Below are positions 1 through 64,000 of a DNA stretch of 64,000 nucleotides, piece by piece (position 1 is the first letter of the stretch; each line of letters opens with the position of its first letter). The stretch comes from Candidatus Latescibacterota bacterium (GTDB lineage Bacteria > Latescibacterota > UBA2968): contig JAJEHL010000049.1 of assembly GCA_022823725.1 (NCBI GenBank), forward strand, positions 248,001 through 312,000, in the 5' to 3' direction. Made by a program: the position numbers and the translations under genes. The notes beneath the pieces were generated by a model that worked only from the letters and a program-made list of their open reading frames with translations, had not been told where the DNA came from and made no database searches.

Positions 1-2
1 GA

Positions 3-1541
3 GAAGATTTTGACAATACCAAGAGCCGCTTTCTCGAGTTTGTGGCCGATGGTTTTGAGTTGGGTAAAAATGTGAAGCCGTGGACGCTGAACCTGTATGT
101 GCAGGACAAGATCGAGTACGGTGGTCTGGTGGCTAACTTGGGTTTGCGCTGGGATTATTACAATTTTGGGCGCAATGGCTCAATGGGAGAGGCACTGGGC
201 AAATCGCCGATGTACAGCACGTTTACGCGGGCGCGGTATGAGATGGATCATCTGGATAGTTCCACGCCAACGATGACGGCATTGAGCCCGCGCGTGGGTC
301 TGTCGCATCCGATTACAGACCGTCTGGCAGCGCACTATTTTATAGGTCGGTCACATGTCTTTCCCGTGCTTCTCGAAACACATCGCAGACAGTTTTCAAG
401 TGAGGCACCGGACAATGACCTCAACGGCAATGGGAGGATCGACGATACCGAAAAGTGGAATGCTATGGAAGTGCATACCACGGCGCGGCAGCCGTCCGAT
501 GGCATGAAACCCCAGCGCACGACGAGTATGGAAATGGGGGTGGATTGGAACTTTGTGGCTGATTATACGGCCAGTATTACGGCACACTATCGGCGCGATG
601 AAGGGCTGTACGCCAGCAATAATATTTCCTATTGGGTAGATCCGCTCAAAGGGCAGTCTGCTCAGGTCAACGCCATACGCAATACCTATTGGCAAACGGC
701 GCGCGGCCTCGAATTGTCGCTGAAAAAGACGTTTAGCAATAATTTCCAGTTCAATTTGTCCTATAATGCCGAATGGGTGCGCGATCCGGGTGGCATTCAC
801 TACGGAAAGCACTCTGCGAACTGGTATATACTTCCCGATGCCGATTTTATTGGCGCTGGACACTACTGGACCGATTGGGAAGTGCAACCCGATGGTTCGG
901 AGAGACCCGTGCCGCTCACATCTGAACAAGTGGCTGATATCAGTGCCAGAGCCGAGGCAAATATCGTGTCGTGGACCGAACAGGCCGGGTCACAGGGGCC
1001 GGGGGCAGGTCCGTGGCAGCCGCCTATTAAGACCAATGAGAATGGGATATGGACAGCTTCAAATGGGCAGGTTTTTTCTGCTGAGCCTACCAGTGGACAG
1101 CGCAGGAATCAGTTGTCGCTTCAGTTGTATTATGCCACGCCGATGGCTTATGGACCCAAAATGGGGGCGATCAATCCATTTGGGGGGCTGCGCGTGAGCA
1201 TGATCTACCGCATTTTCAGTGGCGAGCCGTTTGAATATGTTCCCCCGGTTGGCCCGCGCGAATTTCGCACAGGGACACCCGTGATGAAGACGGATCTGTA
1301 CGCAGCCAAAGATTTTCGAAATATTGGCAATTTGCGCCCCACGCTATTTGTGGAAGTGAATAATTTGTTCAATGAAAAGAGCACTGAGAGCCGAAACTCA
1401 GATTTCACTTATGTACAGTACGGGTTGCGGCTCCCCCCGCCAGATGATACCGAGTATTTGCTTTATGGCGATCCAAGCGAAGCCACGCGCTACAGGTACA
1501 ATCCGCGCGAAGTGGAAATCGGTCTGGAAATTCAGTTTTGA
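3..1541 (+). CDS. TonB-dependent receptor, C-terminal part (5' end outside window)
   Basis: The frame is open from the left edge, so about 512 residues of the C-terminal half of an outer-membrane beta-barrel are seen; signal peptide, plug and any TonB box lie outside. It matches the receptor at 39559-42687 in order and motif: a YVQDK-x-E strand, a SPRVGLSHPITD strand, a VDWNF/YTASITAHY strand, a FVEVNNLFNEK strand near the end and a C-terminal aromatic residue (IQF). Codons at 417-452 encode a complete 12-residue EF-hand loop (DLNGNGRIDDTE) inserted in the barrel, probably in an external loop. It is the first gene of a cassette with the secreted protein at 1560 and the PorV-like protein at 3946. 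Substrate unknown; no SusD-like gene follows, so it is not a classical SusCD pair. Confidence 0.85.
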   Translation, partial: EDFDNTKSRFLEFVADGFELGKNVKPWTLNLYVQDKIEYGGLVANLGLRWDYYNFGRNGSMGEALGKSPMYSTFTRARYEMDHLDSSTPTMTALSPRVGLSHPITDRLAAHYFIGRSHVFPVLLETHRRQFSSEAPDNDLNGNGRIDDTEKWNAMEVHTTARQPSDGMKPQRTTSMEMGVDWNFVADYTASITAHYRRDEGLYASNNISYWVDPLKGQSAQVNAIRNTYWQTARGLELSLKKTFSNNFQFNLSYNAEWVRDPGGIHYGKHSANWYILPDADFIGAGHYWTDWEVQPDGSERPVPLTSEQVADISARAEANIVSWTEQAGSQGPGAGPWQPPIKTNENGIWTASNGQVFSAEPTSGQRRNQLSLQLYYATPMAYGPKMGAINPFGGLRVSMIYRIFSGEPFEYVPPVGPREFRTGTPVMKTDLYAAKDFRNIGNLRPTLFVEVNNLFNEKSTESRNSDFTYVQYGLRLPPPDDTEYLLYGDPSEATRYRYNPREVEIGLEIQF

Positions 1542-1559
1542 AAATTGGAGGATAGTGAT

Positions 1560-3935
1560 ATGAACAGGAAATTTCTCGCTGCTGTCCTGATGATAGTGGT
1601 TGTCGGGTGGGCATTTAATGTCTATTCCCTGGACACGCAGAATATGCGACAACTCACCCGAGGGCAACTCTGGACCGGATTTCGCAATGAAGGTACTCAG
1701 GGCGGTGTCTGGGACGACCGAAGTTCTCGTGGTGCACCCCGCTTGACGTATCCGGGAATGGGCAATGGTCTTATGCTCAACATGGCGGGTGCTGACTATA
1801 TCGAGTATTTTGGAAAGAAGAATGGTTTTAGCTGGGCAGAGCAAAAGCAAGAAGCGCAAAATTTGTCGGGCGGGGAAGGTATATGGGTGTTGACCAATGT
1901 CGGCGGCGAATACGGGGTGTCGTATTCGGGGCCGTGGACGCCCTCGGCGGATATTGCGCCGATGTATTACGATATTGCCAACAGCCCCGAAGCCAATTGG
2001 GGGTATCAAGTCGAAGTGCCGTCCCATGGCGTGGGCGCGGGAGCAATTATGCCCAACTGGTATCCCGGTGCAGCATTGCAAACCGATGCGCCGAGAACAG
2101 GTGTGCCCTATGAAATCCTCAATCATCGGTGGGGGCAGTACATGGACGCCGATAAGGACGATCGCGCAGAAGATATCGTTTTTAGCAAATGGACGACCAA
2201 ACACGGTGTTACCATTACGCGCAAAGCTATGGCCTGGAGTTATCAAGGGTTTGACGATTTCTTCATTTTGGAAGTGGAATTTGAGAACACGGGTGATTCC
2301 GATGGCGATGGCGTAGCAGATGTGAACGGAGGTGCGGGATACAATCTAACCGATGCGTATTTTGCATTTGTTCAGGGGTTTACCGTGAGCATGTCGGGCG
2401 ATGGCAATAACCACAGCATGAGCGCGGGGATGCCCGGGCAATATACACCGCAAGACGACCACTTCCGCTATACGGGAGCGCCGAATTACAACGGTCCTGC
2501 TGAATACGTGGATCTGAAGCTCAGCTATCAGTGGGATGGGGATGATCCCACCAAATCACAGGAAGACACGGGCCAACCCATTGATATTGAAAGTGTACAC
2601 GGCAATGCCAAGCGGTTGCCCGGCGGTATATCTGATGGACAATTGCGGGCACCCCAATACGTGGGTGTCGCACCATTGGCCTATCGCGATAGCGGACCGT
2701 CTCATCTGTTCAATGCCAATGATCAGGGCAAATACGTGAATCCCGTTGGCGAACAGCCTCGTACAGTCAAGTGGTACGAGACCGACCGCTTCTGGGGCTT
2801 GCGCACCAAATTGCCCAATTTGTCGAGCGATTCCGAACAGGGCATATACGAGGCATTTTCCGGTGCGACAGATAACAATCCCACAACGGTAACGGGCTTT
2901 GCGAATGTGCAGACTTACGGGCCGTACAATCTGGCTGTAGGCGAGAAGACCAAGGTGGTGGTGGCTTATGTCGCTGCATCGGGTGCGCAGGCAATCTCGC
3001 GGCCCGGTCAATCTGCCTATGCTATTGATATTCAATCATTTTGCCTGGATGGCATACCTCTGGAAGAATCGGTGCGCCTCGACCGCTTGAAACAGGGTGA
3101 GGGTGCTTTGATCGCACATCTGGAGGCCGCGCAATTTGCGTACGATAATATGTACGACCTGCCCGATTATCCTCCCGATGTCATGTTCACGCCCGGAGTC
3201 AATCAGGATGCGGAAATTACATTGACATGGAACGATGGCGTCGAATCATCGGCACATCCCGATTTTGGCGATCCCGATGTGGTGGGATATCGCGTGTTCC
3301 GATCTGCTTATCAGGAATTTGGCCCCTGGGAACACGTCGGTACGGTTACGGCAGGCACAAGCGGAACCACATGGGACTATTCGGGGGGGCAATACGTGTG
3401 GCGCGATAATACGGCAGTTGCCGGGTTCCGGTATTTTTACAATGTGCGGGCTTTTGCCAAACCGCGCGATTCGTGGAGCAATGGCATGTCGAGTATGGCT
3501 GATTTGCCCGCAGAAGTGCAGGGGCATTTACAGGCTGGACTCGAAGGTGGATATTCTGCGCCTGAACACCGCGTGAACCTGGACCTCAGTCCGTTTCAGC
3601 CCGGGCTGGCACCATCCTGGCCGGAGAAGCGCGTGCGCGTGGTGCCCAATCCGTTCAGTTTGTCGGAATCGGCTTATAATTACCAGAGTTCAAAAAAGAT
3701 CCGCTTTCTGGGATTGCCCCCCAAAAGTCGCGTGCTGATCTTCAATGTGGCGGGTGATATTGTGGGCGAAATCCTGCACGACGATGCCAGTTCAGGCGAA
3801 GCGTCGTGGTTCCAAATTGAACGCAATGTGACTGCGCCGGATGTGGCCAGCGGAATTTATTTTTACGTCGTTGAATCACTGACGCCCGAAAGTATGGGGC
3901 AAACGGTGACAGGGACGTTTTACATTTTGAGATAG
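1560..3935 (+). CDS. Secreted cargo-like protein with fibronectin-like region and T9SS-like C-terminal module
   Basis: 791 aa. The start is the ATG at 1560, preceded by GGAGG at about 1546; an upstream in-frame TTG lacks a proper site. It has an N-terminal signal peptide (MNRKFLAAVLMIVVVGW). Near residue 245 is a DSDGDGVADVNGG calcium-type loop. A fibronectin-III-like stretch lies around residues 540-640. The last 100 residues (VVPNPF, then IRFLGLPP, VLIFNVAGDIV and GIYFYVV) have the layout of type IX secretion type A sorting domains and FlgD-like Ig folds. The paralogue at 42754-45219 has the same order of features. The gene lies 18 bp after the receptor and 10 bp before the PorV-like gene. 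The role is inferred as a surface or secreted partner of the receptor; no enzymatic motif was recognised. Confidence 0.75.
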   Translation: MNRKFLAAVLMIVVVGWAFNVYSLDTQNMRQLTRGQLWTGFRNEGTQGGVWDDRSSRGAPRLTYPGMGNGLMLNMAGADYIEYFGKKNGFSWAEQKQEAQNLSGGEGIWVLTNVGGEYGVSYSGPWTPSADIAPMYYDIANSPEANWGYQVEVPSHGVGAGAIMPNWYPGAALQTDAPRTGVPYEILNHRWGQYMDADKDDRAEDIVFSKWTTKHGVTITRKAMAWSYQGFDDFFILEVEFENTGDSDGDGVADVNGGAGYNLTDAYFAFVQGFTVSMSGDGNNHSMSAGMPGQYTPQDDHFRYTGAPNYNGPAEYVDLKLSYQWDGDDPTKSQEDTGQPIDIESVHGNAKRLPGGISDGQLRAPQYVGVAPLAYRDSGPSHLFNANDQGKYVNPVGEQPRTVKWYETDRFWGLRTKLPNLSSDSEQGIYEAFSGATDNNPTTVTGFANVQTYGPYNLAVGEKTKVVVAYVAASGAQAISRPGQSAYAIDIQSFCLDGIPLEESVRLDRLKQGEGALIAHLEAAQFAYDNMYDLPDYPPDVMFTPGVNQDAEITLTWNDGVESSAHPDFGDPDVVGYRVFRSAYQEFGPWEHVGTVTAGTSGTTWDYSGGQYVWRDNTAVAGFRYFYNVRAFAKPRDSWSNGMSSMADLPAEVQGHLQAGLEGGYSAPEHRVNLDLSPFQPGLAPSWPEKRVRVVPNPFSLSESAYNYQSSKKIRFLGLPPKSRVLIFNVAGDIVGEILHDDASSGEASWFQIERNVTAPDVASGIYFYVVESLTPESMGQTVTGTFYILR

Positions 3936-3945
3936 GGAGCCTGAC

Positions 3946-4908
3946 ATGAACAAACGAATATTACTGGTGTTGATGCTGGTGGTCGGGCTGATGACAGGAC
4001 CGGCCTTTGCACAGTCGGATTTTGGCGAATACGGTACGATTTTGCCAGTGAAGGGCCAGTCGTCGCTGGCGTTTCTCAAAATCGGTGCCTCGCCCCGAGC
4101 CGTGGCTATGGGCGAGGCCTTTGTCGCGATGAACGGCGGTATTGATGCGTCTTTTTACAATCCCGGTGCATTGGGATTTGTTTCGGGCGGCGAGTACGCG
4201 CTGTCATACACGCGCTGGCTGGTCAATTCGGGATTGTATTCAGGGGCGTTAGCTTATAAATGGGGCGGCAATACGTTTGGCGTTTCAATTGTGAGCTTTG
4301 TGCCCGAAGAGGTGGAAGAAACGACAATTTTTCAGGCCACAGGTACCGGGCGCATGATCCAGGGCGGCGACACAGCCATTGGGTTTATGTTTGCGCGTCA
4401 GATGACCGATAAAGTGTCCTGGGGTGTGCAGGCGCGGTGGGTTCAGGAAGATCTGGTGCTCAAAACGACAAGTACATTTCAGTTTGATCTGGGTATTTCG
4501 GCATATACGGGCTATCGCAGTTTGCGTATTGCTGCTGCCGCGCGCAATGTGGGTACTGAGATTACTGTGGAAACAGAGCAGTTTTCACCGCCGATCAATT
4601 TCAATTTTGGGCTGGCAGGTGAAGCCTATGGTGAGCAAGGCGACCCGACGTATTTGACGCTTGCAGCCGAGACCATTATGGCTACTGATTACGGCCAGCG
4701 GTGGCATTTTGGCGGTGAGTTGTGGATTGCCAATATGCTCGCATTGCGCGGTGGGTATAAGGTCAACTACGATGTGGAAGATTACAGTCTGGGCGCTGGC
4801 CTGAAGTACGATTTTGGTGGGCGCGATATCCGCGTAGATCTGTCGTATAGCGATGGTGGCGTGTATTTCGATGCACCGCTGCGCATTGCTGTTAGTGGGT
4901 CGTTTTAA
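3946..4908 (+). CDS. PorV/PorQ-family outer-membrane protein
   Basis: 320 aa with a signal peptide ending near AFAQ. The mature part opens with the family signature: FLKIGASPRAVAMGEAFVA, then a Gly/Asn-rich FYNPGAL turn, then SYTRWLVNSGLYSGALAY. It ends as a barrel strand (LRIAVSGSF). PorV-type proteins are FadL-like barrels that carry C-terminal-domain cargo in type IX secretion. No other secretion component is present here, so cargo shuttling is inferred from the family and from the neighbour at 1560, which has a sorting-like C terminus. The paralogue at 45267-46211 sits in the same position of a second cassette. ATG at 3946 with GGAG upstream (gggagcctgac). A terminator follows at 4954. 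Confidence 0.85.
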   Translation: MNKRILLVLMLVVGLMTGPAFAQSDFGEYGTILPVKGQSSLAFLKIGASPRAVAMGEAFVAMNGGIDASFYNPGALGFVSGGEYALSYTRWLVNSGLYSGALAYKWGGNTFGVSIVSFVPEEVEETTIFQATGTGRMIQGGDTAIGFMFARQMTDKVSWGVQARWVQEDLVLKTTSTFQFDLGISAYTGYRSLRIAAAARNVGTEITVETEQFSPPINFNFGLAGEAYGEQGDPTYLTLAAETIMATDYGQRWHFGGELWIANMLALRGGYKVNYDVEDYSLGAGLKYDFGGRDIRVDLSYSDGGVYFDAPLRIAVSGSF

Positions 4909-4953
4909 TAGCGGTCTGTGAGTAGATCGCTGATAGATCCTGAACCACAACCG

Positions 4954-4995
4954 GTGTGTGCAGGGGATGGATTCCTTGCACACACTTTCTTTTTG
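4954..4995 (+). terminator. Rho-independent terminator after the first receptor cassette
   Basis: The 12-bp arms 4954-4965 and 4974-4985 (GTGTGTGCA core, one G-U pair) enclose an 8-nt loop and are followed by a T-rich tract at 4986-4994. It closes the 1-4908 operon and separates it from the gene at 5041. Confidence 0.8.
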
Positions 4996-5040
4996 AGGTA
5001 CATTGCGCGGGAAATTCCCTCACTTTTTTGAGAGATTGCG

Positions 5041-7017
5041 ATGGCCGAATTGAAAGCTATGGATCGGGATTTGCACCCGGAGAGCAAACATCTGAGCGTG
5101 ACCACACGCGCCTTTTGCGTGGGGATTGCGGTCGCGTTTCTGGTGAATTTGTTGCCCGCTTATTCGGCATATATCGTGCATTCGTCGCGTATGGTTTTTG
5201 CCCATTTGCCCATGGCGACTATGGTGGTTTTTACGGTGCTGGCGTGGCCGTTGAATGTTCTGATGGCGCGGGTAAAGCCGCAATGGGCACTGTCGCAGGG
5301 CGAGATGGTGGTGGTTTTTTCGATGGGGTGGATTGCAGGGGCTGTGCCTGCGGCGAATTTTATGGGTTTGTTTATCGGGGGGATTGCCGCGCCTTATTAT
5401 TATGCCTCGCCCGAGAATCAGTGGGGCGATTATTTGTTGGATGGGTTGCCCAAATGGGCCGCGCCGCCCAATGACGCCAGGCAGATGACGTATTTTTTTG
5501 AAGGCAAACCCCCTGGTGTTGGTATTCCCTGGGATGCGTGGATGACGCCGCTTGTGTGGTGGGGCGTTTTTCTAATTGCGCTGGCGCTGGTGAGTGTGGC
5601 GCTGATGGCCGTGTTGCGGCGGCAGTGGGTGGATCGAGAACGCCTGCCTTTTCCCTTAGCCGAAGCACCGCTGACGATGTTGGAGGAGGTTGAGGCAGGA
5701 AAATACAGGCTCCTGCATTCTCGCTTGTTCTGGGTTGGACTGACCATTCCCGTAGTTGTGGTGGTGTGGAATATCGTGGGTTATTTTTGGCACACATTTC
5801 CACCTATTCCGTTGATGGATAGATGGGCTTTGCCACTTGGACGCGGGTTTCCAAGTGTTACGATCAAATTGAATTTTTTTGTGCTGGGGTTCGCCTTTTT
5901 TACCAATCTCGATGTGTTGTTCAGTTTGTGGTTTTTTTACGCGCTGGGCATTGTGCAAACCGGTGTTTTTGACCGTCTGGGATATACTATTGGCGCGTCT
6001 GATATTTGGGGGTCCCGCGGTGGTGCGGCATTGGGCTGGCAGGCGATGGGGGCTTTTTTTGCTTTTACGGCGTTGAGTATGTGGATGGCGCGCGCGCATT
6101 TGCAGGATGTGTGGCGCAAGGCGATGCGCGGCGATGATGCCGTGGATGATTCGGGTGAGTTGTTGTCTTATCGGGCGGCGGTGTGGGGTATTATTGTGGG
6201 ATCGGCGTTTCTCTTTTTCTGGCTGTGGCACTCGGGCATGTCCGCTCTGGTGGCTGGTGTTTTTCTTTTTGCGCTGATTTTGATGACGGTGGGTGTGACG
6301 CGGTTTGTGGCCGAGTCGGGATTGGCTTATGCGCGGATGCCTATTACGCCGCAGAGTTTTACTTTTTATACGATTGGTATTCGGCAGATGGATACCAATA
6401 GTGCCGCGTCTCTGGCGCTGTCTTATTCGACGTTTGGCCTGGGCAATACTTTCGGTGCTTCTACGCTGGCACATATTGCACAGATGGGCGCGAGGCTCAA
6501 GCTCAAGACCCGTTCGCTATTCTGGACAACGATGTGCGCTCTGGTGGTGTCGATGATTATTTCGGCGGTGTTCACGCTGTACCTGGGTTACATGTATGGC
6601 GCGTACAATTTTAATGTTTATACGTTTAATTCCGGGAATGTGGTGATTTTTAGCAATGTGGTGAAAAAATTGCAAAATCCCTTTGGCATCAGTCTGGATA
6701 GGCTGATGTTTTTTGGTATTGGTGCGGCTCTCACTGCTGTGTGTGGTTTTTTGCGCTATCGGTTTTTGCGGTGGCCGTTGAGTCCCATTGGGTTGACTGT
6801 GTTTACAACGGGTATTTTGCAGCGGCAGGTGTTTACGGTTTTTGTAGCGTGGATGGTTAAATCCGTTTTGTTAAAAATTGGCGGTATTGGGCTTTATCGG
6901 CAATCTCTGCCTTTGTTTATGGGGCTGATGCTCGGTTATGTTCTCGGTATTGGATTGATTTTTATTGTGGATGTGTTGTTTTTCTTTGGGCAAGGGCATC
7001 TGGTGCATCATTGGTGA
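5041..7017 (+). CDS. Polytopic membrane protein, DUF6785-like (copy 1)
   Basis: 658 aa, hydrophobic through most of its length with a dozen or more likely membrane segments and a short cytosolic N terminus. Blocks shared with three paralogues in this window (29151, 53015, 62891) are: YYASPENQW (about residue 121), FFEGKPPGVGIPW (about 152), LRRQWVDRERLPFPLAE (about 191), NLDVLFSLWFFY (about 288), a VAESGLAYARMPITPQ block in the second half and a C-terminal LYRQSLPLFMGLMLGY. I believe this is the family called DUF6785 (with DUF6784), whose function is unknown; the fold suggests a transporter or a membrane scaffold. ATG at 5041 with a weak GAGAG site. The symporter gene follows after a repeat-bearing gap. 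Confidence 0.75.
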   Translation: MAELKAMDRDLHPESKHLSVTTRAFCVGIAVAFLVNLLPAYSAYIVHSSRMVFAHLPMATMVVFTVLAWPLNVLMARVKPQWALSQGEMVVVFSMGWIAGAVPAANFMGLFIGGIAAPYYYASPENQWGDYLLDGLPKWAAPPNDARQMTYFFEGKPPGVGIPWDAWMTPLVWWGVFLIALALVSVALMAVLRRQWVDRERLPFPLAEAPLTMLEEVEAGKYRLLHSRLFWVGLTIPVVVVVWNIVGYFWHTFPPIPLMDRWALPLGRGFPSVTIKLNFFVLGFAFFTNLDVLFSLWFFYALGIVQTGVFDRLGYTIGASDIWGSRGGAALGWQAMGAFFAFTALSMWMARAHLQDVWRKAMRGDDAVDDSGELLSYRAAVWGIIVGSAFLFFWLWHSGMSALVAGVFLFALILMTVGVTRFVAESGLAYARMPITPQSFTFYTIGIRQMDTNSAASLALSYSTFGLGNTFGASTLAHIAQMGARLKLKTRSLFWTTMCALVVSMIISAVFTLYLGYMYGAYNFNVYTFNSGNVVIFSNVVKKLQNPFGISLDRLMFFGIGAALTAVCGFLRYRFLRWPLSPIGLTVFTTGILQRQVFTVFVAWMVKSVLLKIGGIGLYRQSLPLFMGLMLGYVLGIGLIFIVDVLFFFGQGHLVHHW

Positions 7018-7039
7018 TGGCGTGTTCAGCTATTAGTCC

Positions 7040-7118
7040 TTTCCTCTCCGTCATTACTGGCGTTGTGCCTACGGCGTGCCGGCAGGCTTAAAGCCGGAAT
7101 CCACAATCGCTGATAGCT
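7040..7118. repeat. Degenerate dispersed REP-like repeat
   Basis: Non-coding sequence between two genes with the pattern CCGTCATTACTGGCG, a GCCGGC...GCCGG inverted pair around 7078-7100, and GGAATCCA. It resembles the motif at 11822-11862 (CGTCACTCCTGCGCAGGC and GAGTCCA). It looks like a worn intergenic palindromic repeat. Confidence 0.5.
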
Positions 7119-7135
7119 AATCGGAGAATTTTTAT

Positions 7136-8896
7136 ATGAGTGAAGCATCGGTTGAGTACGTTGTGATCGGATGTTATTTGGCCGTGCTGGTTGGGGTAGG
7201 GATGGTGTTTCGCCGTTTTAATGAAAATGTGAGTGATTATTTTCGAAACGGTTGTAAGGGCACCTGGTGGCTGGTGGGGTCGAGTGCGTTTATGACGGCG
7301 TTTAGTGCGTGGACTTTTTCGGGCGCGGCGGGTGCGGCGTATGAAGCTGGCTGGAGTGTGCTGGTGATTTATCTGGCAAATTCAGTGGGTTTTGCGATTA
7401 ATGGTTTGTTTCTCGCCAAATGGTTTCGACAGATCCGGGCTATTACGGGTCCAGAGGTCATTCGCTTGCGCTTTGGCATTCCGACGCAACAATTTTACGC
7501 GTGGATGTCATTTGTTATGCAAACTCTGTATTCGTCGCTGCATCTTCTGGGGTTGGCGATTTTTTGTTCGGCGGTGTTTGGATATAAAATAGAGCAGGTG
7601 ATCGTGGTGGTGGGCGCGGTGGTGTTGCTCTATTCGCTGATCGGCGGTAGCTGGGCGGTGACGGCTACGGATTTTCTGCAGACGCTTATCCTCATTCCCA
7701 TTACTATTCTGGTGGGGGCGTTGTGTCTGGTGAAGCTCGGCGGCGTGGGTGCGCTGTTTCAGGGGATTCAGGATATGGGGCTGTCGTCGGCTTACGGTGT
7801 GTTTAACGCACCCGACCAGTTTCCGCTGCGTGCTTATACGTATGCGTGGGCTATCGCAATGTTGCTGAAGAATGTGATTGGCTACAATACGCTCACGTCG
7901 GCACAGCGGTATTTTTTGGTGAAGGATGGACGCGAGGCGCAAAAGGCGGCGTGGCTGGGTTTTATTCTGATGACCGCGGGTGCATTTTTGTGGTTTATTC
8001 CGCCGATGACTGCGCGGCTTTTGTTCCACGCCGAGGTGATGGCGGTCGATATTCCCAAGGCTGCGGAAGCTGCGTATGCAATTGCGAGTTTGAATGTGTT
8101 GCCGCTGGGCATGACGGGGCTGATGGTGGTGGCGATGTTTGCAGCGACGATGAGTTCGATGGATTCGGGGTTGAATCGCAATGCGGCGATTTTTACGAAT
8201 GATATTTATCCGACGCTGTGCCGGTTGTTTGGGAGAGCAGCTATGCAGGGCAAAAGTCTGATGCGGTTGGGGCAGGTGTTTTCAGCGGTGTTTGGGGTGT
8301 GTATTGTGAGTATTGCCACGTATTTTGCGAATACAGAGGGCCGAGGGGTGTTTGAACATATGTTGAATATTGGCGCATTGCTGGCACTGCCGATGGCTGT
8401 CCCTGCGCTGATGGGGCTGTTTATTCGCACGTCGCCGAGTTGGGCGGCTATTGTGACGGTGTGTGTGACGTTGATTCCATCTGCAATCGGTTTTTTCAGC
8501 GCGGAACTCTTTGGCGAGACCTGGTCATTTCAGCAGAAGGTGTTTGTCAATCTCACCGTGGGGATAGTGGTTTATTTGTTGACGATGCCGTTCTGGAATC
8601 GTACAACGGAAGTTTATAAAAAGCAGGCGCAGGACTTTTTTGATCGCATGCTGACACCGGTTGATTTTGAGAAAGAGATCGGCGTGCCAAATGATTTGCG
8701 TCAGCTCAAAATTATCGGTAGTTTTGCTGCAGTTATTGGTGGGGTAATTTGCGCGCTCGTCTTGTTGCCCAATCCACTGATCGGACGCCTGGGGATTTTG
8801 TTTGTGGGCGGTTTTGTGTTGGGCGTTGGTGGTGTGTTTATCTGGTTGGGACAGCGCAGCGAGTTGGAGACCTCGCGGATTGAGGCGGCGGATTGA
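7136..8896 (+). CDS. Sodium:solute symporter family (SSS) transporter
   Basis: 586 aa with about 13-14 hydrophobic segments. The N-terminal part matches the SSS family: NVSDYFRNGCKGTWWLVGSS, then FMTAFSAWTFSGAAGAAYEAGW, then a FAATMSSMDSGLNRNAAIFT block around residues 330-350, a family hallmark near the sodium site. It likely brings a small organic solute (sugar, acid or similar) across the inner membrane with Na+. ATG at 7136 with CGGAG 9 nt upstream. It is followed after 35 bp by the dehydrogenase at 8932, so uptake and oxidation may be linked. The substrate cannot be read from the sequence. Confidence 0.88.
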   Translation: MSEASVEYVVIGCYLAVLVGVGMVFRRFNENVSDYFRNGCKGTWWLVGSSAFMTAFSAWTFSGAAGAAYEAGWSVLVIYLANSVGFAINGLFLAKWFRQIRAITGPEVIRLRFGIPTQQFYAWMSFVMQTLYSSLHLLGLAIFCSAVFGYKIEQVIVVVGAVVLLYSLIGGSWAVTATDFLQTLILIPITILVGALCLVKLGGVGALFQGIQDMGLSSAYGVFNAPDQFPLRAYTYAWAIAMLLKNVIGYNTLTSAQRYFLVKDGREAQKAAWLGFILMTAGAFLWFIPPMTARLLFHAEVMAVDIPKAAEAAYAIASLNVLPLGMTGLMVVAMFAATMSSMDSGLNRNAAIFTNDIYPTLCRLFGRAAMQGKSLMRLGQVFSAVFGVCIVSIATYFANTEGRGVFEHMLNIGALLALPMAVPALMGLFIRTSPSWAAIVTVCVTLIPSAIGFFSAELFGETWSFQQKVFVNLTVGIVVYLLTMPFWNRTTEVYKKQAQDFFDRMLTPVDFEKEIGVPNDLRQLKIIGSFAAVIGGVICALVLLPNPLIGRLGILFVGGFVLGVGGVFIWLGQRSELETSRIEAAD

Positions 8897-8931
8897 TGAG
8901 ATTAGTGTAATAGTTTCTAAAGGAGGAATGA

Positions 8932-9900
8932 GTGAAAGCAGCACACGTTGTCGCTCATCGGCAGATTGAGATGTTTGAGGCCGATGAGCCGAATATTGAG
9001 GATTTTCCAGGGGGATCGATAAAGGTTAAGGCGCATATGACCGCGATTTGTGGGTCGGATTCGCCAAAGTTTGTATTAAAATATCCGGACGCAGTGTATC
9101 CGATGAATATCGGAATTTCTATTCACGAGTGTATTGGAACGGTGGTTGCGTCGTCGTCGGATCGGTTTCAACCGGGGGATTTTGTGCAGGCGCGGCCTAC
9201 GTCTGGTATTGGTGGGTTGGCTGAGTATTATATTTCGAGCGAAAAAGTGGGGGTGCGTCTCGTGGATTATAAACCCCTTGATGAATTGTTGATGTCTCAG
9301 CCTCTGGGGACGGTGATTTGGGCGTGTCGCAAATTGGGTAATATTCTCAATTGGGATGCCGTGGTGGTGGGGCAGGGCCCCATGGGTTTGTTGATGACGC
9401 ACTTGCTGAGCAATTTGGGGGCGAAGACCGTGGTTGCGGTGGATACGGTCGATTTTCGTCTCGAAGCGGCGAAAAAGATGCGGGCAACCCATGTGGTGAA
9501 CCCCGATAGGGAAGATGTGGTGGCTGCTGTGAGACATATTACAGATGGGCGCATGGCCGATCTGACGGTGGAAATTGTGGGGCACAATCAGGATACGGTC
9601 AATTTGTGTCTGAATTTAACCAAACGTCTGGGTACTGTGCTGGCGTTTGGCGTGCCCGATGACGATGTGTACGCGTTTAATTATCGCGCTTTTTTCAGTA
9701 AAAATGTGACGCTGGTCGGCTCTGTGGGGCCAGATTCGCTGAATGATTATCCTCTGGCTATGGATATGATCGCGCAGGGACGCATTGATGTCTCGCCGAT
9801 TATTACACACCATTTGCCGTTTACAGAGGTGCAAAAGGGGTTTGAATTGTTTGTGGATCATCGCGATGAGGCGATTAAGGTTGTGTTGGATTATGAGTAG
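8932..9900 (+). CDS. Zinc-type medium-chain alcohol dehydrogenase/reductase family protein
   Basis: 322 aa. The GTG start at 8932 follows a strong AAAGGAGG. Catalytic-zinc ligands of the MDR family are visible in AICGSDSPKF (Cys) and SIHECIGTV (His-Glu). The Rossmann part has VVGQGPMGLLMTHLL followed by VVAVDTVDFRLEAAKKM. The four-cysteine structural zinc lobe is missing, which explains the short length (usual about 340-380). It probably oxidises or reduces a sugar, polyol or similar alcohol with NAD(P). It sits between the symporter and the PhyH dioxygenase at 9949 and is probably co-transcribed with them. Confidence 0.85.
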   Translation: MKAAHVVAHRQIEMFEADEPNIEDFPGGSIKVKAHMTAICGSDSPKFVLKYPDAVYPMNIGISIHECIGTVVASSSDRFQPGDFVQARPTSGIGGLAEYYISSEKVGVRLVDYKPLDELLMSQPLGTVIWACRKLGNILNWDAVVVGQGPMGLLMTHLLSNLGAKTVVAVDTVDFRLEAAKKMRATHVVNPDREDVVAAVRHITDGRMADLTVEIVGHNQDTVNLCLNLTKRLGTVLAFGVPDDDVYAFNYRAFFSKNVTLVGSVGPDSLNDYPLAMDMIAQGRIDVSPIITHHLPFTEVQKGFELFVDHRDEAIKVVLDYE

Positions 9901-9948
9901 GGGACTGGGGGCTGGGGATTGACGACTGCTAACTGAAAGGAGATTCCC

Positions 9949-10695
9949 ATGCAGATGACCAAAGCTCAAAAGCAGCAGTTTTTCGAAGAAGGATATGTGC
10001 TTGTGCGCGGTGCTGTGCCAAAGTTGATGGCCGATCAGGCGCGCAAGGCTATTAATCGGCATATGCGTTATCGCGTGATGCAACAGGGGCGAAATCCGGG
10101 TTTGAGCAGCGAGCCGGTGATTACGGATTTGTTTAATAAATCGCCGTTATGGGGTCTGTGCGAGTCGGTTGTGGGAGAGGGGAAGTTGATCCCACAGCAA
10201 GGGGGGAACGTGAAGCTCAATTTTCCCGATGCAGAGGAGCGTCCACTGACGCGAGGGCATCTGGATTTGGGTGGGAAGTTGAAGGATGGGTTGCTGAGTC
10301 GTGGTATGACGCTGCTGGTGGTGGTTCTGGTCCACGATGTTCCGCGACCCTATATGGGCAATTTCTGTTTTTGGCCCGGATCGCATCGCGCTTATGAGGC
10401 GGCGTTTCAAAAGGATCCCAATTACGTGGAGACGGCAAAAGCCAATCGCCGGATTCCCAATATCGATTTGCCGCATGGGCCGATTCAGTTTATGGGCGAG
10501 GCTGGCGATGCGGTGATTTGTCATCACCAGATGTATCACAATGGAGGACCAAATCATTCGCCCGATATCCGCTATGCCGTGATTTTCAGACCCCGACACG
10601 TCAATGCCCGAGAAAATAGTACGGATGCTATGGCCGATATCTGGCGCGAGTTTGATGGGTTGACGGATCTGAAGGAAGAGGAGATGGCGGTTTAG
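9949..10695 (+). CDS. Phytanoyl-CoA dioxygenase (PhyH) family Fe(II)/2-oxoglutarate oxygenase
   Basis: 248 aa, cytosolic. The double-stranded beta-helix fold is recognisable by FFEEGYVLVRGAV at the N terminus, the metal pair H104-x-D106 in TRGHLDLGG, FWPGSHRAY, and the distal His with a 2-oxoglutarate-binding Arg in HQMYHNGGPNHSPDIRYAV. All ligands are therefore canonical, unlike the double-domain paralogues at 16976 and 19861. Members hydroxylate diverse small molecules; the substrate is unknown. ATG at 9949 follows AAAGGAGATTCCC. It is the last gene before the terminator at 10721. Confidence 0.88.
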   Translation: MQMTKAQKQQFFEEGYVLVRGAVPKLMADQARKAINRHMRYRVMQQGRNPGLSSEPVITDLFNKSPLWGLCESVVGEGKLIPQQGGNVKLNFPDAEERPLTRGHLDLGGKLKDGLLSRGMTLLVVVLVHDVPRPYMGNFCFWPGSHRAYEAAFQKDPNYVETAKANRRIPNIDLPHGPIQFMGEAGDAVICHHQMYHNGGPNHSPDIRYAVIFRPRHVNARENSTDAMADIWREFDGLTDLKEEEMAV

Positions 10696-10720
10696 AGATT
10701 TGTCCTGCGGTTGATTCCAC

Positions 10721-10756
10721 TCCCCTGTTCTTGCCACACAGAGCAGGGGATTTTTT
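10721..10756 (+). terminator. Rho-independent terminator after the PhyH gene
   Basis: The 10-bp arms 10721-10730 and 10741-10750 (CCCCTG core, one G-U pair), a 10-nt loop, and six T at 10751-10756. It separates the 7136-10695 genes from the run starting at 10819. Confidence 0.85.
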
Positions 10757-10818
10757 CGCATTGACACGCGGGGTTCTGTCGTCTATTATGCGAGGGACTT
10801 TTGAATGAGGAGATCGCG

Positions 10819-11787
10819 ATGCAAAGTAAGATATTGGGCAGAACGGGGTTGGAGGTTCCAATCGTAAGTTTTGGCACGGCATTTCTCGCGCGTGTGATGG
10901 GGGTAGATGGTCATTTTTTGCCGGGCGTCGATGAAGATGTGGGTGTAGAGAATGTGGTGGCTGCTATTGAGGCTGGGTGTACGCTGGTCGATACAGCGCC
11001 GCTTTACGGGAATACTGCGAGCGAGAAAATTATTGGTCGCGCGTTGCGCGAACGCCCCGATCTGGCTGAAAAGTGTACGGTGACGACAAAAGTGGGAAGA
11101 TCTGGAAGTGAATACGATTATTCTTTCGATGGGGTGATGCAGCAGGTGGAAGACAGTCAGGAGCGGTTGGGGCTGGATGCATTTGACGTGTTGTACATTC
11201 ACGATCCGATGGATTTTCCCATGCAGCAGGTGATGGCAAAAGATGGCGCGCTTGGGGCATTGCGAAAATTGCAGGATGAGGGTGTGGTGCGGTTTGTCGG
11301 TATTGCGGCCAATGATCCCGATTCAAATGGCCCGTACATTGATACGGGTGAGTTTGATGCCTCTGTGGTTCCCGATGCGTGGAGTTTGTTGAATCGGGCG
11401 GCGGATACGTTCATTTTTCCCGGGGCTGAAAAACACAATGTGGGTATTGCGCTTGCTACGCCTCTGGAACGCGGTTTATTGGCGACGGGACCCTTGCCCG
11501 GGCATTCTTATGTGAATCGCAATTTTAGTCAGGCGGTTTTGGATCGCGTTGGGAGGATAAAAACGCTTTGCGACGATTATGGCATTCCGCTGGTGGCTGC
11601 ATCGCTGCAGTGGTGTACAAGGCATCCGTTAATTGCAACGGCGATTTGCGGAGGGCGAAATAAAGTGGAGACCATTCAAAATGCCGAGGCTGGTCGTATT
11701 GAAATCCCCGAAGCATTTTGGGATGATCTGGAGCCGTTGATCCAGGATTGGGATCAGGGACATGTGGTGAAGGTGGGGAAGACGTGA
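10819..11787 (+). CDS. Aldo/keto reductase family oxidoreductase
   Basis: 322 aa from the ATG at 10819, which has GGAG 7 nt upstream; a TTG 18 nt earlier is less likely. Family features are the N-terminal MQSKILGRTGLEVPIVSFGT, a TLVDTAPLYGNTASEKIIGR block containing the catalytic Asp and Tyr, the KVGRSGSEYDYS strand with the active-site Lys, YIHDPMDF with the His, and the C-terminal GGRNKVETIQNAEAG NADP-site block. It is expected to reduce or oxidise a sugar-like carbonyl with NADP(H), in the L-fucose/D-threo-aldose dehydrogenase-like branch. It heads the 10819-16814 run. Confidence 0.88.
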   Translation: MQSKILGRTGLEVPIVSFGTAFLARVMGVDGHFLPGVDEDVGVENVVAAIEAGCTLVDTAPLYGNTASEKIIGRALRERPDLAEKCTVTTKVGRSGSEYDYSFDGVMQQVEDSQERLGLDAFDVLYIHDPMDFPMQQVMAKDGALGALRKLQDEGVVRFVGIAANDPDSNGPYIDTGEFDASVVPDAWSLLNRAADTFIFPGAEKHNVGIALATPLERGLLATGPLPGHSYVNRNFSQAVLDRVGRIKTLCDDYGIPLVAASLQWCTRHPLIATAICGGRNKVETIQNAEAGRIEIPEAFWDDLEPLIQDWDQGHVVKVGKT

Positions 11788-11821
11788 AAAGTGATCTGGA
11801 TTGCGGCTAAAGACATGCCGC

Positions 11822-11862
11822 GATGACAATCGTCACTCCTGCGCAGGCAGGAGTCCAGAAGG
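11822..11862. repeat. Degenerate dispersed REP-like repeat
   Basis: Contains the imperfect palindrome CTCCTGCGCAGGCAGGAG preceded by ATCGTCA and followed by TCCAGAAGGATCC. It is similar in motif to 7040-7118 and lies in the gap between the aldo/keto reductase and RraA-like genes. Confidence 0.5.
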
Positions 11863-11912
11863 ATCCGGGGTTGAGGGGCTGATTGCTGATATCTTTTTTA
11901 CAGGAGATTACC

Positions 11913-12638
11913 ATGACAGAGCAGGAGATTTTGAAGGAGTTGGAGAATTTCGATACGCCGTCTATTACAAATGTGGTGGCGACTTATCCGAATAATCCGT
12001 TGTGTTTGGGGCTTTACAATCCGTGGGTTGAGAACTGGTACACGGATCAGACGATTAAGTGTATGTATCCAGAACTCGGCGCGCGGTGCGGGTATGCTGT
12101 GACGTGTACTTTTGGGTTGCCGGATGCGGGGTTTAGCCGGTTGTCGTTTATGGATGTGTCCGAGGCGCTGGATGCGTCGCCAAAGCCGACGATACTGGCG
12201 CTGGAGCAGAAGTTTCCGCCGGAGATTGCGGGTAAGGTGGGGCTTGCGGGCGGCAATATGACGACAACGATGAAAGCACTCGGGTGCGTGGGATGCGTGT
12301 CAAATGGGCCGTCGAGAGATATCGATGAGATCCGTCCGATGGAATTTCAGTATTTGTTGACGGGTATATCGCCGGGCCACGGCGATCAGGCTGTGCAGGC
12401 GGTGAATGTGCCGGTGTCGATTTGCGGCATGGATGTTGCGCCTGGCGAGATTATTCACATGGATGAAAATGGTGCGGTTAAGTTTCCCGCAGATCGGATG
12501 GCAGAAGTGCTGGCGAATGTGAAAGAACTGATCGCTGGGGAAGAGGCACTTCAAGAGCGTGTTAAGAAAGCGACCAATATCGCGGAGTTGCGCGCGGCTT
12601 ATCGCGGTGAAGAATACGGAGATGATGAGGAAAAATAA
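11913..12638 (+). CDS. RraA / HMG-aldolase-like family protein
   Basis: 241 aa from the ATG at 11913 (CAGGAG upstream); an in-frame ATG 30 nt earlier lacks a site. The sequence runs through FDTPSITNVVATY, then KVGLAGGNMTTTMKALG and CVSNGPSRDIDEI, which match the glycine-rich anion site and the Arg-Asp pair of the RraA / 4-hydroxy-4-methyl-2-oxoglutarate aldolase fold. PVSICGMDVAPGEIIHMDENG matches the family's C-terminal block. Family members are class II pyruvate aldolases or oxaloacetate decarboxylases; in this catabolic setting an aldolase or decarboxylase is more likely than the RNase E regulator role. Its TAA directly abuts the next ATG. Confidence 0.82.
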   Translation: MTEQEILKELENFDTPSITNVVATYPNNPLCLGLYNPWVENWYTDQTIKCMYPELGARCGYAVTCTFGLPDAGFSRLSFMDVSEALDASPKPTILALEQKFPPEIAGKVGLAGGNMTTTMKALGCVGCVSNGPSRDIDEIRPMEFQYLLTGISPGHGDQAVQAVNVPVSICGMDVAPGEIIHMDENGAVKFPADRMAEVLANVKELIAGEEALQERVKKATNIAELRAAYRGEEYGDDEEK

Positions 12639-13631
12639 ATGGAAAAGATCAAGGCGGGTATTATTGGGTTTGGGCGGGTGGCTGGCGGTCATCTGAGAAC
12701 GATGCGCGAGACGGGATTGTACGATGTGGTGGGGGTGTGCGATATTACGGAATCCAGGCGGGAAGAGGCAGTTGCCGAGGGCCTGCGTGCGACCGATAAT
12801 CTCGATGAATTTCTCGGTTGGGATATCGAACTGGTTTTGATTGCGACGCATTCGGCAGCGCATTATGCGGACGCGCTCAAGGTGGCGGCGGCGAAGAAGC
12901 ACATGCTGATTGAAAAGCCGATGTCACTGACCGGGCCAGAGGCCGAGGAAATGGTGCAGGCTGCCAGAGAGAATGGCGTGGTGTTGACGATGCACCACAA
13001 TCGGCATTACGATCGCGATTATTGTCTGGTGAAGCACGCGGTTTTAGATGGCGCCGTCGGCGAGATTGTTTCGCTTGAGAATCGCACGATGGGGGCGCGT
13101 CCCGCAGTGGGTTTTGGCGTGCCCGATTACAATCAGCAATGGCGCGTGACAGCCGCGGCGGGTGGGGGAACCTTGCTGGATTTTGGTCCGCACTGGGTCG
13201 AGCAGGTTATCGATTTGATGTCGGGTCACAAGGTGGTATCGGTATTTGCGGATGTGCGACATACGAAGTGGGGCGATTCAGACGATTTGTTCGATATTGT
13301 GATGGTGTTTGACAATGGGGTGCGCGCGCGTGCTGCCAAGGCGGATATTTCTTTTTATTCCCTGCCGTATAAGTGGATCGTTTTGGGCACGGAAGCTACG
13401 CTTGTGTGCGAACGTGGGGGAGGTAATGAAGTTACGGTCTATGGTGAAGATTCTGAGGAAGTGCGTACGGATGCGGTGCCACGCGAAAATCTGCACGCGA
13501 ATATCGCGCGGCATTTGCGCGAGGGCGAGGACCTGATTATTACTGCGGAACACGGTTTGCGGGTGATGCAGGTGTTGCACGCTGCACGCGAGTCGGGAGC
13601 TTCTGGCAAGAGTGTGGATGTGGAGATATAA
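12639..13631 (+). CDS. Gfo/Idh/MocA family oxidoreductase
   Basis: 330 aa. The N-terminal Rossmann fold begins AGIIGFGRVAGGHLRTM; the EKP motif (MLIEKPMSL) with the catalytic-site Lys lies near residue 90, and the C-terminal alpha/beta domain carries GGTLLDFGPHWVEQVIDL, typical of the family. It probably uses NAD(P) on a sugar or inositol-type substrate. The ATG follows the preceding stop directly and its ribosome site (GAGGA) lies inside the RraA-like gene, so the two are translated together. Confidence 0.88.
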   Translation: MEKIKAGIIGFGRVAGGHLRTMRETGLYDVVGVCDITESRREEAVAEGLRATDNLDEFLGWDIELVLIATHSAAHYADALKVAAAKKHMLIEKPMSLTGPEAEEMVQAARENGVVLTMHHNRHYDRDYCLVKHAVLDGAVGEIVSLENRTMGARPAVGFGVPDYNQQWRVTAAAGGGTLLDFGPHWVEQVIDLMSGHKVVSVFADVRHTKWGDSDDLFDIVMVFDNGVRARAAKADISFYSLPYKWIVLGTEATLVCERGGGNEVTVYGEDSEEVRTDAVPRENLHANIARHLREGEDLIITAEHGLRVMQVLHAARESGASGKSVDVEI

Positions 13632-13636
13632 TAGAA

Positions 13637-15079
13637 ATGGGCAAACCAAATATTATTTTTATTTTGCTGGACGATTACGGATGGGCAGATTCGACGTGTT
13701 ACGGAAGTGAATTTTACGAGACGCCCAATTTGGATCGGTTGTGTGCCGAGGGGATGAAGTTTACGGATGCGTACGCGTCGTGTCCGGTGTGTTCGCCAAC
13801 GCGCGCGAGTGTGATGAGTGGCAAATATCCCGCGCGGGTTGGGGTGACGAATTTTATCGATTGGAGCGGAAGAAACCATCCCAATCGCGGCAAATTGATC
13901 GATGTGCCCTATTTCAGGTATTTGCCCCATGAAGAGCGCACGATTGCACAGGCGATGAAGGATGGGGGATATGCGACCTGGCATGTTGGCAAATGGCATT
14001 TGGGGGGACCTGGATTTTATCCCGATGAACACGGGTTTGAAGTGAATGTGGGCGGATGCGAACACGGTTCTCCAGGGCGTGGGGGTTATTTTAGTCCGTG
14101 GACGATTCCGGTGCTGGACGATGTGGATGTGCCGGATGATACGTATTTGACGGATTATTTGACGGATCGCGTCGTAGATTTGATCGAGAACCGCGACGAC
14201 CGACCATTCTTCCTGAATTTGTGGTATTATACGGTGCATACGCCCATTCAGGCGAAGCGAGAAAAGATCGAGAAGTACGAAGAGAAAGTGAAGAAGATGG
14301 GGCTGGATAAAATTGAACCGTTTGAAGAAGGCGATTTTTTCCCGGGGGCACACAAGAAGGATAGGCGCATTACGCGGCGGACGGTGCAGTCCGACCCGGT
14401 GTACGCTGCGATGATCGAGAGCATGGATGAGAGCGTGGGGCGCATTATGGATGCGCTGGAAGCAGCGGGTGTTGCCGATAATACCGCGATTATGTTTACC
14501 TCAGATAATGGTGGGTTGGCGACGAGTGAAGGCTCGCCAACGTGCAATGCGCCGCTTGCCGAGGGTAAGGGCTGGATGTATGAGGGCGGAACGCGGGAGC
14601 CGCTGATTGTCAAATGGCCCGGCGTGACACAGGCGGGGTCTGTTTGTGATGTTCCGGTGACGAGTACGGATTATTATCCTACGATACTGGAAATGGCAGG
14701 TCTGGATTTGATTCCGGAGCAGCATTGCGATGGGGTGAGTATTGTGCCTTTGTTAAAGGGAGACGATCTGGTACGCGATGCGATTTTCTGGCATTTTCCG
14801 CATTATGGCAATCAGGGAGGGACACCTGGATCTTCTGTTCGAGCGGGGGATTATAAGCTGATCGAGTTTTTTGAATCCGGGCATGTCGAGTTGTACAATT
14901 TGCGAAAGGATATTGGTGAGGCGCATGACCTTTCCGATGAATTGCCCGATGTACGAGATCGATTGCACGGACTTTTGAAGGGATGGCAGGGGGAGATCGA
15001 AGCCAAAATCCCCGAGGAGAATCCAGATTTTGAGCCGTGGCAGGAAAGGCCGGTTTGGGAGACAAATCGAGGGCGGTAG
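13637..15079 (+). CDS. Sulfatase (formylglycine-dependent family)
   Basis: 480 aa. It opens with IIFILLDDYGWAD, whose Asp12-Asp13 ligate calcium, and carries the canonical C-x-P-x-R sulfatase signature at residues 52-56 (CSPTR), where the Cys becomes formylglycine. Further family blocks are YATWHVGKWHLGG and MFTSDNGG (Asp-Asn metal ligands). No signal peptide is visible, so it appears cytosolic. It would hydrolyse a sulfate ester, perhaps on a sugar delivered by the local transporters. No maturation enzyme is near: the SUMF1-like protein at 37225 lacks the catalytic cysteines. Confidence 0.9.
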   Translation: MGKPNIIFILLDDYGWADSTCYGSEFYETPNLDRLCAEGMKFTDAYASCPVCSPTRASVMSGKYPARVGVTNFIDWSGRNHPNRGKLIDVPYFRYLPHEERTIAQAMKDGGYATWHVGKWHLGGPGFYPDEHGFEVNVGGCEHGSPGRGGYFSPWTIPVLDDVDVPDDTYLTDYLTDRVVDLIENRDDRPFFLNLWYYTVHTPIQAKREKIEKYEEKVKKMGLDKIEPFEEGDFFPGAHKKDRRITRRTVQSDPVYAAMIESMDESVGRIMDALEAAGVADNTAIMFTSDNGGLATSEGSPTCNAPLAEGKGWMYEGGTREPLIVKWPGVTQAGSVCDVPVTSTDYYPTILEMAGLDLIPEQHCDGVSIVPLLKGDDLVRDAIFWHFPHYGNQGGTPGSSVRAGDYKLIEFFESGHVELYNLRKDIGEAHDLSDELPDVRDRLHGLLKGWQGEIEAKIPEENPDFEPWQERPVWETNRGR

Positions 15080-15104
15080 GTTATATTTTCAGGGAGGTAC
15101 ATTT

Positions 15105-15764
15105 ATGGACGATTCTATTAAAGTTGCGGTGGTAACCGGCGGTCACCGTTTTGATGTGCCGAATTTTCACGGTTTGTTTCGCAATCTTGAAGGCGTGGAT
15201 GCCTATATTCAGTCTCTGGAGGATTTTGCCTCGCCACGAGCAGAGGAGCGCGATTTTTACGATGCGGTTGTGTTTTACAATATGCACAAGGAAGGTCCGA
15301 CAGATGAGAACCGTCCCGGGTGGATGGGGCGACCGCTAAGCGCGCTGGAGTCCTGGCTGGCAACGGGCAAGGGGATTGTGTTGTTGCACCACGCGATTCT
15401 GGCATTTCCCGATTGGGACCCCTGGGTACAGATGGCCGGTGTTGTCGCGAGATCGTTTGAGTCGTTTAGTCACGATGAGGTGATGAGAATTGCGGTAGAG
15501 GATGGGGATCATCCGATTACGCGGGGGATATCCGATTGGGAGATGATCGATGAGACTTATGTGATGGGCGAGCCGGATACGGATAGCCATTTGCTGTTGA
15601 CGACAGATCACCCGGCGTGTATGAAGTCGATTGGCTGGACGCGACAATACAATGATACGCAGGTGTTTTGCCTTCAGAGTGGGCACGACAATCAGACGTG
15701 GAAGGATGAAAATTTTCAGTCGGTGTTAATGCGGGGTATTCAGTGGGTCAGCGGGCGGATTTAG
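15105..15764 (+). CDS. ThuA-like (trehalose-utilisation / glutamine-amidotransferase-fold) protein
   Basis: 219 aa from the ATG at 15105 with AGGGAGG upstream; the frame is open further up but overlaps the sulfatase. Visible blocks are KVAVVTGGHRFDVPNFHGLF, VVFYNMHKEGPTD, GKGIVLLHHAILAFPDW and HPITRGISDWEMIDETYVM, all matching the ThuA family, which is often found beside Gfo/Idh/MocA dehydrogenases and sugar-catabolism genes as here. The biochemical role in the family is not well settled. Confidence 0.85.
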   Translation: MDDSIKVAVVTGGHRFDVPNFHGLFRNLEGVDAYIQSLEDFASPRAEERDFYDAVVFYNMHKEGPTDENRPGWMGRPLSALESWLATGKGIVLLHHAILAFPDWDPWVQMAGVVARSFESFSHDEVMRIAVEDGDHPITRGISDWEMIDETYVMGEPDTDSHLLLTTDHPACMKSIGWTRQYNDTQVFCLQSGHDNQTWKDENFQSVLMRGIQWVSGRI

Positions 15765-15797
15765 TGCTCAGTCTCAACTATTCGAGGAGCGTGTACA

Positions 15798-16814
15798 ATG
15801 GCTGATACCAGAGTGGAAAACGAAGTTGTAGATGGCGTTGCTCGGGATGAAAATGGCGAGTGGCAACCCGCAAAACGCCCGGAGCCTGCGCCGATTTTTG
15901 CATGGCCCCCGCGTCCTGTTGAGGCACTGAAGTGGATGTTTGGCTTTCCGGGCTATTTGTGGCCCTGGAACGCGATTTATATGCTTGTTGCCATTGGCAC
16001 CTGGCTTTATTTGCAACCCGCGCTCGAGCGCTGTGTGGAATTCCGCGTGGATTGGATTGCCGAGATGTTCGTGCGCAATATTGCGATGCTCATCGTCATC
16101 GCGGGCGCGTGGCATGTGTATTTCTACAGGTTCAAGGCGCAGGGTACGCGGTATAAATACACGTCAAAATGGCTCGCCACGTCAAACCGCAAGTTTTTGT
16201 GGGGCAATCAACTGCGCGATAATATTTTTTGGAGTTGTGTGAGTGGAGGGACGATCTGGACGGCTTATGAAGTGGTTTCTATGTGGGCATTTGCCAATGA
16301 GATCATTCCCTATGTCGATTGGCGCACAGAACCGGTTTATTTTGTGGCGTTGCTGTGTGGTATTCAGTTCTGGCGGCTTTTCCATTTTTATTGGGTTCAC
16401 CGCCTGACCCATTGGAAACCCCTGTACAAATCCGCGCACTATTTGCATCACAAGAATATCAATATTGGGCCGTGGTCTGGGCTGGCTATGCATCCGATTG
16501 AGCATTTGTTGTATTTTAGCTGTATTTTGATTCACTGGGTGGTGCCGTCCCATCCGATTCACATGTTGATGAATGCACAACATGCGGCGTTTACACCGGC
16601 GCAGGGGCATGTGGGGTTTGATAAAATTGAGGTGGGAAGCAGTGATAGAATGCCCGCGGCGTCGTTTTTTCACCAGTTGCATCACCGCTATTTTGAGTGC
16701 AATTACGGCGAGAATGATTTTCCGTTCGATTACTGGTTCGGGACGTTTCACGATGGGTCGCCAGAATCACACGCCACGATGCGCTCGAAGCGCAAGGCGG
16801 TGCATCAGATTTAA
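15798..16814 (+). CDS. Fatty-acid hydroxylase / sterol-desaturase superfamily membrane protein
   Basis: 338 aa with several hydrophobic segments. The di-iron histidine boxes are intact: HRLTH at residues 201-205, HYLHH at 214-218 and HQLHH at 292-296, with an extra MHPIEH at about 228. Members insert oxygen or a double bond into lipids or carotenoids at the cytosolic face of the membrane. ATG at 15798 with GAGGAG upstream. It is the last gene of the 10819-16814 run, followed by a terminator. The lipid substrate is unknown; the co-occurrence with PhyH genes hints at lipid or sterol-like chemistry, but this is inference. Confidence 0.88.
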   Translation: MADTRVENEVVDGVARDENGEWQPAKRPEPAPIFAWPPRPVEALKWMFGFPGYLWPWNAIYMLVAIGTWLYLQPALERCVEFRVDWIAEMFVRNIAMLIVIAGAWHVYFYRFKAQGTRYKYTSKWLATSNRKFLWGNQLRDNIFWSCVSGGTIWTAYEVVSMWAFANEIIPYVDWRTEPVYFVALLCGIQFWRLFHFYWVHRLTHWKPLYKSAHYLHHKNINIGPWSGLAMHPIEHLLYFSCILIHWVVPSHPIHMLMNAQHAAFTPAQGHVGFDKIEVGSSDRMPAASFFHQLHHRYFECNYGENDFPFDYWFGTFHDGSPESHATMRSKRKAVHQI

Positions 16815-16839
16815 TATTCGGGGAAAATACAAGGTGTTT

Positions 16840-16881
16840 AAACCGGGGCTTGGGGCGGTGCTGCAGGTCCCGGTTTTGCGT
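16840..16881 (+). terminator. Probable terminator after the fatty-acid hydroxylase gene
   Basis: Arms AACCGGG (16841-16847) and CCCGGTT (16869-16875) are followed by TTGCGTTTTT. The same AACCGGGGCTT arm is reused at 18767, after the next gene. Confidence 0.6.
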
Positions 16882-16905
16882 TTTTGGAGCTTTAAAAATT
16901 TTTGA

Positions 16906-16934
16906 TTGAATTGAGCAAAGAGTTGGCGTACTAT
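16906..16934 (+). promoter_or_regulatory. Promoter of the double-domain PhyH gene A
   Basis: TTGAAT (16906-16911), a 17-nt spacer and TACTAT (16929-16934). The same elements at the same spacing recur upstream of paralogue B (19785-19813). Both leaders also share AAACCCCAATCTT (16946-16958; 19831-19843) and GGAGGTCA before the ATG, so promoter and leader were duplicated with the gene. Confidence 0.6.
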
Positions 16935-16975
16935 AATACAAAGACAAACCCCAATCTTCCAAAAGGAGGTCAGAG

Positions 16976-18715
16976 ATGGACCGGGAAGAGATGAGCAATG
17001 AAGAGAATTATGCGTTTGATGTCGCCGGATATTTACATGTTCCGGGGGTGTTGAGTCGTGGGGAAGTTGAAGCTTTGAACAGGGCACTGGACGAGGCGGG
17101 TGGGTCTGAAGGCATGCTGGGCTGGGAGGCGCCCCAGCGGGATCTGTTTCGGGATTTGCTGGTGCATCCGCAACTGGTGTGGTATTTGAACCAGATTGTC
17201 GGACATGGATTCCGACTGGATCAGGCGCCCCGATTGTTGGGGTGCCGGGAGGGGGAGGTCGGGCAGGGTCTGGTTGGTGGAGATGAGCCTCGGAATCCAT
17301 CCCGGGCTTATTTTATTCAAAATGGTCGCCGGTCGTGCCAGGGGGTGAAGGCGATCTGGGTGCTGGAGGATGTGGAGGAGGGAGATGGCGGGCTGGTGGT
17401 GGTTCAGGCGAGTCACAAGAGCAATGTGGAAACGCCCGAGGATCTGGCGACCGGGCAGGACGATATGGGGCTGGTGAAACAGCCTGTGCTGAAGGCGGGC
17501 GATTTATTTTTACTGGCCGAGACTGCGTTGCAGGGGATGCGCCCATGGACGGGTTCACCGAGACGGCTGTTGACGTACTGGTATGCGGGACGAGCGGTCA
17601 TTCAGTCGAATGGGTCGGGACCGGGTGCTGAGATCGAAACGCGACCCGGGTGGACGGAGAGTGCGCCTCCCGAACAGAAGGCGGTAATGTACAGGCCGGG
17701 GGCTAAGGGATCTAATCCGCCGCCTGTGCTGAATACCGATGGCGAAAAGACGTGGGTGGAGGAGAGTTCTGAGGTGATTCATCCTTCGATTTATATTCGG
17801 GATCCAAATTCGACTATTGATGAGAAGGAATTTTATTTTTGGGATTTGAACGGGTATCTGGTGGTGCGCGGGGTGATGGACGAGGAATGGCTGGAAAAGG
17901 CGAATGAGGCGGTGGATAAATTCCAGGATCGGATTGAGGTTGGTTCAGAACTGGCGCGAGGGTCGAAGAGTCAGGCCGGAACGGGGCGGCCGTTATTGCC
18001 GGGGCTGGTGGATTTGCCCGCGCCTTATTGCGATCCGTTCCGGCGCATGATTGCACATCCCGCTGTGGTACATCGGCTAAATTGGATGGGAGCCAGCGGG
18101 TATCGCACGGGCGGTGGTACGGTGTTTTGCGCTGTGCAAGGGACGTCTGGCCACGCGTTGCACGATGGGAATGAGCCGATGAGTCCGTCGCGGGGCTACC
18201 AGTTTAAGAATGGGCGGAGTTATTGCGAGACGGTGACGATTACGTGGCAGTTGCGGGATGTGGAGCCGGACCTGGGTGGGTTTGCCTGTGTGCCGGGTTC
18301 TCATAAGACGCAGTATTCAATGCCTCCTGGAATCCGCACCTGCGACGAGACGATGGGGCTGGTGGTGCAGCCAGCGATGAAAGCGGGCGATGTGTTGTTT
18401 TTTATGGATGGCGGGTGTACACACGGCGCGCTGGCGTGGAAAAATCCGATTCCCAGACGGGGTGTGCTGGTTAAATATCAATCCAAAAATTCCAACTGGG
18501 GCGGTGGCGTAATCGATCCCCAGGAGCGCTGGGGCGATATGGTCGAAGATATGACTGAGGAACAGTTTGCTGTTATGCGCGGTCCGGAACGCGATGGACG
18601 GGATCGCACGGTGCCCAGGTTGGCCGTGCACGATGGGCAGGTGCATGTGTCGTACGATCCAGAGGGGGATAAGTATGCGGCTTCTTATCGCAAGCCGGGA
18701 GAAAAGTCGGGATAG
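16976..18715 (+). CDS. Double-domain PhyH-like protein A (degenerate N-terminal domain)
   Basis: 579 aa made of two homologous PhyH-type domains, about residues 8-215 and 281-500. In the C-terminal domain the proximal iron site reads H396-D397-G398 (ALHDGNEP), the distal His is H483 (CTHGALAW), and PIPRRG supplies the Arg. In the N-terminal domain the aligned positions are V100-G101-G102 and Q186 (ALQGMRPW), so all metal ligands are lost. The Asp of canonical H-x-D is Gly even in the C-terminal domain. Shared blocks GYxFxNGR, WxLxDV and GSHK confirm the homology. Likely a cytosolic oxygenase with a structural or regulatory N-terminal half; substrate unknown. ATG at 16976 with AAAGGAGGTCAGAG. 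Paralogue B is at 19861. Confidence 0.85.
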   Translation: MDREEMSNEENYAFDVAGYLHVPGVLSRGEVEALNRALDEAGGSEGMLGWEAPQRDLFRDLLVHPQLVWYLNQIVGHGFRLDQAPRLLGCREGEVGQGLVGGDEPRNPSRAYFIQNGRRSCQGVKAIWVLEDVEEGDGGLVVVQASHKSNVETPEDLATGQDDMGLVKQPVLKAGDLFLLAETALQGMRPWTGSPRRLLTYWYAGRAVIQSNGSGPGAEIETRPGWTESAPPEQKAVMYRPGAKGSNPPPVLNTDGEKTWVEESSEVIHPSIYIRDPNSTIDEKEFYFWDLNGYLVVRGVMDEEWLEKANEAVDKFQDRIEVGSELARGSKSQAGTGRPLLPGLVDLPAPYCDPFRRMIAHPAVVHRLNWMGASGYRTGGGTVFCAVQGTSGHALHDGNEPMSPSRGYQFKNGRSYCETVTITWQLRDVEPDLGGFACVPGSHKTQYSMPPGIRTCDETMGLVVQPAMKAGDVLFFMDGGCTHGALAWKNPIPRRGVLVKYQSKNSNWGGGVIDPQERWGDMVEDMTEEQFAVMRGPERDGRDRTVPRLAVHDGQVHVSYDPEGDKYAASYRKPGEKSG

Positions 18716-18766
18716 GGAGGATCGAGAAAATGCCGAGGGCTATAGATAATTTTGCAAGGTGTATAG

Positions 18767-18796
18767 AACCGGGGCTTATCGCAAGTCCCGGTTTTG
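18767..18796 (+). terminator. Probable terminator after PhyH gene A
   Basis: The inverted repeat 18767-18777 / 18783-18793 (AACCGGGGCTT with AAGTCCCGGTT, one G-U pair) has a 5-nt loop and a short T tract. The first arm equals the one at 16841. Confidence 0.6.
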
Positions 18797-18819
18797 TGTA
18801 TGAAAAAGAGCTTCACATT

Positions 18820-19725
18820 TTAGCTATTCGGGAGCAGGCCGATCTGATCCAGAGACGCGCGGAGAAATTCCAGATCTTCTTCAGTGGCAGAGAGTTGGGG
18901 TGATCTGAGATATCGGGCGGAGACGCCGTAGAGTTCCAGGATGGCGCGCCACATGGTTTGCCAGCCGCCTCGAAAATTGGGCTGCAGATCCCAGAGCGGG
19001 CGTTCGATTTCGACGGTGATCCGCCGCGCTTCGGCTATGTCGTTGCGGCAGAGAGCCTGGTGGAATTCCGCGCCGATGTGGGGGGCGAATGAGGTGGACC
19101 AGTCCATGAAGGTGGTGCAGCCAAAGGGCCATTCGAGGAGGTGACGCCACAGGGTGCCTCCGGTCATGATTTTCCAGTGGTGGCCGTATTTTTGCAGGGT
19201 TTCTACGGCATAGGCCGTGTCGCCGTCTTCTTTAAAACAGCAGATGCCGGGTTCGTCTATGAGCATATCCAGTGCGCGATGCGAGGGATAGCCGACGAGC
19301 ATCACCGGGATGATTTTGCCGATTGCGGCATTGTGGGCGGCAACGCCTTCGGGGTCTGAGGCGTGGAATGTGGTGACGGACATGAGCGCATCTGCGCCCC
19401 ATTCGACACATTTGTGGGCAAATGCTTCTGCTTGTCGGGTGGGCCAGGCTCCGGTCGCGGCGATGGTGAGGGCGCGGCCAGCGGTGCGCTCGATGGTGAA
19501 TTGTGTGAGTTGTGCGATTTCGTCTTCGCTCAGGCAGAAGTACTGGCTGTCACCCGCTGTTAGCAAGATGACGCCACTGCCGCCTCCAATGCCGGTTTCG
19601 ATGATGTTGTCCACGCCATCCCAGTTGATGTCTCCATTTGATAGAAAAGGCGTCGGTATTGATGTGACAGGACCTTTTAGGAGGTTTTTTATTTCGTCGG
19701 GCGATTTTCGCGTTCGTGTGGTCAT
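18820..19725 (-). CDS. Dihydrodipicolinate-synthase-like (DapA/NAL superfamily) lyase
   Basis: 301 aa TIM-barrel lyase. It opens with GPVTSIPTPFLSNGDINWDG, matching the DapA start. The Schiff-base Lys is K165 (ICCFKEDGD) and the catalytic Tyr is probably Y146 (VGYPSH). The usual GTTGE loop is replaced by AGDSQ, and the Tyr-Lys spacing is 19 residues instead of about 28, so this is a divergent group that should act on another 2-oxo acid rather than make dihydrodipicolinate. ATG at 19725 with AAGGAG upstream. It is divergent from PhyH gene B across a 135-bp gap and probably catabolic. Confidence 0.82.
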   Translation of the reverse strand: MTTRTRKSPDEIKNLLKGPVTSIPTPFLSNGDINWDGVDNIIETGIGGGSGVILLTAGDSQYFCLSEDEIAQLTQFTIERTAGRALTIAATGAWPTRQAEAFAHKCVEWGADALMSVTTFHASDPEGVAAHNAAIGKIIPVMLVGYPSHRALDMLIDEPGICCFKEDGDTAYAVETLQKYGHHWKIMTGGTLWRHLLEWPFGCTTFMDWSTSFAPHIGAEFHQALCRNDIAEARRITVEIERPLWDLQPNFRGGWQTMWRAILELYGVSARYLRSPQLSATEEDLEFLRASLDQIGLLPNS

Positions 19726-19784
19726 GTTTGTTACTCCTTATCTAATTTTTTTTGCGGCACCTTCATATTATAAGCATTTTTATT

Positions 19785-19813
19785 TTGAATTGATCCACAA
19801 ATTAGCGTACTAT
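19785..19813 (+). promoter_or_regulatory. Promoter of the double-domain PhyH gene B
   Basis: TTGAAT (19785-19790), a 17-nt spacer and TACTAT (19808-19813), matching element for element the promoter at 16906-16934. The conserved block AAACCCCAATCTT lies at 19831-19843, 6 nt further downstream than in copy A. Confidence 0.6.
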
Positions 19814-19860
19814 GTATTAAATGCACTAATAAACCCCAATCTTATAGCAGGAGGTCACCG

Positions 19861-21630
19861 ATGGACCGGGAAGCGATGAGCAACGAGGAGAATTACAGCT
19901 TTGATGTGGCAGGCTATTTGCACATCCCGGGCGTGTTGAACCGAGGTGAGGTGAAGGCGCTGAATGAGGCGCTGGACAAAGGGGGACAGAGTGAGGGGAT
20001 GCTGAGATGGGATTCCCCACTTCGGGATCTGTTTCGGGATTTGATGATTCATCCACAATTGGTGTGGTATTTGAATCAGATCGTGGGCTATGGGTTCCGG
20101 CTGGACCGGGAGCCAGAGTTGTTGTGCGATGAGACCTGGGATGTGGAGGCACCCCTGGTGGGAGGCAATGAGCCAAGAAATCCGGCCCGGGCGTACTATT
20201 TTCAGAATGGGCGCCGGTATTGCCAGGCAGTGCGGGCGATCTGGGCGCTTGAGGATGTGGAAGAAGGCGATGGTGGATTTGTGATGGTGCCGTGTACTCA
20301 CAAGGTGAATGTGGAGACGCCAGAGGACGTGGCTACGGGTGAGGACGATATGGGTCTGACGTTCCAGCCGGAGCTAAAGGCCGGGGATCTGTTTCTGGTG
20401 GCGGGGACGGTGTTGCAGGGGGTGCGGCCGTGGCAGGGCAAAGGGCCACGGCGATTGTTGAGCTACGAGTATGTGGGGCGGGCGGCGATTCAGTCTGCGG
20501 GGACGGGTCCCATGGTTGCGGAGGATCCTTCTCCTGAATGGCATGCGGCGATTAGCCCCGAACAGCGCGCGTCGCTTTACAAACCGGATTATGCGTATTC
20601 GACGCCTCCGCCGGTGATTGTGACGGATGGCGAGACAGTAAAACTCGATGAATCGCGGGAGGTGTTTCATCCCTCGATTTACAGTCGGGATCCCAATTCT
20701 AATATCGATGAAAAAGAGTTCTATTTTTGGGAATTGAACGGGTATTTGATTCTCAAAGGGGTGATGGATGCGGCGTGGTTGGAGAAGGCAAATGAGGCGA
20801 TTGACAAGTTTGAGGACCAGATTGTGGTGCAGGAGGAATTGTCGCGGGGGTCAAAGAGCCTGGCGGGTACGGGGCGTCCGGTATTGGGCGGTTTGCTGGA
20901 TCTTCCCGAGCCGTATTGCGAGCCGTTTCGGAAGATGGTGGCTCACCCGCCCGTGCAACACAGGTTGACGTGGATGGGCGGGAGCGGCGCGCGAATGAGT
21001 GGACCGTCGGCGTTTTGCTCGGTTCAAGGAACGTCTGGCCCTGCCCTGCACGATTCTGGAGAACCGATGTATCCGCCGATGGGCTATCAGTTTCAGAATG
21101 GGCGGAGCTATTCGGAGGCGGTGACGATTACGTGGCAGTTGCGGGATGTGCCGCCGGGTCTTGGCGGGTTTGCCTGTGTTCCGGGTTCTCACAAGGGGAA
21201 ATACCCAACGCCGCTGGGCGTGCGGTCCTGCGATGATGATATGGGTCTGGTGAAGCAGTTGGTGATGGATGCGGGGGATGTGCTATTTTTTGCCGATGGC
21301 GCGACGACGCACGGCACCACTGCGTGGAAGAATCCCATCCCGCGGCGGGGTATTTTGATCAAATACTCGTCGCGGAGTTTTCACCGCAGCGGCGGGGAGA
21401 TGGCGCATCCGTGGAACCGTTGGGGTGACGACATGGTGGAGGGTATGACGGACGCACATTTGGCCGTGATGCGCGGCACGGATCGGGATGCGCGCGATTA
21501 CAATGTGCCCCGGCTGGAAGTGAAGGATGGCGAGGTGGAGGTGTCCTACGAGCGGGGGCAGGCGCTTTATAGTGGCGAGGCGCCAACGACGCCGGTGGTC
21601 GAACAGATGCGAAATAGAACAGACCGTTAG
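19861..21630 (+). CDS. Double-domain PhyH-like protein B (degenerate N-terminal domain)
   Basis: 589 aa, paralogue of protein A at 16976 along its whole length. The C-terminal domain keeps H397-D398-S399 (ALHDSGEP), the distal H484 (TTHGTTAW) and PIPRRG; the N-terminal domain has V100 and Q186 at the ligand positions, exactly the same losses as in A. The N-terminal domain decayed before the duplication yet has stayed intact as an open frame in both copies, which argues that it does something. The start at 19861 has GGAGGTCACCG upstream and the same MDRE-MSNEENY opening. The stop overlaps by 4 bp the stop of the convergent PhyH gene at 21627. Confidence 0.85.
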   Translation: MDREAMSNEENYSFDVAGYLHIPGVLNRGEVKALNEALDKGGQSEGMLRWDSPLRDLFRDLMIHPQLVWYLNQIVGYGFRLDREPELLCDETWDVEAPLVGGNEPRNPARAYYFQNGRRYCQAVRAIWALEDVEEGDGGFVMVPCTHKVNVETPEDVATGEDDMGLTFQPELKAGDLFLVAGTVLQGVRPWQGKGPRRLLSYEYVGRAAIQSAGTGPMVAEDPSPEWHAAISPEQRASLYKPDYAYSTPPPVIVTDGETVKLDESREVFHPSIYSRDPNSNIDEKEFYFWELNGYLILKGVMDAAWLEKANEAIDKFEDQIVVQEELSRGSKSLAGTGRPVLGGLLDLPEPYCEPFRKMVAHPPVQHRLTWMGGSGARMSGPSAFCSVQGTSGPALHDSGEPMYPPMGYQFQNGRSYSEAVTITWQLRDVPPGLGGFACVPGSHKGKYPTPLGVRSCDDDMGLVKQLVMDAGDVLFFADGATTHGTTAWKNPIPRRGILIKYSSRSFHRSGGEMAHPWNRWGDDMVEGMTDAHLAVMRGTDRDARDYNVPRLEVKDGEVEVSYERGQALYSGEAPTTPVVEQMRNRTDR

Positions 21631-22445
21631 ACGGTTCTGTTATCCAGCGAGTACTCGCGGTTTCCATTTGGACCGCCGCCGATTGCCCAGGTGCCGCGGA
21701 AGAGGGTCCGCCGCCTTGGGGGCATGGCTTCGATTGTTTCGTGGTCGAGGTTGAGGCGGTGCCACTGTGCCCAGATGGAGTTGTAGCAGTTGAAGACCGC
21801 GCATCTCGGGTTGTTCGGGTTGATCCAGTCGTTGGCAGCGTGGATCAGGCTTTCCGTGAAGATGACCACCGAGCCTGCGGGACAGCTATAATCTTCCATT
21901 GCGTCTCTCATACTGGATTCATAGGGGGAGCCGCCGATATTTGGCCGAAACCGATCCGGGCCGCCGTAATTGAAGTGGGCTTTGTGCGACCCGCTGAGAA
22001 AAGAGGTTCCGCCCTGTCCCGACACTACTTCCTCGAGTTCCCACACGACCCGGGTCAGCCCGGCAAAAATTTTATTTCCCGCGACCTGATAGCGCATGGC
22101 GTTGGCTTGTTGGGGGGGACGCACGACGTGGGGCATGCCGTTGTCTCTCCGTTCCGATTTGTCCCATCCGGGAGGCCGCACGGTGGTGAAGGAGCCTTCG
22201 CAGCGGAAGCCGTAGCAATCGTCTTTTACAAAGGGGTCTTCGGATAGGATTTCGTTTAGAATGCCGACGATTGCCGGATGGTCCAGCAGGTTCTGAAGCG
22301 GACCTTCATAACTCCGCCTGGCACCGGCATATACTTCGGCTTTCATCTCTTCTATCTCGGCTGTCGATAGCACAGAGGGTAGCAGGATCCAGCCGCGAAG
22401 GTCGAAGAAGAATTTTTGCTCGTCGGTCATAGGTATGGGTGTCAT
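21627..22445 (-). CDS. PhyH family protein with non-canonical iron site
   Basis: 272 aa, single domain, cytosolic. It starts with TDEQKFFFDLRGWILLPSVL. Aligning the WELEEV and GSHKAHF blocks with the double-domain proteins puts H106-V107-V108 at the proximal site and H202 (SLIHAANDW) at the distal one, with Arg in NPRCAVF. The usual carboxylate is again absent. ATG at 22445 has a strong AAAGGAGG 5 nt upstream, and the ATG overlaps the TGA of the Gfo/Idh/MocA gene (22442-22445), so translation is coupled. Confidence 0.82.
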   Translation of the reverse strand: MTPIPMTDEQKFFFDLRGWILLPSVLSTAEIEEMKAEVYAGARRSYEGPLQNLLDHPAIVGILNEILSEDPFVKDDCYGFRCEGSFTTVRPPGWDKSERRDNGMPHVVRPPQQANAMRYQVAGNKIFAGLTRVVWELEEVVSGQGGTSFLSGSHKAHFNYGGPDRFRPNIGGSPYESSMRDAMEDYSCPAGSVVIFTESLIHAANDWINPNNPRCAVFNCYNSIWAQWHRLNLDHETIEAMPPRRRTLFRGTWAIGGGPNGNREYSLDNRTV

Positions 22446-23698
22446 TTTTCCTCCTTTGGTCCATTGAGACGAACGGTTTCGCCTCCCTGGTCGATAGATT
22501 GCATTGCGGATAGGATCATTCGCGTGGCTTCCATGCCGTATTGGCCATCTACTGGGGATGGACCGCCGCGGGCAAATTTGGCAATTTCCTGCACCAGCTT
22601 GCGGTCTGCACCGAAGTGAGAGGTTTCAAAGGCTTCGGCTTTGCATTGTATGAGTTCTTCTCTGCGTTCCCCATAGTCCGTGACGAGGTCGATTTCGCCC
22701 TTCAGGCGCGTCAGGATCATTCGCCCTTTTGTGCCGACCAGTTCAAAGGTTTCTTCGTCTTCGGCTTTGGGACCGTAAATGGCGTAGAAGATGGAGGCGA
22801 CGATTCCGTTGTCGTACTGGAAGTGGATGGATGCGTGGTCGAAGATGTCTGCGCCGGGTTTATATACGCAATTGTCTTTTCGGCGCATGGGATCGGTTTC
22901 ATTGGCGAAGGTCTGATCTATTGCGCCTCGTGCCTGATCCTGTGTGCCCGTTTCGACCAACTCCGCTCGATAAGGACAAGTGTCGTCGTCGCAGACGGCA
23001 CAAAATTCGGGCGCGTCTTCGCGCACTTCAAAGAGGTTGCGTCCCCCAAAGGCGTTGACCTGAAGACAATGGTCGTTCGCAAACCAGTTGAATACGTCTG
23101 TGTAGTGCGATGCCTTGTCGTTGAGCGCACCGCCGCTCAATGACCGCGTGCGGTGCCAGGTCATAAAATAATGCGTGTAGGGGATTACGGAGCGAATGAG
23201 CATCATTTTGAGGTCGCCGATGACGCCGCTTTTCAGCAGGTTGTAGAGTTCGATCCAGGGCTGTTCATAGCGCCTGGTAAATCCCATGATCATCGGATTA
23301 TTTGTTTTGTGCTCTTCTTTTTGAATGGCTATGGCATCTTCGAGCGTATGTGCAATGGGCTTGTCCAGATAGACTTTTTTGCCCGAGCACAACGCGGGTA
23401 TTGCCGCTTCGCGATGGGCTGCCGTGGGCGTGGTGATGACAATTAGATCTACGTTGTCGTCGGCGATCAGGGCTGTTGGGTCGCTGTAGAATGCGGGTGA
23501 AAACGTCTTGTTGCCCGCTGCCGCCGCGATTCTGTTCACATCTTCGAGGGCGATGTGCATGCGGCTTTCTGTGCGGTTGCAAAAAGCGGTGATTGTGATG
23601 TCCAGATCGCTGGCTTGTTCGGCAATTTGATGGCCAATACAGTTGATGCCGCGGCTGCCAGTTCCGATGATGCCCACGCGAATGGTATTTGTAGTCAC
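22442..23698 (-). CDS. Gfo/Idh/MocA family oxidoreductase
   Basis: 418 aa from the GTG at 23698, which has CGGAG 9 nt upstream and is followed at once by the Rossmann strand IRVGIIGTGSRGINC. The frame is open to 23845, but that extension has no clear site and no family similarity. The DKP form of the EKP motif (VYLDKPIAHT) is at about residue 100. A Cys-bearing insertion (FCAVCDDDTCPYRAEL) near residue 245 could bind a metal. It is translationally coupled to the PhyH gene downstream, and the pair is divergent from the PHP-domain gene at 23831. An oxidation pathway shared by the two enzymes is inferred. Confidence 0.85.
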   Translation of the reverse strand: MTTNTIRVGIIGTGSRGINCIGHQIAEQASDLDITITAFCNRTESRMHIALEDVNRIAAAAGNKTFSPAFYSDPTALIADDNVDLIVITTPTAAHREAAIPALCSGKKVYLDKPIAHTLEDAIAIQKEEHKTNNPMIMGFTRRYEQPWIELYNLLKSGVIGDLKMMLIRSVIPYTHYFMTWHRTRSLSGGALNDKASHYTDVFNWFANDHCLQVNAFGGRNLFEVREDAPEFCAVCDDDTCPYRAELVETGTQDQARGAIDQTFANETDPMRRKDNCVYKPGADIFDHASIHFQYDNGIVASIFYAIYGPKAEDEETFELVGTKGRMILTRLKGEIDLVTDYGERREELIQCKAEAFETSHFGADRKLVQEIAKFARGGPSPVDGQYGMEATRMILSAMQSIDQGGETVRLNGPKEEK

Positions 23699-23830
23699 TG
23701 TTGGTTTCTCCGGGAAAATGCAGGTTGTATCAGAGTTCTTGTGAAGAATATACCAATTATTCCCGAAAATAAAAGTCATCTTGAGACCCTCGGGATGATT
23801 CCGAGGCGTTTTACGAGAGGATTGCGGAGT

Positions 23831-26101
23831 ATGGAGCGTTTGCAAATTCGATTGTCAGAGCATCGCCGCGGGCATGTGGATAAAGACCCGGCGCTGACTG
23901 TAGATGGTTCTGACCGGTTCTGGGTGGCCTGGCACGGGTATAGGCCCAAAGAAGACCGGATTCTGGTGCGGTCTTTTAAAGGGCAGGAGCGAGGTCCTTT
24001 GCTACTGGTGAGCGAAGAGGAGGGGATCAATTTTCAGCCGCGGATTGCGTGCGGAGGCGATGCGGTGTGGGTGGTGTGGTGCGCTGTGCGGGAGGGACGG
24101 TGGTGCGTGCTGGCCAGATCGGTAGGCGAGATGGGTGAGGTGGTGCGATTGGCCGAGTCGGATGCGAGTCTGGCTTTTCCAAATGTGACTTCGGATGGTG
24201 AGGGCAGAATATGGGCGGTCTGGACAGCGCTGGTGGGTAGAAGGCGGCGGGTATTTGGGCGATGTCTGGATGGGGATCGCTGGGCTGAGGTTGTGGATCT
24301 GTCGCATGGGGCAGGAGAACACTATCGGCCCGTGCTGTGCGGACATGCCGGGGGTGCCTGGGTGGCTTACCAGACGCTCCAGAATGGGAAATGTGATCTG
24401 TTTTTGAGAAAGTGGACGCCAGATGGGGTGGGACAACCAGAGAAGTTCTCGCTTACAGATGACTGGGAGTTATTCCCGAGGTTGTGTCCCGATGGTTCGG
24501 GCGGGGTCTGGGCGACGTGGGCGGTCACGCGCGATGTGATCCATCCCAAGGGATTTGTAGATCACAAAGTGGAGGCGATGGCTTCGCATTTTGACGGCCG
24601 GTCCTGGACTCCCTATAGGGGACCGGATCGCACTATGCCCGAAGGGTATGTGGCGCATCTCTACGATGGATTGCTGGGGCGCGAGCATTATATGGGGTTT
24701 GTGGGGTGGCGTCGTCGTCCGCAGATTGTGCGGGAAACAGATGGGGATGTCTGGGTTCTTTATGAACGCAAAGAGGACGAGTTGGTCAACCGGCACGGTC
24801 CGGATGCGCTGTTTTACGCTCGGTCCCTGACCGGGAGAAATCAGGGGTGGTCCTGCGAGGTAGATGGGGAGGTACATGCCTATACGGTGAACGGAGATTT
24901 GCCGGTGGTGGATGGAAATCTGCCATTTGCCGCCCAGATTTCCGAGGGGCGATATTATGCGGATATCTGTGCCGGGTATTTGCCGCTGGATCGGGCGCAG
25001 CCCGTGGAGGAACGCCCGGTCTCGGCCTGGCGATCATGGCGGCCGATTCAACTGCCCGAACCGCCTGTGTTTGATCAACGGCCTGAAATAGTGGTGGGGG
25101 GAAAGACCTATAAACTTTACTGGGGAGACCTCCATTGCCACGGCAATCTGTCGGGTGATGCAGAGGGCGAGATCGACGAGAATTACGCGTATGGGCGCTA
25201 CAAAGCACGGCTGGATTTTATGGCGGTGACGGATAATGATGCGCTTTACGATAATATTCTCACGCCATCAGAGCTCGAGTTGATCCTGGCGGAGGCTGAT
25301 CACTTTGACGATCCGGGACGATTTGTGGCCGTCCCCGCCTATGAACGCACCTATCGCAAAGAATCGGAGCGCGGACCGAACCATCGGATTATGCTTTTTC
25401 CGGACGGGGCAGTGCCGCTGTATCATTTTACCGAGTCCGATGCGGATACACTGGAGAAGTGGGTGGCAGCGATGGAAAAGACGCGGGCTTTTACATTTCC
25501 GCACCATCCCACCTGGTGGGTGATTCCGAGCAGTCGGCTCGGGGGGGTGGAACTGTGTTCGTGCTGGGATATTTACATTCAGATGCGGGATACGATTCCA
25601 GAAGCACTGCGGCAGGGCTATCGCCTGGCGTTTATGGGAAATAGCGATTCCCATCGGATTGTGCCCGGGATGGGCGGTGCTCTGACGGGTGTGTGGGCAG
25701 AGGCGTTGACCCGAGAGGCGCTATTTGAAGCTCTGTGGGCACGGCGGTGTTTTGCCACCAACGGCGCTCGTGTTATGCTGGATGTGCGGGTGAACGATAT
25801 GCCCATGGGATCGGAGGTGAGGGTGACAGGACAGGTACACTTAATTTGCAGGGTGCAGGCGTCCCGAATGGTGCAGCAGGTCGCGCTGTTCAGAGATGGA
25901 GAGCAGGTGCTGGCGCAATGGGTTGGAAAGCAACAGGCGGTTTTGCAGTTTGAGGACGAGCCAGGCCCTGGAGAACATTTTTATTATGTAGAAATTAGAC
26001 TAAAGCCGCTTCGCCGGGTGCCGATGGGTGGGCGCTGTGGAAATTTGCAGGTGGCACAGGGCGATTTTGTATGGTCGAGTCCAATCTGGATTAAAAGGTA
26101 G
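23831..26101 (+). CDS. Beta-propeller plus PHP-domain protein
   Basis: 756 aa from the ATG at 23831 (AGAGG 10 nt upstream); a longer open frame would run into the divergent gene. Residues 1-260 hold at least five propeller-like repeats of about 50 aa with the pattern G-x-x-x-W-V-x-W and a following Arg strand (for example GGDAVWVVWCAVREGRW). From residue 431 a PHP-type metallohydrolase begins, WGDLHCHGNLSGDAEGEI, with H435 and H437, then FMAVTDND, PHHPTWW and GNSDSH as further metal-ligand blocks. It resembles DUF3604/CehA-like proteins. No signal peptide is visible. It may cleave a phosphoester or similar bond; the substrate is unknown. Confidence 0.8.
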   Translation: MERLQIRLSEHRRGHVDKDPALTVDGSDRFWVAWHGYRPKEDRILVRSFKGQERGPLLLVSEEEGINFQPRIACGGDAVWVVWCAVREGRWCVLARSVGEMGEVVRLAESDASLAFPNVTSDGEGRIWAVWTALVGRRRRVFGRCLDGDRWAEVVDLSHGAGEHYRPVLCGHAGGAWVAYQTLQNGKCDLFLRKWTPDGVGQPEKFSLTDDWELFPRLCPDGSGGVWATWAVTRDVIHPKGFVDHKVEAMASHFDGRSWTPYRGPDRTMPEGYVAHLYDGLLGREHYMGFVGWRRRPQIVRETDGDVWVLYERKEDELVNRHGPDALFYARSLTGRNQGWSCEVDGEVHAYTVNGDLPVVDGNLPFAAQISEGRYYADICAGYLPLDRAQPVEERPVSAWRSWRPIQLPEPPVFDQRPEIVVGGKTYKLYWGDLHCHGNLSGDAEGEIDENYAYGRYKARLDFMAVTDNDALYDNILTPSELELILAEADHFDDPGRFVAVPAYERTYRKESERGPNHRIMLFPDGAVPLYHFTESDADTLEKWVAAMEKTRAFTFPHHPTWWVIPSSRLGGVELCSCWDIYIQMRDTIPEALRQGYRLAFMGNSDSHRIVPGMGGALTGVWAEALTREALFEALWARRCFATNGARVMLDVRVNDMPMGSEVRVTGQVHLICRVQASRMVQQVALFRDGEQVLAQWVGKQQAVLQFEDEPGPGEHFYYVEIRLKPLRRVPMGGRCGNLQVAQGDFVWSSPIWIKR

Positions 26102-26107
26102 GTTTTT

Positions 26108-26884
26108 ATGACTCTCAGGCCCGATCAAATCCGGGATTACCACGCAGACGGTTTTACCATTGTAGAGGGACTCATTCCGCCGGGGCTTCTCAAAGATATC
26201 GCCGAACACCTGGATCGCGCTGCGCTCGGGCAACTCGATTCCGGGATTGCCGTGCAGGTCGAACCCGAGGTCCAGCGCCTGGATATTCGTCCCGAGAACC
26301 CCTTGAACCGCATCCGCAAAGTCAGCCGCGTTGTCCGGCACGATTCCTTCTTTCGATCTGTGGCTACCTGTGAATCCATTCTGTCGTGTATGCGGGATAT
26401 TCTGGGCGATAATCTGCGCTTTTTTGGCGACGAAGCCCAGCTCAAACCCGCTTTCTACGGATCTGCTCACGCCTGGCATCAGGACGCGCCCTATTTTTAT
26501 TCCATACCTCTTCCGGTTGCTACTGTCTGGATCGCTGTAGATGAGGCGACTCCCGAAAACGGCTGTCTTCAAGTTGTGCCCGGCTTGCACCGGCAGGGCA
26601 TTTTGAAACGCCCCAATTCGGACCAACCCTGGTTTGACGAGGGAGAATTTGACAGTACCGATGCCGTGCCCGTTGTTCTGAATGCCGGCGATGCCCTTTT
26701 TTTTCACCTGTGCTTGCCCCACGGCTCTGGTCCCAATACGTCTCCTAACCGGCGTCGTTCCCTGATCTATCGCTATATCAACGTGGATCGCATTACTACG
26801 GATATGATTTCGCTTGTGGAGCGTCACGGCTGTCTCTCAAACGCATCCGATAGTCATCCCATTTTCAGGATGGCAATTCCGTAA
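26108..26884 (+). CDS. PhyH family Fe(II)/2-oxoglutarate oxygenase, canonical site
   Basis: 258 aa. DYHADGFTIVEGLIPP at the N terminus, the metal pair H124-x-D126 in HAWHQDAPYF, CLQVVPGLHRQG, and a distal HGSGPNTSPNRRRSL with His and Arg: a complete site similar to ectoine-hydroxylase-like members. The + strand here is C-rich, against the G-rich + strand on either side, and the C-rich run continues to about 26940; the segment was probably inverted or imported recently. ATG at 26108, 7 bp after the PHP gene. Confidence 0.87.
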   Translation: MTLRPDQIRDYHADGFTIVEGLIPPGLLKDIAEHLDRAALGQLDSGIAVQVEPEVQRLDIRPENPLNRIRKVSRVVRHDSFFRSVATCESILSCMRDILGDNLRFFGDEAQLKPAFYGSAHAWHQDAPYFYSIPLPVATVWIAVDEATPENGCLQVVPGLHRQGILKRPNSDQPWFDEGEFDSTDAVPVVLNAGDALFFHLCLPHGSGPNTSPNRRRSLIYRYINVDRITTDMISLVERHGCLSNASDSHPIFRMAIP

Positions 26885-27005
26885 ACGGCGATCGCTGCTA
26901 TACATCACAGACCAACCTCTAAACACGAAAAACTCGACCAGTGCTATCGGGGGCCGTACACGTACAATTTCGAGGATGTATAACTAAAATTTTCAAGAGG
27001 GAACA

Positions 27006-27863
27006 ATGGGTGAACCGACTTATCGAGATGTGGCGTATGGGGATCACGAGCGGGATGTGGTGGATCTATATCAAGCAGATTCGAAAGATCCGGCACCGGT
27101 GTATGTGTATATTCACGGCGGGGGATTTCGGGGTGGAGACAAAGCAAGTATTTCGCAGGTGTTGCTGGAAGGATGCCATGAGGCGGGTATTTCGGTGGCG
27201 GCGATCAATTATCCGCTTTCGGGAACGGACCGGTATCCGGCGGCGATGGAGCACAGCCAGCGGGCAATTCAGTTTATCCGGTGGAAGGCAGAAGAGTGGA
27301 ATTTGGACACTTCCCGGGTGGCGGCCGGAGGGGGATCTGCTGGGGCCGGGATATCGATGTGGATCGGGTTTCGCGGGGAAGAAGCAGAGCCGGAAAGCGA
27401 AGATCCGGTGGCCCGACAATCCACGCTGCTGACGTGCGTGGCGTCGTGGCAGGGGCAGTGTTCGTACGATCCGCATTTTATCCGGACGATTATTTCGGGA
27501 CCGGCGTATGCACACGAGGCACTGCAACTATTTTTTGGATTTTCGCCTGAGGAATTCGATAAGCCGGAGGCACGGGCGATGTTTAAAGCAGCTTCGGCAA
27601 TCAATTATGTGTCTAAAAATGCGCCGCCTGTGATGTTGTGGTACACCACGCCAAATTTGCCGATGGATCCCGAGCCAGATGCGGGTCAGGGAATCCACCA
27701 TCCGATATTCGGGCTGGTGCTGAAGGAGAAAATGGATGCGCTGGGTGTGGAATGCGTGGTGCGGATGAGGGAGGATGTTTTAGAGGAGGATCAAGGGGCG
27801 ATTCAGGCGCGGTTTTACAGGGAGACAGTTGAATTTTTGAAGCGGCAGTTTGGATTGGGTTGA
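27006..27863 (+). CDS. Alpha/beta hydrolase (esterase/lipase-like, HGGG type)
   Basis: 285 aa. The oxyanion-hole motif is H37-GGGF, and the nucleophile is probably S111 in AAGGGSAGAGI (GxSxG). The N-terminal YRDVAYGDHERDVVDLYQ is typical of the hormone-sensitive-lipase/carboxylesterase-type group. No obvious catalytic His follows near the C terminus; HH at about residue 235 (GIHHPIFG) is the only candidate, so activity is uncertain. No signal peptide. It is 22 bp upstream of the ceramidase-like gene and likely co-transcribed. Confidence 0.82.
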   Translation: MGEPTYRDVAYGDHERDVVDLYQADSKDPAPVYVYIHGGGFRGGDKASISQVLLEGCHEAGISVAAINYPLSGTDRYPAAMEHSQRAIQFIRWKAEEWNLDTSRVAAGGGSAGAGISMWIGFRGEEAEPESEDPVARQSTLLTCVASWQGQCSYDPHFIRTIISGPAYAHEALQLFFGFSPEEFDKPEARAMFKAASAINYVSKNAPPVMLWYTTPNLPMDPEPDAGQGIHHPIFGLVLKEKMDALGVECVVRMREDVLEEDQGAIQARFYRETVEFLKRQFGLG

Positions 27864-27885
27864 ATGACCACTAAAGGAGTGTTCT

Positions 27886-29154
27886 ATGATTACCGCAGGA
27901 GCTGCATGTCTGGATATTACACCACCGCTGGGTACGATGATTCCGGGATCGTTCGAGGATCGGTTTGCCGAGAAAGTGCGCGATCCATTGCATGTGCGCA
28001 GTTTTGTGGTGGAACGAGGAGGAGAAGGCGTGGCGATTGTGGTGTGCGATTTGCTCGGCGTGAAGCGGGATTATCTGGACCGCGCGAAGGAACGGATCGC
28101 TGTGGAGACGGAACTGGGTGCGGAACGGGTTTTGATTTGTTGTACGCATACGCACACGGGGGCGGCCACGGGCGATGATGCTTATACGGCGTTTTTAATC
28201 GATCGGATTGCCGATGCAGTCAGGCTGGCGTGGCAGGACCGAAAGCCTGCACAGGTGGGGTTTGGGCGGACGTTGGAAGACCGCGTGGTTTTTAACCGCC
28301 GTTATCGCATGAGCGATGGATCGGTGCGCACGAACCCGGGGGTGGGCAATCCCGATGTGGTGGCGCCAATGGGACCGATTGATCCGGAGATTGGCGTGGT
28401 GTGTTTGCAGGGGGTTGATGGGGGGGCGATTGGTTTGCTGGCCAATTACGCGCTGCATTATATCGGTGTGCCCGAATCCACGTATTCGATTTCTGCAGAT
28501 TATTTTGGGTTTTTTTCAACTCTGATTCAGCGGATGCGAGACGATCATTTTGTTGCGGCACTTTCAAATGGCGCGTGTGGAGATATCAATAATATAGATG
28601 TTCTGGGGAATAGGCGTCCTGTGAAAGACCGTTCTCTGCATGCAGAACGCGTGGCGGGGCTGATTGCCGCGGGTGTTCTGTGGGTGTGGAATGAGATGGA
28701 TTTTAATACCGATGTGTCTCTTGGGGCGGCGATGCAAGAGGTGATTCTGGAACGCAAGCCAAAGCCTTCGGAGGCCGATATGGCGCGGGTGAGGGAGATT
28801 GAAAATATGGCGCGTCCCACGATGGCCGAGCGCGCTTTTGTGCGACGGATAACCAGGCGCATGGCCGATGTGCCGGATCATGTGCGGACATGGGTGCAGG
28901 CACTTCGCATTGGGGACCTGGGGATTGCGGCTGTGCCGGGGGAGTTGCTGGTGGAACTGGGGTTAGATTTGAAAGCTCGGTCTCCGTTTTCGCAGACGAT
29001 GGTGATTGAACTGGCCAATGATTCGGTGGGTTATTTGCCGACGAGACAGTCTTATGAAGAAGGAGGATATGAGCCGGAGGCGAGCGTCTTTGCGCCGGGC
29101 TGTGGGGAGCAGATTGTCGATGCGGCTTTGGGATTGCTGGAGCAATTGCGATGA
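27886..29154 (+). CDS. Neutral/alkaline ceramidase-like amidohydrolase
   Basis: 422 aa. It begins TAGAACLDITPPLGTMIPG, and the zinc motif THTHTG is at residues 87-92 (H88, H90), followed by NGACGDINN at about 225, matching the N-terminal catalytic domain of neutral ceramidases. Bacterial proteins of this short form lack the C-terminal Ig domain and are often found in carbohydrate or lipid catabolism without proven ceramidase activity. No signal peptide. Its TGA overlaps the ATG of the DUF6785-like gene at 29151, so the hydrolase and the membrane protein are made together. Confidence 0.82.
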   Translation: MITAGAACLDITPPLGTMIPGSFEDRFAEKVRDPLHVRSFVVERGGEGVAIVVCDLLGVKRDYLDRAKERIAVETELGAERVLICCTHTHTGAATGDDAYTAFLIDRIADAVRLAWQDRKPAQVGFGRTLEDRVVFNRRYRMSDGSVRTNPGVGNPDVVAPMGPIDPEIGVVCLQGVDGGAIGLLANYALHYIGVPESTYSISADYFGFFSTLIQRMRDDHFVAALSNGACGDINNIDVLGNRRPVKDRSLHAERVAGLIAAGVLWVWNEMDFNTDVSLGAAMQEVILERKPKPSEADMARVREIENMARPTMAERAFVRRITRRMADVPDHVRTWVQALRIGDLGIAAVPGELLVELGLDLKARSPFSQTMVIELANDSVGYLPTRQSYEEGGYEPEASVFAPGCGEQIVDAALGLLEQLR

Positions 29155-31103
29155 CCGAACAGGTCGCCACCAATGAAAAGCAGGTGGTGGAAGAACGGGT
29201 GACGGGACGCGCGCTGGTGATTGGTGTGCTCACGATTGTGGGTATGGCACTTTTCATGTCCTATTTCGGGCGGAATCTGGTGAAGAATTATATGCCCGTA
29301 GCAGTGGCTCTGCCGTTTGTGGTCTGGCTGGGGATCAATACGGTATTGAAGCTGTTTGCGCGGGGGTGGGCACTGTCCCGGATGGAGATGTTGACGGTGT
29401 TTTTCATGGTGTGGCTGGTGGGGAATTTGCCGGGTATTGGGTGGGCGATGTATATGGTGACCGATATAGCGGCTCCGGCTCATTATGCCTCGCCTGAGAA
29501 CCGGATGCGAGAGGTGGTGATGCCCTATTTCCCGCGCTGGCTGTTTCCAGAGGAATCGGAGGCGGTGATCGGGCAGTTGTTTACCGGGGTGGAGGTGGAT
29601 GGGGCTATCCCGTGGCTGGCCTGGGTGCGGCCGCTGTTCTGGTGGTTGATGGCGTGTTTGTCACTGGTTGGGGCGGGTTTTTTTTCGAGTGTGATTTTTT
29701 ACAAACAGTGGCACGAGAAGGAGCGGCTGGTCTTTCCGATGGCGACGTTTCCGATGGATATGCTCAAGCAGTCTGCGGGCAGTCGGGTGCCGGATGTGTT
29801 TAAGAATAAGGTGTTCTGGATTGGGTTCGGTTTTGTGGCGGGGATTATTGGTTGGAATATCATCGGGTATTTCGCTCTCAGCTTGCCGCCTATCACCCTT
29901 TTTTATTCTACTGCGTACAAAGCCGTACCTCTGGGCCATCATTTTCCGGATTATTTTTTGCGGGTGCAGCCGATGATTATGGGGCTGGCGTATTTGTGTC
30001 CGCTGGATATTCTGTTCAGTTTCTGGTTTTACGATTTTGTGAATATTTTGAAAAAGGGTTTGCTGAACCGCACGGGGTTTACGGTGGGTTTGCCCGGGCA
30101 ACCGGCGATGGGTGGCGAGATCGCAATGCTGGAATCGCATGGGGCGCTGGTTTTTCTGGTGGGATGGTCGGTGTGGGTCGCCAGAGGGCATTTGCGGGAG
30201 ACGCTGCAAAAGGCATTTGAAAGGGGGCGAGAGGACGATGACGGGACGCCGGTTTCTTATCGCACGGCGTGGTTGGGGTTGTTGTCTTCGGCGGTGTTTT
30301 TGGGCGGGTGGATGGTGTCTGCCGGAATGCGAGTTCCCGTGATGCTGGTGCAGTTGCTGTTGCTATTTATCTGTTTTTTCGGGATTACCAAGTACGCGGC
30401 GACTACGGGATTTATTTTTTTGTCTCCTGCGGGTGGAAAGGGAGCCGATGTGCTCCTATCGCTGGGCGGAACGTCGAATCTGCCCCCTGCGACACAGACG
30501 TCCATCTGGCTGGTGAATAGCAATGCGCTTTGCGGCGTGCCAATCCGAATTACGTGTATCCCGTCAGTGACGCATTTTTTTCGAATGTTGGGCGATCACC
30601 TGCGGCGGCATCCGCTGATCTGGGGGTGCATCCCGGTGGCGTTTGTGACGGGTTTTCTGGCTTCTGTGGGCGCACAGCTTTACCGGTGTTATACCGAGGG
30701 CGGTCTGAACGGGCACATGGCGCTGTGGGACTGGGGTGTGTTGATGGGCAGGGTGTCGCTGATTGAAGGGAGCAAGCTGACGGTGTTCGATCCGCAGAAG
30801 TTGGGGGTGTGGTTTTTTGGATTTGCAGAGGCAGGGGTGCTGACTTATTTGAAGGCGCGGGTGGCCTGGTGGCCGTTTCATCCGGCGGCGATTGCTTTGC
30901 CCGTGGGACGATACGGATTTTGTTTGCTGATCGTGTGGTTGATGAAGACCTTTGTCATCCAGTTTGGGGGCGTGAGTCTTTACCGACGATCACTGCCGTT
31001 TTGGTACGGGGCGATTGTGGGGTATTTATTTGGGATTGGGGTCTCCAAAGTGGTGGATATAATCTGGTTCCCCGATGCGGGGCATGGGGTACATGGGTGG
31101 TGA
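29151..31103 (+). CDS. Polytopic membrane protein, DUF6785-like (copy 2)
   Basis: 650 aa with a dozen or more hydrophobic segments. Same blocks as copy 1 but the most diverged of the four: HYASPENRMREVV, then FTGVEVDGAIPWLAW in place of FFEG, FYKQWHEKERLVFPM, CPLDILFSFWFYDF, and the C-terminal LYRRSLPFWYGAIVGYLFG. It starts inside the stop of the ceramidase-like gene (ATGA overlap). The function of the family is unknown. Coupling to a hydrolase here and to exported TPR proteins elsewhere argues for a role that adapts to different partners, such as transport of different compounds. Confidence 0.75.
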   Translation: MTEQVATNEKQVVEERVTGRALVIGVLTIVGMALFMSYFGRNLVKNYMPVAVALPFVVWLGINTVLKLFARGWALSRMEMLTVFFMVWLVGNLPGIGWAMYMVTDIAAPAHYASPENRMREVVMPYFPRWLFPEESEAVIGQLFTGVEVDGAIPWLAWVRPLFWWLMACLSLVGAGFFSSVIFYKQWHEKERLVFPMATFPMDMLKQSAGSRVPDVFKNKVFWIGFGFVAGIIGWNIIGYFALSLPPITLFYSTAYKAVPLGHHFPDYFLRVQPMIMGLAYLCPLDILFSFWFYDFVNILKKGLLNRTGFTVGLPGQPAMGGEIAMLESHGALVFLVGWSVWVARGHLRETLQKAFERGREDDDGTPVSYRTAWLGLLSSAVFLGGWMVSAGMRVPVMLVQLLLLFICFFGITKYAATTGFIFLSPAGGKGADVLLSLGGTSNLPPATQTSIWLVNSNALCGVPIRITCIPSVTHFFRMLGDHLRRHPLIWGCIPVAFVTGFLASVGAQLYRCYTEGGLNGHMALWDWGVLMGRVSLIEGSKLTVFDPQKLGVWFFGFAEAGVLTYLKARVAWWPFHPAAIALPVGRYGFCLLIVWLMKTFVIQFGGVSLYRRSLPFWYGAIVGYLFGIGVSKVVDIIWFPDAGHGVHGW

Positions 31104-31116
31104 GGGTTTTGAAGGC

Positions 31117-32178
31117 TTATAAAAGACTATCTAAGAACTCCTGTGGGATTTTTGCACCATAGACCTGAGGGTGACCGCTGTGGGTGGAGGTGTAGATGAG
31201 CCACGCGTTGTCAGAGGTCATGTAGGGATGGGTGTGCGACCACTGGTTGCTGTCGTGTTCGGTGCGGCTGAGGACGAGGCATTCGTGACGACCCGATTCG
31301 AGAGAACCGATGTGGATGGGGATATTTTCTTCCTGGGTGGCGTCTCCGATCCAGTAACGACCACAGCGGGAGACGCTGACGTGGCCGAAGCGGTGGGGAG
31401 TTTTGCTGGCCAGATTTGGGGCATTGTCGCGTAGGCCCGCAGTCCAGACGTTGCCTTCGCTGTCTTCGTCTTGTCCCGTGGAGATGAATATGTGGTCGGT
31501 TGTGCCAATCCACGCTTCGTGACCGGTGGGTCGCGGCGTGTGTGGGCGATCGACGGGAAACCAGGTGATGCCTTCGCGGTCGGGTTCAAGGGCACCGAGG
31601 TGGACGAATTTGACGTCGGGCATTTTGTTGGCCTGAATGAGGATGCGGTTGTTGCCGTCGAGGGAGAATTGTTCGTGTTTGAAGTGGTAGTCGTCCCGCT
31701 GGGCAAGGGTGCCGCATTTCCCGGTTGAGAGGTCTGTACACCAGACTTTGCTTGATCCGCCTTCGGGGTGGACACTGGCAGCGTAGTAACGCCCGTCCTG
31801 GGAAGTGGTGCCATAGCTGAATCGGCCCTCGTCGGTCGGCAAAGTTGTGATGTCTTCTTTTTTCAGGGTCTGATAGTTGCAGCGTTTGAGCACGAGCGCG
31901 TCTCCGTCTTGCTGCTGGTAGTAGAGATGTTCGCCCCAGGCGTGGAAGGCGGGAAAACGGGGCGCTTCGGCGAGTACGGTGTGGAGACTGCCGTCTGTGA
32001 GGTCGAGGAAGGACAGGCCACCGTCCTGGTCGTTTTGGGGATAATATCGGATTGTGATGCGGTTTCCATCAGCCGAGGAATAAGGCTGTTCGCCGTAGAT
32101 GTTGTCGGCGGGGCGGGGATCGTCGATGAGCTGGTAGATTTCAGCACCGGAGTTGGGATCGGTTTCGACGAGTTTCAT
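31117..32178 (-). CDS. Oligogalacturonate-lyase-like beta-propeller protein
   Basis: 353 aa, seven-bladed-propeller type. It carries the blocks typical of the PL22 oligogalacturonide lyase family: FKHEQFSLDGNNRILIQ, GHEAWIGTTDHI, RFGHVSVSRCGRYWIGD, and HTHPYMTSDNAWLIYTSTHS, with the conserved His and Gln/Asn-rich sites. PL22 enzymes cleave pectin-derived disaccharides in the cytosol, and no signal peptide is seen here. Many distant members in uncultured bacteria are uncharacterised, so the substrate is tentative. Convergent with the gene at 29151, divergent from 32285. Confidence 0.72.
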   Translation of the reverse strand: MKLVETDPNSGAEIYQLIDDPRPADNIYGEQPYSSADGNRITIRYYPQNDQDGGLSFLDLTDGSLHTVLAEAPRFPAFHAWGEHLYYQQQDGDALVLKRCNYQTLKKEDITTLPTDEGRFSYGTTSQDGRYYAASVHPEGGSSKVWCTDLSTGKCGTLAQRDDYHFKHEQFSLDGNNRILIQANKMPDVKFVHLGALEPDREGITWFPVDRPHTPRPTGHEAWIGTTDHIFISTGQDEDSEGNVWTAGLRDNAPNLASKTPHRFGHVSVSRCGRYWIGDATQEENIPIHIGSLESGRHECLVLSRTEHDSNQWSHTHPYMTSDNAWLIYTSTHSGHPQVYGAKIPQEFLDSLL

Positions 32179-32284
32179 GGCGTGTCTCCTGAGACTGGGA
32201 GGTTAGAGGATAGATTTGAGGAAATATAACATGCGTGTGGATGATACATCAAGCGATTTTCCGCTTTGATCAGGAGGATCGGAG

Positions 32285-34429
32285 ATGTCGCTCAAAATTT
32301 TGGATACGGCTGTCAATTGCGTTAAGATGCAGGTGGATTGCAAAAACGCACGGGGGATGCGGATCTATCGCGCAGATCGGGTGGATGGTAAATTTGAGGA
32401 AGTCGGCATTGCCCGAGAGGACCGGTTTGTGGATGTGGCGGATTTGATACCGGGGAAGACTTATTGTTATATCGCCGTTGATTCTGATCAGTATCCCGAG
32501 CAGGACGAGTTGAAGGATATGGAGTCCGTCGAAGCGCAGGTGCCCCGAGCGCCCTGCGAGAAAGAGGTTGATCTGACGCAGGAGGCAGAGGCATTTGAGA
32601 TTCAGATGGGTGGATATGTAGATGAGTCGAATGCCGTAACCCTTGGGCCAGAGGTGTATTGCCCGGGGCCAAATTCGAGTATGCCGCCTTATGATCAGGT
32701 TTTTGAGCCAAATCTGTATGTGGTGATCGAGAATACGGGTGAGGCAGATGTGGTGAATCCATGGCTGGTGGCAAATGGACAGCGGGATTGGTGGTCGGTG
32801 GAGACGATGGCAAAAGAGGCGATAGGCGGGCGAGATTTGGACGAGGAAGAGCGGATGATGGCGTTGTGGCAGTTTGTGGTGGATGAGGTTTACGATAGCC
32901 GATGCGGGATGTCGTGGTATGACGATGTGAGCGATCCGGTGAAGCTGTTCAATGCGTATGGGTTTGAGGGATGTATTGGATACGCGATTGCCACGAGTCG
33001 GTTGGGTGAGGTGATGGGAGTGAAGTCACGCGAGGTGTGGGTTGGTGGTATTCTGGATGGGCATGGTCGAGGGCGGCAGTGCAGCCATACGATTTTTGAA
33101 GCGCGGGCAAATGGGGCGTGGCATTTGCTCGATACAGATCAGATGGTGTTTTTCTTAAAACGCGATAACCGCACGGTGGCCAGTGTCGCCGATCTGGCGC
33201 GGGATCCCGAACTGATGAGCAGGTCGCACAGGAACCTGGGGCTGGCGGGAAAGGATCTGGCGGAGAAGGATTATTACAGCGTGCAGTTCGAGAATCGGGA
33301 ATTTGTGTATCCGGCTAATCCGAGTGGTGCCTGGACGCGAGGAGATGGCCGAGTGCAACAGGATACGACGCAGTTGCCGCCGCCCCATACGATGGCGATG
33401 CGCTTGCGGCCGGGCGAGAAGTTGGTGCGCTATTGGGATCAGGTAGGCAAGACGGTGGTGCGGGGGCGTCGGTTGCACCCAGAGGTGCGGTATTCCAATG
33501 GCAAGCTGGTCTATCGGCCTGATTTGCGAAATCCGCTGGCACTGAAGGGGTTAGAGAAACAGGTGAATGTGATGCAGGAAACGTCGGAGCGTTTGCCAGC
33601 TGTTCATCCGGTTCAGGAACAGCGCGTTTCCCGAATGATCTGGAAGGTGTATTCGCCATATCCAATTGCCGGAGCGCGGGTAGGGTTGTCCTACAGACGG
33701 GCGAGCGGAGAAGACGGTCTTGAGGTGTTGCTATCTCGGGATGGAAAGGATTGGAGATCGGTCTGGGTGGCAACGGGACATCGGGCGAGTGCATGTGTGG
33801 ATCTGGACTGGTATTTGAATCCAGCTTTGTTCGATTGGCGGGGAGATTGGGATCCGGGATGGCGGGTTGGACCGCGTTATGAATATTATATTCAGGTGGC
33901 GATGTGGGCTGGTGCAAATGCCGGGGATGTGGGGGTGGATAAAATTTGGTTTGATACGGATTTGCAGTGTGCAACGCGATCTTTGCCCTCGCTGCTCTGT
34001 GGCGAGAATCACGTTCAATATCGAGATGAGACAAAGGGAAAACGGAGTGTCCGGATAATCTACGGATGGCAGGAGGGGCACTGTATTAAACCGCCGGATA
34101 TACCCGAGCCAGTGTTTTCGGATGATGATCAGGCGGATTTTGAGTTTCGCTGGAGACGGCCTGAGGGAAATGGGTCACAGGTGGATGATTATCACGTACA
34201 GGTGAGCCGGTACGTGGATTTCAGGTGGTGCGTGTGTCCCACTTTTGACCGATATGTGAGTCGCACGGCATACGCGGGGAAGACGTGCTGGCAACCGCAG
34301 TTTACAGGGCTGTTGAATCCGGGCGAGCAATATTATTGGCGCGTGCGTGCACGAAATGCACAAGGGGTGTGGAGCGATTGGAGCCGGGCGTGCGCGTTCT
34401 CGCTGAAAGAGTCGATAAAGTCAGGGTGA
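32285..34429 (+). CDS. Transglutaminase-like protein with fibronectin-III-like ends
   Basis: 714 aa, no signal peptide. Residues 1-90 and 630-710 look like fibronectin-III-type modules (for example NPGEQYYWRVRARNAQGVWS). The central part has a papain-like transglutaminase triad in the right order and spacing: C230 (GFEGCIGYA), H268 (QCSHTIFEA) and D283 (WHLLDTDQ), after a helix WQFVVDEVYD. Such domains act as proteases, peptidoglycan or isopeptide hydrolases, or amidases. ATG at 32285 with AGGAGGATCGGAG upstream. It is a single gene with a long downstream gap, so it may be a stand-alone unit; its real substrate is unknown. Confidence 0.72.
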   Translation: MSLKILDTAVNCVKMQVDCKNARGMRIYRADRVDGKFEEVGIAREDRFVDVADLIPGKTYCYIAVDSDQYPEQDELKDMESVEAQVPRAPCEKEVDLTQEAEAFEIQMGGYVDESNAVTLGPEVYCPGPNSSMPPYDQVFEPNLYVVIENTGEADVVNPWLVANGQRDWWSVETMAKEAIGGRDLDEEERMMALWQFVVDEVYDSRCGMSWYDDVSDPVKLFNAYGFEGCIGYAIATSRLGEVMGVKSREVWVGGILDGHGRGRQCSHTIFEARANGAWHLLDTDQMVFFLKRDNRTVASVADLARDPELMSRSHRNLGLAGKDLAEKDYYSVQFENREFVYPANPSGAWTRGDGRVQQDTTQLPPPHTMAMRLRPGEKLVRYWDQVGKTVVRGRRLHPEVRYSNGKLVYRPDLRNPLALKGLEKQVNVMQETSERLPAVHPVQEQRVSRMIWKVYSPYPIAGARVGLSYRRASGEDGLEVLLSRDGKDWRSVWVATGHRASACVDLDWYLNPALFDWRGDWDPGWRVGPRYEYYIQVAMWAGANAGDVGVDKIWFDTDLQCATRSLPSLLCGENHVQYRDETKGKRSVRIIYGWQEGHCIKPPDIPEPVFSDDDQADFEFRWRRPEGNGSQVDDYHVQVSRYVDFRWCVCPTFDRYVSRTAYAGKTCWQPQFTGLLNPGEQYYWRVRARNAQGVWSDWSRACAFSLKESIKSG

Positions 34430-34681
34430 ATACAGAATTGATTCACTTGTCCTGCATTTAAATACAATTAGAGATTTTCTATTTTAGCATATCTCTGCAA
34501 AAATTGGATAGCGTCCATATATTTCTGTAAAATTGATGCGACCTATCTCCACTGATGGACACCTCTGAAGAGATACTGCCCAATGTGGTGGACAAAGCAT
34601 GTGCTGAAATGGTTTTATTCAGTATAGACCGGGATATTATCCATTGTCTGGCCTGCTTCCACTTGACAGAACTTTTTGGAC

Positions 34682-34710
34682 TTGACTGTCGAGTATCGCC
34701 GATGTAATAT
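34682..34710 (+). promoter_or_regulatory. Sigma70-type promoter candidate
   Basis: TTGACT (34682-34687), a 17-nt spacer and TAATAT (34705-34710). It lies just upstream of the direct repeats at 34734-34770 and about 320 nt before the LacI-type start. Confidence 0.55.
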
Positions 34711-34733
34711 AGTTTCGAGACCCTATATAAAGA

Positions 34734-34770
34734 CTATATAACGTCTTTTGGGGCTATATAACGTCTTTTG
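34734..34770. repeat. Two 17-bp direct repeats, likely operator
   Basis: CTATATAACGTCTTTTG occurs at 34734-34750 and 34754-34770, identical and offset by 20 bp (about two helical turns); a partial third copy, CTATATAAAG, starts at 34723. The position directly after a promoter and ahead of a LacI-family gene suggests a protein-binding site. Confidence 0.6.
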
Positions 34771-34888
34771 TAAGATCTAATCCGACTATTTGGGAATGAT
34801 ATTATGTCTTATGTCATAGGCGGATTAACTCTCTTTCTTGAATTAAAACAACTCTTTACGAGTGTAATGGCTTGGAACAAGTCGCATG

Positions 34889-34905
34889 TTGGCATACTTT
34901 TTGCT
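34889..34905 (+). promoter_or_regulatory. Sigma54-like -24/-12 motif
   Basis: TTGGCATACTTTTTGCT has the GG-N10-GC spacing and the TTGCT end of RpoN promoters, differing from TGGCACG-N4-TTGCT at two positions. It lies 132 nt upstream of the regulator's ATG. Pattern only; no activator gene is nearby. Confidence 0.35.
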
Positions 34906-35036
34906 CATAGAGCAAGTTTGAGTTCCGTCAGGACGATGAGCAGTATGCTGCATTGGACTTGGCGTTACGGATACAGGTTCTTCGTAAACCGCATTGTGTA
35001 TGGATGATTTTTTGCCAAACCGTAGGGGATAAGCAA

Positions 35037-36065
35037 ATGAAAAAAAAACAAGCTACGATTAAAGATATTGCAAGACAGTTGGGTATTTCGTATTCAACAG
35101 TCTCACGTGCGCTGTCTCCACACGCTTCGGTATTGGTGAAGGAGGAGACCCGAGAACTGGTGCGGCAAACAGCCGCCGATATGGACTACAGTCCCAATTT
35201 GATGGCGCGGGGGATTGTGATGGGGAAGACGGGTACACTGGGTCTGCTGACCTACCAGATTTTCCAGGAGGCGTTTGGATATCAGACCGATCAGATACTG
35301 AAGGCGGCTGACGAGTATGATTATCAGATCATGATGGGAGTGGCCTCTAACCGGATTCCTAAAAATCCACGGGACGATCAGACTGTGCAGATCAAGCAAT
35401 TGGTTTCCTGGGGCGTAGATGGACTTTTAATTCATACGCGAGGAGACGAAGAAGAGTCAGAGCGCATTTTGAACATCGTGAAGGAGCGAGTGCCCGTGGT
35501 GACATTTTTTTACTCGACTCCAAACCTGAGTGGGGTCGTGCTGGACCAGTTAGCAGAGTATTACGAGGCCACAGAGCATTTGATCAAGTTGGGGCATGAG
35601 CGGATCGGATTTCTCGGATCGCACTGGCATGATAACACCCCGCTTTCAAACCAGGGCAAGGGGTATGGCCTGGCGATGCGAAATCACGGCCTGACGCCCA
35701 AATACACCCTTGCCAGCACCATCAATGCAGAAGCCGGGTATCGCCTGGGCAAAGAACTCGGCGATCAGTTTACGGCTCTTGTATGCCGAGATGACTATAC
35801 GGCAATAGGCGTTTGCAGAGGATTGCGGGAATCGGGTATTCACGTACCCGACGATGTAGCTGTGGTGGGGAGCGGGGATATTGATGTGGCGGCTTATATG
35901 ACGCCGGCTCTGACCACACTGGCAATACCATACGAGGCGATTGCCCAGGCCGCGATGGATCTGATGCTGGAACAACTCGAAGGGCAGGATACGCCTCGTC
36001 AAGTGACCTTGAGATCGCGTCTGGTCGTGCGGGAATCGTGTGGAGCTAACAAAAGCGAAAAATGA
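35037..36065 (+). CDS. LacI/GalR-family transcriptional regulator
   Basis: 342 aa from the ATG at 35037 (GGGGA upstream), where the helix-turn-helix starts at once: ATIKDIARQLGISYSTVSRA, then the hinge YSPNLMARGI. The periplasmic-binding-protein-like effector domain follows (GTLGLLTYQIF, LVSWGVDGLLIH, GHERIGFLGS, CRDDYTAIGVCRGL, VPDDVAVVGSGDIDVAAYMTP). It probably senses a sugar-like ligand. The promoter, the direct repeats and the isolated position fit autoregulation. The 3' end is duplicated as a decayed fragment at 38433-38494. A terminator follows at 36105. Confidence 0.92.
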   Translation: MKKKQATIKDIARQLGISYSTVSRALSPHASVLVKEETRELVRQTAADMDYSPNLMARGIVMGKTGTLGLLTYQIFQEAFGYQTDQILKAADEYDYQIMMGVASNRIPKNPRDDQTVQIKQLVSWGVDGLLIHTRGDEEESERILNIVKERVPVVTFFYSTPNLSGVVLDQLAEYYEATEHLIKLGHERIGFLGSHWHDNTPLSNQGKGYGLAMRNHGLTPKYTLASTINAEAGYRLGKELGDQFTALVCRDDYTAIGVCRGLRESGIHVPDDVAVVGSGDIDVAAYMTPALTTLAIPYEAIAQAAMDLMLEQLEGQDTPRQVTLRSRLVVRESCGANKSEK

Positions 36066-36104
36066 TAGAAATGTCGAATCTCAGTCCTTTGTGTTGTGGT
36101 GTGC

Positions 36105-36140
36105 AAAAAGGCGACCGAACTTTTATTCGGTCGCCTTTTT
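36105..36140. terminator. Bidirectional rho-independent terminator
   Basis: A perfect 10-bp stem (GGCGACCGAA, 36110-36119, with 36126-36135), a 6-nt loop, an A run before and a T run after. It lies between the convergent LacI-type and peroxidase genes and can serve both strands. Confidence 0.92.
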
Positions 36141-36143
36141 GAG

Positions 36144-37211
36144 TTATTGGGGGAATCGAAATGGTGGCTCAATGTGGAGCCAGTTGATACCGTTGAGTGC
36201 TTTGAGGAAGGCAATCAGATCCTGTTTTTCGGCATCGGTGAGATTGAGGGGCGTAATCAATTCGTCGAGAAATGGATTGGGGGTACCGCCTTTGTCGTAA
36301 AATTCGATGATTTCCTGCAGGGTTTTAATGCTACCGTTATGCATATAAGGAGCTGTGCGTGCGACTTCGCGGAGGGTAGGTGTTTTTATTGCGCCAAAGT
36401 GTTCTGGCTTTTGGGTTTGTGCATAACGCCCGGGATCGATGCCTTTGATGTCTTCTAAATTGCCGGTTTTTTCGTAGGTGGAAAGATCGGTGCGATCCCA
36501 GCCCGTACCGATGTTGTGGAAGTCTTCGTCGGTGTAATTGAATCCCATGTGGCAGAGTGTACAGCGCGCTTTGGTGCGAAAGAGACGCAGACCCCGGATG
36601 GCGGATTCGGACATGGAGCCTCTGGGACCGCCGTATTCGAACAGATCGTAGGGTGATTCGCCAGAGATCAACGTACGCTCGAAAGCGGATAGGGCTTTAG
36701 CAATGCGGTCGGACGTGATGGTGCTGTCTCCAAATGCGGCTTTGAAGTGGGGGCGATAACCGGAGATGGCTGATAAAGTGGCGACGACCTGATCGAGGGT
36801 GTTGCCCATTTCTGTGGGACTCTGGATGGGGATGAGGGCCTGTTCTTCAAGAGAAGCAGCCCTGCCATCGTAAAAGTAAGCCGTGCCATAGGCACGGTTG
36901 ATCAGGGTAGGCACATTGCGTATGGGGATCTGGCCGTCAATACCTATGGGTAAAACGCGGCCATCGGTAAAGGCGCGATGGGGCTGGTGACAGGAGCCGC
37001 AGGCAATGCTGCCATCTCTGGAGAGCCGTTTGTCAAAAAATAGGAGTTTGCCGAGGGCTATTTTAGTCCGGGTGAGAGGATTGTCTTTGGGAATGCTGTT
37101 GAGATATCGGATTTCGTCATGGCCCAATGGCACGCGGGGTATGTCGCCACTGTATATGGCTATTGGAGGGGCGATTAGCAGGGCACAGAGAAGTGTGAGG
37201 CGGATTGCCAT
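36144..37211 (-). CDS. Di-heme cytochrome c peroxidase (CcpA/MauG family)
   Basis: 355 aa from the ATG at 37211; a longer open frame overlaps the next gene antisense to nothing useful and is rejected. An N-terminal export signal (MAIRLTLLCALLIAPPIAIY) is followed by ALGKLLFFDKRLS, the first heme site C71GSCH75 and a second heme site CTLCHM near residue 210, then APYMHNGSIKTLQEI, all hallmarks of the bacterial di-heme peroxidases and MauG relatives. A periplasmic enzyme that reduces peroxide or oxidises a substrate. It is 13 bp downstream of the SUMF1-like gene, in one operon. Confidence 0.92.
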   Translation of the reverse strand: MAIRLTLLCALLIAPPIAIYSGDIPRVPLGHDEIRYLNSIPKDNPLTRTKIALGKLLFFDKRLSRDGSIACGSCHQPHRAFTDGRVLPIGIDGQIPIRNVPTLINRAYGTAYFYDGRAASLEEQALIPIQSPTEMGNTLDQVVATLSAISGYRPHFKAAFGDSTITSDRIAKALSAFERTLISGESPYDLFEYGGPRGSMSESAIRGLRLFRTKARCTLCHMGFNYTDEDFHNIGTGWDRTDLSTYEKTGNLEDIKGIDPGRYAQTQKPEHFGAIKTPTLREVARTAPYMHNGSIKTLQEIIEFYDKGGTPNPFLDELITPLNLTDAEKQDLIAFLKALNGINWLHIEPPFRFPQ

Positions 37212-37224
37212 GGCGGTCTCTCTT

Positions 37225-38325
37225 TTAGCGGGCGCAGCGAAAGCCGAAGTAGGCCATGCTGCCATTATCCTGAGCCGAAGGCTCACCACCATAGCGGCGG
37301 GCACAACGCAGGGAATGAGGGGAGGACTGCCATTGTCCACCCCTGCGCGTGTGTTGATAGTCAAAGCCTTTGTCTGGGCCTTTGGGGTTATCGGAGGGGG
37401 CGTTTTTGTAATAGTTGGGATCGTACCAATCGGCACACCACTCCCATACATTTCCCGCCATGTCGTAGAGGCCGTAAGCATTGGGGGGGTGGGATTTGAT
37501 GGCTCTTGTGGGATAAGGCGTTTTGAAGATGCGCCCGTAATTGGCTTTTTGTTCGTCGGGTGGATCGTCACCCCAAGGATATTTGGCCTGGGTACGACCC
37601 GCGCGGCAGGCGTATTCCCATTCGGCTTCGGTGGGCAAGCGCGCGTCCAGATAGTGGCAATAAGCTTCGGCGTCGTAATAGGTGATGTTGACAACGGGGT
37701 GGGTGCCGAATTCAGACATCCAGAACCAGTCTTCGCGCCAGTGTTCGGGCGAAGGGTGAGATGTGGCCCTGGTGAAGGCAAAGTATTCGGTGTTGGTGAC
37801 TTCGTGGTTCAGGAGTTCGAAATCGGACACTGTGACCAGGCGGATGGGTTTTTCGTTTTGAAAGGTTCCACCCATAAGAAAGGTTCCGCCTTGGATAGAT
37901 ATAAAACCGAGTTCATCGGGTTGGGGCAGCATAGATGGACGCCAGGGTGTTGATGGATCAATGACGACCCAGCCTTTGCCGGATGCCTTCAGGCTATCGG
38001 CGATGGTATTGAGTAAAGTGCGGATCTCGGTTTTGTCAGGGGCTTCAGGCGAGAAATCGAGATAGGTTTTGAGGTGACGGTAAGCATTGGCGTTGCGTTT
38101 TTGACGGTGATAGAGGCGGCCGAGGGTCAGGTGTGTGGGCGCGTGTTTGGGGTCAATTTTGAGGATTTTGAGGAACTGTTGTTCGGCATAATGGACCTCG
38201 CCGTCTTCCAGCGACATGCGGGCCAGTTCGTAGCGTGCGGGGATCTCGGCTGGATCGCCCTGCGCGTTGGCAGAGGTAACAAAAACCAGCAGAGAGATAA
38301 AGGTGAGAAATAGACGGGTGAGCAT
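37225..38325 (-). CDS. Exported TPR + SUMF1-like (formylglycine-enzyme-fold) protein
   Basis: 366 aa from the ATG at 38325, giving a signal peptide (MLTRLFLTFISLLVFVTSAN, cleavage near NAQG). Residues 25-120 hold TPR-like helices, and residues 140-366 are a SUMF1/FGE-fold domain: FLMGGTFQNEKP, EVTNTEYFAF, RLPTEAEWEYACRAG, YDMAGNVWEWCADWY, YFGFRCAR. The two active-site cysteines of true formylglycine-generating enzymes are not there: the RGGQWQSSPHSLRCARR stretch has Ser and Leu at those places. It therefore is probably a non-catalytic or ligand-binding relative, not a sulfatase maturase, and acts with the di-heme peroxidase downstream. Confidence 0.85.
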   Translation of the reverse strand: MLTRLFLTFISLLVFVTSANAQGDPAEIPARYELARMSLEDGEVHYAEQQFLKILKIDPKHAPTHLTLGRLYHRQKRNANAYRHLKTYLDFSPEAPDKTEIRTLLNTIADSLKASGKGWVVIDPSTPWRPSMLPQPDELGFISIQGGTFLMGGTFQNEKPIRLVTVSDFELLNHEVTNTEYFAFTRATSHPSPEHWREDWFWMSEFGTHPVVNITYYDAEAYCHYLDARLPTEAEWEYACRAGRTQAKYPWGDDPPDEQKANYGRIFKTPYPTRAIKSHPPNAYGLYDMAGNVWEWCADWYDPNYYKNAPSDNPKGPDKGFDYQHTRRGGQWQSSPHSLRCARRYGGEPSAQDNGSMAYFGFRCAR

Positions 38326-38432
38326 GGGAATATCCGTAAATAATACAGTGAGTGGATGCCGAAAGTTAAAGGGGTTGAGAGACGTTGTCAAGCTCAGCAG
38401 GGCGATTTTAAAAATATAACTTGTTATTTTTT

Positions 38433-38494
38433 AACCTTGAAATCGCATCTGGTCGTGCGGGGAATCCTGCGAGGCGAATAAAGATAAAAAATGA
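38433..38494 (+). pseudogene. Decayed 3' end of a LacI-family gene
   Basis: ACCTTGAAATCGCATCTGG, GTCGTGCGGG and the following stretch match the last 20 codons of the regulator at 36005-36065 plus its stop region, with about one base in five changed and an extra G after GTCGTGCGGG that shifts the frame. The rest of that gene copy is gone; what remains lies upstream of the SUMF1-like gene. Confidence 0.75.
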
Positions 38495-38630
38495 TTGAAA
38501 AAACTACTTGACATTAGGAGAAATTTTAATGCATATTATCTGCAACATAAGTTAGTTTGTCTAAATATATTAGAAATTTATCATAAATAAATAATAGTCA
38601 ATTATTTATTTGCATTATTAGTTTGGAGAT

Positions 38631-38687
38631 AAAACCGTCTAAAAACCAGCGGGAGGGCATGGTATAGATGGTTTTTTTATTTTTATC
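38631..38687 (+). terminator. Nested hairpin with T run (terminator or attenuator)
   Basis: The outer stem AACCGTCT (38633-38640) with AGATGGTT (38666-38673) and the inner stem ACCA (38645-38648) with TGGT (38660-38663) are followed by a T-rich run. It sits about 150 nt before the start at 38839, in a 513-bp gap (38326-38838) that otherwise holds only the LacI remnant and AT-rich sequence. Confidence 0.45.
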
Positions 38688-38784
38688 TGAAAAAATTAGA
38701 AGTTTACATTCGCGAAGTATTAGAAAAATTAACTCTCTTTTGGTGCAAAAATAGATTGCGCCATAGAAAGGAGGGGTATTTGAA

Positions 38785-38835
38785 TTGAGAGCGATACCGC
38801 GTTGTATTCCCCACCATATCGAAAAGGAGGGATAG
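38785..38835 (+). CDS. Possible 16-codon leader peptide
   Basis: A TTG at 38785 preceded by AAAGGAGGGG (38767-38775), then 16 codons (MRAIPRCIPHHIEKEG) to a TAG at 38833-38835, which lies inside the ribosome site of the next gene. An 8-bp hairpin (38741-38748 / 38756-38763) lies just before it. Two strong Shine-Dalgarno sites in one leader are unusual; the peptide itself is unproven. Confidence 0.2.
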   Translation: MRAIPRCIPHHIEKEG

Positions 38836-38838
38836 CTT

Positions 38839-39528
38839 ATGCAGATGTTGAGAACATTGTGTTTTATTGGAGCGATATTGATCTCGGTTTCCACGGTGGG
38901 AGCCTTTGAGAAAGGCCAGTCGGGAATCGGGTTTTTTGGGAGTGCCCATGTGCCGGTGTTTAACTTCGGAAATTGGTATTCGGCTTCCCCAAAACTCGGT
39001 GTGAGTTATAATTATGTTGCTACGTCGAGAATTGTCGCCGAGATCGAGTATCATTATTCCAAAATGGGCGGTGGCGACCTGGATACGCGAAGGTTCAGGT
39101 GGTCGGTAGATAACAACGAGCATCTCAGTCCACAGGTTACTCAGGCGATGGCTTTTAATAGCATCTCAGCCAGCGGTATTGTGCATTTGAGAGAGTTGGG
39201 TAGTAGTGGTATGACACCCTACTTGAGCGGTGGTCTGGGCTTATTCTGGTATCAGAATGAGGTGTCGGGGTTGATTTTCCCCGGTCAGACGGGTACGACC
39301 CTGGATACGAGTCTATTACTTCCGGCGTATGAAGACGATTGGCCAGCGTTGACAGCGATGCTGGCCGGTGGTGTCAGTATTGCGACTTCCGATCGCTTTC
39401 TGATCGATATTCGCGGTCGGTATAATATCATGCTTGGCGAATTGCGCCCTCTGGAAGACTGGGGCCTTTTAAAGACGTTTCCACTGCAGTCGTTCGATCT
39501 GGTGGTTGGATTTAAGTACTTCTGGTAG
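38839..39528 (+). CDS. Small outer-membrane beta-barrel protein
   Basis: 229 aa with a signal peptide (MQMLRTLCFIGAILISVSTV, cleavage near GAF). The mature part alternates amphipathic strands (LGVSYNYVATSRIVAEIEYH, LSGGLGLFWYQNEV, FLIDIRGRYNIMLGEL) and ends in the aromatic strand FDLVVGFKYFW, as in OmpA/OmpW-like eight-strand barrels. It sits 30 bp ahead of the second TonB receptor and starts that operon; strong AAAAGGAGGG site. Possibly a porin-like accessory of the receptor cassette; no such gene precedes the cassette copy at the left edge as far as is visible. Confidence 0.75.
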   Translation: MQMLRTLCFIGAILISVSTVGAFEKGQSGIGFFGSAHVPVFNFGNWYSASPKLGVSYNYVATSRIVAEIEYHYSKMGGGDLDTRRFRWSVDNNEHLSPQVTQAMAFNSISASGIVHLRELGSSGMTPYLSGGLGLFWYQNEVSGLIFPGQTGTTLDTSLLLPAYEDDWPALTAMLAGGVSIATSDRFLIDIRGRYNIMLGELRPLEDWGLLKTFPLQSFDLVVGFKYFW

Positions 39529-39558
39529 ATCGAACTTTTAATACGGAGGAAAAAGCTG

Positions 39559-42500
39559 ATGAAAAAAGTTCTAAGTGTTCTGATGTGCTTTGGCCTTGTA
39601 GTCGCCTTCGGGCAGGCTGAGGCTACCACGACCGGAAAGATCTCCGGTCAGGTGGTGGATAGCAAGGGTGAGGCACTTCCCGGAGCCAACGTGACAGTAG
39701 AAGGAACGTACCGGGGTGCTACTACTGATGCGGAAGGGTATTACGTAATCGTTTCTGTGGACCCGGGAACATACGAATTGAAAGCATCGATGGTCGGCTA
39801 TGTGGTGGAGACCAAAACCGATGTGCGGGTCATTTCGGATATTACTACTACCGTAAACTTTGTGCTCAATGAGGCGACCCTGGAATTGGGTGAGTTGACA
39901 GTGGTGGCGGAACGTCCCCTCGTTGAACCGGACCGCACCGAAAGCCGCTATGTTGTAACAGCCGACGATATTGCGGTGCTGCCCATCATCCGCAATCTGG
40001 ATAATTTTGTAGAGCTGGAAGCGGGAGTAAATGTGGATGGGTCGGACCGCATTAGGAATGCGTGGAGACAGGGTGGGAGCGGAGAAGTCACAGAATACCG
40101 GCTGGATGGTATCAAGCTGACGATGATGGATGGCCGCAGGGAAGGGCGGGGTACGTCCTCGCAGACCTTCCGCAACGTGAATCCCTCGGCAATTTCTGAG
40201 ATCACAGTGCTGGCCGGTGGGTTGAATGCCGAATACGGCCATATCGGCGCTGTGTCGGTGGTCACTCTGGATGGTGGACGCGATTTTCACGGCCAGGGAC
40301 ACTATCGGTTTTCACCTGCACGACAGCAGCACTGGGGAGAAAATTTTTATCAAAGTCCGATTCACAGGGACAGATTGAAGGTCGGAGATTCGGCCTGGGA
40401 GAACGAGACAGATGCCACGGGTCGGCGCGTGCATGAAAGACCGTCGAGCGATTATACAGATGTGCAAGGGCATTTTATGGAGGCATCCCTTTCCGGTCCT
40501 GTGGGCCGGGATGTGTCGTTTTTCCTGAGTACGCAGCACGATTTTCAGCCAACGCGTTTGCCAGCAGCGCAGTTGCGCAAGCCCTTCAATGCCAATACGA
40601 GCTACAAATTGACCACCAATCTCAACCCGAACCTGAAGTTGCGCGTCGGCGGGCTTTATGGCCGGGATAAGGGTCGGTTTACCTCTGGTTCTAATCTGTT
40701 GAGGGCGAGTGCATTGCGGCATACGAATAACGCGCGGGCGATTTTCCTGCCCGAGGGCGAATCCGCAGCCGGGTCCTGGTTGAGCACAGATAATCTGGTA
40801 TATGTACTGGCTACGCATACCCTGTCGGCCAGAACCTTTTACGAGGTGCGCCTGTCCCGCTATAGCAGCACGCAGGATACGCTGAATGTGCCGACCCTGA
40901 CCGTGGATCCAACTCTGGATCAAGACGGCTGGTACTATGCCGACACCGGTCAGATTCAGGACTACCAGCTCGGCGCACAGACGCGGTACACGCTAAAAGC
41001 CGATTTGTCCAGCCAGGTGACGCGCGGGCACTTTGTCAAGGCGGGGATTAGTCTGACGCGCTACGACTCGTACCAGACCAACTTTACGGAAACTGCTGGC
41101 GGCAAGAACCGATACATCATCCATTATGGGAAATACGGTGAATTTGGCGAAGGTGTTACGCCGTGGGAGTTCTCCGGCTATGTTCAGGATAAGATGGAGT
41201 TTGAAGGATTGATCGTGAATGCGGGATTGCGCATTGAGCGATTCTGGGGGGAAAAGGTGCCGTTGATTCCCTTTCAGGGCGCACCAATGACCAATACCCT
41301 CACGCGGTATCAGGCAAATACGCAATATGGCGATATGAAAGCCTATACGTGGTATATGCCGCGGCTGGGCATTTCTCACCCGATTACGGACAAGTCGAAA
41401 ATCCACTTCTTTTATGGCAAATACCACACGCGTCCGGCCTTTGATTTGTTCTTCAGAAATCGCTGGAATACGTCGGGTGCTGCTTCCCGAGATTTAAATG
41501 GGAACGGACAGATTGATCCGGCAGAAGTGAATAATAATATGCCGTTGAATGACTCGTTTGGTTCTGCCTATACGATTGATAATCCCTCGTTCCAGCACGC
41601 GCAGGTATCCACGGCTTTTGAGTTGGGTTCTGAGTACAATTTTATCAGTGACTACACGCTGCAGACCACGGCTTATTACCGGGTATCCAACGGATTTTTG
41701 AGCGTGCAGGCGATGTATTTTGTCGATCCCACGCTCGGCAGAAAGGCCAAGACCAGAGCAAATGGACCGCGCGGACATGTGACAACTCGCGGTTTGGAAC
41801 TGGCGCTGAAGAAGGGGCTGAGGCACAATTTTTCCTTCAAGGCAGCCATCAATATGGGCTGGGGAGAACGGCTGACCATTGGCGGTACCAAGCCCGGAAA
41901 TGGAGAGACCGACATCTTCCCGGACGCCTCGTATATTGCCGATCCAAATCGCTACTGGCAGGAGTGGACGGTTGATCCAAGCACCGGAGCAGAGATTCCC
42001 AATCCACCGACTGGTGAAAAGCTCGCAGAATTGCAAGCAAAGGCTCAGGCGCAGGTGGATATAGGACTTGCTGGAGGGCAGAAGGCAGGGGCACAGCATC
42101 GCACGGAGTTTATCAAGCTGTGGGAGCTCCCCTGGTTATCCAGCGAGGACGCCCAGCGGTTGCAGGGTCTCTATTCCATCTCCAGCACCTTCTGGAGCGT
42201 GGAAGGCGGCCGTGCCGATGCCCGACGCACTCAGGGTAGCCTGGTGCTCATCTATGCCAGTCCGCCCGATTTTGGTCCCGGTGAGATGTTCTGGGGCAGC
42301 AAGATATTCGGCGATCTGCGCATCAATATGATCTATCGGCTTTATACCGGGCGGATCTTCGACTTCAGCGATCCGATTACCAGCCTGAATGTGAAGCGGG
42401 AAGGTCCGACTTCTTCTGTAACCGATCTGAGTATTCAGAAGGGCTTTAACATCAAGAATGTGAAGCCTCTGGTTTATCTGGAGATCAACAATTTGTTCAA

Positions 42501-42687
42501 CCAGAAGATTCCGAGCACGCAGAGTCAGGGCGGCGGGGTCGGCAATTCGTCGGATTACCTGAGGTGGGGACTTGTGGCACCTCGGCCCGACGATTCGACT
42601 TTCCAGCAGTATGGAGATGTCAACGACTACGCGCGCTACAGCGGCGAACCCCGTCAGATTTTTGCGGGATTGCGATTGACTTGGTGA
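39559..42687 (+). CDS. TonB-dependent receptor with carboxypeptidase-regulatory-like N-terminal domain
   Basis: 1042 aa, complete. A signal peptide (MKKVLSVLMCFGLVVAFGQ) is followed by a CarboxypepD_reg-like domain at about residues 25-115 (GQVVDSKGEALPGANVTVEG, TDAEGYYVI), a plug at about 120-240 (LPIIRNLDNFVELEAGVNVDG, EYRLDGIKLTMMDGRR, EITVLAGGLNAEYG) and a barrel to the C-terminal FAGLRLTW. Residues 645-656 (41491-41526) form a full EF-hand loop, DLNGNGQIDPAE, also present in the receptor at the left edge. It moves a large or bound substrate across the outer membrane using TonB. It starts the second receptor-cargo-PorV cassette; no SusD follows. Confidence 0.92.
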   Translation: MKKVLSVLMCFGLVVAFGQAEATTTGKISGQVVDSKGEALPGANVTVEGTYRGATTDAEGYYVIVSVDPGTYELKASMVGYVVETKTDVRVISDITTTVNFVLNEATLELGELTVVAERPLVEPDRTESRYVVTADDIAVLPIIRNLDNFVELEAGVNVDGSDRIRNAWRQGGSGEVTEYRLDGIKLTMMDGRREGRGTSSQTFRNVNPSAISEITVLAGGLNAEYGHIGAVSVVTLDGGRDFHGQGHYRFSPARQQHWGENFYQSPIHRDRLKVGDSAWENETDATGRRVHERPSSDYTDVQGHFMEASLSGPVGRDVSFFLSTQHDFQPTRLPAAQLRKPFNANTSYKLTTNLNPNLKLRVGGLYGRDKGRFTSGSNLLRASALRHTNNARAIFLPEGESAAGSWLSTDNLVYVLATHTLSARTFYEVRLSRYSSTQDTLNVPTLTVDPTLDQDGWYYADTGQIQDYQLGAQTRYTLKADLSSQVTRGHFVKAGISLTRYDSYQTNFTETAGGKNRYIIHYGKYGEFGEGVTPWEFSGYVQDKMEFEGLIVNAGLRIERFWGEKVPLIPFQGAPMTNTLTRYQANTQYGDMKAYTWYMPRLGISHPITDKSKIHFFYGKYHTRPAFDLFFRNRWNTSGAASRDLNGNGQIDPAEVNNNMPLNDSFGSAYTIDNPSFQHAQVSTAFELGSEYNFISDYTLQTTAYYRVSNGFLSVQAMYFVDPTLGRKAKTRANGPRGHVTTRGLELALKKGLRHNFSFKAAINMGWGERLTIGGTKPGNGETDIFPDASYIADPNRYWQEWTVDPSTGAEIPNPPTGEKLAELQAKAQAQVDIGLAGGQKAGAQHRTEFIKLWELPWLSSEDAQRLQGLYSISSTFWSVEGGRADARRTQGSLVLIYASPPDFGPGEMFWGSKIFGDLRINMIYRLYTGRIFDFSDPITSLNVKREGPTSSVTDLSIQKGFNIKNVKPLVYLEINNLFNQKIPSTQSQGGGVGNSSDYLRWGLVAPRPDDSTFQQYGDVNDYARYSGEPRQIFAGLRLTW

Positions 42688-42697
42688 AGACGCCTCT

Positions 42698-42717
42698 GGG
42701 GCTGGATATCCAGCCCC
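42698..42717. promoter_or_regulatory. Perfect 20-bp palindrome inside the receptor operon
   Basis: GGGGCTGGATATCCAGCCCC lies 11 bp after the receptor stop and 37 bp before the secreted-protein start. It is followed only by AATTTG, so it is weak as a terminator; as RNA it would protect or process the receptor mRNA, and it could partly reduce downstream expression. Confidence 0.55.
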
Positions 42718-42753
42718 AATTTGTAAGCCCTTTATAGAAAGGGAGAGTTATTT

Positions 42754-45219
42754 ATGCATAAATCTAAATTTTTACTGATGGCCTATTCGTTTTTGGCGGC
42801 GATCTTCGCGGTAGTACTCATGGCTGAAATTGCTCCTGCGCAGATCATTCCAAAGATCGAATACCGAAACTTCAGACGCGCCAAACTTTGGACGGGCTTG
42901 ATGAACACAGGCACGCACGGTCCTGATCGAGACGGAAGCCGGCGAGCCAACATGGAGGGCATCGCCTATCCGGGACGGGGCACCCGCATTTCGGGAAGCA
43001 TCTGGGGCGGGCGGACATGGCCGGGGTCTAACCAGTGGGTGCAGAATTACCTGCTGAGGACCTCTGGTGCCCGCAATCTGGGCACGTACATTATTACAAA
43101 GCCCAATCCTGGAGAGTTTACGCCCACTGGCGGAAATACGTATAATGTCTCGATTTCGGCATTGACACATACGCCGGATATTACCCCGATGCGGTATCCA
43201 GTGGAAGATATGATTGAGGGAAGGGCTGGTGTGGGATTTGAACACACCCATCCGATTGCTCAGGTTCCCTTGGCAAGCTGGTGGCCCGGGCAGGTTCCGC
43301 TCGCTGCTGATAGGGTGCTGGAGATTCACAACGCCGATTACGGCAAATATATGAAGGCAGAGCACAAGCGGTTTGGGGAATTGCTGGGCATTGCCCACTG
43401 GACCACCGAGACGGGTATTACGGGTACCAAAAAGGTATATCAGTGGAGTTTTCGAGACTGGGATGATTTTGTGATTGTGGAGAATATTTTTGAGAACACG
43501 GGGGACAGTGACGGGGATGGAATTGCAGATTTGAATGGGGGCGCGGGATTGACCCTGAACGATACGTATTTCTCCTTTGTGAATCTGCTCTGGCCTACCG
43601 AGGGCGGCACGGCCAATCGGGATCGCGTGACAAATGCGCGGGGCTATTACTACTGGCTGTTGCGCCGATCCGAAGCAGAGTCTTATCCCGAAGTGCAGGA
43701 CGATGTGCTGCGCTACACAGATGCGGCCAATTATCCCGGGGGTGCCGATCCCAGTTATTCGGATGTGGCCGATGCTGTCGGACTTAAGATGCACTATGCT
43801 TTTGATGGCGATTCCCCGGTCTCCTCACGCGACGATACGGGAGATTCGCATATTCCAGAGACCCAGTGCTGCTGGGGAAGGCAAAATTTCCAGATACGGG
43901 GAGAGGTCATGGCGGGGCAATACGTGGGTTTCCTGCCCATTGATTACGATCCCACAGATGGGTTTGCCAACGATACCGAGACCTATGTCGCGCCCCGGGT
44001 GGCCGAGCAGCCGTTTGTAGCATCCTGGTTTACCCACAAGGACGATCCTTCTATTGAGCGAGGGGACCACACTGAGGACGATATTGCCCGGGCACTGGTT
44101 TCTGTGCCTTTGGCGGGCGAGCGACCGAGTATTTTGAATAATGACGGGCGCACGCCATGGCCAGAGAATCCCACAGCGCCGCTGCCGCCTCAGGACAATC
44201 CGACCCGAAGTGGCGAGACGGTGACCACGCCGATGTCTCCCAACTGGTATTCGGGTGTGCAGACCTATGGTCCCTACGATCTGAAGAAAGGCGACAAGGT
44301 CAAGATCGTAACAGCTCTTGTGGCCGCAATGGCTGTAGAAGAGAATATGTGGGGTTGGCAACGGGATATTCCGAAGAATTTTGACGATCTACACACAGAC
44401 AAGGTGATGCGGAATCTGGTCAAACACGCCAAAAAGGCCCAGGAGATCTACGACCTGGAGTTCGATATCCCACTGCCGCCGCCAGATGTGGTTCTGACTA
44501 TTTCAAACACGCCCGATGCCACAGCCAAACTCACCTGGGGGAGTCTGGATGATCTGGAAGATCCCGATTATGCGGGAACTTCTGAGGCTAAGGATGTTGC
44601 GGGGTACCGGGTTTATCGCAGCGATTTCTATATCGACGACTGGAAGTTGTTAAAAGACATCCCTGCGGGTGATGCCGGGCATAAGAATGGCGATACTTAC
44701 GAGTATGTCGATCCCGAGTCTCTGGCCGGATTCGAGTATTATTACGCTGTAACGGCCTACGATACGGGACACAGTGATTTTAAGGGCCGTGGCTCGGTGC
44801 CATCGTTGGAAAGCGGCCTGTCGGCTGTGGAACAGTTTTTTCAGTTTTCCAAGACGCCTACCAGCCCTGCTGTGGCTGCCAACCCGGTTGCCGATGCTTT
44901 AGAGGCGCCCGTGGCGGTGATCCCCAACCCCTTCCTGGCGGATGGATCGCATGCGTATGAAGGGTCGGATAAAATCCGGTTCACAAATCTGCCGTCCAAG
45001 TGCCATGTGAAAATTTTCTCGGTTTCCGGCGATTTGGTGGCAGAATTCAGACACGACAATCCCGAGTTGGGCGAGGCCAGCTATTTGCAGCTTTCCCGGG
45101 AAGTGACCGGGCAGATTAGTGCCGGGGTTTACTTTTTTGTCGTAAAGTCAGAGACGCCCGAGAGCATGGACAAGATTCAGCGGGGGACTTTTGTGGTTGT
45201 CGGAGGGTCTGTCAGATAG
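42754..45219 (+). CDS. Secreted cargo-like protein with T9SS-like C-terminal module (paralogue)
   Basis: 821 aa, paralogue of the protein at 1560-3935. A signal peptide (MHKSKFLLMAYSFLAAIFAV) is followed by an FRRAKLWTGLMNTG block, a DSDGDGIADLNGG calcium-type loop near residue 255, a fibronectin-like region at about 580-690, and a C-terminal sorting-like module (VIPNPF, IRFTNLPSKCHVKIFSVSGD, GVYFFVV). In type IX systems such modules direct proteins to the surface through PorV-type shuttles, and a PorV-like gene follows 47 bp downstream. Function is inferred as a surface protein working with the receptor; no catalytic motif found. Confidence 0.75.
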   Translation: MHKSKFLLMAYSFLAAIFAVVLMAEIAPAQIIPKIEYRNFRRAKLWTGLMNTGTHGPDRDGSRRANMEGIAYPGRGTRISGSIWGGRTWPGSNQWVQNYLLRTSGARNLGTYIITKPNPGEFTPTGGNTYNVSISALTHTPDITPMRYPVEDMIEGRAGVGFEHTHPIAQVPLASWWPGQVPLAADRVLEIHNADYGKYMKAEHKRFGELLGIAHWTTETGITGTKKVYQWSFRDWDDFVIVENIFENTGDSDGDGIADLNGGAGLTLNDTYFSFVNLLWPTEGGTANRDRVTNARGYYYWLLRRSEAESYPEVQDDVLRYTDAANYPGGADPSYSDVADAVGLKMHYAFDGDSPVSSRDDTGDSHIPETQCCWGRQNFQIRGEVMAGQYVGFLPIDYDPTDGFANDTETYVAPRVAEQPFVASWFTHKDDPSIERGDHTEDDIARALVSVPLAGERPSILNNDGRTPWPENPTAPLPPQDNPTRSGETVTTPMSPNWYSGVQTYGPYDLKKGDKVKIVTALVAAMAVEENMWGWQRDIPKNFDDLHTDKVMRNLVKHAKKAQEIYDLEFDIPLPPPDVVLTISNTPDATAKLTWGSLDDLEDPDYAGTSEAKDVAGYRVYRSDFYIDDWKLLKDIPAGDAGHKNGDTYEYVDPESLAGFEYYYAVTAYDTGHSDFKGRGSVPSLESGLSAVEQFFQFSKTPTSPAVAANPVADALEAPVAVIPNPFLADGSHAYEGSDKIRFTNLPSKCHVKIFSVSGDLVAEFRHDNPELGEASYLQLSREVTGQISAGVYFFVVKSETPESMDKIQRGTFVVVGGSVR

Positions 45220-45266
45220 ACGAGAGCAGCGCGCTTTGAGGTGCGCCTAATTATAAGGAGATTGTA

Positions 45267-46211
45267 ATGTATAAAAAACTTATCGTCGGATGGATCCTGC
45301 TGGCAACTCTGGCCTGGACCGGCTCTGCGGAAGCCAGCGGGACGGTTAAGAGAATTGGTCTGACGATTTTTTCGGCCTTGGAAGTGGGGCAGAGTGCCCG
45401 TGCGGTTGGGATGGGCAGTGCGTTTACACCGGTTGGCGATGATATCAACGCTATCTGGTGGAACCCGGCGGGCTTGTCGAGTTTGGACCGTGCAGAGGTG
45501 TCGCTCAGCCATTCTCAGTGGTTTGTAAACTCGACGTTCAACTCCGGGGCAGTTGGAATCCGCAAGGGAATTCACTCCTTTGGGGTGAGCATGTTGAGCT
45601 TTATGCCCGAGGAGGTGGAGGAACGCACGATTTTGCAGCCCGGAGGCACAGGACGTATATTGAGCCTGGGCACGACAGCCATTGCCGGAGCTTACGCCAT
45701 CCGGTTTACGGATAAGCTGTCGTTTGGCGTGCGTATCGGTTGGGCGCGTGAGGATCTGGATCTGACCAATCACACGACTTTCAACGTGGATTTCGGTACG
45801 CGGTTCTATACGGGATTTCGCAGTTTTCGGCTGTCGATGTCGATGCGGAATTTTGGAAAGGATACGGAAGTACTGCGTCGTGAGTTTCAGCAACCGCTGA
45901 CGTTCAACATCGGAGGTGCCGCTGAAGTTGTGGGTATCAAGGGCGATCCTTTCTACGTGACGGCGGCCTATGAGTTGAGCTTTGCGATCAACTACGAGGA
46001 GCGTCATCACTTTGGCGGCGAAGCATGGTTGGCGAATATGCTGGCTCTGCGCGCTGGCTATATGGCGAATTACGACGGCACGGATTTTACCGCTGGTGCT
46101 GGGCTGAAAATTCCCTTTGGGAAGCGCAATATGACGGCCGATTTTGCCTGGCAGCAAAGCAAAAACGATCTGGATGCACCGTTGCGCTTTACCATTGGCT
46201 TTAAGCTTTAA
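45267..46211 (+). CDS. PorV/PorQ-family outer-membrane protein (paralogue)
   Basis: 314 aa with a signal peptide ending near SAEAS. The family signature is clear: FSALEVGQSARAVGMGSAFT, IWWNPAGLSSL, LSHSQWFVNSTFNSGAVGI, SFMPEEVEERTILQPGGTGR, which runs in parallel with the protein at 3946-4908 (VPEEVEETTIFQ...GTGR). It closes the second cassette and is followed by a bidirectional terminator. The start is the ATG at 45267 with AAGGAG upstream. Expected FadL-like barrel and shuttle for the preceding sorting-domain protein, by family analogy. Confidence 0.85.
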   Translation: MYKKLIVGWILLATLAWTGSAEASGTVKRIGLTIFSALEVGQSARAVGMGSAFTPVGDDINAIWWNPAGLSSLDRAEVSLSHSQWFVNSTFNSGAVGIRKGIHSFGVSMLSFMPEEVEERTILQPGGTGRILSLGTTAIAGAYAIRFTDKLSFGVRIGWAREDLDLTNHTTFNVDFGTRFYTGFRSFRLSMSMRNFGKDTEVLRREFQQPLTFNIGGAAEVVGIKGDPFYVTAAYELSFAINYEERHHFGGEAWLANMLALRAGYMANYDGTDFTAGAGLKIPFGKRNMTADFAWQQSKNDLDAPLRFTIGFKL

Positions 46212-46225
46212 TATCGTTTATAGGC

Positions 46226-46264
46226 AAAAAAAAGGCGATCGGACGGAAGTCTGATCGCCTTTTC
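46226..46264. terminator. Bidirectional rho-independent terminator
   Basis: The 11-bp stem 46234-46244 / 46249-46259 (GGCGATCGGAC, one G-U pair) has a GGAA tetraloop, an A run before it and a T run after. It lies between the convergent PorV-like and GWxTD genes. Confidence 0.88.
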
Positions 46265-46287
46265 TGTTGAGGGCAAAGTCTCCGATT

Positions 46288-48729
46288 TTATTTTTTATAT
46301 CGGAACAAAATTTCCTTGGCTGCGATTTGTTTGCTGGTGAGATCTTCGACGGTGACGGTGAGGCGATTGTATCCGGGCTTGACTTTTTTTAAGCTGAGTT
46401 CGAGATAGCCCGTAGTGTTGTGTTCGGTGCCCACCTGGTCAAAGTTGACCTTTACCTGGGTCTTTTCCTCGCGTGCAAATAGTCCGGATAGAGCACCAAC
46501 ACTGCTGCGCAGAAGGTTGAAGGGGCGTTTTGGGTTTTCGGAGCCGATGGTATAGGTAATGCGATAGCGGACCTCTCCAAAGGTATTTGGGGCCAGGTTA
46601 TAAATTTCGTAATACATGTAGGCACTCTGGTCTTCGCGATAAGCCCGGGTGGTCATGGGAATGACGTAGATGTCCCCTTTTTTAAATTTTTCGTCTCCAC
46701 CTGCGTCAAAGATGTGATAGCCCAATTGGATGTCGCTGAGGTACAGTTTTTGATCGGCATAGGATTCTACCTGGACGCGGTGTCGGTAGATGCCCTTGCG
46801 TTCTGAGGCCCGGTCGTTGAGTTGGACGGTGAGCAGATATTCACCAGGGGGAATATCTACGGAAAGGATGTTGGGAATGAATGCCCCTTCGGGCCACTTT
46901 CTGTGTCCGAATGCTCTGTAACCGAGCAGATCTTGTGTGCGGTATATTTGCGTGTATGACGTATCGGTCAGAACAATGGCGCAATCGGCCAGGATGGTGC
47001 TGGTATCACCCGAAGCAAAGGTGCCCATTTCCACGGGATCAATGCCGTAATATACTTCGACAGTTGTTTTTCCATCTGAGCCTCGAAAGTCGGCAAAGTC
47101 GTAGGAGAACCCCAGCCCCGACATTGGGCCTCCGGGTCTGTAGAAATCGGGAATTTCCATGACGGCGCGGGCGGCCGCTGTATGGGGCGAGAAATAGGCA
47201 AATTGGGAATACCGATGCAAGCCAACTGAGCCGTCCTGTTCGGGAAAGTCAGGGATGGGCGCATAGTCGTAAACGCCATTGCTGTGTTCGTCTGTAAATG
47301 TGATCTCGATGCCTTCTCCCACGTTGGTATAGACCCAGGATTCCCACGGGACGATGGTCATGTCGCCACTGGTGGTGACGGGGCGGAAATGGTGGATATT
47401 GTCAGGGCGCGTCTGGCGCTGGTGGAAATTTTCGAGGGCGTCCTGCTGGGCACTGCCAGCTTCGCCAGCATCTTCAACGGCTGCGTCGGCTTCATCGAGG
47501 ATGATATCACCGCCGAGCAGATTGCCGCCTTCATCAACGCGCTGGATGGCGGATGGGTCGAGAGCACCCATAAAGGATTGGTTGCTCCGCACTGGATAGA
47601 CCGGTCCTATAAAGGTTTCGTCGATGGATTCTGGCCCGTAAAGTGCAAGGGCGAGGCGTTCTTTGACCTGTTCGACGGCTGCGGTCATCTGGGTGGCTGC
47701 ATGGCCTGAGCGCGCCCGATGGTCCGGGTCGCCATAGCGGATGTAAATATCTCCGCGAATATCCCAGGGCTTTTTTCCCTGACCAAAGTGCTGTAGCGCA
47801 TACCAGACCCGGCGGTAATGTTCAAAAAGTCTTTCGTTGATTTCCGTCAAGAGGTCGAGGTCGCGTCGGGTCCAGAATTGCTTCAGGAATTCGGATTTTT
47901 CAGTATCAGGTGTTTGTTCATAAGCCTCGATTTCCCGTTTTGTTCCTATTGCACTGATGTCGCGATAAGAGGCTTGTTCTCGTTCGGGCAGGGCATCGAT
48001 ATAGCGTTCGAAAGTTTCGAGGGCTTGTTGCGTTTCTCCCTGATCAAAATAAATTTGGGCGGCGATGTGAAGAAAGGCGTGGTCTTTGAGATGGATTTCG
48101 AGGTTTTTGAGCGTCGTTTCGTCAAGGAAATATTTCGGATTTATCCGGTCTCCTTGCGACCTGCGGCGATGCTCGATATAAGCTATGCCAAACAGACGGG
48201 CAGTTTCCCCGTCGTGGGGTTGGATTTCCAGGGCACGGGCATAAGCTCTTAAGGCGGCAGCATAATTCTCGTTCAGACGCACATAGCTTTTGCCCAAAAG
48301 GATATAGGCTGGCGCATAATTGGGATCCATGCGGGTGGCGCGGCGAGCTTCGGAGACGGCTTTGCGTGCATTGCGTACGGCCAGAAAGCCACCTGCGGCA
48401 CGCCGATAGTGTATGCGTGCTATACCGGTTTGGGCAGGCGCAGAGGCAGCGTAAGTTTCCATGGCGTCTTTATATGCCCGCATGGCGTGGTCCAGTTGTC
48501 CAATATCGAAATAGGCGTTTCCCACAGCGATTAGGGTTTCAATTCCCTCTGGGTCCTGCTCGAGAGCAGCCTTTAAGTGCTCCATTGCCCTTTTATCTTC
48601 TTTTGCCTGATACTGAGCTTTTCCGAGGGCGATGAGAGAATCGCGCACGGCATTTTGATTGGCGGGCACAATCTGGATAAGACAAAGGATGAGACCAAGT
48701 GCAATGGTCGTTTGTCGCAGTACAGGCAT
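46288..48729 (-). CDS. Exported TPR and GWxTD-domain protein
   Basis: 813 aa from the ATG at 48729, which has GGAGG 6 nt upstream, giving a signal peptide (MPVLRQTTIALGLILCLIQI). Residues 30-260 contain about five TPRs (for example AMEHLKAALEQDPEGIETLI). A GWxTD-type domain follows at about 290-350: FLKQFWTRRDLDLLTEINER, LFEHYRRVWYAL, WDIRGDIYIRYGDPDHRA. The C-terminal 400 residues are beta-rich. GWxTD proteins are common in Acidobacteria and FCB phyla and have no firm function. Periplasmic by signal peptide; divergent from the PhyH gene at 48965. Confidence 0.82.
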   Translation of the reverse strand: MPVLRQTTIALGLILCLIQIVPANQNAVRDSLIALGKAQYQAKEDKRAMEHLKAALEQDPEGIETLIAVGNAYFDIGQLDHAMRAYKDAMETYAASAPAQTGIARIHYRRAAGGFLAVRNARKAVSEARRATRMDPNYAPAYILLGKSYVRLNENYAAALRAYARALEIQPHDGETARLFGIAYIEHRRRSQGDRINPKYFLDETTLKNLEIHLKDHAFLHIAAQIYFDQGETQQALETFERYIDALPEREQASYRDISAIGTKREIEAYEQTPDTEKSEFLKQFWTRRDLDLLTEINERLFEHYRRVWYALQHFGQGKKPWDIRGDIYIRYGDPDHRARSGHAATQMTAAVEQVKERLALALYGPESIDETFIGPVYPVRSNQSFMGALDPSAIQRVDEGGNLLGGDIILDEADAAVEDAGEAGSAQQDALENFHQRQTRPDNIHHFRPVTTSGDMTIVPWESWVYTNVGEGIEITFTDEHSNGVYDYAPIPDFPEQDGSVGLHRYSQFAYFSPHTAAARAVMEIPDFYRPGGPMSGLGFSYDFADFRGSDGKTTVEVYYGIDPVEMGTFASGDTSTILADCAIVLTDTSYTQIYRTQDLLGYRAFGHRKWPEGAFIPNILSVDIPPGEYLLTVQLNDRASERKGIYRHRVQVESYADQKLYLSDIQLGYHIFDAGGDEKFKKGDIYVIPMTTRAYREDQSAYMYYEIYNLAPNTFGEVRYRITYTIGSENPKRPFNLLRSSVGALSGLFAREEKTQVKVNFDQVGTEHNTTGYLELSLKKVKPGYNRLTVTVEDLTSKQIAAKEILFRYKK

Positions 48730-48964
48730 GATGAGCCTCCGCATAGACGAGATGTGAGATGTCTGCATTTCCAGTGCAGGCTGACGCGCTACAAAAAATC
48801 AATGAGTTTGTATATGTATAAAAGAAATATAGGCTATCAGTTTGCCTCACACAAGGCATAGCTCGCGATATTTGGCTTGAATTTCGGGTTGAGAGGCGAT
48901 AAAATGAGCAATGAGACTATCCCGATCAGATATGGATCACCTGATTTGAACAAAAGGAGGCACT

Positions 48965-49852
48965 ATGCTATTTACCGATGCACAAATGAGGCAATACGAT
49001 GAGGAGGGGGCTGTTACGATCGACAGTCCCTTCACGACCGAGGAACTGGATCGCGCCGAAGCGGCCTGGGACAGGTTGAAGGCGAGTGGTCGTCCGCCTT
49101 ATGAAGATCCAGATTATGTCGATGTTGTCCAGCATCCCTATTTGGAGGAGGTCGCCAGGAAGGTGTTGCGGGCTGAGTCCGTACATCTGTGGTGGGGGTT
49201 GTCCCCTCACGAGCGAGTGCCGAGTAGCGCACCTTTTGCGAGTGTTCGCGAGCAATGGGGGAATGGATGCCACGTCGATATCCAGGCGACATGGGAGGAT
49301 TTTCAGGCGACGCCACGTCGGATGCGCGCTGAGTTGTGGCTCTGGGTCAATGACGTGCCCGAGCATCGGGGAGCTATGCGCATTTTGCCAGGTAGTCATC
49401 GTCCGATTATGGAACACTGGAGCCGGGTTTTGACGCCAGAGCATAAGGCGATGTTGCCTCGCGTCCATGGGTTGCGTCCCGAACCGCCAGATACTGCGCC
49501 GGCTTATCCCGAGCATGTGCCCGAGTTGGTCGATACGCCCTGGCTGGAACAGGAGCCGGTTGCGGCTGTTGCGCGTCGAGGTCAGATTTTGATTTTGTGC
49601 AGCGGGGGCTTGCATTCCGCATGGCAGAACGAGGATACGGTGCCCCGCAAGGCGATGCTGACGGCATGGATCGCTACGGGCGTGTCCTGCGGATTGCCGA
49701 AGAGTCAGCGCGATGGCGTGATGGCGTTTTTCCCGAGGCTACGAGAGAAGTTGCGTCCCGAGCGCGCGCATATTGTGCCCGAGAATTTCGACTGGTTGTT
49801 CGAGAGCGATTATGAGCCGAAATGGCCCGAGACTTTTTTGGACGCTATTTAG
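48965..49852 (+). CDS. PhyH family Fe(II)/2-oxoglutarate oxygenase, canonical site
   Basis: 295 aa. MRQYDEEGAVTIDSPFTTEE at the N terminus, the metal pair H103-x-D105 in GNGCHVDIQATW, an AMRILPGSHRPIME block, and a distal GGLHSAWQNEDTVPRKA with His and Arg. Complete site. It starts with a strong AAAAGGAGG 5 nt before the ATG. It lies 15 bp ahead of the octaheme cytochrome gene, so it may be read with that operon, although it has no export signal and acts in the cytosol. The substrate is unknown. Confidence 0.87.
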   Translation: MLFTDAQMRQYDEEGAVTIDSPFTTEELDRAEAAWDRLKASGRPPYEDPDYVDVVQHPYLEEVARKVLRAESVHLWWGLSPHERVPSSAPFASVREQWGNGCHVDIQATWEDFQATPRRMRAELWLWVNDVPEHRGAMRILPGSHRPIMEHWSRVLTPEHKAMLPRVHGLRPEPPDTAPAYPEHVPELVDTPWLEQEPVAAVARRGQILILCSGGLHSAWQNEDTVPRKAMLTAWIATGVSCGLPKSQRDGVMAFFPRLREKLRPERAHIVPENFDWLFESDYEPKWPETFLDAI

Positions 49853-49867
49853 AATAGGGGAAGATCG

Positions 49868-52081
49868 ATGCGTGCAGTGATCCCGGGGGTTTTTCTCTTT
49901 GTGGTAATGATATGTGGATGCGCGAAGGATGCACCACAGCCGGTGACTTCCAAAGCGATATATACGGGTGCAGAGGCGTGTGCAACGTGTCATCTGGATG
50001 CTTATAAAGAATGGCAGGGGTCGTTGCATCGGCGGTCAATGCAGGTGCCTTCGGTCGAGACTGTGCGGGGGGATTTTACGCGGAACAATACATATACGCA
50101 TAGGGGAATGACTTCTCGGATGTTTGTGCGAGATGGAACCTATTTTATGGAGACGGATGGTGCAGATGGAAAACGGGCAGTCTATCCCGTCGAATATGCG
50201 ATCGGAGACCGGGATACGCAGTGGTATTTGACAACGCTCGCGGGTGGGCGGATTCAGGTGCTGCCTGTCTATTGGGATGTTCGGGAACAGACTTGGTACG
50301 ATCCGGTGGAGGGGTTGTTCGACTACCCACAGGGCTTTGCGCCGGGCGATGTCAATTACTGGACGAGTTTTGGGCGGAACTGGAACTTTCAATGTCACGA
50401 TTGTCACGCCAGCCAGATCGAAAAAAATTACGATCCAGAGACAGGCACTTACGCGACGCGCTGGACAGACCTGAGCATCAATTGCGAAACATGCCACGGA
50501 ACTGGAGGGCCACATGTGGCATTCTGGAAAGCGTTGCCGGATCAGGTGCCAGCGCGGGATACGACGCTGGTAAATTTGCGATTTTTGAGTTCGGAGCAGT
50601 CGGTGGAGGTCTGCGCGCAGTGCCACGCGCACAAGCGGATCATCAAGGAGGGATATCAGCCGGGCGATCCGTTTTACGATTTTTACGAATTGGAAGTGCT
50701 GGATAGCGAAAAGTTCTGGGCAGACGGACGTTACCGCGAATTGAACTACAACACGCTGGCTTTTTTGATGAGTTCGTGTTATACGGTGGGGCATCTGACG
50801 TGTGCGGGTTGTCACGATTCTCACCACCTGGGTCCTGTGAGAGCGGAAGGCGAGACCCGTGCCGCAACCTATGACCGGGTGTGCTTGAACTGTCACAGGA
50901 TGGATGTGGGAGAGCCTGTTGAAAGGCATAGCAATCACAAGACGGTGGGGTGCGTGGATTGCCATATGCCGCCTGTAGAAGAGGTGAAGCGGATTGGAAT
51001 ATACGATCACCGTATTCTGTCGCCGGTACCGGAAAATACGGTTCGATTTGGCATTCCAAATGCGTGTAATGGGTGCCACAGCGATCAGACTCCCGACTGG
51101 GCGGCAGGCTGGGTAAAAACGTGGTGGGGGTCACAGGCAGATGATGTGTCTCGGGCCGAAGCAATTGCTCTGGGACGGGTGGGAGATCCAAAGGCTCTGG
51201 ATGGTTTGATCGCGCTTTCAAAAGACCAGAGCATGGTGTTGCGGGCTTCGGCAGCCGTGTTACTGGGCAGGCAGGCAGATGATAGGGCTGAAAAGGCTTT
51301 GATAGACGCTCTGGACGATCCGCATCCGATGGTACGCACCCGGGCTGTAGAGGGATTGATGGTTTATGGAAGCGATGCGGGTATTGAGGCCGTGATTGAG
51401 CGGTTGGGTGATTCTTCGCGATTGGTGCGCATAAGGGCGGCTTCGATGCTGGAGGGTGTGAATCTGCCGCGCGATAGGGATAAGCTATCGGAAGCTCTGA
51501 TGGAATATCGAACCATGGTGACAGATCTTCTTGCCGACGATCCAGAGGCGCAGGTGCAGGTGGGCATTGATGCATTGCAACAGGGGGATGACCGAGCCGG
51601 GGAGATTGCGTTCCGGCAGGCTTTGAAGGTCTGGCCCGGAATGCCAGATGCTTATGCAGGGCTTGGGACCGTGTTTATCAGGAATAAGCAGTTCTCGGAG
51701 GCAGCAAAAATGTGGCGAGAAGCAGCGGCAAGGGATTCGGCTCTGGTCGCACCTTTGCATCACGCCTGCGAGTTGTGGGAGACAGATATTCGGAATCGGC
51801 TCAGAACGCACCCCGGCACGGCCTGGGATTATACCGATCTGGGGGATACATATACGCTTCGGGATTCTCTGGATGTGGCAATCTACTGGTACCGAAAAGC
51901 CATTGAATCGGATCCCAATTATGCTTTACCTTACCACAATTTGGCACTGGTCTGTGCAGAGGCCGGGCGGGTGGAGGACGCGGAGGCAGCATTGGATGGG
52001 TACAGGCAAATCGCGGGAGATGCAAATGCCGTGCGGAAATTGGAGGTACTGATCCGGGAAAGAAGGCAGAGGCCGGATTGA
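49868..52081 (+). CDS. Octaheme cytochrome c lipoprotein with HEAT and TPR repeats
   Basis: 737 aa. A lipoprotein signal with Cys at about residue 18 (MICGCAKD) is followed by eight CxxCH heme motifs: CATCH (38-42), CHDCH, CETCH, CAQCH, CAGCH, CLNCH, CVDCH and CNGCH, the last near residue 400. Then come HEAT-type repeats (AEAIALGRVGDPKALDGLIA, ALIDALDDPHPMVRTRAVEG) at about 430-540 and TPRs at 560-720. It resembles the c554-type multiheme proteins that carry electrons in the periplasm. Membrane-anchored electron carrier with a protein-binding C-terminal half. First gene of the run to 58068; partner and acceptor unknown. Confidence 0.9.
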   Translation: MRAVIPGVFLFVVMICGCAKDAPQPVTSKAIYTGAEACATCHLDAYKEWQGSLHRRSMQVPSVETVRGDFTRNNTYTHRGMTSRMFVRDGTYFMETDGADGKRAVYPVEYAIGDRDTQWYLTTLAGGRIQVLPVYWDVREQTWYDPVEGLFDYPQGFAPGDVNYWTSFGRNWNFQCHDCHASQIEKNYDPETGTYATRWTDLSINCETCHGTGGPHVAFWKALPDQVPARDTTLVNLRFLSSEQSVEVCAQCHAHKRIIKEGYQPGDPFYDFYELEVLDSEKFWADGRYRELNYNTLAFLMSSCYTVGHLTCAGCHDSHHLGPVRAEGETRAATYDRVCLNCHRMDVGEPVERHSNHKTVGCVDCHMPPVEEVKRIGIYDHRILSPVPENTVRFGIPNACNGCHSDQTPDWAAGWVKTWWGSQADDVSRAEAIALGRVGDPKALDGLIALSKDQSMVLRASAAVLLGRQADDRAEKALIDALDDPHPMVRTRAVEGLMVYGSDAGIEAVIERLGDSSRLVRIRAASMLEGVNLPRDRDKLSEALMEYRTMVTDLLADDPEAQVQVGIDALQQGDDRAGEIAFRQALKVWPGMPDAYAGLGTVFIRNKQFSEAAKMWREAAARDSALVAPLHHACELWETDIRNRLRTHPGTAWDYTDLGDTYTLRDSLDVAIYWYRKAIESDPNYALPYHNLALVCAEAGRVEDAEAALDGYRQIAGDANAVRKLEVLIRERRQRPD

Positions 52082-52109
52082 TAGAGCAGGCATCGGAAAG
52101 GAGGATGCT

Positions 52110-53015
52110 GTGAAGATCTTGAGATGGATTATGTGCGCGATGGGGATTATGGTGGTGGAAGAGGCTTGTGCTGCCGATCAGGTGATGTTGAAGTTGCAGT
52201 ATCCCGAAGGGCGAACTCTGCGATATAAAAATAAATATCGACTGGAGTATTTTAGCGATAAGGCCGAGATAATTTTGAGAGAGGGCACGTTTGATGTGCA
52301 GGGTTATGGGGAATGGCGAAGCCGCGAAGTGGTGGTCGAAGCGGGTGATAGCGCGAAAGTGATGGCAAAAGTAGATAAGGGTGGCAGCCAAGCCATGTTG
52401 TCGGGTGAGCGGTTGACTTATGAGCAATTTCCCTATACTCTGGATTTGTTAAACAATCTTTCATTTGTATGGAGGATAGCAGCCGGGGGACAGGTGGTCG
52501 AGTTTGATCCCGACTTTTCAGCTTTTAAGACCGAGCGCAAGGATATGATTACGGATTTGCGGCAGGTCTGGATGCCCGGTCTCGCGCCTGTGTTGCCCGA
52601 CCGAGCGGTATCGGTTGGGGATACCTGGGAGGGTGAGCAGCGCATTGAGGTACCGTTTTACGATTTCGATGCGGGGTTTGATCCATCGCTCGTACAGTTT
52701 ACCAGTACCTACAAGCTAAAAAAGGTCAAAGAGCAAAAAGGATACCGGGTCGTGGAGATAGAAGAGGAACGCGAGGTGCATTACCGAATTTGGTTGCACA
52801 TTGAGGTGTTGTCGCTGGTGATTAACGGCACAGGGTCGGGGAATGCCGATTGGGAGATCGATATCGACCGCGGACTTGTGCTTTCCCACAATATGAAGAT
52901 CGGCCTGGGCTGGCCGCAGGTGCGGTTGGCGGGTACGCCAGATCCGGTTGAGGATATCAAAGCGCAGGTTGAGTTGATTGTCAGCCGGAAACTGGACAAG
53001 CTGGAGAAAGAGTAA
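52110..53015 (+). CDS. Exported protein of unknown function
   Basis: 301 aa. GTG start at 52110 with AAGGAGGATGCT upstream. It has a signal peptide (MKILRWIMCAMGIMVVEEACA) and a beta-rich mature part with RAVSVGDTWEGEQRIEV, a block I associate with DUF6263-like beta-barrel or lipocalin-like proteins of the periplasm. No catalytic motif. The stop TAA overlaps the ATG of the DUF6785-like gene at 53015 by one base, so the two are made together. Probably a periplasmic partner of that membrane protein. Confidence 0.6.
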   Translation: MKILRWIMCAMGIMVVEEACAADQVMLKLQYPEGRTLRYKNKYRLEYFSDKAEIILREGTFDVQGYGEWRSREVVVEAGDSAKVMAKVDKGGSQAMLSGERLTYEQFPYTLDLLNNLSFVWRIAAGGQVVEFDPDFSAFKTERKDMITDLRQVWMPGLAPVLPDRAVSVGDTWEGEQRIEVPFYDFDAGFDPSLVQFTSTYKLKKVKEQKGYRVVEIEEEREVHYRIWLHIEVLSLVINGTGSGNADWEIDIDRGLVLSHNMKIGLGWPQVRLAGTPDPVEDIKAQVELIVSRKLDKLEKE

Positions 53016-54970
53016 TGAGTCTGGCTTTTGATACATCTGTTGCGATTCAGTCCGCTGGTCGGGGCGTGACCGCCCGCGCCGTGTTGCTGGGCCTGGTGCT
53101 GGTCTGTGCCGAAGTCGCGGTGATTACGTTTTCCGAGCCGGTGGCGCGGTCGTCGTCTATGAACGTGAGTCACTTCCCCGTGGGTTTTTTTATGTGGTTT
53201 GTGGTTGTGGTTCTGGGTTTGAACCCGCTTTTAAAATGGATTTATCCGGGGTATATGCTCTCGCGTTCAGAACTTTTGGCTGTTGCCGCGATGGGATTGA
53301 TTGGGGCGCATATACCCGGTAGCGGTCTTTTGGGATTTTTCCTGGGGGTGCTGGCTGCGCCTTATTATTTTGCTTCGCCAGAGAATCAATGGGAAGCTCT
53401 GTTGCACCCGACTATCCCTTCGTGGTTGGCGCCTTTGAATGAGCGCGGCGCCATGCAGGGATTTTTTGAGGGGCTACCTTCAGGTTCAGTGCCCTGGTCG
53501 GTCTGGATTATGCCGTTATTCTGGTGGATGTGTTTGATCGGGGTGCTGACTTTTGTACTGCTGTGTATCGCGGTGATGCTGAGAAAGCAATGGATGGAAA
53601 ATGAGCGTCTGGTTTATCCCCTGATTTCTCCGGTGTCCGATCTGATTGAAGACGACGGCGCTGAGGGAATATTGTCTGGTCTGATGCGGAATAAGCTGTT
53701 CTGGATTGGGTTTGTTTTTGGGTTTGGGCTTTTGGCATGGAATTTTGTGTGGTATTTCTGGGATGCCTGGCCCCGTATCAACTATTTTGGGCGTAAAGAT
53801 CTGGTATTTATCGACGGGTTTCCCGCGATGACTAATCGGGTCAATTTGTACATTATTGGGTTTGGTTATTTTGCGAATCTGGATGTGCTGTTTAGTCTCT
53901 GGTTTTTCTATCTGGTTTATTGGGCACAGAACGGGATTTTCAACCGCATTGGTCTGGATTTGGGTCCTGGTACGGGGGCAGCGAGTGCCTGGGAAAATCT
54001 GGGAGCGTTGTTCGCGCTGGTCTGGTGGGCATTGTGGACGGCGCGGCATCATCTGCGGGATGTGGTGAGAAAAGCGATCAATACGAAGTACGGGGTAGAT
54101 GATTCGGGTGAAATGGTGTCTTATCGCACAGCCGTATTGGGTGTGATTCTGGGGTCGGGATTTTGTTTGTTGTGGTTGTGTATGGCGGGTATTGAGTGGT
54201 ATATTGGCGTTTTGTTTTTGCTCGCGCTCTACGGGGTGTGTTTGGGGCTGGCAAAGGTGGTGTGTGAGAGTGGTTTGCTCTATCTGGCCTGGGGAGTGAG
54301 TCCGCAGACATTGGTGACCAATTGTTTGGGATCGGTGTCTATGGCAGGGGGGACGATTACGACACTGGCATTTACAGAGGGGCTGTTTTTCCATGGCAAG
54401 GGCCTGTTTATGTCATCTCTGGCCAATAGTGCGAAGATGGGTGATCTGGCCGGTACCGATCAGAGGCGGCTGGGCAAAAGCATGGGGCTGGCATTGCTGG
54501 TAGGGATTCCCCTGTGTATTTATTTGAGCTTGGGATGGGGCTATGAACAGGGCGCGTATAATTTTGGTGGGTTTCCATTTCGCTATGGCCGCGATAGCGT
54601 GTTTGCGCGGGCAGTAAATATGATGCAAAGTCCTCAGGGACCTGCGTCTTCTCGTCTCATGTTTTTTGGGGTTGGCGTGGTGGGCATGACGCTGTTGACG
54701 GTGTTGCGCTACCGCTTGCCCTGGTGGCCGTTGCATCCGATTGGGTTTGCAGTAGGTGGTAGTGGTCGCGCTACGAAATCTACCTGGTCTATTTTTATTG
54801 CCTGGGCGTGTAAGTTTTTGATTGTGAAAATCGGCGGTGTGACGCTTTATCGGCGGTATCGTCCGTTGTTTACGGGATTGCTTTCGGGATATTCGCTGGG
54901 GGTAGGCGTGTCGTTTGCGGTGGATGTGGTGTGGTTTATGGGCCGCGGGCATTGGATTCATTTGTATTGA
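53015..54970 (+). CDS. Polytopic membrane protein, DUF6785-like (copy 3)
   Basis: 651 aa with a dozen or more hydrophobic segments. Shared blocks: YFASPENQWEALLHP, FFEGLPSGSVPWSVW, LRKQWMENERLVYPL, NLDVLFSLWFFYLVYW, CESGLLYLAWGVSPQ and the C-terminal LYRRYRPLFTGLLSGYSLG. It is closer to copies 1 and 4 than to copy 2. It overlaps the stop of 52110-53015 (TAATG) and is followed 12 bp later by a TPR gene, so it is embedded in the cytochrome/TPR/CRTAC1 run. Function unknown. Confidence 0.75.
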   Translation: MSLAFDTSVAIQSAGRGVTARAVLLGLVLVCAEVAVITFSEPVARSSSMNVSHFPVGFFMWFVVVVLGLNPLLKWIYPGYMLSRSELLAVAAMGLIGAHIPGSGLLGFFLGVLAAPYYFASPENQWEALLHPTIPSWLAPLNERGAMQGFFEGLPSGSVPWSVWIMPLFWWMCLIGVLTFVLLCIAVMLRKQWMENERLVYPLISPVSDLIEDDGAEGILSGLMRNKLFWIGFVFGFGLLAWNFVWYFWDAWPRINYFGRKDLVFIDGFPAMTNRVNLYIIGFGYFANLDVLFSLWFFYLVYWAQNGIFNRIGLDLGPGTGAASAWENLGALFALVWWALWTARHHLRDVVRKAINTKYGVDDSGEMVSYRTAVLGVILGSGFCLLWLCMAGIEWYIGVLFLLALYGVCLGLAKVVCESGLLYLAWGVSPQTLVTNCLGSVSMAGGTITTLAFTEGLFFHGKGLFMSSLANSAKMGDLAGTDQRRLGKSMGLALLVGIPLCIYLSLGWGYEQGAYNFGGFPFRYGRDSVFARAVNMMQSPQGPASSRLMFFGVGVVGMTLLTVLRYRLPWWPLHPIGFAVGGSGRATKSTWSIFIAWACKFLIVKIGGVTLYRRYRPLFTGLLSGYSLGVGVSFAVDVVWFMGRGHWIHLY

Positions 54971-54982
54971 GGAGGAGTGATT

Positions 54983-56452
54983 TTGAAAAGATTTGTTTCT
55001 TGTCTGACGGTGTGGATGCTATTTGTCCCAAATGTTGAGCCATCACAGATGGACTCGGTGCTGGTCGATATTATCAAGGGCAATTACTACGGTGCAATGG
55101 TTCGGTGCGAGGATGTGATCGCAGCCGATTCGGCAGCAGCGGATGCGTACCGATTTTTGGGATGGCTTCAAATTGTGACGCGGCAGGGCGATTTGCAGGA
55201 TGCTGGGGAGAATTTGCAACGGGCTATCCACCTTAAAGAGGATGCAGGAGCGTACAACGATCTGGGGTTTGTGTATTTTTTTCAGCGCAATTACAGCCCG
55301 GCGATTGAAGCATTTGAGAAGGCGAGTGCGCTAAACCCCGATGAGACAATGTTTTACCGCAATCTGGGTTTTGTGGCTGAATTGGCGGGGGCATATTCCG
55401 ATGCGGAAGAGGCATTTAAGGCTGTTTTGGAGCGGGATCCGACGGACGATCTGGCGGTTTACGGATATGGGCTTGCGCTGGTCAGGCAAGCGCGTTACGA
55501 CGAGGCGCTGGAGGCATTTCAAAAGACCGTCCACATGTTTTCGGATCGCAAAGAGGCGCATTTAGAAATCGGACAACTCCTGATGATGCAGGGCAAGTAT
55601 GCGTCAGCAGCGTCTGCGTACAGACGGGCGACAAAGATTGATTTTGAGGATCCAAAACCTCACTATGGATTGGCACAGGCGTATCGAAATTTGGGCGATT
55701 CGCTATCGGCGCGACGGGCATGGGAGACGTTTAAGTTTTTTGACAAGCGCCACCGGCACGCGGTTCGAGATCAGTATGTGTTGCCCGTACGACTTGATAA
55801 AATAGCCGATTTACTGGATTTCGGAGACAGGTGCGGGAGGCTGGGACAGCACGATAAAGCTATAGAGGTTTATCGGGAAGCAGTCGCTCTGGTGGAAGAT
55901 CCGGATCTGCCATGGCGGTTTAGTCCGGAAGTTCCCGTGGTGTATCTGGCTCTGGGGCTATCCTATCAGGCATTGGGAGATGTAGTGCGGGCGCGGCGGT
56001 CTTATGATGCGGCTTTTACGCTGGGCGAAGGGGGCATAGTCTCCGATGAGGCATTGAGACGCAAGACAGATATGTTTTTGTGTGCCGATGGGTTGTCACG
56101 CGATGTGATGGAGGGGTATGAGCGGATTGTGGCGATGGATCCGGTTGCTTATGCCGCGTTTTATATTTACGATCAGATTAGCCAGGCACAGGCGAAGACG
56201 GGACATCTTGATAAGTGCATATCGATATATCAGACCAGAGCAGATCAGATTGCTTATTCTGCGGGATTGCTGGTGCGATTGGGTGTGGCACATGCGGTGT
56301 CGGGGGATATGGAAACGGCAAGGGCGTTGTACGATCAGGTAATTGAGGGGATGGAAGATCCGCGCGAGTTGTATCTCCAGTTGTCGGTTCTCTATGGTCG
56401 GGTGGGGCGAAAAGCAGAGGCCGAGGCAATGGCGGCAAAGGCACGAAAATGA
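54983..56452 (+). CDS. Exported TPR protein
   Basis: 489 aa. A TTG at 54983 is taken as start because GGAGGA lies 6 nt upstream; the GTG at 54977 is only one base from that site. A signal peptide (MKRFVSCLTVWMLFVPNVEP) is followed by TPR motifs through most of the chain, for example YNDLGFVYFFQRNYSPAIEA, FYRNLGFVAELAGAYSDAEE and HYGLAQAYRNLGDSLSARRA. Such proteins are scaffolds for protein contacts. The TGA overlaps the ATG of the CRTAC1 gene by 4 bp (56449-56452), so the pair is coupled. Confidence 0.82.
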   Translation: MKRFVSCLTVWMLFVPNVEPSQMDSVLVDIIKGNYYGAMVRCEDVIAADSAAADAYRFLGWLQIVTRQGDLQDAGENLQRAIHLKEDAGAYNDLGFVYFFQRNYSPAIEAFEKASALNPDETMFYRNLGFVAELAGAYSDAEEAFKAVLERDPTDDLAVYGYGLALVRQARYDEALEAFQKTVHMFSDRKEAHLEIGQLLMMQGKYASAASAYRRATKIDFEDPKPHYGLAQAYRNLGDSLSARRAWETFKFFDKRHRHAVRDQYVLPVRLDKIADLLDFGDRCGRLGQHDKAIEVYREAVALVEDPDLPWRFSPEVPVVYLALGLSYQALGDVVRARRSYDAAFTLGEGGIVSDEALRRKTDMFLCADGLSRDVMEGYERIVAMDPVAYAAFYIYDQISQAQAKTGHLDKCISIYQTRADQIAYSAGLLVRLGVAHAVSGDMETARALYDQVIEGMEDPRELYLQLSVLYGRVGRKAEAEAMAAKARK

Positions 56453-58068
56453 TGAGAAAAACAGTTTTTTTATTGGTTTTTTTATACGCGGGTACCGTTG
56501 CCGCAGAGCAATTTGTAGAGGTTACAGAAGCGTCTGGAATATCGTTCGTGCATCGGACTGGCGCGCGGGGGAATTGGCATTATTTGGAAACTATGGGGTC
56601 GGGCTGTGCGGTGTTTGATGCGGATGGAGATGGCGATCTGGATTTGTATTTTGTCAATGGAGAACACGGGCAGACGGGCGGCGAGAACGCATTGTACCGA
56701 AATGATGGTGGATTTCGGTTTTCTGCTGTGCCGGGTGCGCCAGGTGTTGGGTATGGGATGGGGTGTACGGTTGGGGATTATGATAATGATGGCGATCTCG
56801 ATCTTTATACGACGGGTTATGATGCCAATGTGCTGTACGAAAATGATGGTCGTGGTGGTTTTGTGGAAAAGAAGGCGGGCGTGGGCGGAGGTGGGTGGTC
56901 CACTGGTGCCACCTTTTTTGATGCGGATGGGGATGGGGATCTGGATTTGTATGTGGTACGCTATTTGACGTATGATGTGAAAAACGAGCCGCATTGCGAA
57001 AGGGTAGGCATTCGTACGTATTGCGATCCGGGCTATTTTAAGGGTGCGCCAGATTTGCTTTATCGGAATGAAGGGAACGGACGATTTACGGATGTGTCCT
57101 TTGAAGCGGGTGTGGCGGATTCTTCTGGCAAAGGGCTTGGGGTGGTGAGTCTGGATTACGACGGCGATGGGGATACCGATCTCTATGTCGTGAATGATAC
57201 GACGCCAAATTTTTTGTATCGCAATGTGGGTGGGCGGTTCGAGGAGGTGGGTATAGAGGCGGGCGTGGCGTTTAATGCACAAGGCCGGACGCAGGCAGGT
57301 ATGGGGGTTGATGTGGGGGATATTGATAGGGATGGGCGATCCGATATTTTTGTGACGAATTTTTCCTACGAGACCAATGCGGTCTATCAAAGCATGGCGG
57401 GTGGTTTTTTTATAGATGTCAGCGCGCTAACCGGAATTGCTGGCGCGTCTCTGCTGCCTCTGGGATTTGGCACTCATTTTTTTGATTATGACAACGATGG
57501 CGATCTGGATCTGTTTGTGGCAAATGGGCATATTTTCCCAAATGTACAGGCGTTTTCCAGGGCTGAGTCCTATTTACAGGCGGATCAAGTATTTCGCAAT
57601 GTGGATGGGCGATTTGAGGTGGTCAATGCGGGTGTTGAAACGCCGGGGGTGAGTCGCGGGTCGGCGATTGGCGATCTGGATGGAGATGGCGATCTGGATC
57701 TGGTGATACTGCATTCGGGACAGCGTGCGCGGGTGTTTCGCAACGAAGGTGAGAACTCGGGACACTGGATTGTTGTAAAATTGGTGGGGGGTATGCAGGG
57801 AACGGAACATGGGTTTTCAAATAGGGATGGGATTGGGGCAGTGGTGCATATGAGCGCGGGGGGAAAGATTCAGGTGCGCGAGGTTCGGAGCCAGTCGAGC
57901 TATTTGTCAGTGAGCGATTTGCGGCTGCATTTTGGGTTGGGCAATGCGCGTCGCGTGGATCGAATTGAGGTGCGCTGGGCGAGTGGGCGCGTGCAGGTTT
58001 TGGAAGATGTTGAAGTGGATCGCGTTGTGGTTGTGGAAGAAAACGCATCCGCAGATGAACGCAGATGA
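56449..58068 (+). CDS. CRTAC1-family protein (FG-GAP repeats and ASPIC/UnbV domain)
   Basis: 539 aa with a signal peptide (MMRKTVFLLVFLYAGTVAAE). It contains seven calcium-type FG-GAP/VCBS loops such as DADGDGDLDLYFVN, DYDNDGDLDLYTTG, DIDRDGRSDIFVTN and DLDGDGDLDLVILH, forming a beta-propeller, followed by an ASPIC/UnbV domain (DGIGAVVHMSAGGKIQVREV, YLSVSDLRLHFGLG). Secreted or periplasmic. The last nine residues (ENASADERR) and the stop are encoded by a dispersed repeat, so the natural C terminus was probably altered. Last gene of the 49868-58068 run. Confidence 0.88.
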   Translation: MMRKTVFLLVFLYAGTVAAEQFVEVTEASGISFVHRTGARGNWHYLETMGSGCAVFDADGDGDLDLYFVNGEHGQTGGENALYRNDGGFRFSAVPGAPGVGYGMGCTVGDYDNDGDLDLYTTGYDANVLYENDGRGGFVEKKAGVGGGGWSTGATFFDADGDGDLDLYVVRYLTYDVKNEPHCERVGIRTYCDPGYFKGAPDLLYRNEGNGRFTDVSFEAGVADSSGKGLGVVSLDYDGDGDTDLYVVNDTTPNFLYRNVGGRFEEVGIEAGVAFNAQGRTQAGMGVDVGDIDRDGRSDIFVTNFSYETNAVYQSMAGGFFIDVSALTGIAGASLLPLGFGTHFFDYDNDGDLDLFVANGHIFPNVQAFSRAESYLQADQVFRNVDGRFEVVNAGVETPGVSRGSAIGDLDGDGDLDLVILHSGQRARVFRNEGENSGHWIVVKLVGGMQGTEHGFSNRDGIGAVVHMSAGGKIQVREVRSQSSYLSVSDLRLHFGLGNARRVDRIEVRWASGRVQVLEDVEVDRVVVVEENASADERR

Positions 58069-58195
58069 AAAATCAAATGTAGGGGCGGTGCCCCCGTATA
58101 AAGGCACTACGGGGCAGGCTCCTGTGCCCGCCCATCAAAAGAGATAACCGCATAAGAATGCAGACAAGGGACGCTAAGACACAAGGAGACCGACT
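58040..58195. repeat. Dispersed-repeat cluster
   Basis: GCAGATGAAC followed by GCAGATGAAA (58051-58070) is a tandem 10-mer that forms the end of the CRTAC1 gene. It is followed by a GC-rich inverted element (GGGGCGGTGCCCCCG, ACGGGGCAGGC, GTGCCCGCCC) to about 58133 and a CGCATAAGAATGCAGACAAG stretch. It looks like several worn intergenic repeats stacked at one site. Confidence 0.55.
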
Positions 58196-58321
58196 ATGGG
58201 TGATGTACAGAGCGATGCGCGGTTGCTGTGGGAACTGAATGTGGAAGGTATTGGCGGACAGATGATTGTGGCAGATGTGAATGGCGATGGGAAACCGGAG
58301 TTTTTGTTGCGGCAGAGTTGA
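58196..58321 (+). pseudogene. N-terminal remnant of an FG-GAP/VCBS protein
   Basis: A 41-codon frame with a GGAG site begins MGDVQSDARLLWELNVEG and holds one VCBS-type loop (IVADVNGDGKPEF), then stops at 58319-58321. It has no signal peptide. It is the start of a larger gene that was cut off; the next bases come from a different gene (58341-58400). Confidence 0.65.
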
Positions 58322-58340
58322 AGTCGGATCTCTATATTGA

Positions 58341-58400
58341 GCGGGGATGGACAAAAGAATTGGAAGAGGAATTTGGCTGGCGGATCAAGGCGTTGAGACA
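58341..58400 (+). pseudogene. C-terminal remnant of a TPR-thioredoxin gene
   Basis: 58341-58397 matches 62815-62871, near the 3' end of the intact gene at 60755-62890, with 5 differences in 57 bases. It encodes RGWTKELEEEFGWRIKALR in a frame of its own. It follows the VCBS remnant with almost no gap, marking a deletion or recombination joint. Confidence 0.75.
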
Positions 58401-58453
58401 AAATGAATTGCTGGCGCAGAGTTGTATACTCCACTTGGCTTTGAGACATCAGA

Positions 58454-59461
58454 TTAATAATAAGTTTCAATTCTACGATAGCGGTTTGCTCTGACAATAA
58501 ACTCTTGGTTGGGCCATTGATTGCGGTCTGCCGGTAACTGGATTCTGTCACCTAACAAGGCAGTTAGCTGCGGCAAACCAGCGTCAAGACCCTGATTTCG
58601 CAATTCAGTCGCTTTTCTATCATTTAGTCTGATATAGTAATTTTCATCCAGGAAAATTAGGCCGTGGTCATAAGCTCGATGCATTGTTGGCGATAATGCG
58701 ATACCATTGGATACATGATCGCTACTTCCTTCTACAGATACAGGTAGAATGTGAGCAGCATCTACCAGCTTAAGCTGTGCTCGAGTGACAGCGCAACGGT
58801 GCTCATACGCACTTAAAACTCGCTGACGAAAACTTCCATCTCTTGCGTAGCGACTTACGTTTGTGACTATTCGTTGTCTTTCAACGGGGAGAGATTGGAT
58901 GTCCTGCGGTACTATTTCCTCAGATTTGGCTGCTCTTACAACCAAGTCGAGCGCTGGGGCATCGTCACCGAGCTGGTGTAGAATATTCGCATTGCGTATG
59001 TAGTTCAAAAATTGATCTGAACGAAATGCAACAGCGATTTCCCGATTTTCTTTCTCATGGAAAGCCAATCCATCTTGCCAGGCAACATGAATAGCAGATA
59101 TATCGATTTGTACAGAGGGGGAGCCTGTAGTAAAAGTGCGATGTCCCTGAATATCAAAACCCGCGAACATATCCTCATCTGGAAAGTATCCAAGTAGCGC
59201 TGTATAACCATTTGGATTGAGGCGCAAAGGAGAATCTACTGAGGTCATTTGAATGCGGTATTCGTGCGGTAAAGATGGTCGTCCACCGCGTGTAAGTGTC
59301 CAAATATAGATCCAGAGAGAAAATGCCTCGCCTAAATACTGAACTGCAAATTCTCTGGGGTGAGTGCGTATATTGTTAGATGTATAAACACCCATTCCTC
59401 CTGATTGTTGGATTGCGTTAAGGACAGAATCAACCAAGGCGGAAGGAGAAACAGGAGGCAT
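58454..59461 (-). CDS. HNH endonuclease, probable restriction enzyme
   Basis: 335 aa. The C-terminal HNH_2-type domain at about residues 213-275 has YEHRCAVTRAQLKLVDAAHI, then LPVSVEGSSDHVSNGIALSP and MHRAYDHGLIFLDENYYIRL, the layout of HNH nucleases used in type II restriction. The N-terminal half (GYFPDEDMFAGFDIQGH) is likely the DNA-recognition part. It starts 3 bp after the stop of the methyltransferase gene, so the two are one operon. Local base composition is clearly more AT-rich than the neighbours, which supports transfer. Confidence 0.87.
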   Translation of the reverse strand: MPPVSPSALVDSVLNAIQQSGGMGVYTSNNIRTHPREFAVQYLGEAFSLWIYIWTLTRGGRPSLPHEYRIQMTSVDSPLRLNPNGYTALLGYFPDEDMFAGFDIQGHRTFTTGSPSVQIDISAIHVAWQDGLAFHEKENREIAVAFRSDQFLNYIRNANILHQLGDDAPALDLVVRAAKSEEIVPQDIQSLPVERQRIVTNVSRYARDGSFRQRVLSAYEHRCAVTRAQLKLVDAAHILPVSVEGSSDHVSNGIALSPTMHRAYDHGLIFLDENYYIRLNDRKATELRNQGLDAGLPQLTALLGDRIQLPADRNQWPNQEFIVRANRYRRIETYY

Positions 59462-59464
59462 ATT

Positions 59465-60469
59465 TTAAACCTTAGATTTTGTCTTATTGGGTCTTTGCTT
59501 ACCACCATCTTGGGGCAATGGATTTTCATTTGCAGGTCCATGCCATAAAGCGGCGGGATGGGAGAGGTTATAGGAGGGTGTTTTCTTCGTTTTACTTTTC
59601 GTTTCTGGCTTAAAGCGATAGAGTGCCCCTTTTAGATATTCTTCGATAAGTTCACAGCAAATCCACCTTCTTTTGAGTTTTTCTGCCACTTCTCCGGTAA
59701 CACAGGAACCGGCAAAAGGATCAAAGACGAGGTCATCTTGATCGGTCAACATCCTTATGAAATACTCTGGCAGATCGGCTGGGTATCGCGCAGGATGGGG
59801 TTTTATCCCATTTTCTTTGCAAAGTCTGAGATAAATCGAATTGCTTTCGGTATTAGCAATTGCTATTAAGTTTGGCGGAATAGAAGCACCGTTATTAACA
59901 GAAAATTTTGCACTGATGTCGTGTCCACTTGGTCTTAATTTGGCGTTGTAACCGTTTTTGAGAAGCCCCTTCATTGAATCGCTATATGGAACCAGAACCC
60001 GGCGATTACTGGCCTTGGGCCACGGCGTAGGAGAAAGCCACCAGATGCAATCAATAGCATCTTTAACTCGAATTCGGCGAATATTGACCCATTCTGCTGG
60101 CGTGGGAAGTTTCGACGGATTCCACCAGAAAAATTCCTGTGCAAGATGAAATCCAAACTCTTTACAGAGCATGATTAAGAGTTCATAATGGTAAAGAGAG
60201 CGAGTGGGCTGTCCGGGTATCCAGGAACCCCCAATGTCTATTACCATTGAACCACTATTTTTTAAGACGCGCCGAAATTCTTTAGCAAAAGGTCGGAACC
60301 AGTCAAGGTACTGGTCGGCATCAACATTACCGTAGTCCTTTTTTCGGACTAAGCCAAAAGGAGGAGATGTCATAATTAGATCAATAGAATGATCTTCCAT
60401 GACAGACATTAATTCAAGAGCATCTCCGAGATACATTCGCCCAAATTCTGTTTTAAAAAAGTTACTCAT
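59465..60469 (-). CDS. DNA methyltransferase, beta-class (probably N4-cytosine)
   Basis: 334 aa. Motif IV, TSPPFGLVRKK, lies near residue 34, before motif I, DPFAGSCVTGEVAEKL, near residue 260; this order is the beta class. S-P-P-F rather than D-P-P-Y favours N4-cytosine methylation. FGRMYLGDALELM at the N terminus is typical of the group. It should protect the host site against the HNH nuclease at 58454. AT-rich like its partner; the recognition sequence cannot be read. Confidence 0.9.
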   Translation of the reverse strand: MSNFFKTEFGRMYLGDALELMSVMEDHSIDLIMTSPPFGLVRKKDYGNVDADQYLDWFRPFAKEFRRVLKNSGSMVIDIGGSWIPGQPTRSLYHYELLIMLCKEFGFHLAQEFFWWNPSKLPTPAEWVNIRRIRVKDAIDCIWWLSPTPWPKASNRRVLVPYSDSMKGLLKNGYNAKLRPSGHDISAKFSVNNGASIPPNLIAIANTESNSIYLRLCKENGIKPHPARYPADLPEYFIRMLTDQDDLVFDPFAGSCVTGEVAEKLKRRWICCELIEEYLKGALYRFKPETKSKTKKTPSYNLSHPAALWHGPANENPLPQDGGKQRPNKTKSKV

Positions 60470-60754
60470 AACCGCTTTTTCTTTATAGTTTAATTTTAAT
60501 TTTATGATGATTCATAATTCAAAATATTTGTGAAGAATACATAAATAATGTAGTATCCATTTGTATATATATCAAGGAAAATATATTCAGATGTCGATAG
60601 AATATTTTGGGTCTCAATCGGGTATAGATTGAAGCATTACTAACGTCGTGATATTGAGTGAAAAAAAACGGTTCATTCGTGCGACAAGTTGATAACCAAC
60701 AGGGAGGGAGACATAGCAGAAAATGAATGGGTGCTCTTTCACAGGAGGTGTGTT

Positions 60755-62890
60755 ATGATGAATCGATGGGTCTTGTATGTTCTGCTTTGTTGTTTGTGTC
60801 CTATTCCCATTCAAGGACAAGATACGGCAGAAGAGGCGATTGCGAGATTGAGATCTCTGCGAATGATACGAAACCATAAAGATGGATATGCTGAGGGAAA
60901 AAATCTGGTGGAACGGTTTCCCGACAATTTGCATCTGCGCGCCTGGTTTATCCAGCATATGGCTGCGGAGAACACAAAGGAAGCAGTTGCCGTCGCTGAA
61001 GAGATGGTCACGTCTCCTGAAAATAGCGCGTGGAGTTGGGTCGCGCTTGCGAGCGCACTTGATCGGCTTGGGAAAGAGCGCAGGGATGAAGCTCTTTTAG
61101 CCAGTGAAAAAGCCATGGAGATGTTGCCCGACCATGCGGATGTTATCAATACGAGAGCAGATGTGCTGTATGGAAGCAATAAAGAGAATGCGATTGCCTT
61201 TGTGGATGCGTATAAAACGCGAGTCGAGAATCCAGCCAGGCTTCTGGTCGTTAAGGGGAATGCGCTGTACTATACTTCCAATCGGGGGAGAGATAGCGAA
61301 AGGTTTGAGGATTGCCTGAAGGCGTTTGCAGAAGCGCGCATTGCCGATCCAAGCAATGCAAATGCCTATTATCGACCGGCCTATTATCTGACTGTGATGC
61401 GTCGTTATGATGAAGCCTATCCACTATACCAGAAAGCGGCGCAACTGGCACCCACAGATGCGAGGGTACATCTGCGGTTCTGGCGGGTGGTTGAGCGACT
61501 TAAAAATAAGTCTGAAGCAGAGAAAATCGCAGAGATTGAGGCTGATGTCGATGCGTTTGTGAATGCGCGTGGGGAAGATGTAGTTTCTTTGAAGACATTA
61601 CACGATTTCTATTTGCGACGGGAAGATGTGGAAAAGGCAAAAATGTTTGGGGATCGCATCCTTAGCAGCCATGGCGAAAGTGAGGAGGCGGAATGGGTGC
61701 TGGTGCAGCGCTATCGCGCGATGGAAGATGCTGCTGGTGAAGAAGGGTTCCAGGACCCCGAGCAAGAGGAGGTTTATCAAAACCTGTTGCGGGCATTTAT
61801 AGCACGGTCTCGACACCATAATGAAGGGTTGTTGGGAGATGCGTATCTGAACCTTTTCCTTTCTATGGGAGGAGATTCTACTGTATCGGCGGAAGAAACT
61901 CTGGATGTGGTGCAGGGTATGGTTAAATATGAGAACCTCAACCCGCATCTCACATTTCCATTGGGTGCGATTAGACTGGCGGAACGCACGTCGTATTATC
62001 GAGAGGCCGAGCAGATTGCTCTGGATGGTGTTGCGGCAGGACGGGAAAAACTAAAAAGCCAGAGGGAGTACTTCGATTCAGAGGAAGAGTATCAACAGGC
62101 CATAAATGGGATGACCGGGTTGATGGCGGATGCTCTCGGATGGGTATTTTTTCAGGAAGGGCGTTTGGAAGATGCCGAGCGGGAATTGATACGCGCCCAT
62201 GATCTGAATTCCAAAGATGAGGACACACTTTACCATTTGGGTCAGGTTTACGAGGCGATGGACAATTCCGATCAGGCCGAAGTGTTTTACAAAATGGGTA
62301 TAGCAATCCAATCGTCGGGTGAAAATCCCAATGAGCAGGCTCTCAAGTCACTTTATTTGAAGCGACACGGGAGTTTGGATGGATACGACGATTACTTAAA
62401 ACCTTTGATAGCCTCAGATCGAGAGACGCGCAAACAAGAGGTCCTGTCTTCTCGGATTGAGTCTCCAGAATCCGCTCTTGTGTTCAATTTGAAGACTCTA
62501 AAGGGTAAGCAAGTATCACTAACTTCTTTGAAGGGAAAGGTCGTGGCGATCAATTTCTGGGGAATCTGGTGTGGGTGGTGTGTGGCAGAGATGCCGGAGT
62601 TTCAGAATTTGTACGAGCATTACAAAGATGATCCAGATGTGGCGATTTTGACGATTAATAATGATCGCAATCCAGAGTCGGTACTGCCGTGGATGGAGGA
62701 AAAGAGCTACACATTCCCGGTTTTGCTCGATGACGGATATGTGAATAAAGCAGGGATTCAGGGCTTTCCCACAACCTGGTTTCTCAACCGGGAGGGACAG
62801 ATTGTATTTCTAAAGCGGGGATGGACGAAAGAATTGGAGGAGGAATTTAGCTGGCGTATCGAGGCGTTGAGGGGTGTTGAGGTAAAATAA
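60755..62890 (+). CDS. Exported TPR protein with C-terminal thioredoxin-like (TlpA-type) domain
   Basis: 711 aa from the ATG at 60755 with CAGGAGG 6 nt upstream. It has a signal peptide (MMNRWVLYVLLCCLCPIPIQ). Residues 25-560 are TPR-rich (AYYRPAYYLTVMRRYDEAYP, DTLYHLGQVYEAMDNSDQAE). The last 125 residues are a TlpA/ResA-like thioredoxin domain with the redox pair CGWC near residue 595 (NFWGIWCGWCVAEMPEF) and the cis-Pro loop GFPTTW. Periplasmic thiol-disulfide exchange, perhaps for cytochrome assembly. Its TAA abuts the ATG of the fourth DUF6785-like gene. Confidence 0.88.
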   Translation: MMNRWVLYVLLCCLCPIPIQGQDTAEEAIARLRSLRMIRNHKDGYAEGKNLVERFPDNLHLRAWFIQHMAAENTKEAVAVAEEMVTSPENSAWSWVALASALDRLGKERRDEALLASEKAMEMLPDHADVINTRADVLYGSNKENAIAFVDAYKTRVENPARLLVVKGNALYYTSNRGRDSERFEDCLKAFAEARIADPSNANAYYRPAYYLTVMRRYDEAYPLYQKAAQLAPTDARVHLRFWRVVERLKNKSEAEKIAEIEADVDAFVNARGEDVVSLKTLHDFYLRREDVEKAKMFGDRILSSHGESEEAEWVLVQRYRAMEDAAGEEGFQDPEQEEVYQNLLRAFIARSRHHNEGLLGDAYLNLFLSMGGDSTVSAEETLDVVQGMVKYENLNPHLTFPLGAIRLAERTSYYREAEQIALDGVAAGREKLKSQREYFDSEEEYQQAINGMTGLMADALGWVFFQEGRLEDAERELIRAHDLNSKDEDTLYHLGQVYEAMDNSDQAEVFYKMGIAIQSSGENPNEQALKSLYLKRHGSLDGYDDYLKPLIASDRETRKQEVLSSRIESPESALVFNLKTLKGKQVSLTSLKGKVVAINFWGIWCGWCVAEMPEFQNLYEHYKDDPDVAILTINNDRNPESVLPWMEEKSYTFPVLLDDGYVNKAGIQGFPTTWFLNREGQIVFLKRGWTKELEEEFSWRIEALRGVEVK

Positions 62891-64000
62891 ATGGGGCAAG
62901 TGCGAGACGATCGGTTTAAGATTCGCGCGGTGGTTCTGGGGGCGTTTTTTGTGGTGCTGGTGAGCGTTTGGGCTACCTATTCTGAGTTTATTGTGCGGGC
63001 CTCTCGGTTGAACATGAGCAATTTTGCGCTGGCACTATTTGTGCCCTTTGTGCTGTGTGTTCTGATTGTAAATCCGGTGCTCAAAGCGAAAAAACCCGAG
63101 TGGGCGTTCGGACGTTCGGATTTGCTGGTGGCATTGACGATGGGGTTGGCCAGTGCGGTGATCCCGGCGGCGGACGGACTGCCGGGGTATTTGTTGGGGA
63201 TTCTTGCAGCACCGTTTTATTTTGCTACACCGGAGAATGGGTGGGCACCCTACTTGCACAATCACATCAGACCGTGGATGGCGCCCTCGGAAGACGGGCG
63301 GGCGATGACATGGTTTTTTGAGGGATTACCGCCCGGACAGGCCGTGCCGTGGGGAGCGTGGGTTTTGCCACTGTTCTGGTGGTTGAGTTTTATTGGTGCA
63401 GCGGCGTGTGTGTCGATCTGTCTGGCGGTTTTGTTGCGGCGGCAGTGGGTGGATCACGAGCGATTGGTCTATCCGCTGGCAAATGTGGCGGTAGATCTGG
63501 TCTCGGTGCCAAAACACGGGATACGAATGATTGGGGGAAGGTTGTTCTGGTCGGGCGCTGTGACGGGATTTGGGATGATCGCCTGGAACATCCTGTCGTA
63601 TTTTTCTCCTGGGGCACCCAAATTTCCTACGGGCAGTTACCGGTCCGGAACATCGCTACCACTGGGGCGCAATTTTCCCGGAATCCGGATCAAGCTCAAT
63701 TTGTTTACGATCGGGTTTGTGTATTTTGCCAACCTGGAAGTGTTGTTTAGCGTCTGGTTTTTTTATGTGTTGAATGTATTTCAGGTGGGTATCTTAAGGC
63801 GTCTGGGATTTGGTTTGAAGAACTCCGATAGTTGGGGCTCGTCATACGAGGTGGCTGGCTGGGAGGGTTTCGGGGCATTGACCGTATTTGTGGGTTGGGG
63901 GTTGTGGATGGCCCGAAGGCACTTATACACCGCGTTCCGCAGTGCTTTTAGAGGGGGGCAGAACACCGGAGATACGGACGAGATGATGGGGTACCGGGCG
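62891..64000 (+). CDS. Polytopic membrane protein, DUF6785-like (copy 4; 3' end outside window)
   Basis: The frame from the ATG at 62891 is open to the window end (370 codons). It begins MGQVRDDRFKIRAVVLGAFF and carries the family blocks YFATPENGWAPYLHN, FFEGLPPGQAVPWGAW, LRRQWVDHERLVYPL and NLEVLFSVWFFYVLN; WMARRHLYTAFRSAF is the last block seen. The ribosome site GAGGT is inside the TPR-thioredoxin gene, whose stop it abuts, so the two are translated in sequence. Similarity is highest to copies 1 and 3. Confidence 0.8.
   Translation, partial: MGQVRDDRFKIRAVVLGAFFVVLVSVWATYSEFIVRASRLNMSNFALALFVPFVLCVLIVNPVLKAKKPEWAFGRSDLLVALTMGLASAVIPAADGLPGYLLGILAAPFYFATPENGWAPYLHNHIRPWMAPSEDGRAMTWFFEGLPPGQAVPWGAWVLPLFWWLSFIGAAACVSICLAVLLRRQWVDHERLVYPLANVAVDLVSVPKHGIRMIGGRLFWSGAVTGFGMIAWNILSYFSPGAPKFPTGSYRSGTSLPLGRNFPGIRIKLNLFTIGFVYFANLEVLFSVWFFYVLNVFQVGILRRLGFGLKNSDSWGSSYEVAGWEGFGALTVFVGWGLWMARRHLYTAFRSAFRGGQNTGDTDEMMGYRA

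Follow-up and report, generated by a model that had tools for sequence, protein, structure and literature searches.

PhyH proteins at the locus

The window, by which we mean the whole stretch of 64,000 nucleotides that was analysed, encodes three PhyH proteins that lack a carboxylate in the third position of the H-x-D motif (Table 1). Two of them, A and B, carry two PhyH domains in tandem, and the third is a single-domain protein that we name 21627 after its first coordinate. All three pass the curated cut-off of PF05721 (22 bits), with 70.1, 73.3 and 27.8 bits, and the three contrast proteins of the window also belong to PF05721. The initial annotation had described this division, and its residues and numbering proved exact: H396-D-G in A, H397-D-S in B and H106-V-V in the 21627 protein, against H-x-D in the proteins at 9949, 26108 and 48965, which read HLD, HQD and HVD. 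The H-D-G and H-D-S motifs sit in the C-terminal domains of A and B. An automatic HMM/MAFFT placement took R-R-D of the 21627 protein for its H-x-D, which is wrong according to the alignment of its own family.

Table 1. Features of the locus, in positions of the window
Feature	Positions	Strand
Contrast PhyH protein, H-L-D	9949..10695	+
Double PhyH protein A (579 aa); C-domain with H396-D-G398, D478, H483, Arg494	16976..18715	+
N-terminal PhyH domain of A, lacking metal ligands (V-G-G, distal Gln), probable pseudo-oxygenase	16976..17821	+
A, H396-D397-G398	18161..18169	+
A, D478 (putative compensating carboxylate) through distal His H483	18407..18424	+
DHDPS / 5-dehydro-4-deoxyglucarate dehydratase-like gene between A and B; synteny only in close relatives	18820..19725	-
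Double PhyH protein B (589 aa); C-domain with H397-D-S399, D479, H484, Arg495	19861..21630	+
N-terminal PhyH domain of B, lacking metal ligands (V100-G-G, Q186), probable pseudo-oxygenase	19861..20709	+
B, H397-D398-S399	21049..21057	+
B, D479 (putative compensating carboxylate) through distal His H484	21295..21312	+
21627 protein, single-domain HygX-clade PhyH, 272 aa; H106-V-V108, E198, H202, Arg214	21627..22445	-
21627 protein, H106-V107-V108	22122..22130	-
21627 protein, E198 (putative compensating carboxylate) through distal His H202	21840..21854	-
Gfo/Idh/MocA-type sugar/inositol dehydrogenase; overlaps the 21627 gene by 4 bp; neighbourhood at genus level only	22442..23845	-
Contrast PhyH protein, H-Q-D; best PDB match EvdO2	26108..26884	+
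Contrast PhyH protein, H-V-D	48965..49852	+

The 21627 gene has a convergent 4-bp overlap with B, and on its upstream side it shares the 4 bp ATGA with the dehydrogenase gene. Neighbouring genes encode a sulfatase, ThuA, Gfo/Idh/MocA dehydrogenases, a KdgD-like dehydratase and a LacI regulator, a setting that suggests sugar catabolism. A larger part of the window (3946-45216) looks sugar-catabolic, with a sulfatase, ThuA, RraA, an aldo/keto reductase, an SSF symporter, a LacI regulator and a TonB plug receptor, and two DUF6785/DUF6784 proteins lie at 5041 and 29151. The order of A, the DHDPS-like gene, B, 21627 and the Gfo gene is kept in close relatives only (it is genus-specific), and thus tells little about function.

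The host is a Latescibacterota bacterium of the sponge type, whose genome of 5.34 Mb contains 154 matches to PF05721, an extreme expansion of paralogues. Relatives of B at 95-97% identity come from Candidatus Latescibacterota MAGs, and more distant ones carry the names Latescibacterota, Poribacteria or Gemmatimonadota. The double-domain protein was found in 46 of the 64 searched genomes of the phylum, as were relatives of the 21627 protein. PHROGs gave no match, and the plasmid collection contained few homologues.

Membership of the HygX clade

We aligned 156 PhyH domains, comprising the listed PhyH loci of the host genome and HygX. Among the domains with both His, 118 are H-x-D and 30, HygX included, have another residue in the third position (22 G, 4 S, 2 N, one A and one L); in five N-terminal domains the distal His is replaced by Gln. 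A single clade, with a support of 95, unites HygX with the domains of A, B and the 21627 protein; it holds the 30 HxG domains, the five ligand-less N-terminal domains and one domain with H-A-D. When the host genome was searched by profile, 37 domains of the clade were retrieved, with a sharp gap past E = 2e-37: 31 active-type domains without the Asp, one with H-A-D and the five N-domains that have no ligands. Of the 31, two lie outside the PF05721 list and show the same acid pattern. The clade is very diverse, with identity to B going down to about 21%, and its third position varies freely between G, S, N, A, V and L. Hence, A, B and the 21627 protein group with HygX, rather than with H-x-D PhyH proteins or halogenases.

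The closeness to HygX was also found with structures. A profile of the HxG domains matched HygX best in the PDB (4xcb, 9.8e-26), followed by EctD (5e-18) and SyrB2 (3e-11). HygX was the top Foldseek match of the modelled C-domain of B (pLDDT 84.9), and occupied ranks 1-16 when the full-length model (pLDDT 81.8) was used. Its sequence reads H-G-G ... N-E-A-L-M-H, in which the Glu is residue 202 by the numbering of 4xc9 and 205 by that of 4xcb. The titles of its PDB entries name forms with iron, nickel, 2OG and hygromycin B, which indicates that an H-x-G member binds metal and 2OG.

The missing Asp is a fixed trait of these families, the result of neither decay nor chance. In the C-domain of 98 distinct double proteins, the first His, the distal His and the Arg are present in every sequence, and the third position is G (51), A (21), S (15) or N (11), never Asp or Glu. 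The 30 orthologues of the 21627 protein all have the first His, V-V, the Glu, the distal His and the Arg. Such invariance of His, His and Arg, combined with a third position that is never acidic in the double proteins and is always H-V-V in the orthologues of 21627, is far beyond chance.

Other PhyH proteins depart from the H-x-D motif in different ways. One member of the HygX clade (L065:8219-8995, minus strand; C45:221603) has H-A-D as well as an acid before the distal His, and could be an intermediate or a reversion. A PhyH-like protein of about 259 aa (L007, minus strand) has H-T-H in the place of H-x-D, possibly a three-His metal site, and another PhyH protein (L052; C35:246194-246919, minus strand) reads H-R-E, with Glu replacing Asp as the third ligand.

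The acid before the distal His

The column four to five residues before the distal His is acidic in all 30 HxG domains (29 from the host genome and HygX), against 6 of the 118 HxD domains. The p value of this association (Fisher, 9.5e-26) ignores kinship, and is not phylogenetically independent because nearly all HxG cases form one clade. This is the sole fully acidic column, all others being at most 73% acidic. The motif appears, for example, as F-F-T-E-A-L-T-H or F-F-M-D-G-G-C-T-H, and its spacing is E198-x3-H202 in the 21627 protein, while A and B have one extra residue, which places their Asp at -5. The acid is present in the C-domain of each of the 98 double proteins (96 D and 2 E). A plain count over a wider set gave an acid at -4/-5 in 144 of 145 Asp-less domains and 37 of 149 HxD domains, the latter showing that this loop can carry an acid for other purposes too. 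The sole exception among the former is an H-S-G domain (L122), an interrupted reading frame match on a short contig.

The pattern extends beyond the phylum. HygX and its orthologue in Streptomyces SAT1 combine HGG with NEALMH, and the Cupriavidus homologues combine HHG with SEALAH and HHE with SEALVH. The latter, a close HygX-like pair on Cupriavidus necator plasmids (L254 and L255), thus differ in the third position (H-H-G and H-H-E), and both have the Glu before the distal His. By parsimony within the clade, the letter of the third ligand changed 10 times and neighbouring columns 11-14 times, against two changes of the acid, which were only between E and D and never to a non-acid. A phylogenetic pair test had only 2-3 independent changes, too few for power, since H-x-G amounts to one clade and one isolated case; the association between acid and H-x-G does not therefore represent many independent events. 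There is also a tandem pair of sister genes of the H-x-D type (C34; L047:1453-2199, plus strand, and the PhyH gene directly downstream; support 96), with H-R-D..S in one and H-A-G with Asp at -4 in the other. It is a possible independent loss of the Asp ligand, though an ambiguous one, as the H-A-G gene has a Glu at +3 and its sister an Asp at -5.

The initial annotation had advised looking for a nearby Asp or Glu that could take over from the lost ligand, and had named the Asp at +1 and the Glu at +4. There is indeed such an acid, but it is a different one. Position +1 is D, S, G, N or V across the family (Asp in 80 of the 98 double proteins), and the Glu at +4 is conserved in the double-domain subfamily only. 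In the predicted structure of the C-domain of B, D479 lies where one strand ends and a loop begins, and the strand after that loop starts with H484. In this fold, such a loop is found where the barrel holds its metal.

The N-terminal domains of A, B and their relatives are a natural internal control for the constraint on the acid. In the 98 double proteins they have lost both His (V-G-G ... Q, with the distal Gln in 91 of 98), and the acid is found in 21 of 91, being otherwise replaced by L, G, V, A or S, whereas the Gly, the Ser-His-Lys (SHK) and the Tyr are retained. These domains branch inside the same clade as the active C-domains and are conserved, with 44 positions conserved in at least 98% of sequences against 39 in the C-domain. 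The joint loss of constraint on His and acid indicates that the constraint on the acid follows the metal ligands. A salt bridge between the acid and the conserved Lys of GSHK is disfavoured, because the Lys is kept in N-domains without the acid. In the simplest reading, the N-domain is probably a non-catalytic partner, or pseudo-oxygenase, fused to the active domain. As far as we checked, a fused ligand-less PhyH domain is an undescribed architecture.

The vacant iron site and known systems

Our results suggest that the three proteins are Fe(II)/2OG oxygenases of the HygX clade, in which the vacant site is controlled by a displaced carboxylate, and not halogenases; we regard this as the likely explanation. 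The iron would be held by two His (H397 and H484 in B) and 2OG bound by the conserved Arg that follows the second His. The usual Asp site, receiving no side chain from the third position, would be filled by a water or directly by the acid, with D478 in A, D479 in B and E198 in the 21627 protein as the candidate controlling carboxylates. The reaction may be a hydroxylation, or an oxidative cyclisation or dealkylation, of a C-H substrate. HygX and the weak gene context lead us to guess at sugar- or cyclitol-like substrates for the three proteins. In A and B, the active C-domain would work fused to its non-catalytic N-domain, comparable to TlxI.

The most instructive precedent is AspH, a two-His enzyme which reads H679-x-G ... 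D721-x3-H725 and has a water (W1) in the usual ligand site, bound by the second-sphere D721; activity drops strongly in the D721A variant, and this water is believed to impede the binding of (pseudo)halide (PMC13168262). If the solution is AspH-like, with an Asp that holds a water and hinders halide, the three proteins should oxidise and not halogenate. The presence of the acid in nearly every member of the clade also makes oxygenases, rather than halogenases, the most likely function. Taken together, the precedent of AspH, the Ser of SyrB2 and CytC3 and the predicted position of the loop make it very probable that the acid controls the vacant iron site, via a water or directly.

How the acid acts could differ from this precedent. 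It might itself be the third iron ligand, in a permuted 2-His-1-carboxylate triad, which is a sub-case of the same explanation and still gives an oxygenase. Such a triad would fit an acid that is strict, exchanges only between E and D and was lost along with the His in the N-domains, and Glu, which prevails in single-domain members, exceeds the Asp of AspH by one carbon and could reach the metal. Yet the Asp of AspH has the same spacing and is a second-sphere residue, not a ligand, and 12 of the 31 clade members, A and B included, use Asp, which has a shorter reach, so we hold direct ligation only tentatively. Alternatively, the enzymes could be strictly 2-His oxygenases with an ordinary water in the third site, where the acid serves substrate binding or folding only. 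Two-His and even one-His forms of AspH do turn over (PMC8252765), but this reading seems unlikely for an acid that is invariant across a very diverse clade and lost exactly where the His are lost, while its potential partner, the conserved Lys, stays in N-domains without it. Degenerate PhyH proteins devoid of metal and catalysis are probably an apt description of the ligand-free N-domains of A and B. The idea is barely credible for the C-domains or the 21627 protein, given that none of their sequences (98 and 30) departs from the two His, the 2OG Arg and the acid and that their relative HygX was deposited with iron and 2OG.

The initial annotation had left a choice between halogenases and proteins with another ligand or another radical chemistry. 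The evidence favours the latter part, since HygX (H-G-G) is an Fe/2OG oxygenase and its clade carries the acid. For halogenases or pseudohalogenases, the loss of Asp would open a halide site as in SyrB2 and WelO5, and the proteins would chlorinate, brominate or azidate. The two His and H-x-G/A fit the motif of halogenases, and the habitats of relatives, marine sponges and seawater, are rich in halide. This function is nevertheless very improbable: the clade is that of HygX and not SyrB2, its nearly universal acid stands where SyrB2 and CytC3 (H-Q-A) have Ser at -4, the halide position is Val or Leu in some members (Val, not Gly or Ala, in the 21627 group), and in AspH the water held by an acid of equal spacing is believed to impede (pseudo)halide binding (PMC13168262). 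Gly or Ala in the third position with no acid before the distal His, the combination seen in SyrB2 and CytC3, is not that of the three proteins and their families, where the acid is nearly universal. In addition, TIGR01762 (SyrB2-type chlorinating enzyme) had no match over its curated cut-off in the host genome or in three relatives.

These observations matter for genome mining, where H-x-G/A usually serves to flag 2OG halogenases: about 30 proteins of the host genome would be false positives. Oxygenases and halogenases appear to be separable by the acid that precedes the distal His by four to five residues. If the permuted triad were true, the rule would be that H-x-G with an acid at -4/-5 denotes an oxygenase and H-x-G/A without it a halogenase. 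It is conceivable, though doubtful, that there is a large and little-recognised class of 2OG oxygenases with such a triad, which this rule would separate from halogenases genome-wide.

Among known systems, HygX of Streptomyces hygroscopicus (PDB 4XC9, 4XCA, 4XCB, 4ZPI) is the closest, sharing H-G-G, the Glu at -4 of the distal His, GSHK, the 2OG Arg and the clade. It differs in being a single-domain protein of an antibiotic cluster (the aminoglycoside hygromycin B), with about 16-24% identity to the proteins described here, which belong to the genome of a Latescibacterota bacterium that encodes some 30 paralogues as well as double-domain forms. Its own reaction is an orthoester-forming oxidation of a saccharide. 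The HygX paper (PNAS 2015) reportedly mentions variation in metal coordination in its abstract, and part of the ligand variation may thus have been described already for HygX. A role in orthosomycin-type oxidation is cited for it in PMC8234114. SyrB2 and CytC3, halogenases of the PhyH superfamily, also lack a carboxylate in the third position (H-Q-A), but have Ser instead of the acid before the distal His and a much weaker profile match.

AspH, the human aspartate/asparagine beta-hydroxylase, resembles the clade in having H-x-G and an Asp at -4 of the distal His, and is a hydroxylase, not a halogenase. Yet, it belongs to a separate family of 2OG oxygenases with protein substrates, and its likeness to the HygX clade is drawn from the literature, not from a homology test. 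The common spacing suggests a repeated solution to the loss of the iron-binding Asp. The N-domains recall the TlxI/TlxJ heterodimer (PDB 7VBQ, PMC12141560), where a cofactor-deficient PhyH-like partner supports the catalytic one. In that fungal meroterpenoid pathway the partners are two separate proteins and TlxI lacks the 2OG Arg, whereas in A and B the partner is fused in the same chain and lacks both His. Finally, the expansion of PhyH in Poribacteria (Kamke et al. 2014, PMC3909097) similarly involves many diverse PhyH genes in sponge-associated bacteria, and an H-x-D PhyH-like protein of Poribacteria demethylates 2'-O-methyl nucleosides (PMC12709175), another chemistry in the superfamily. 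Metal ligands are no topic in the relevant passages on the poribacterial expansion, whereas the Asp-less portion of the expansion in Latescibacterota is resolved here as the clade of HygX.
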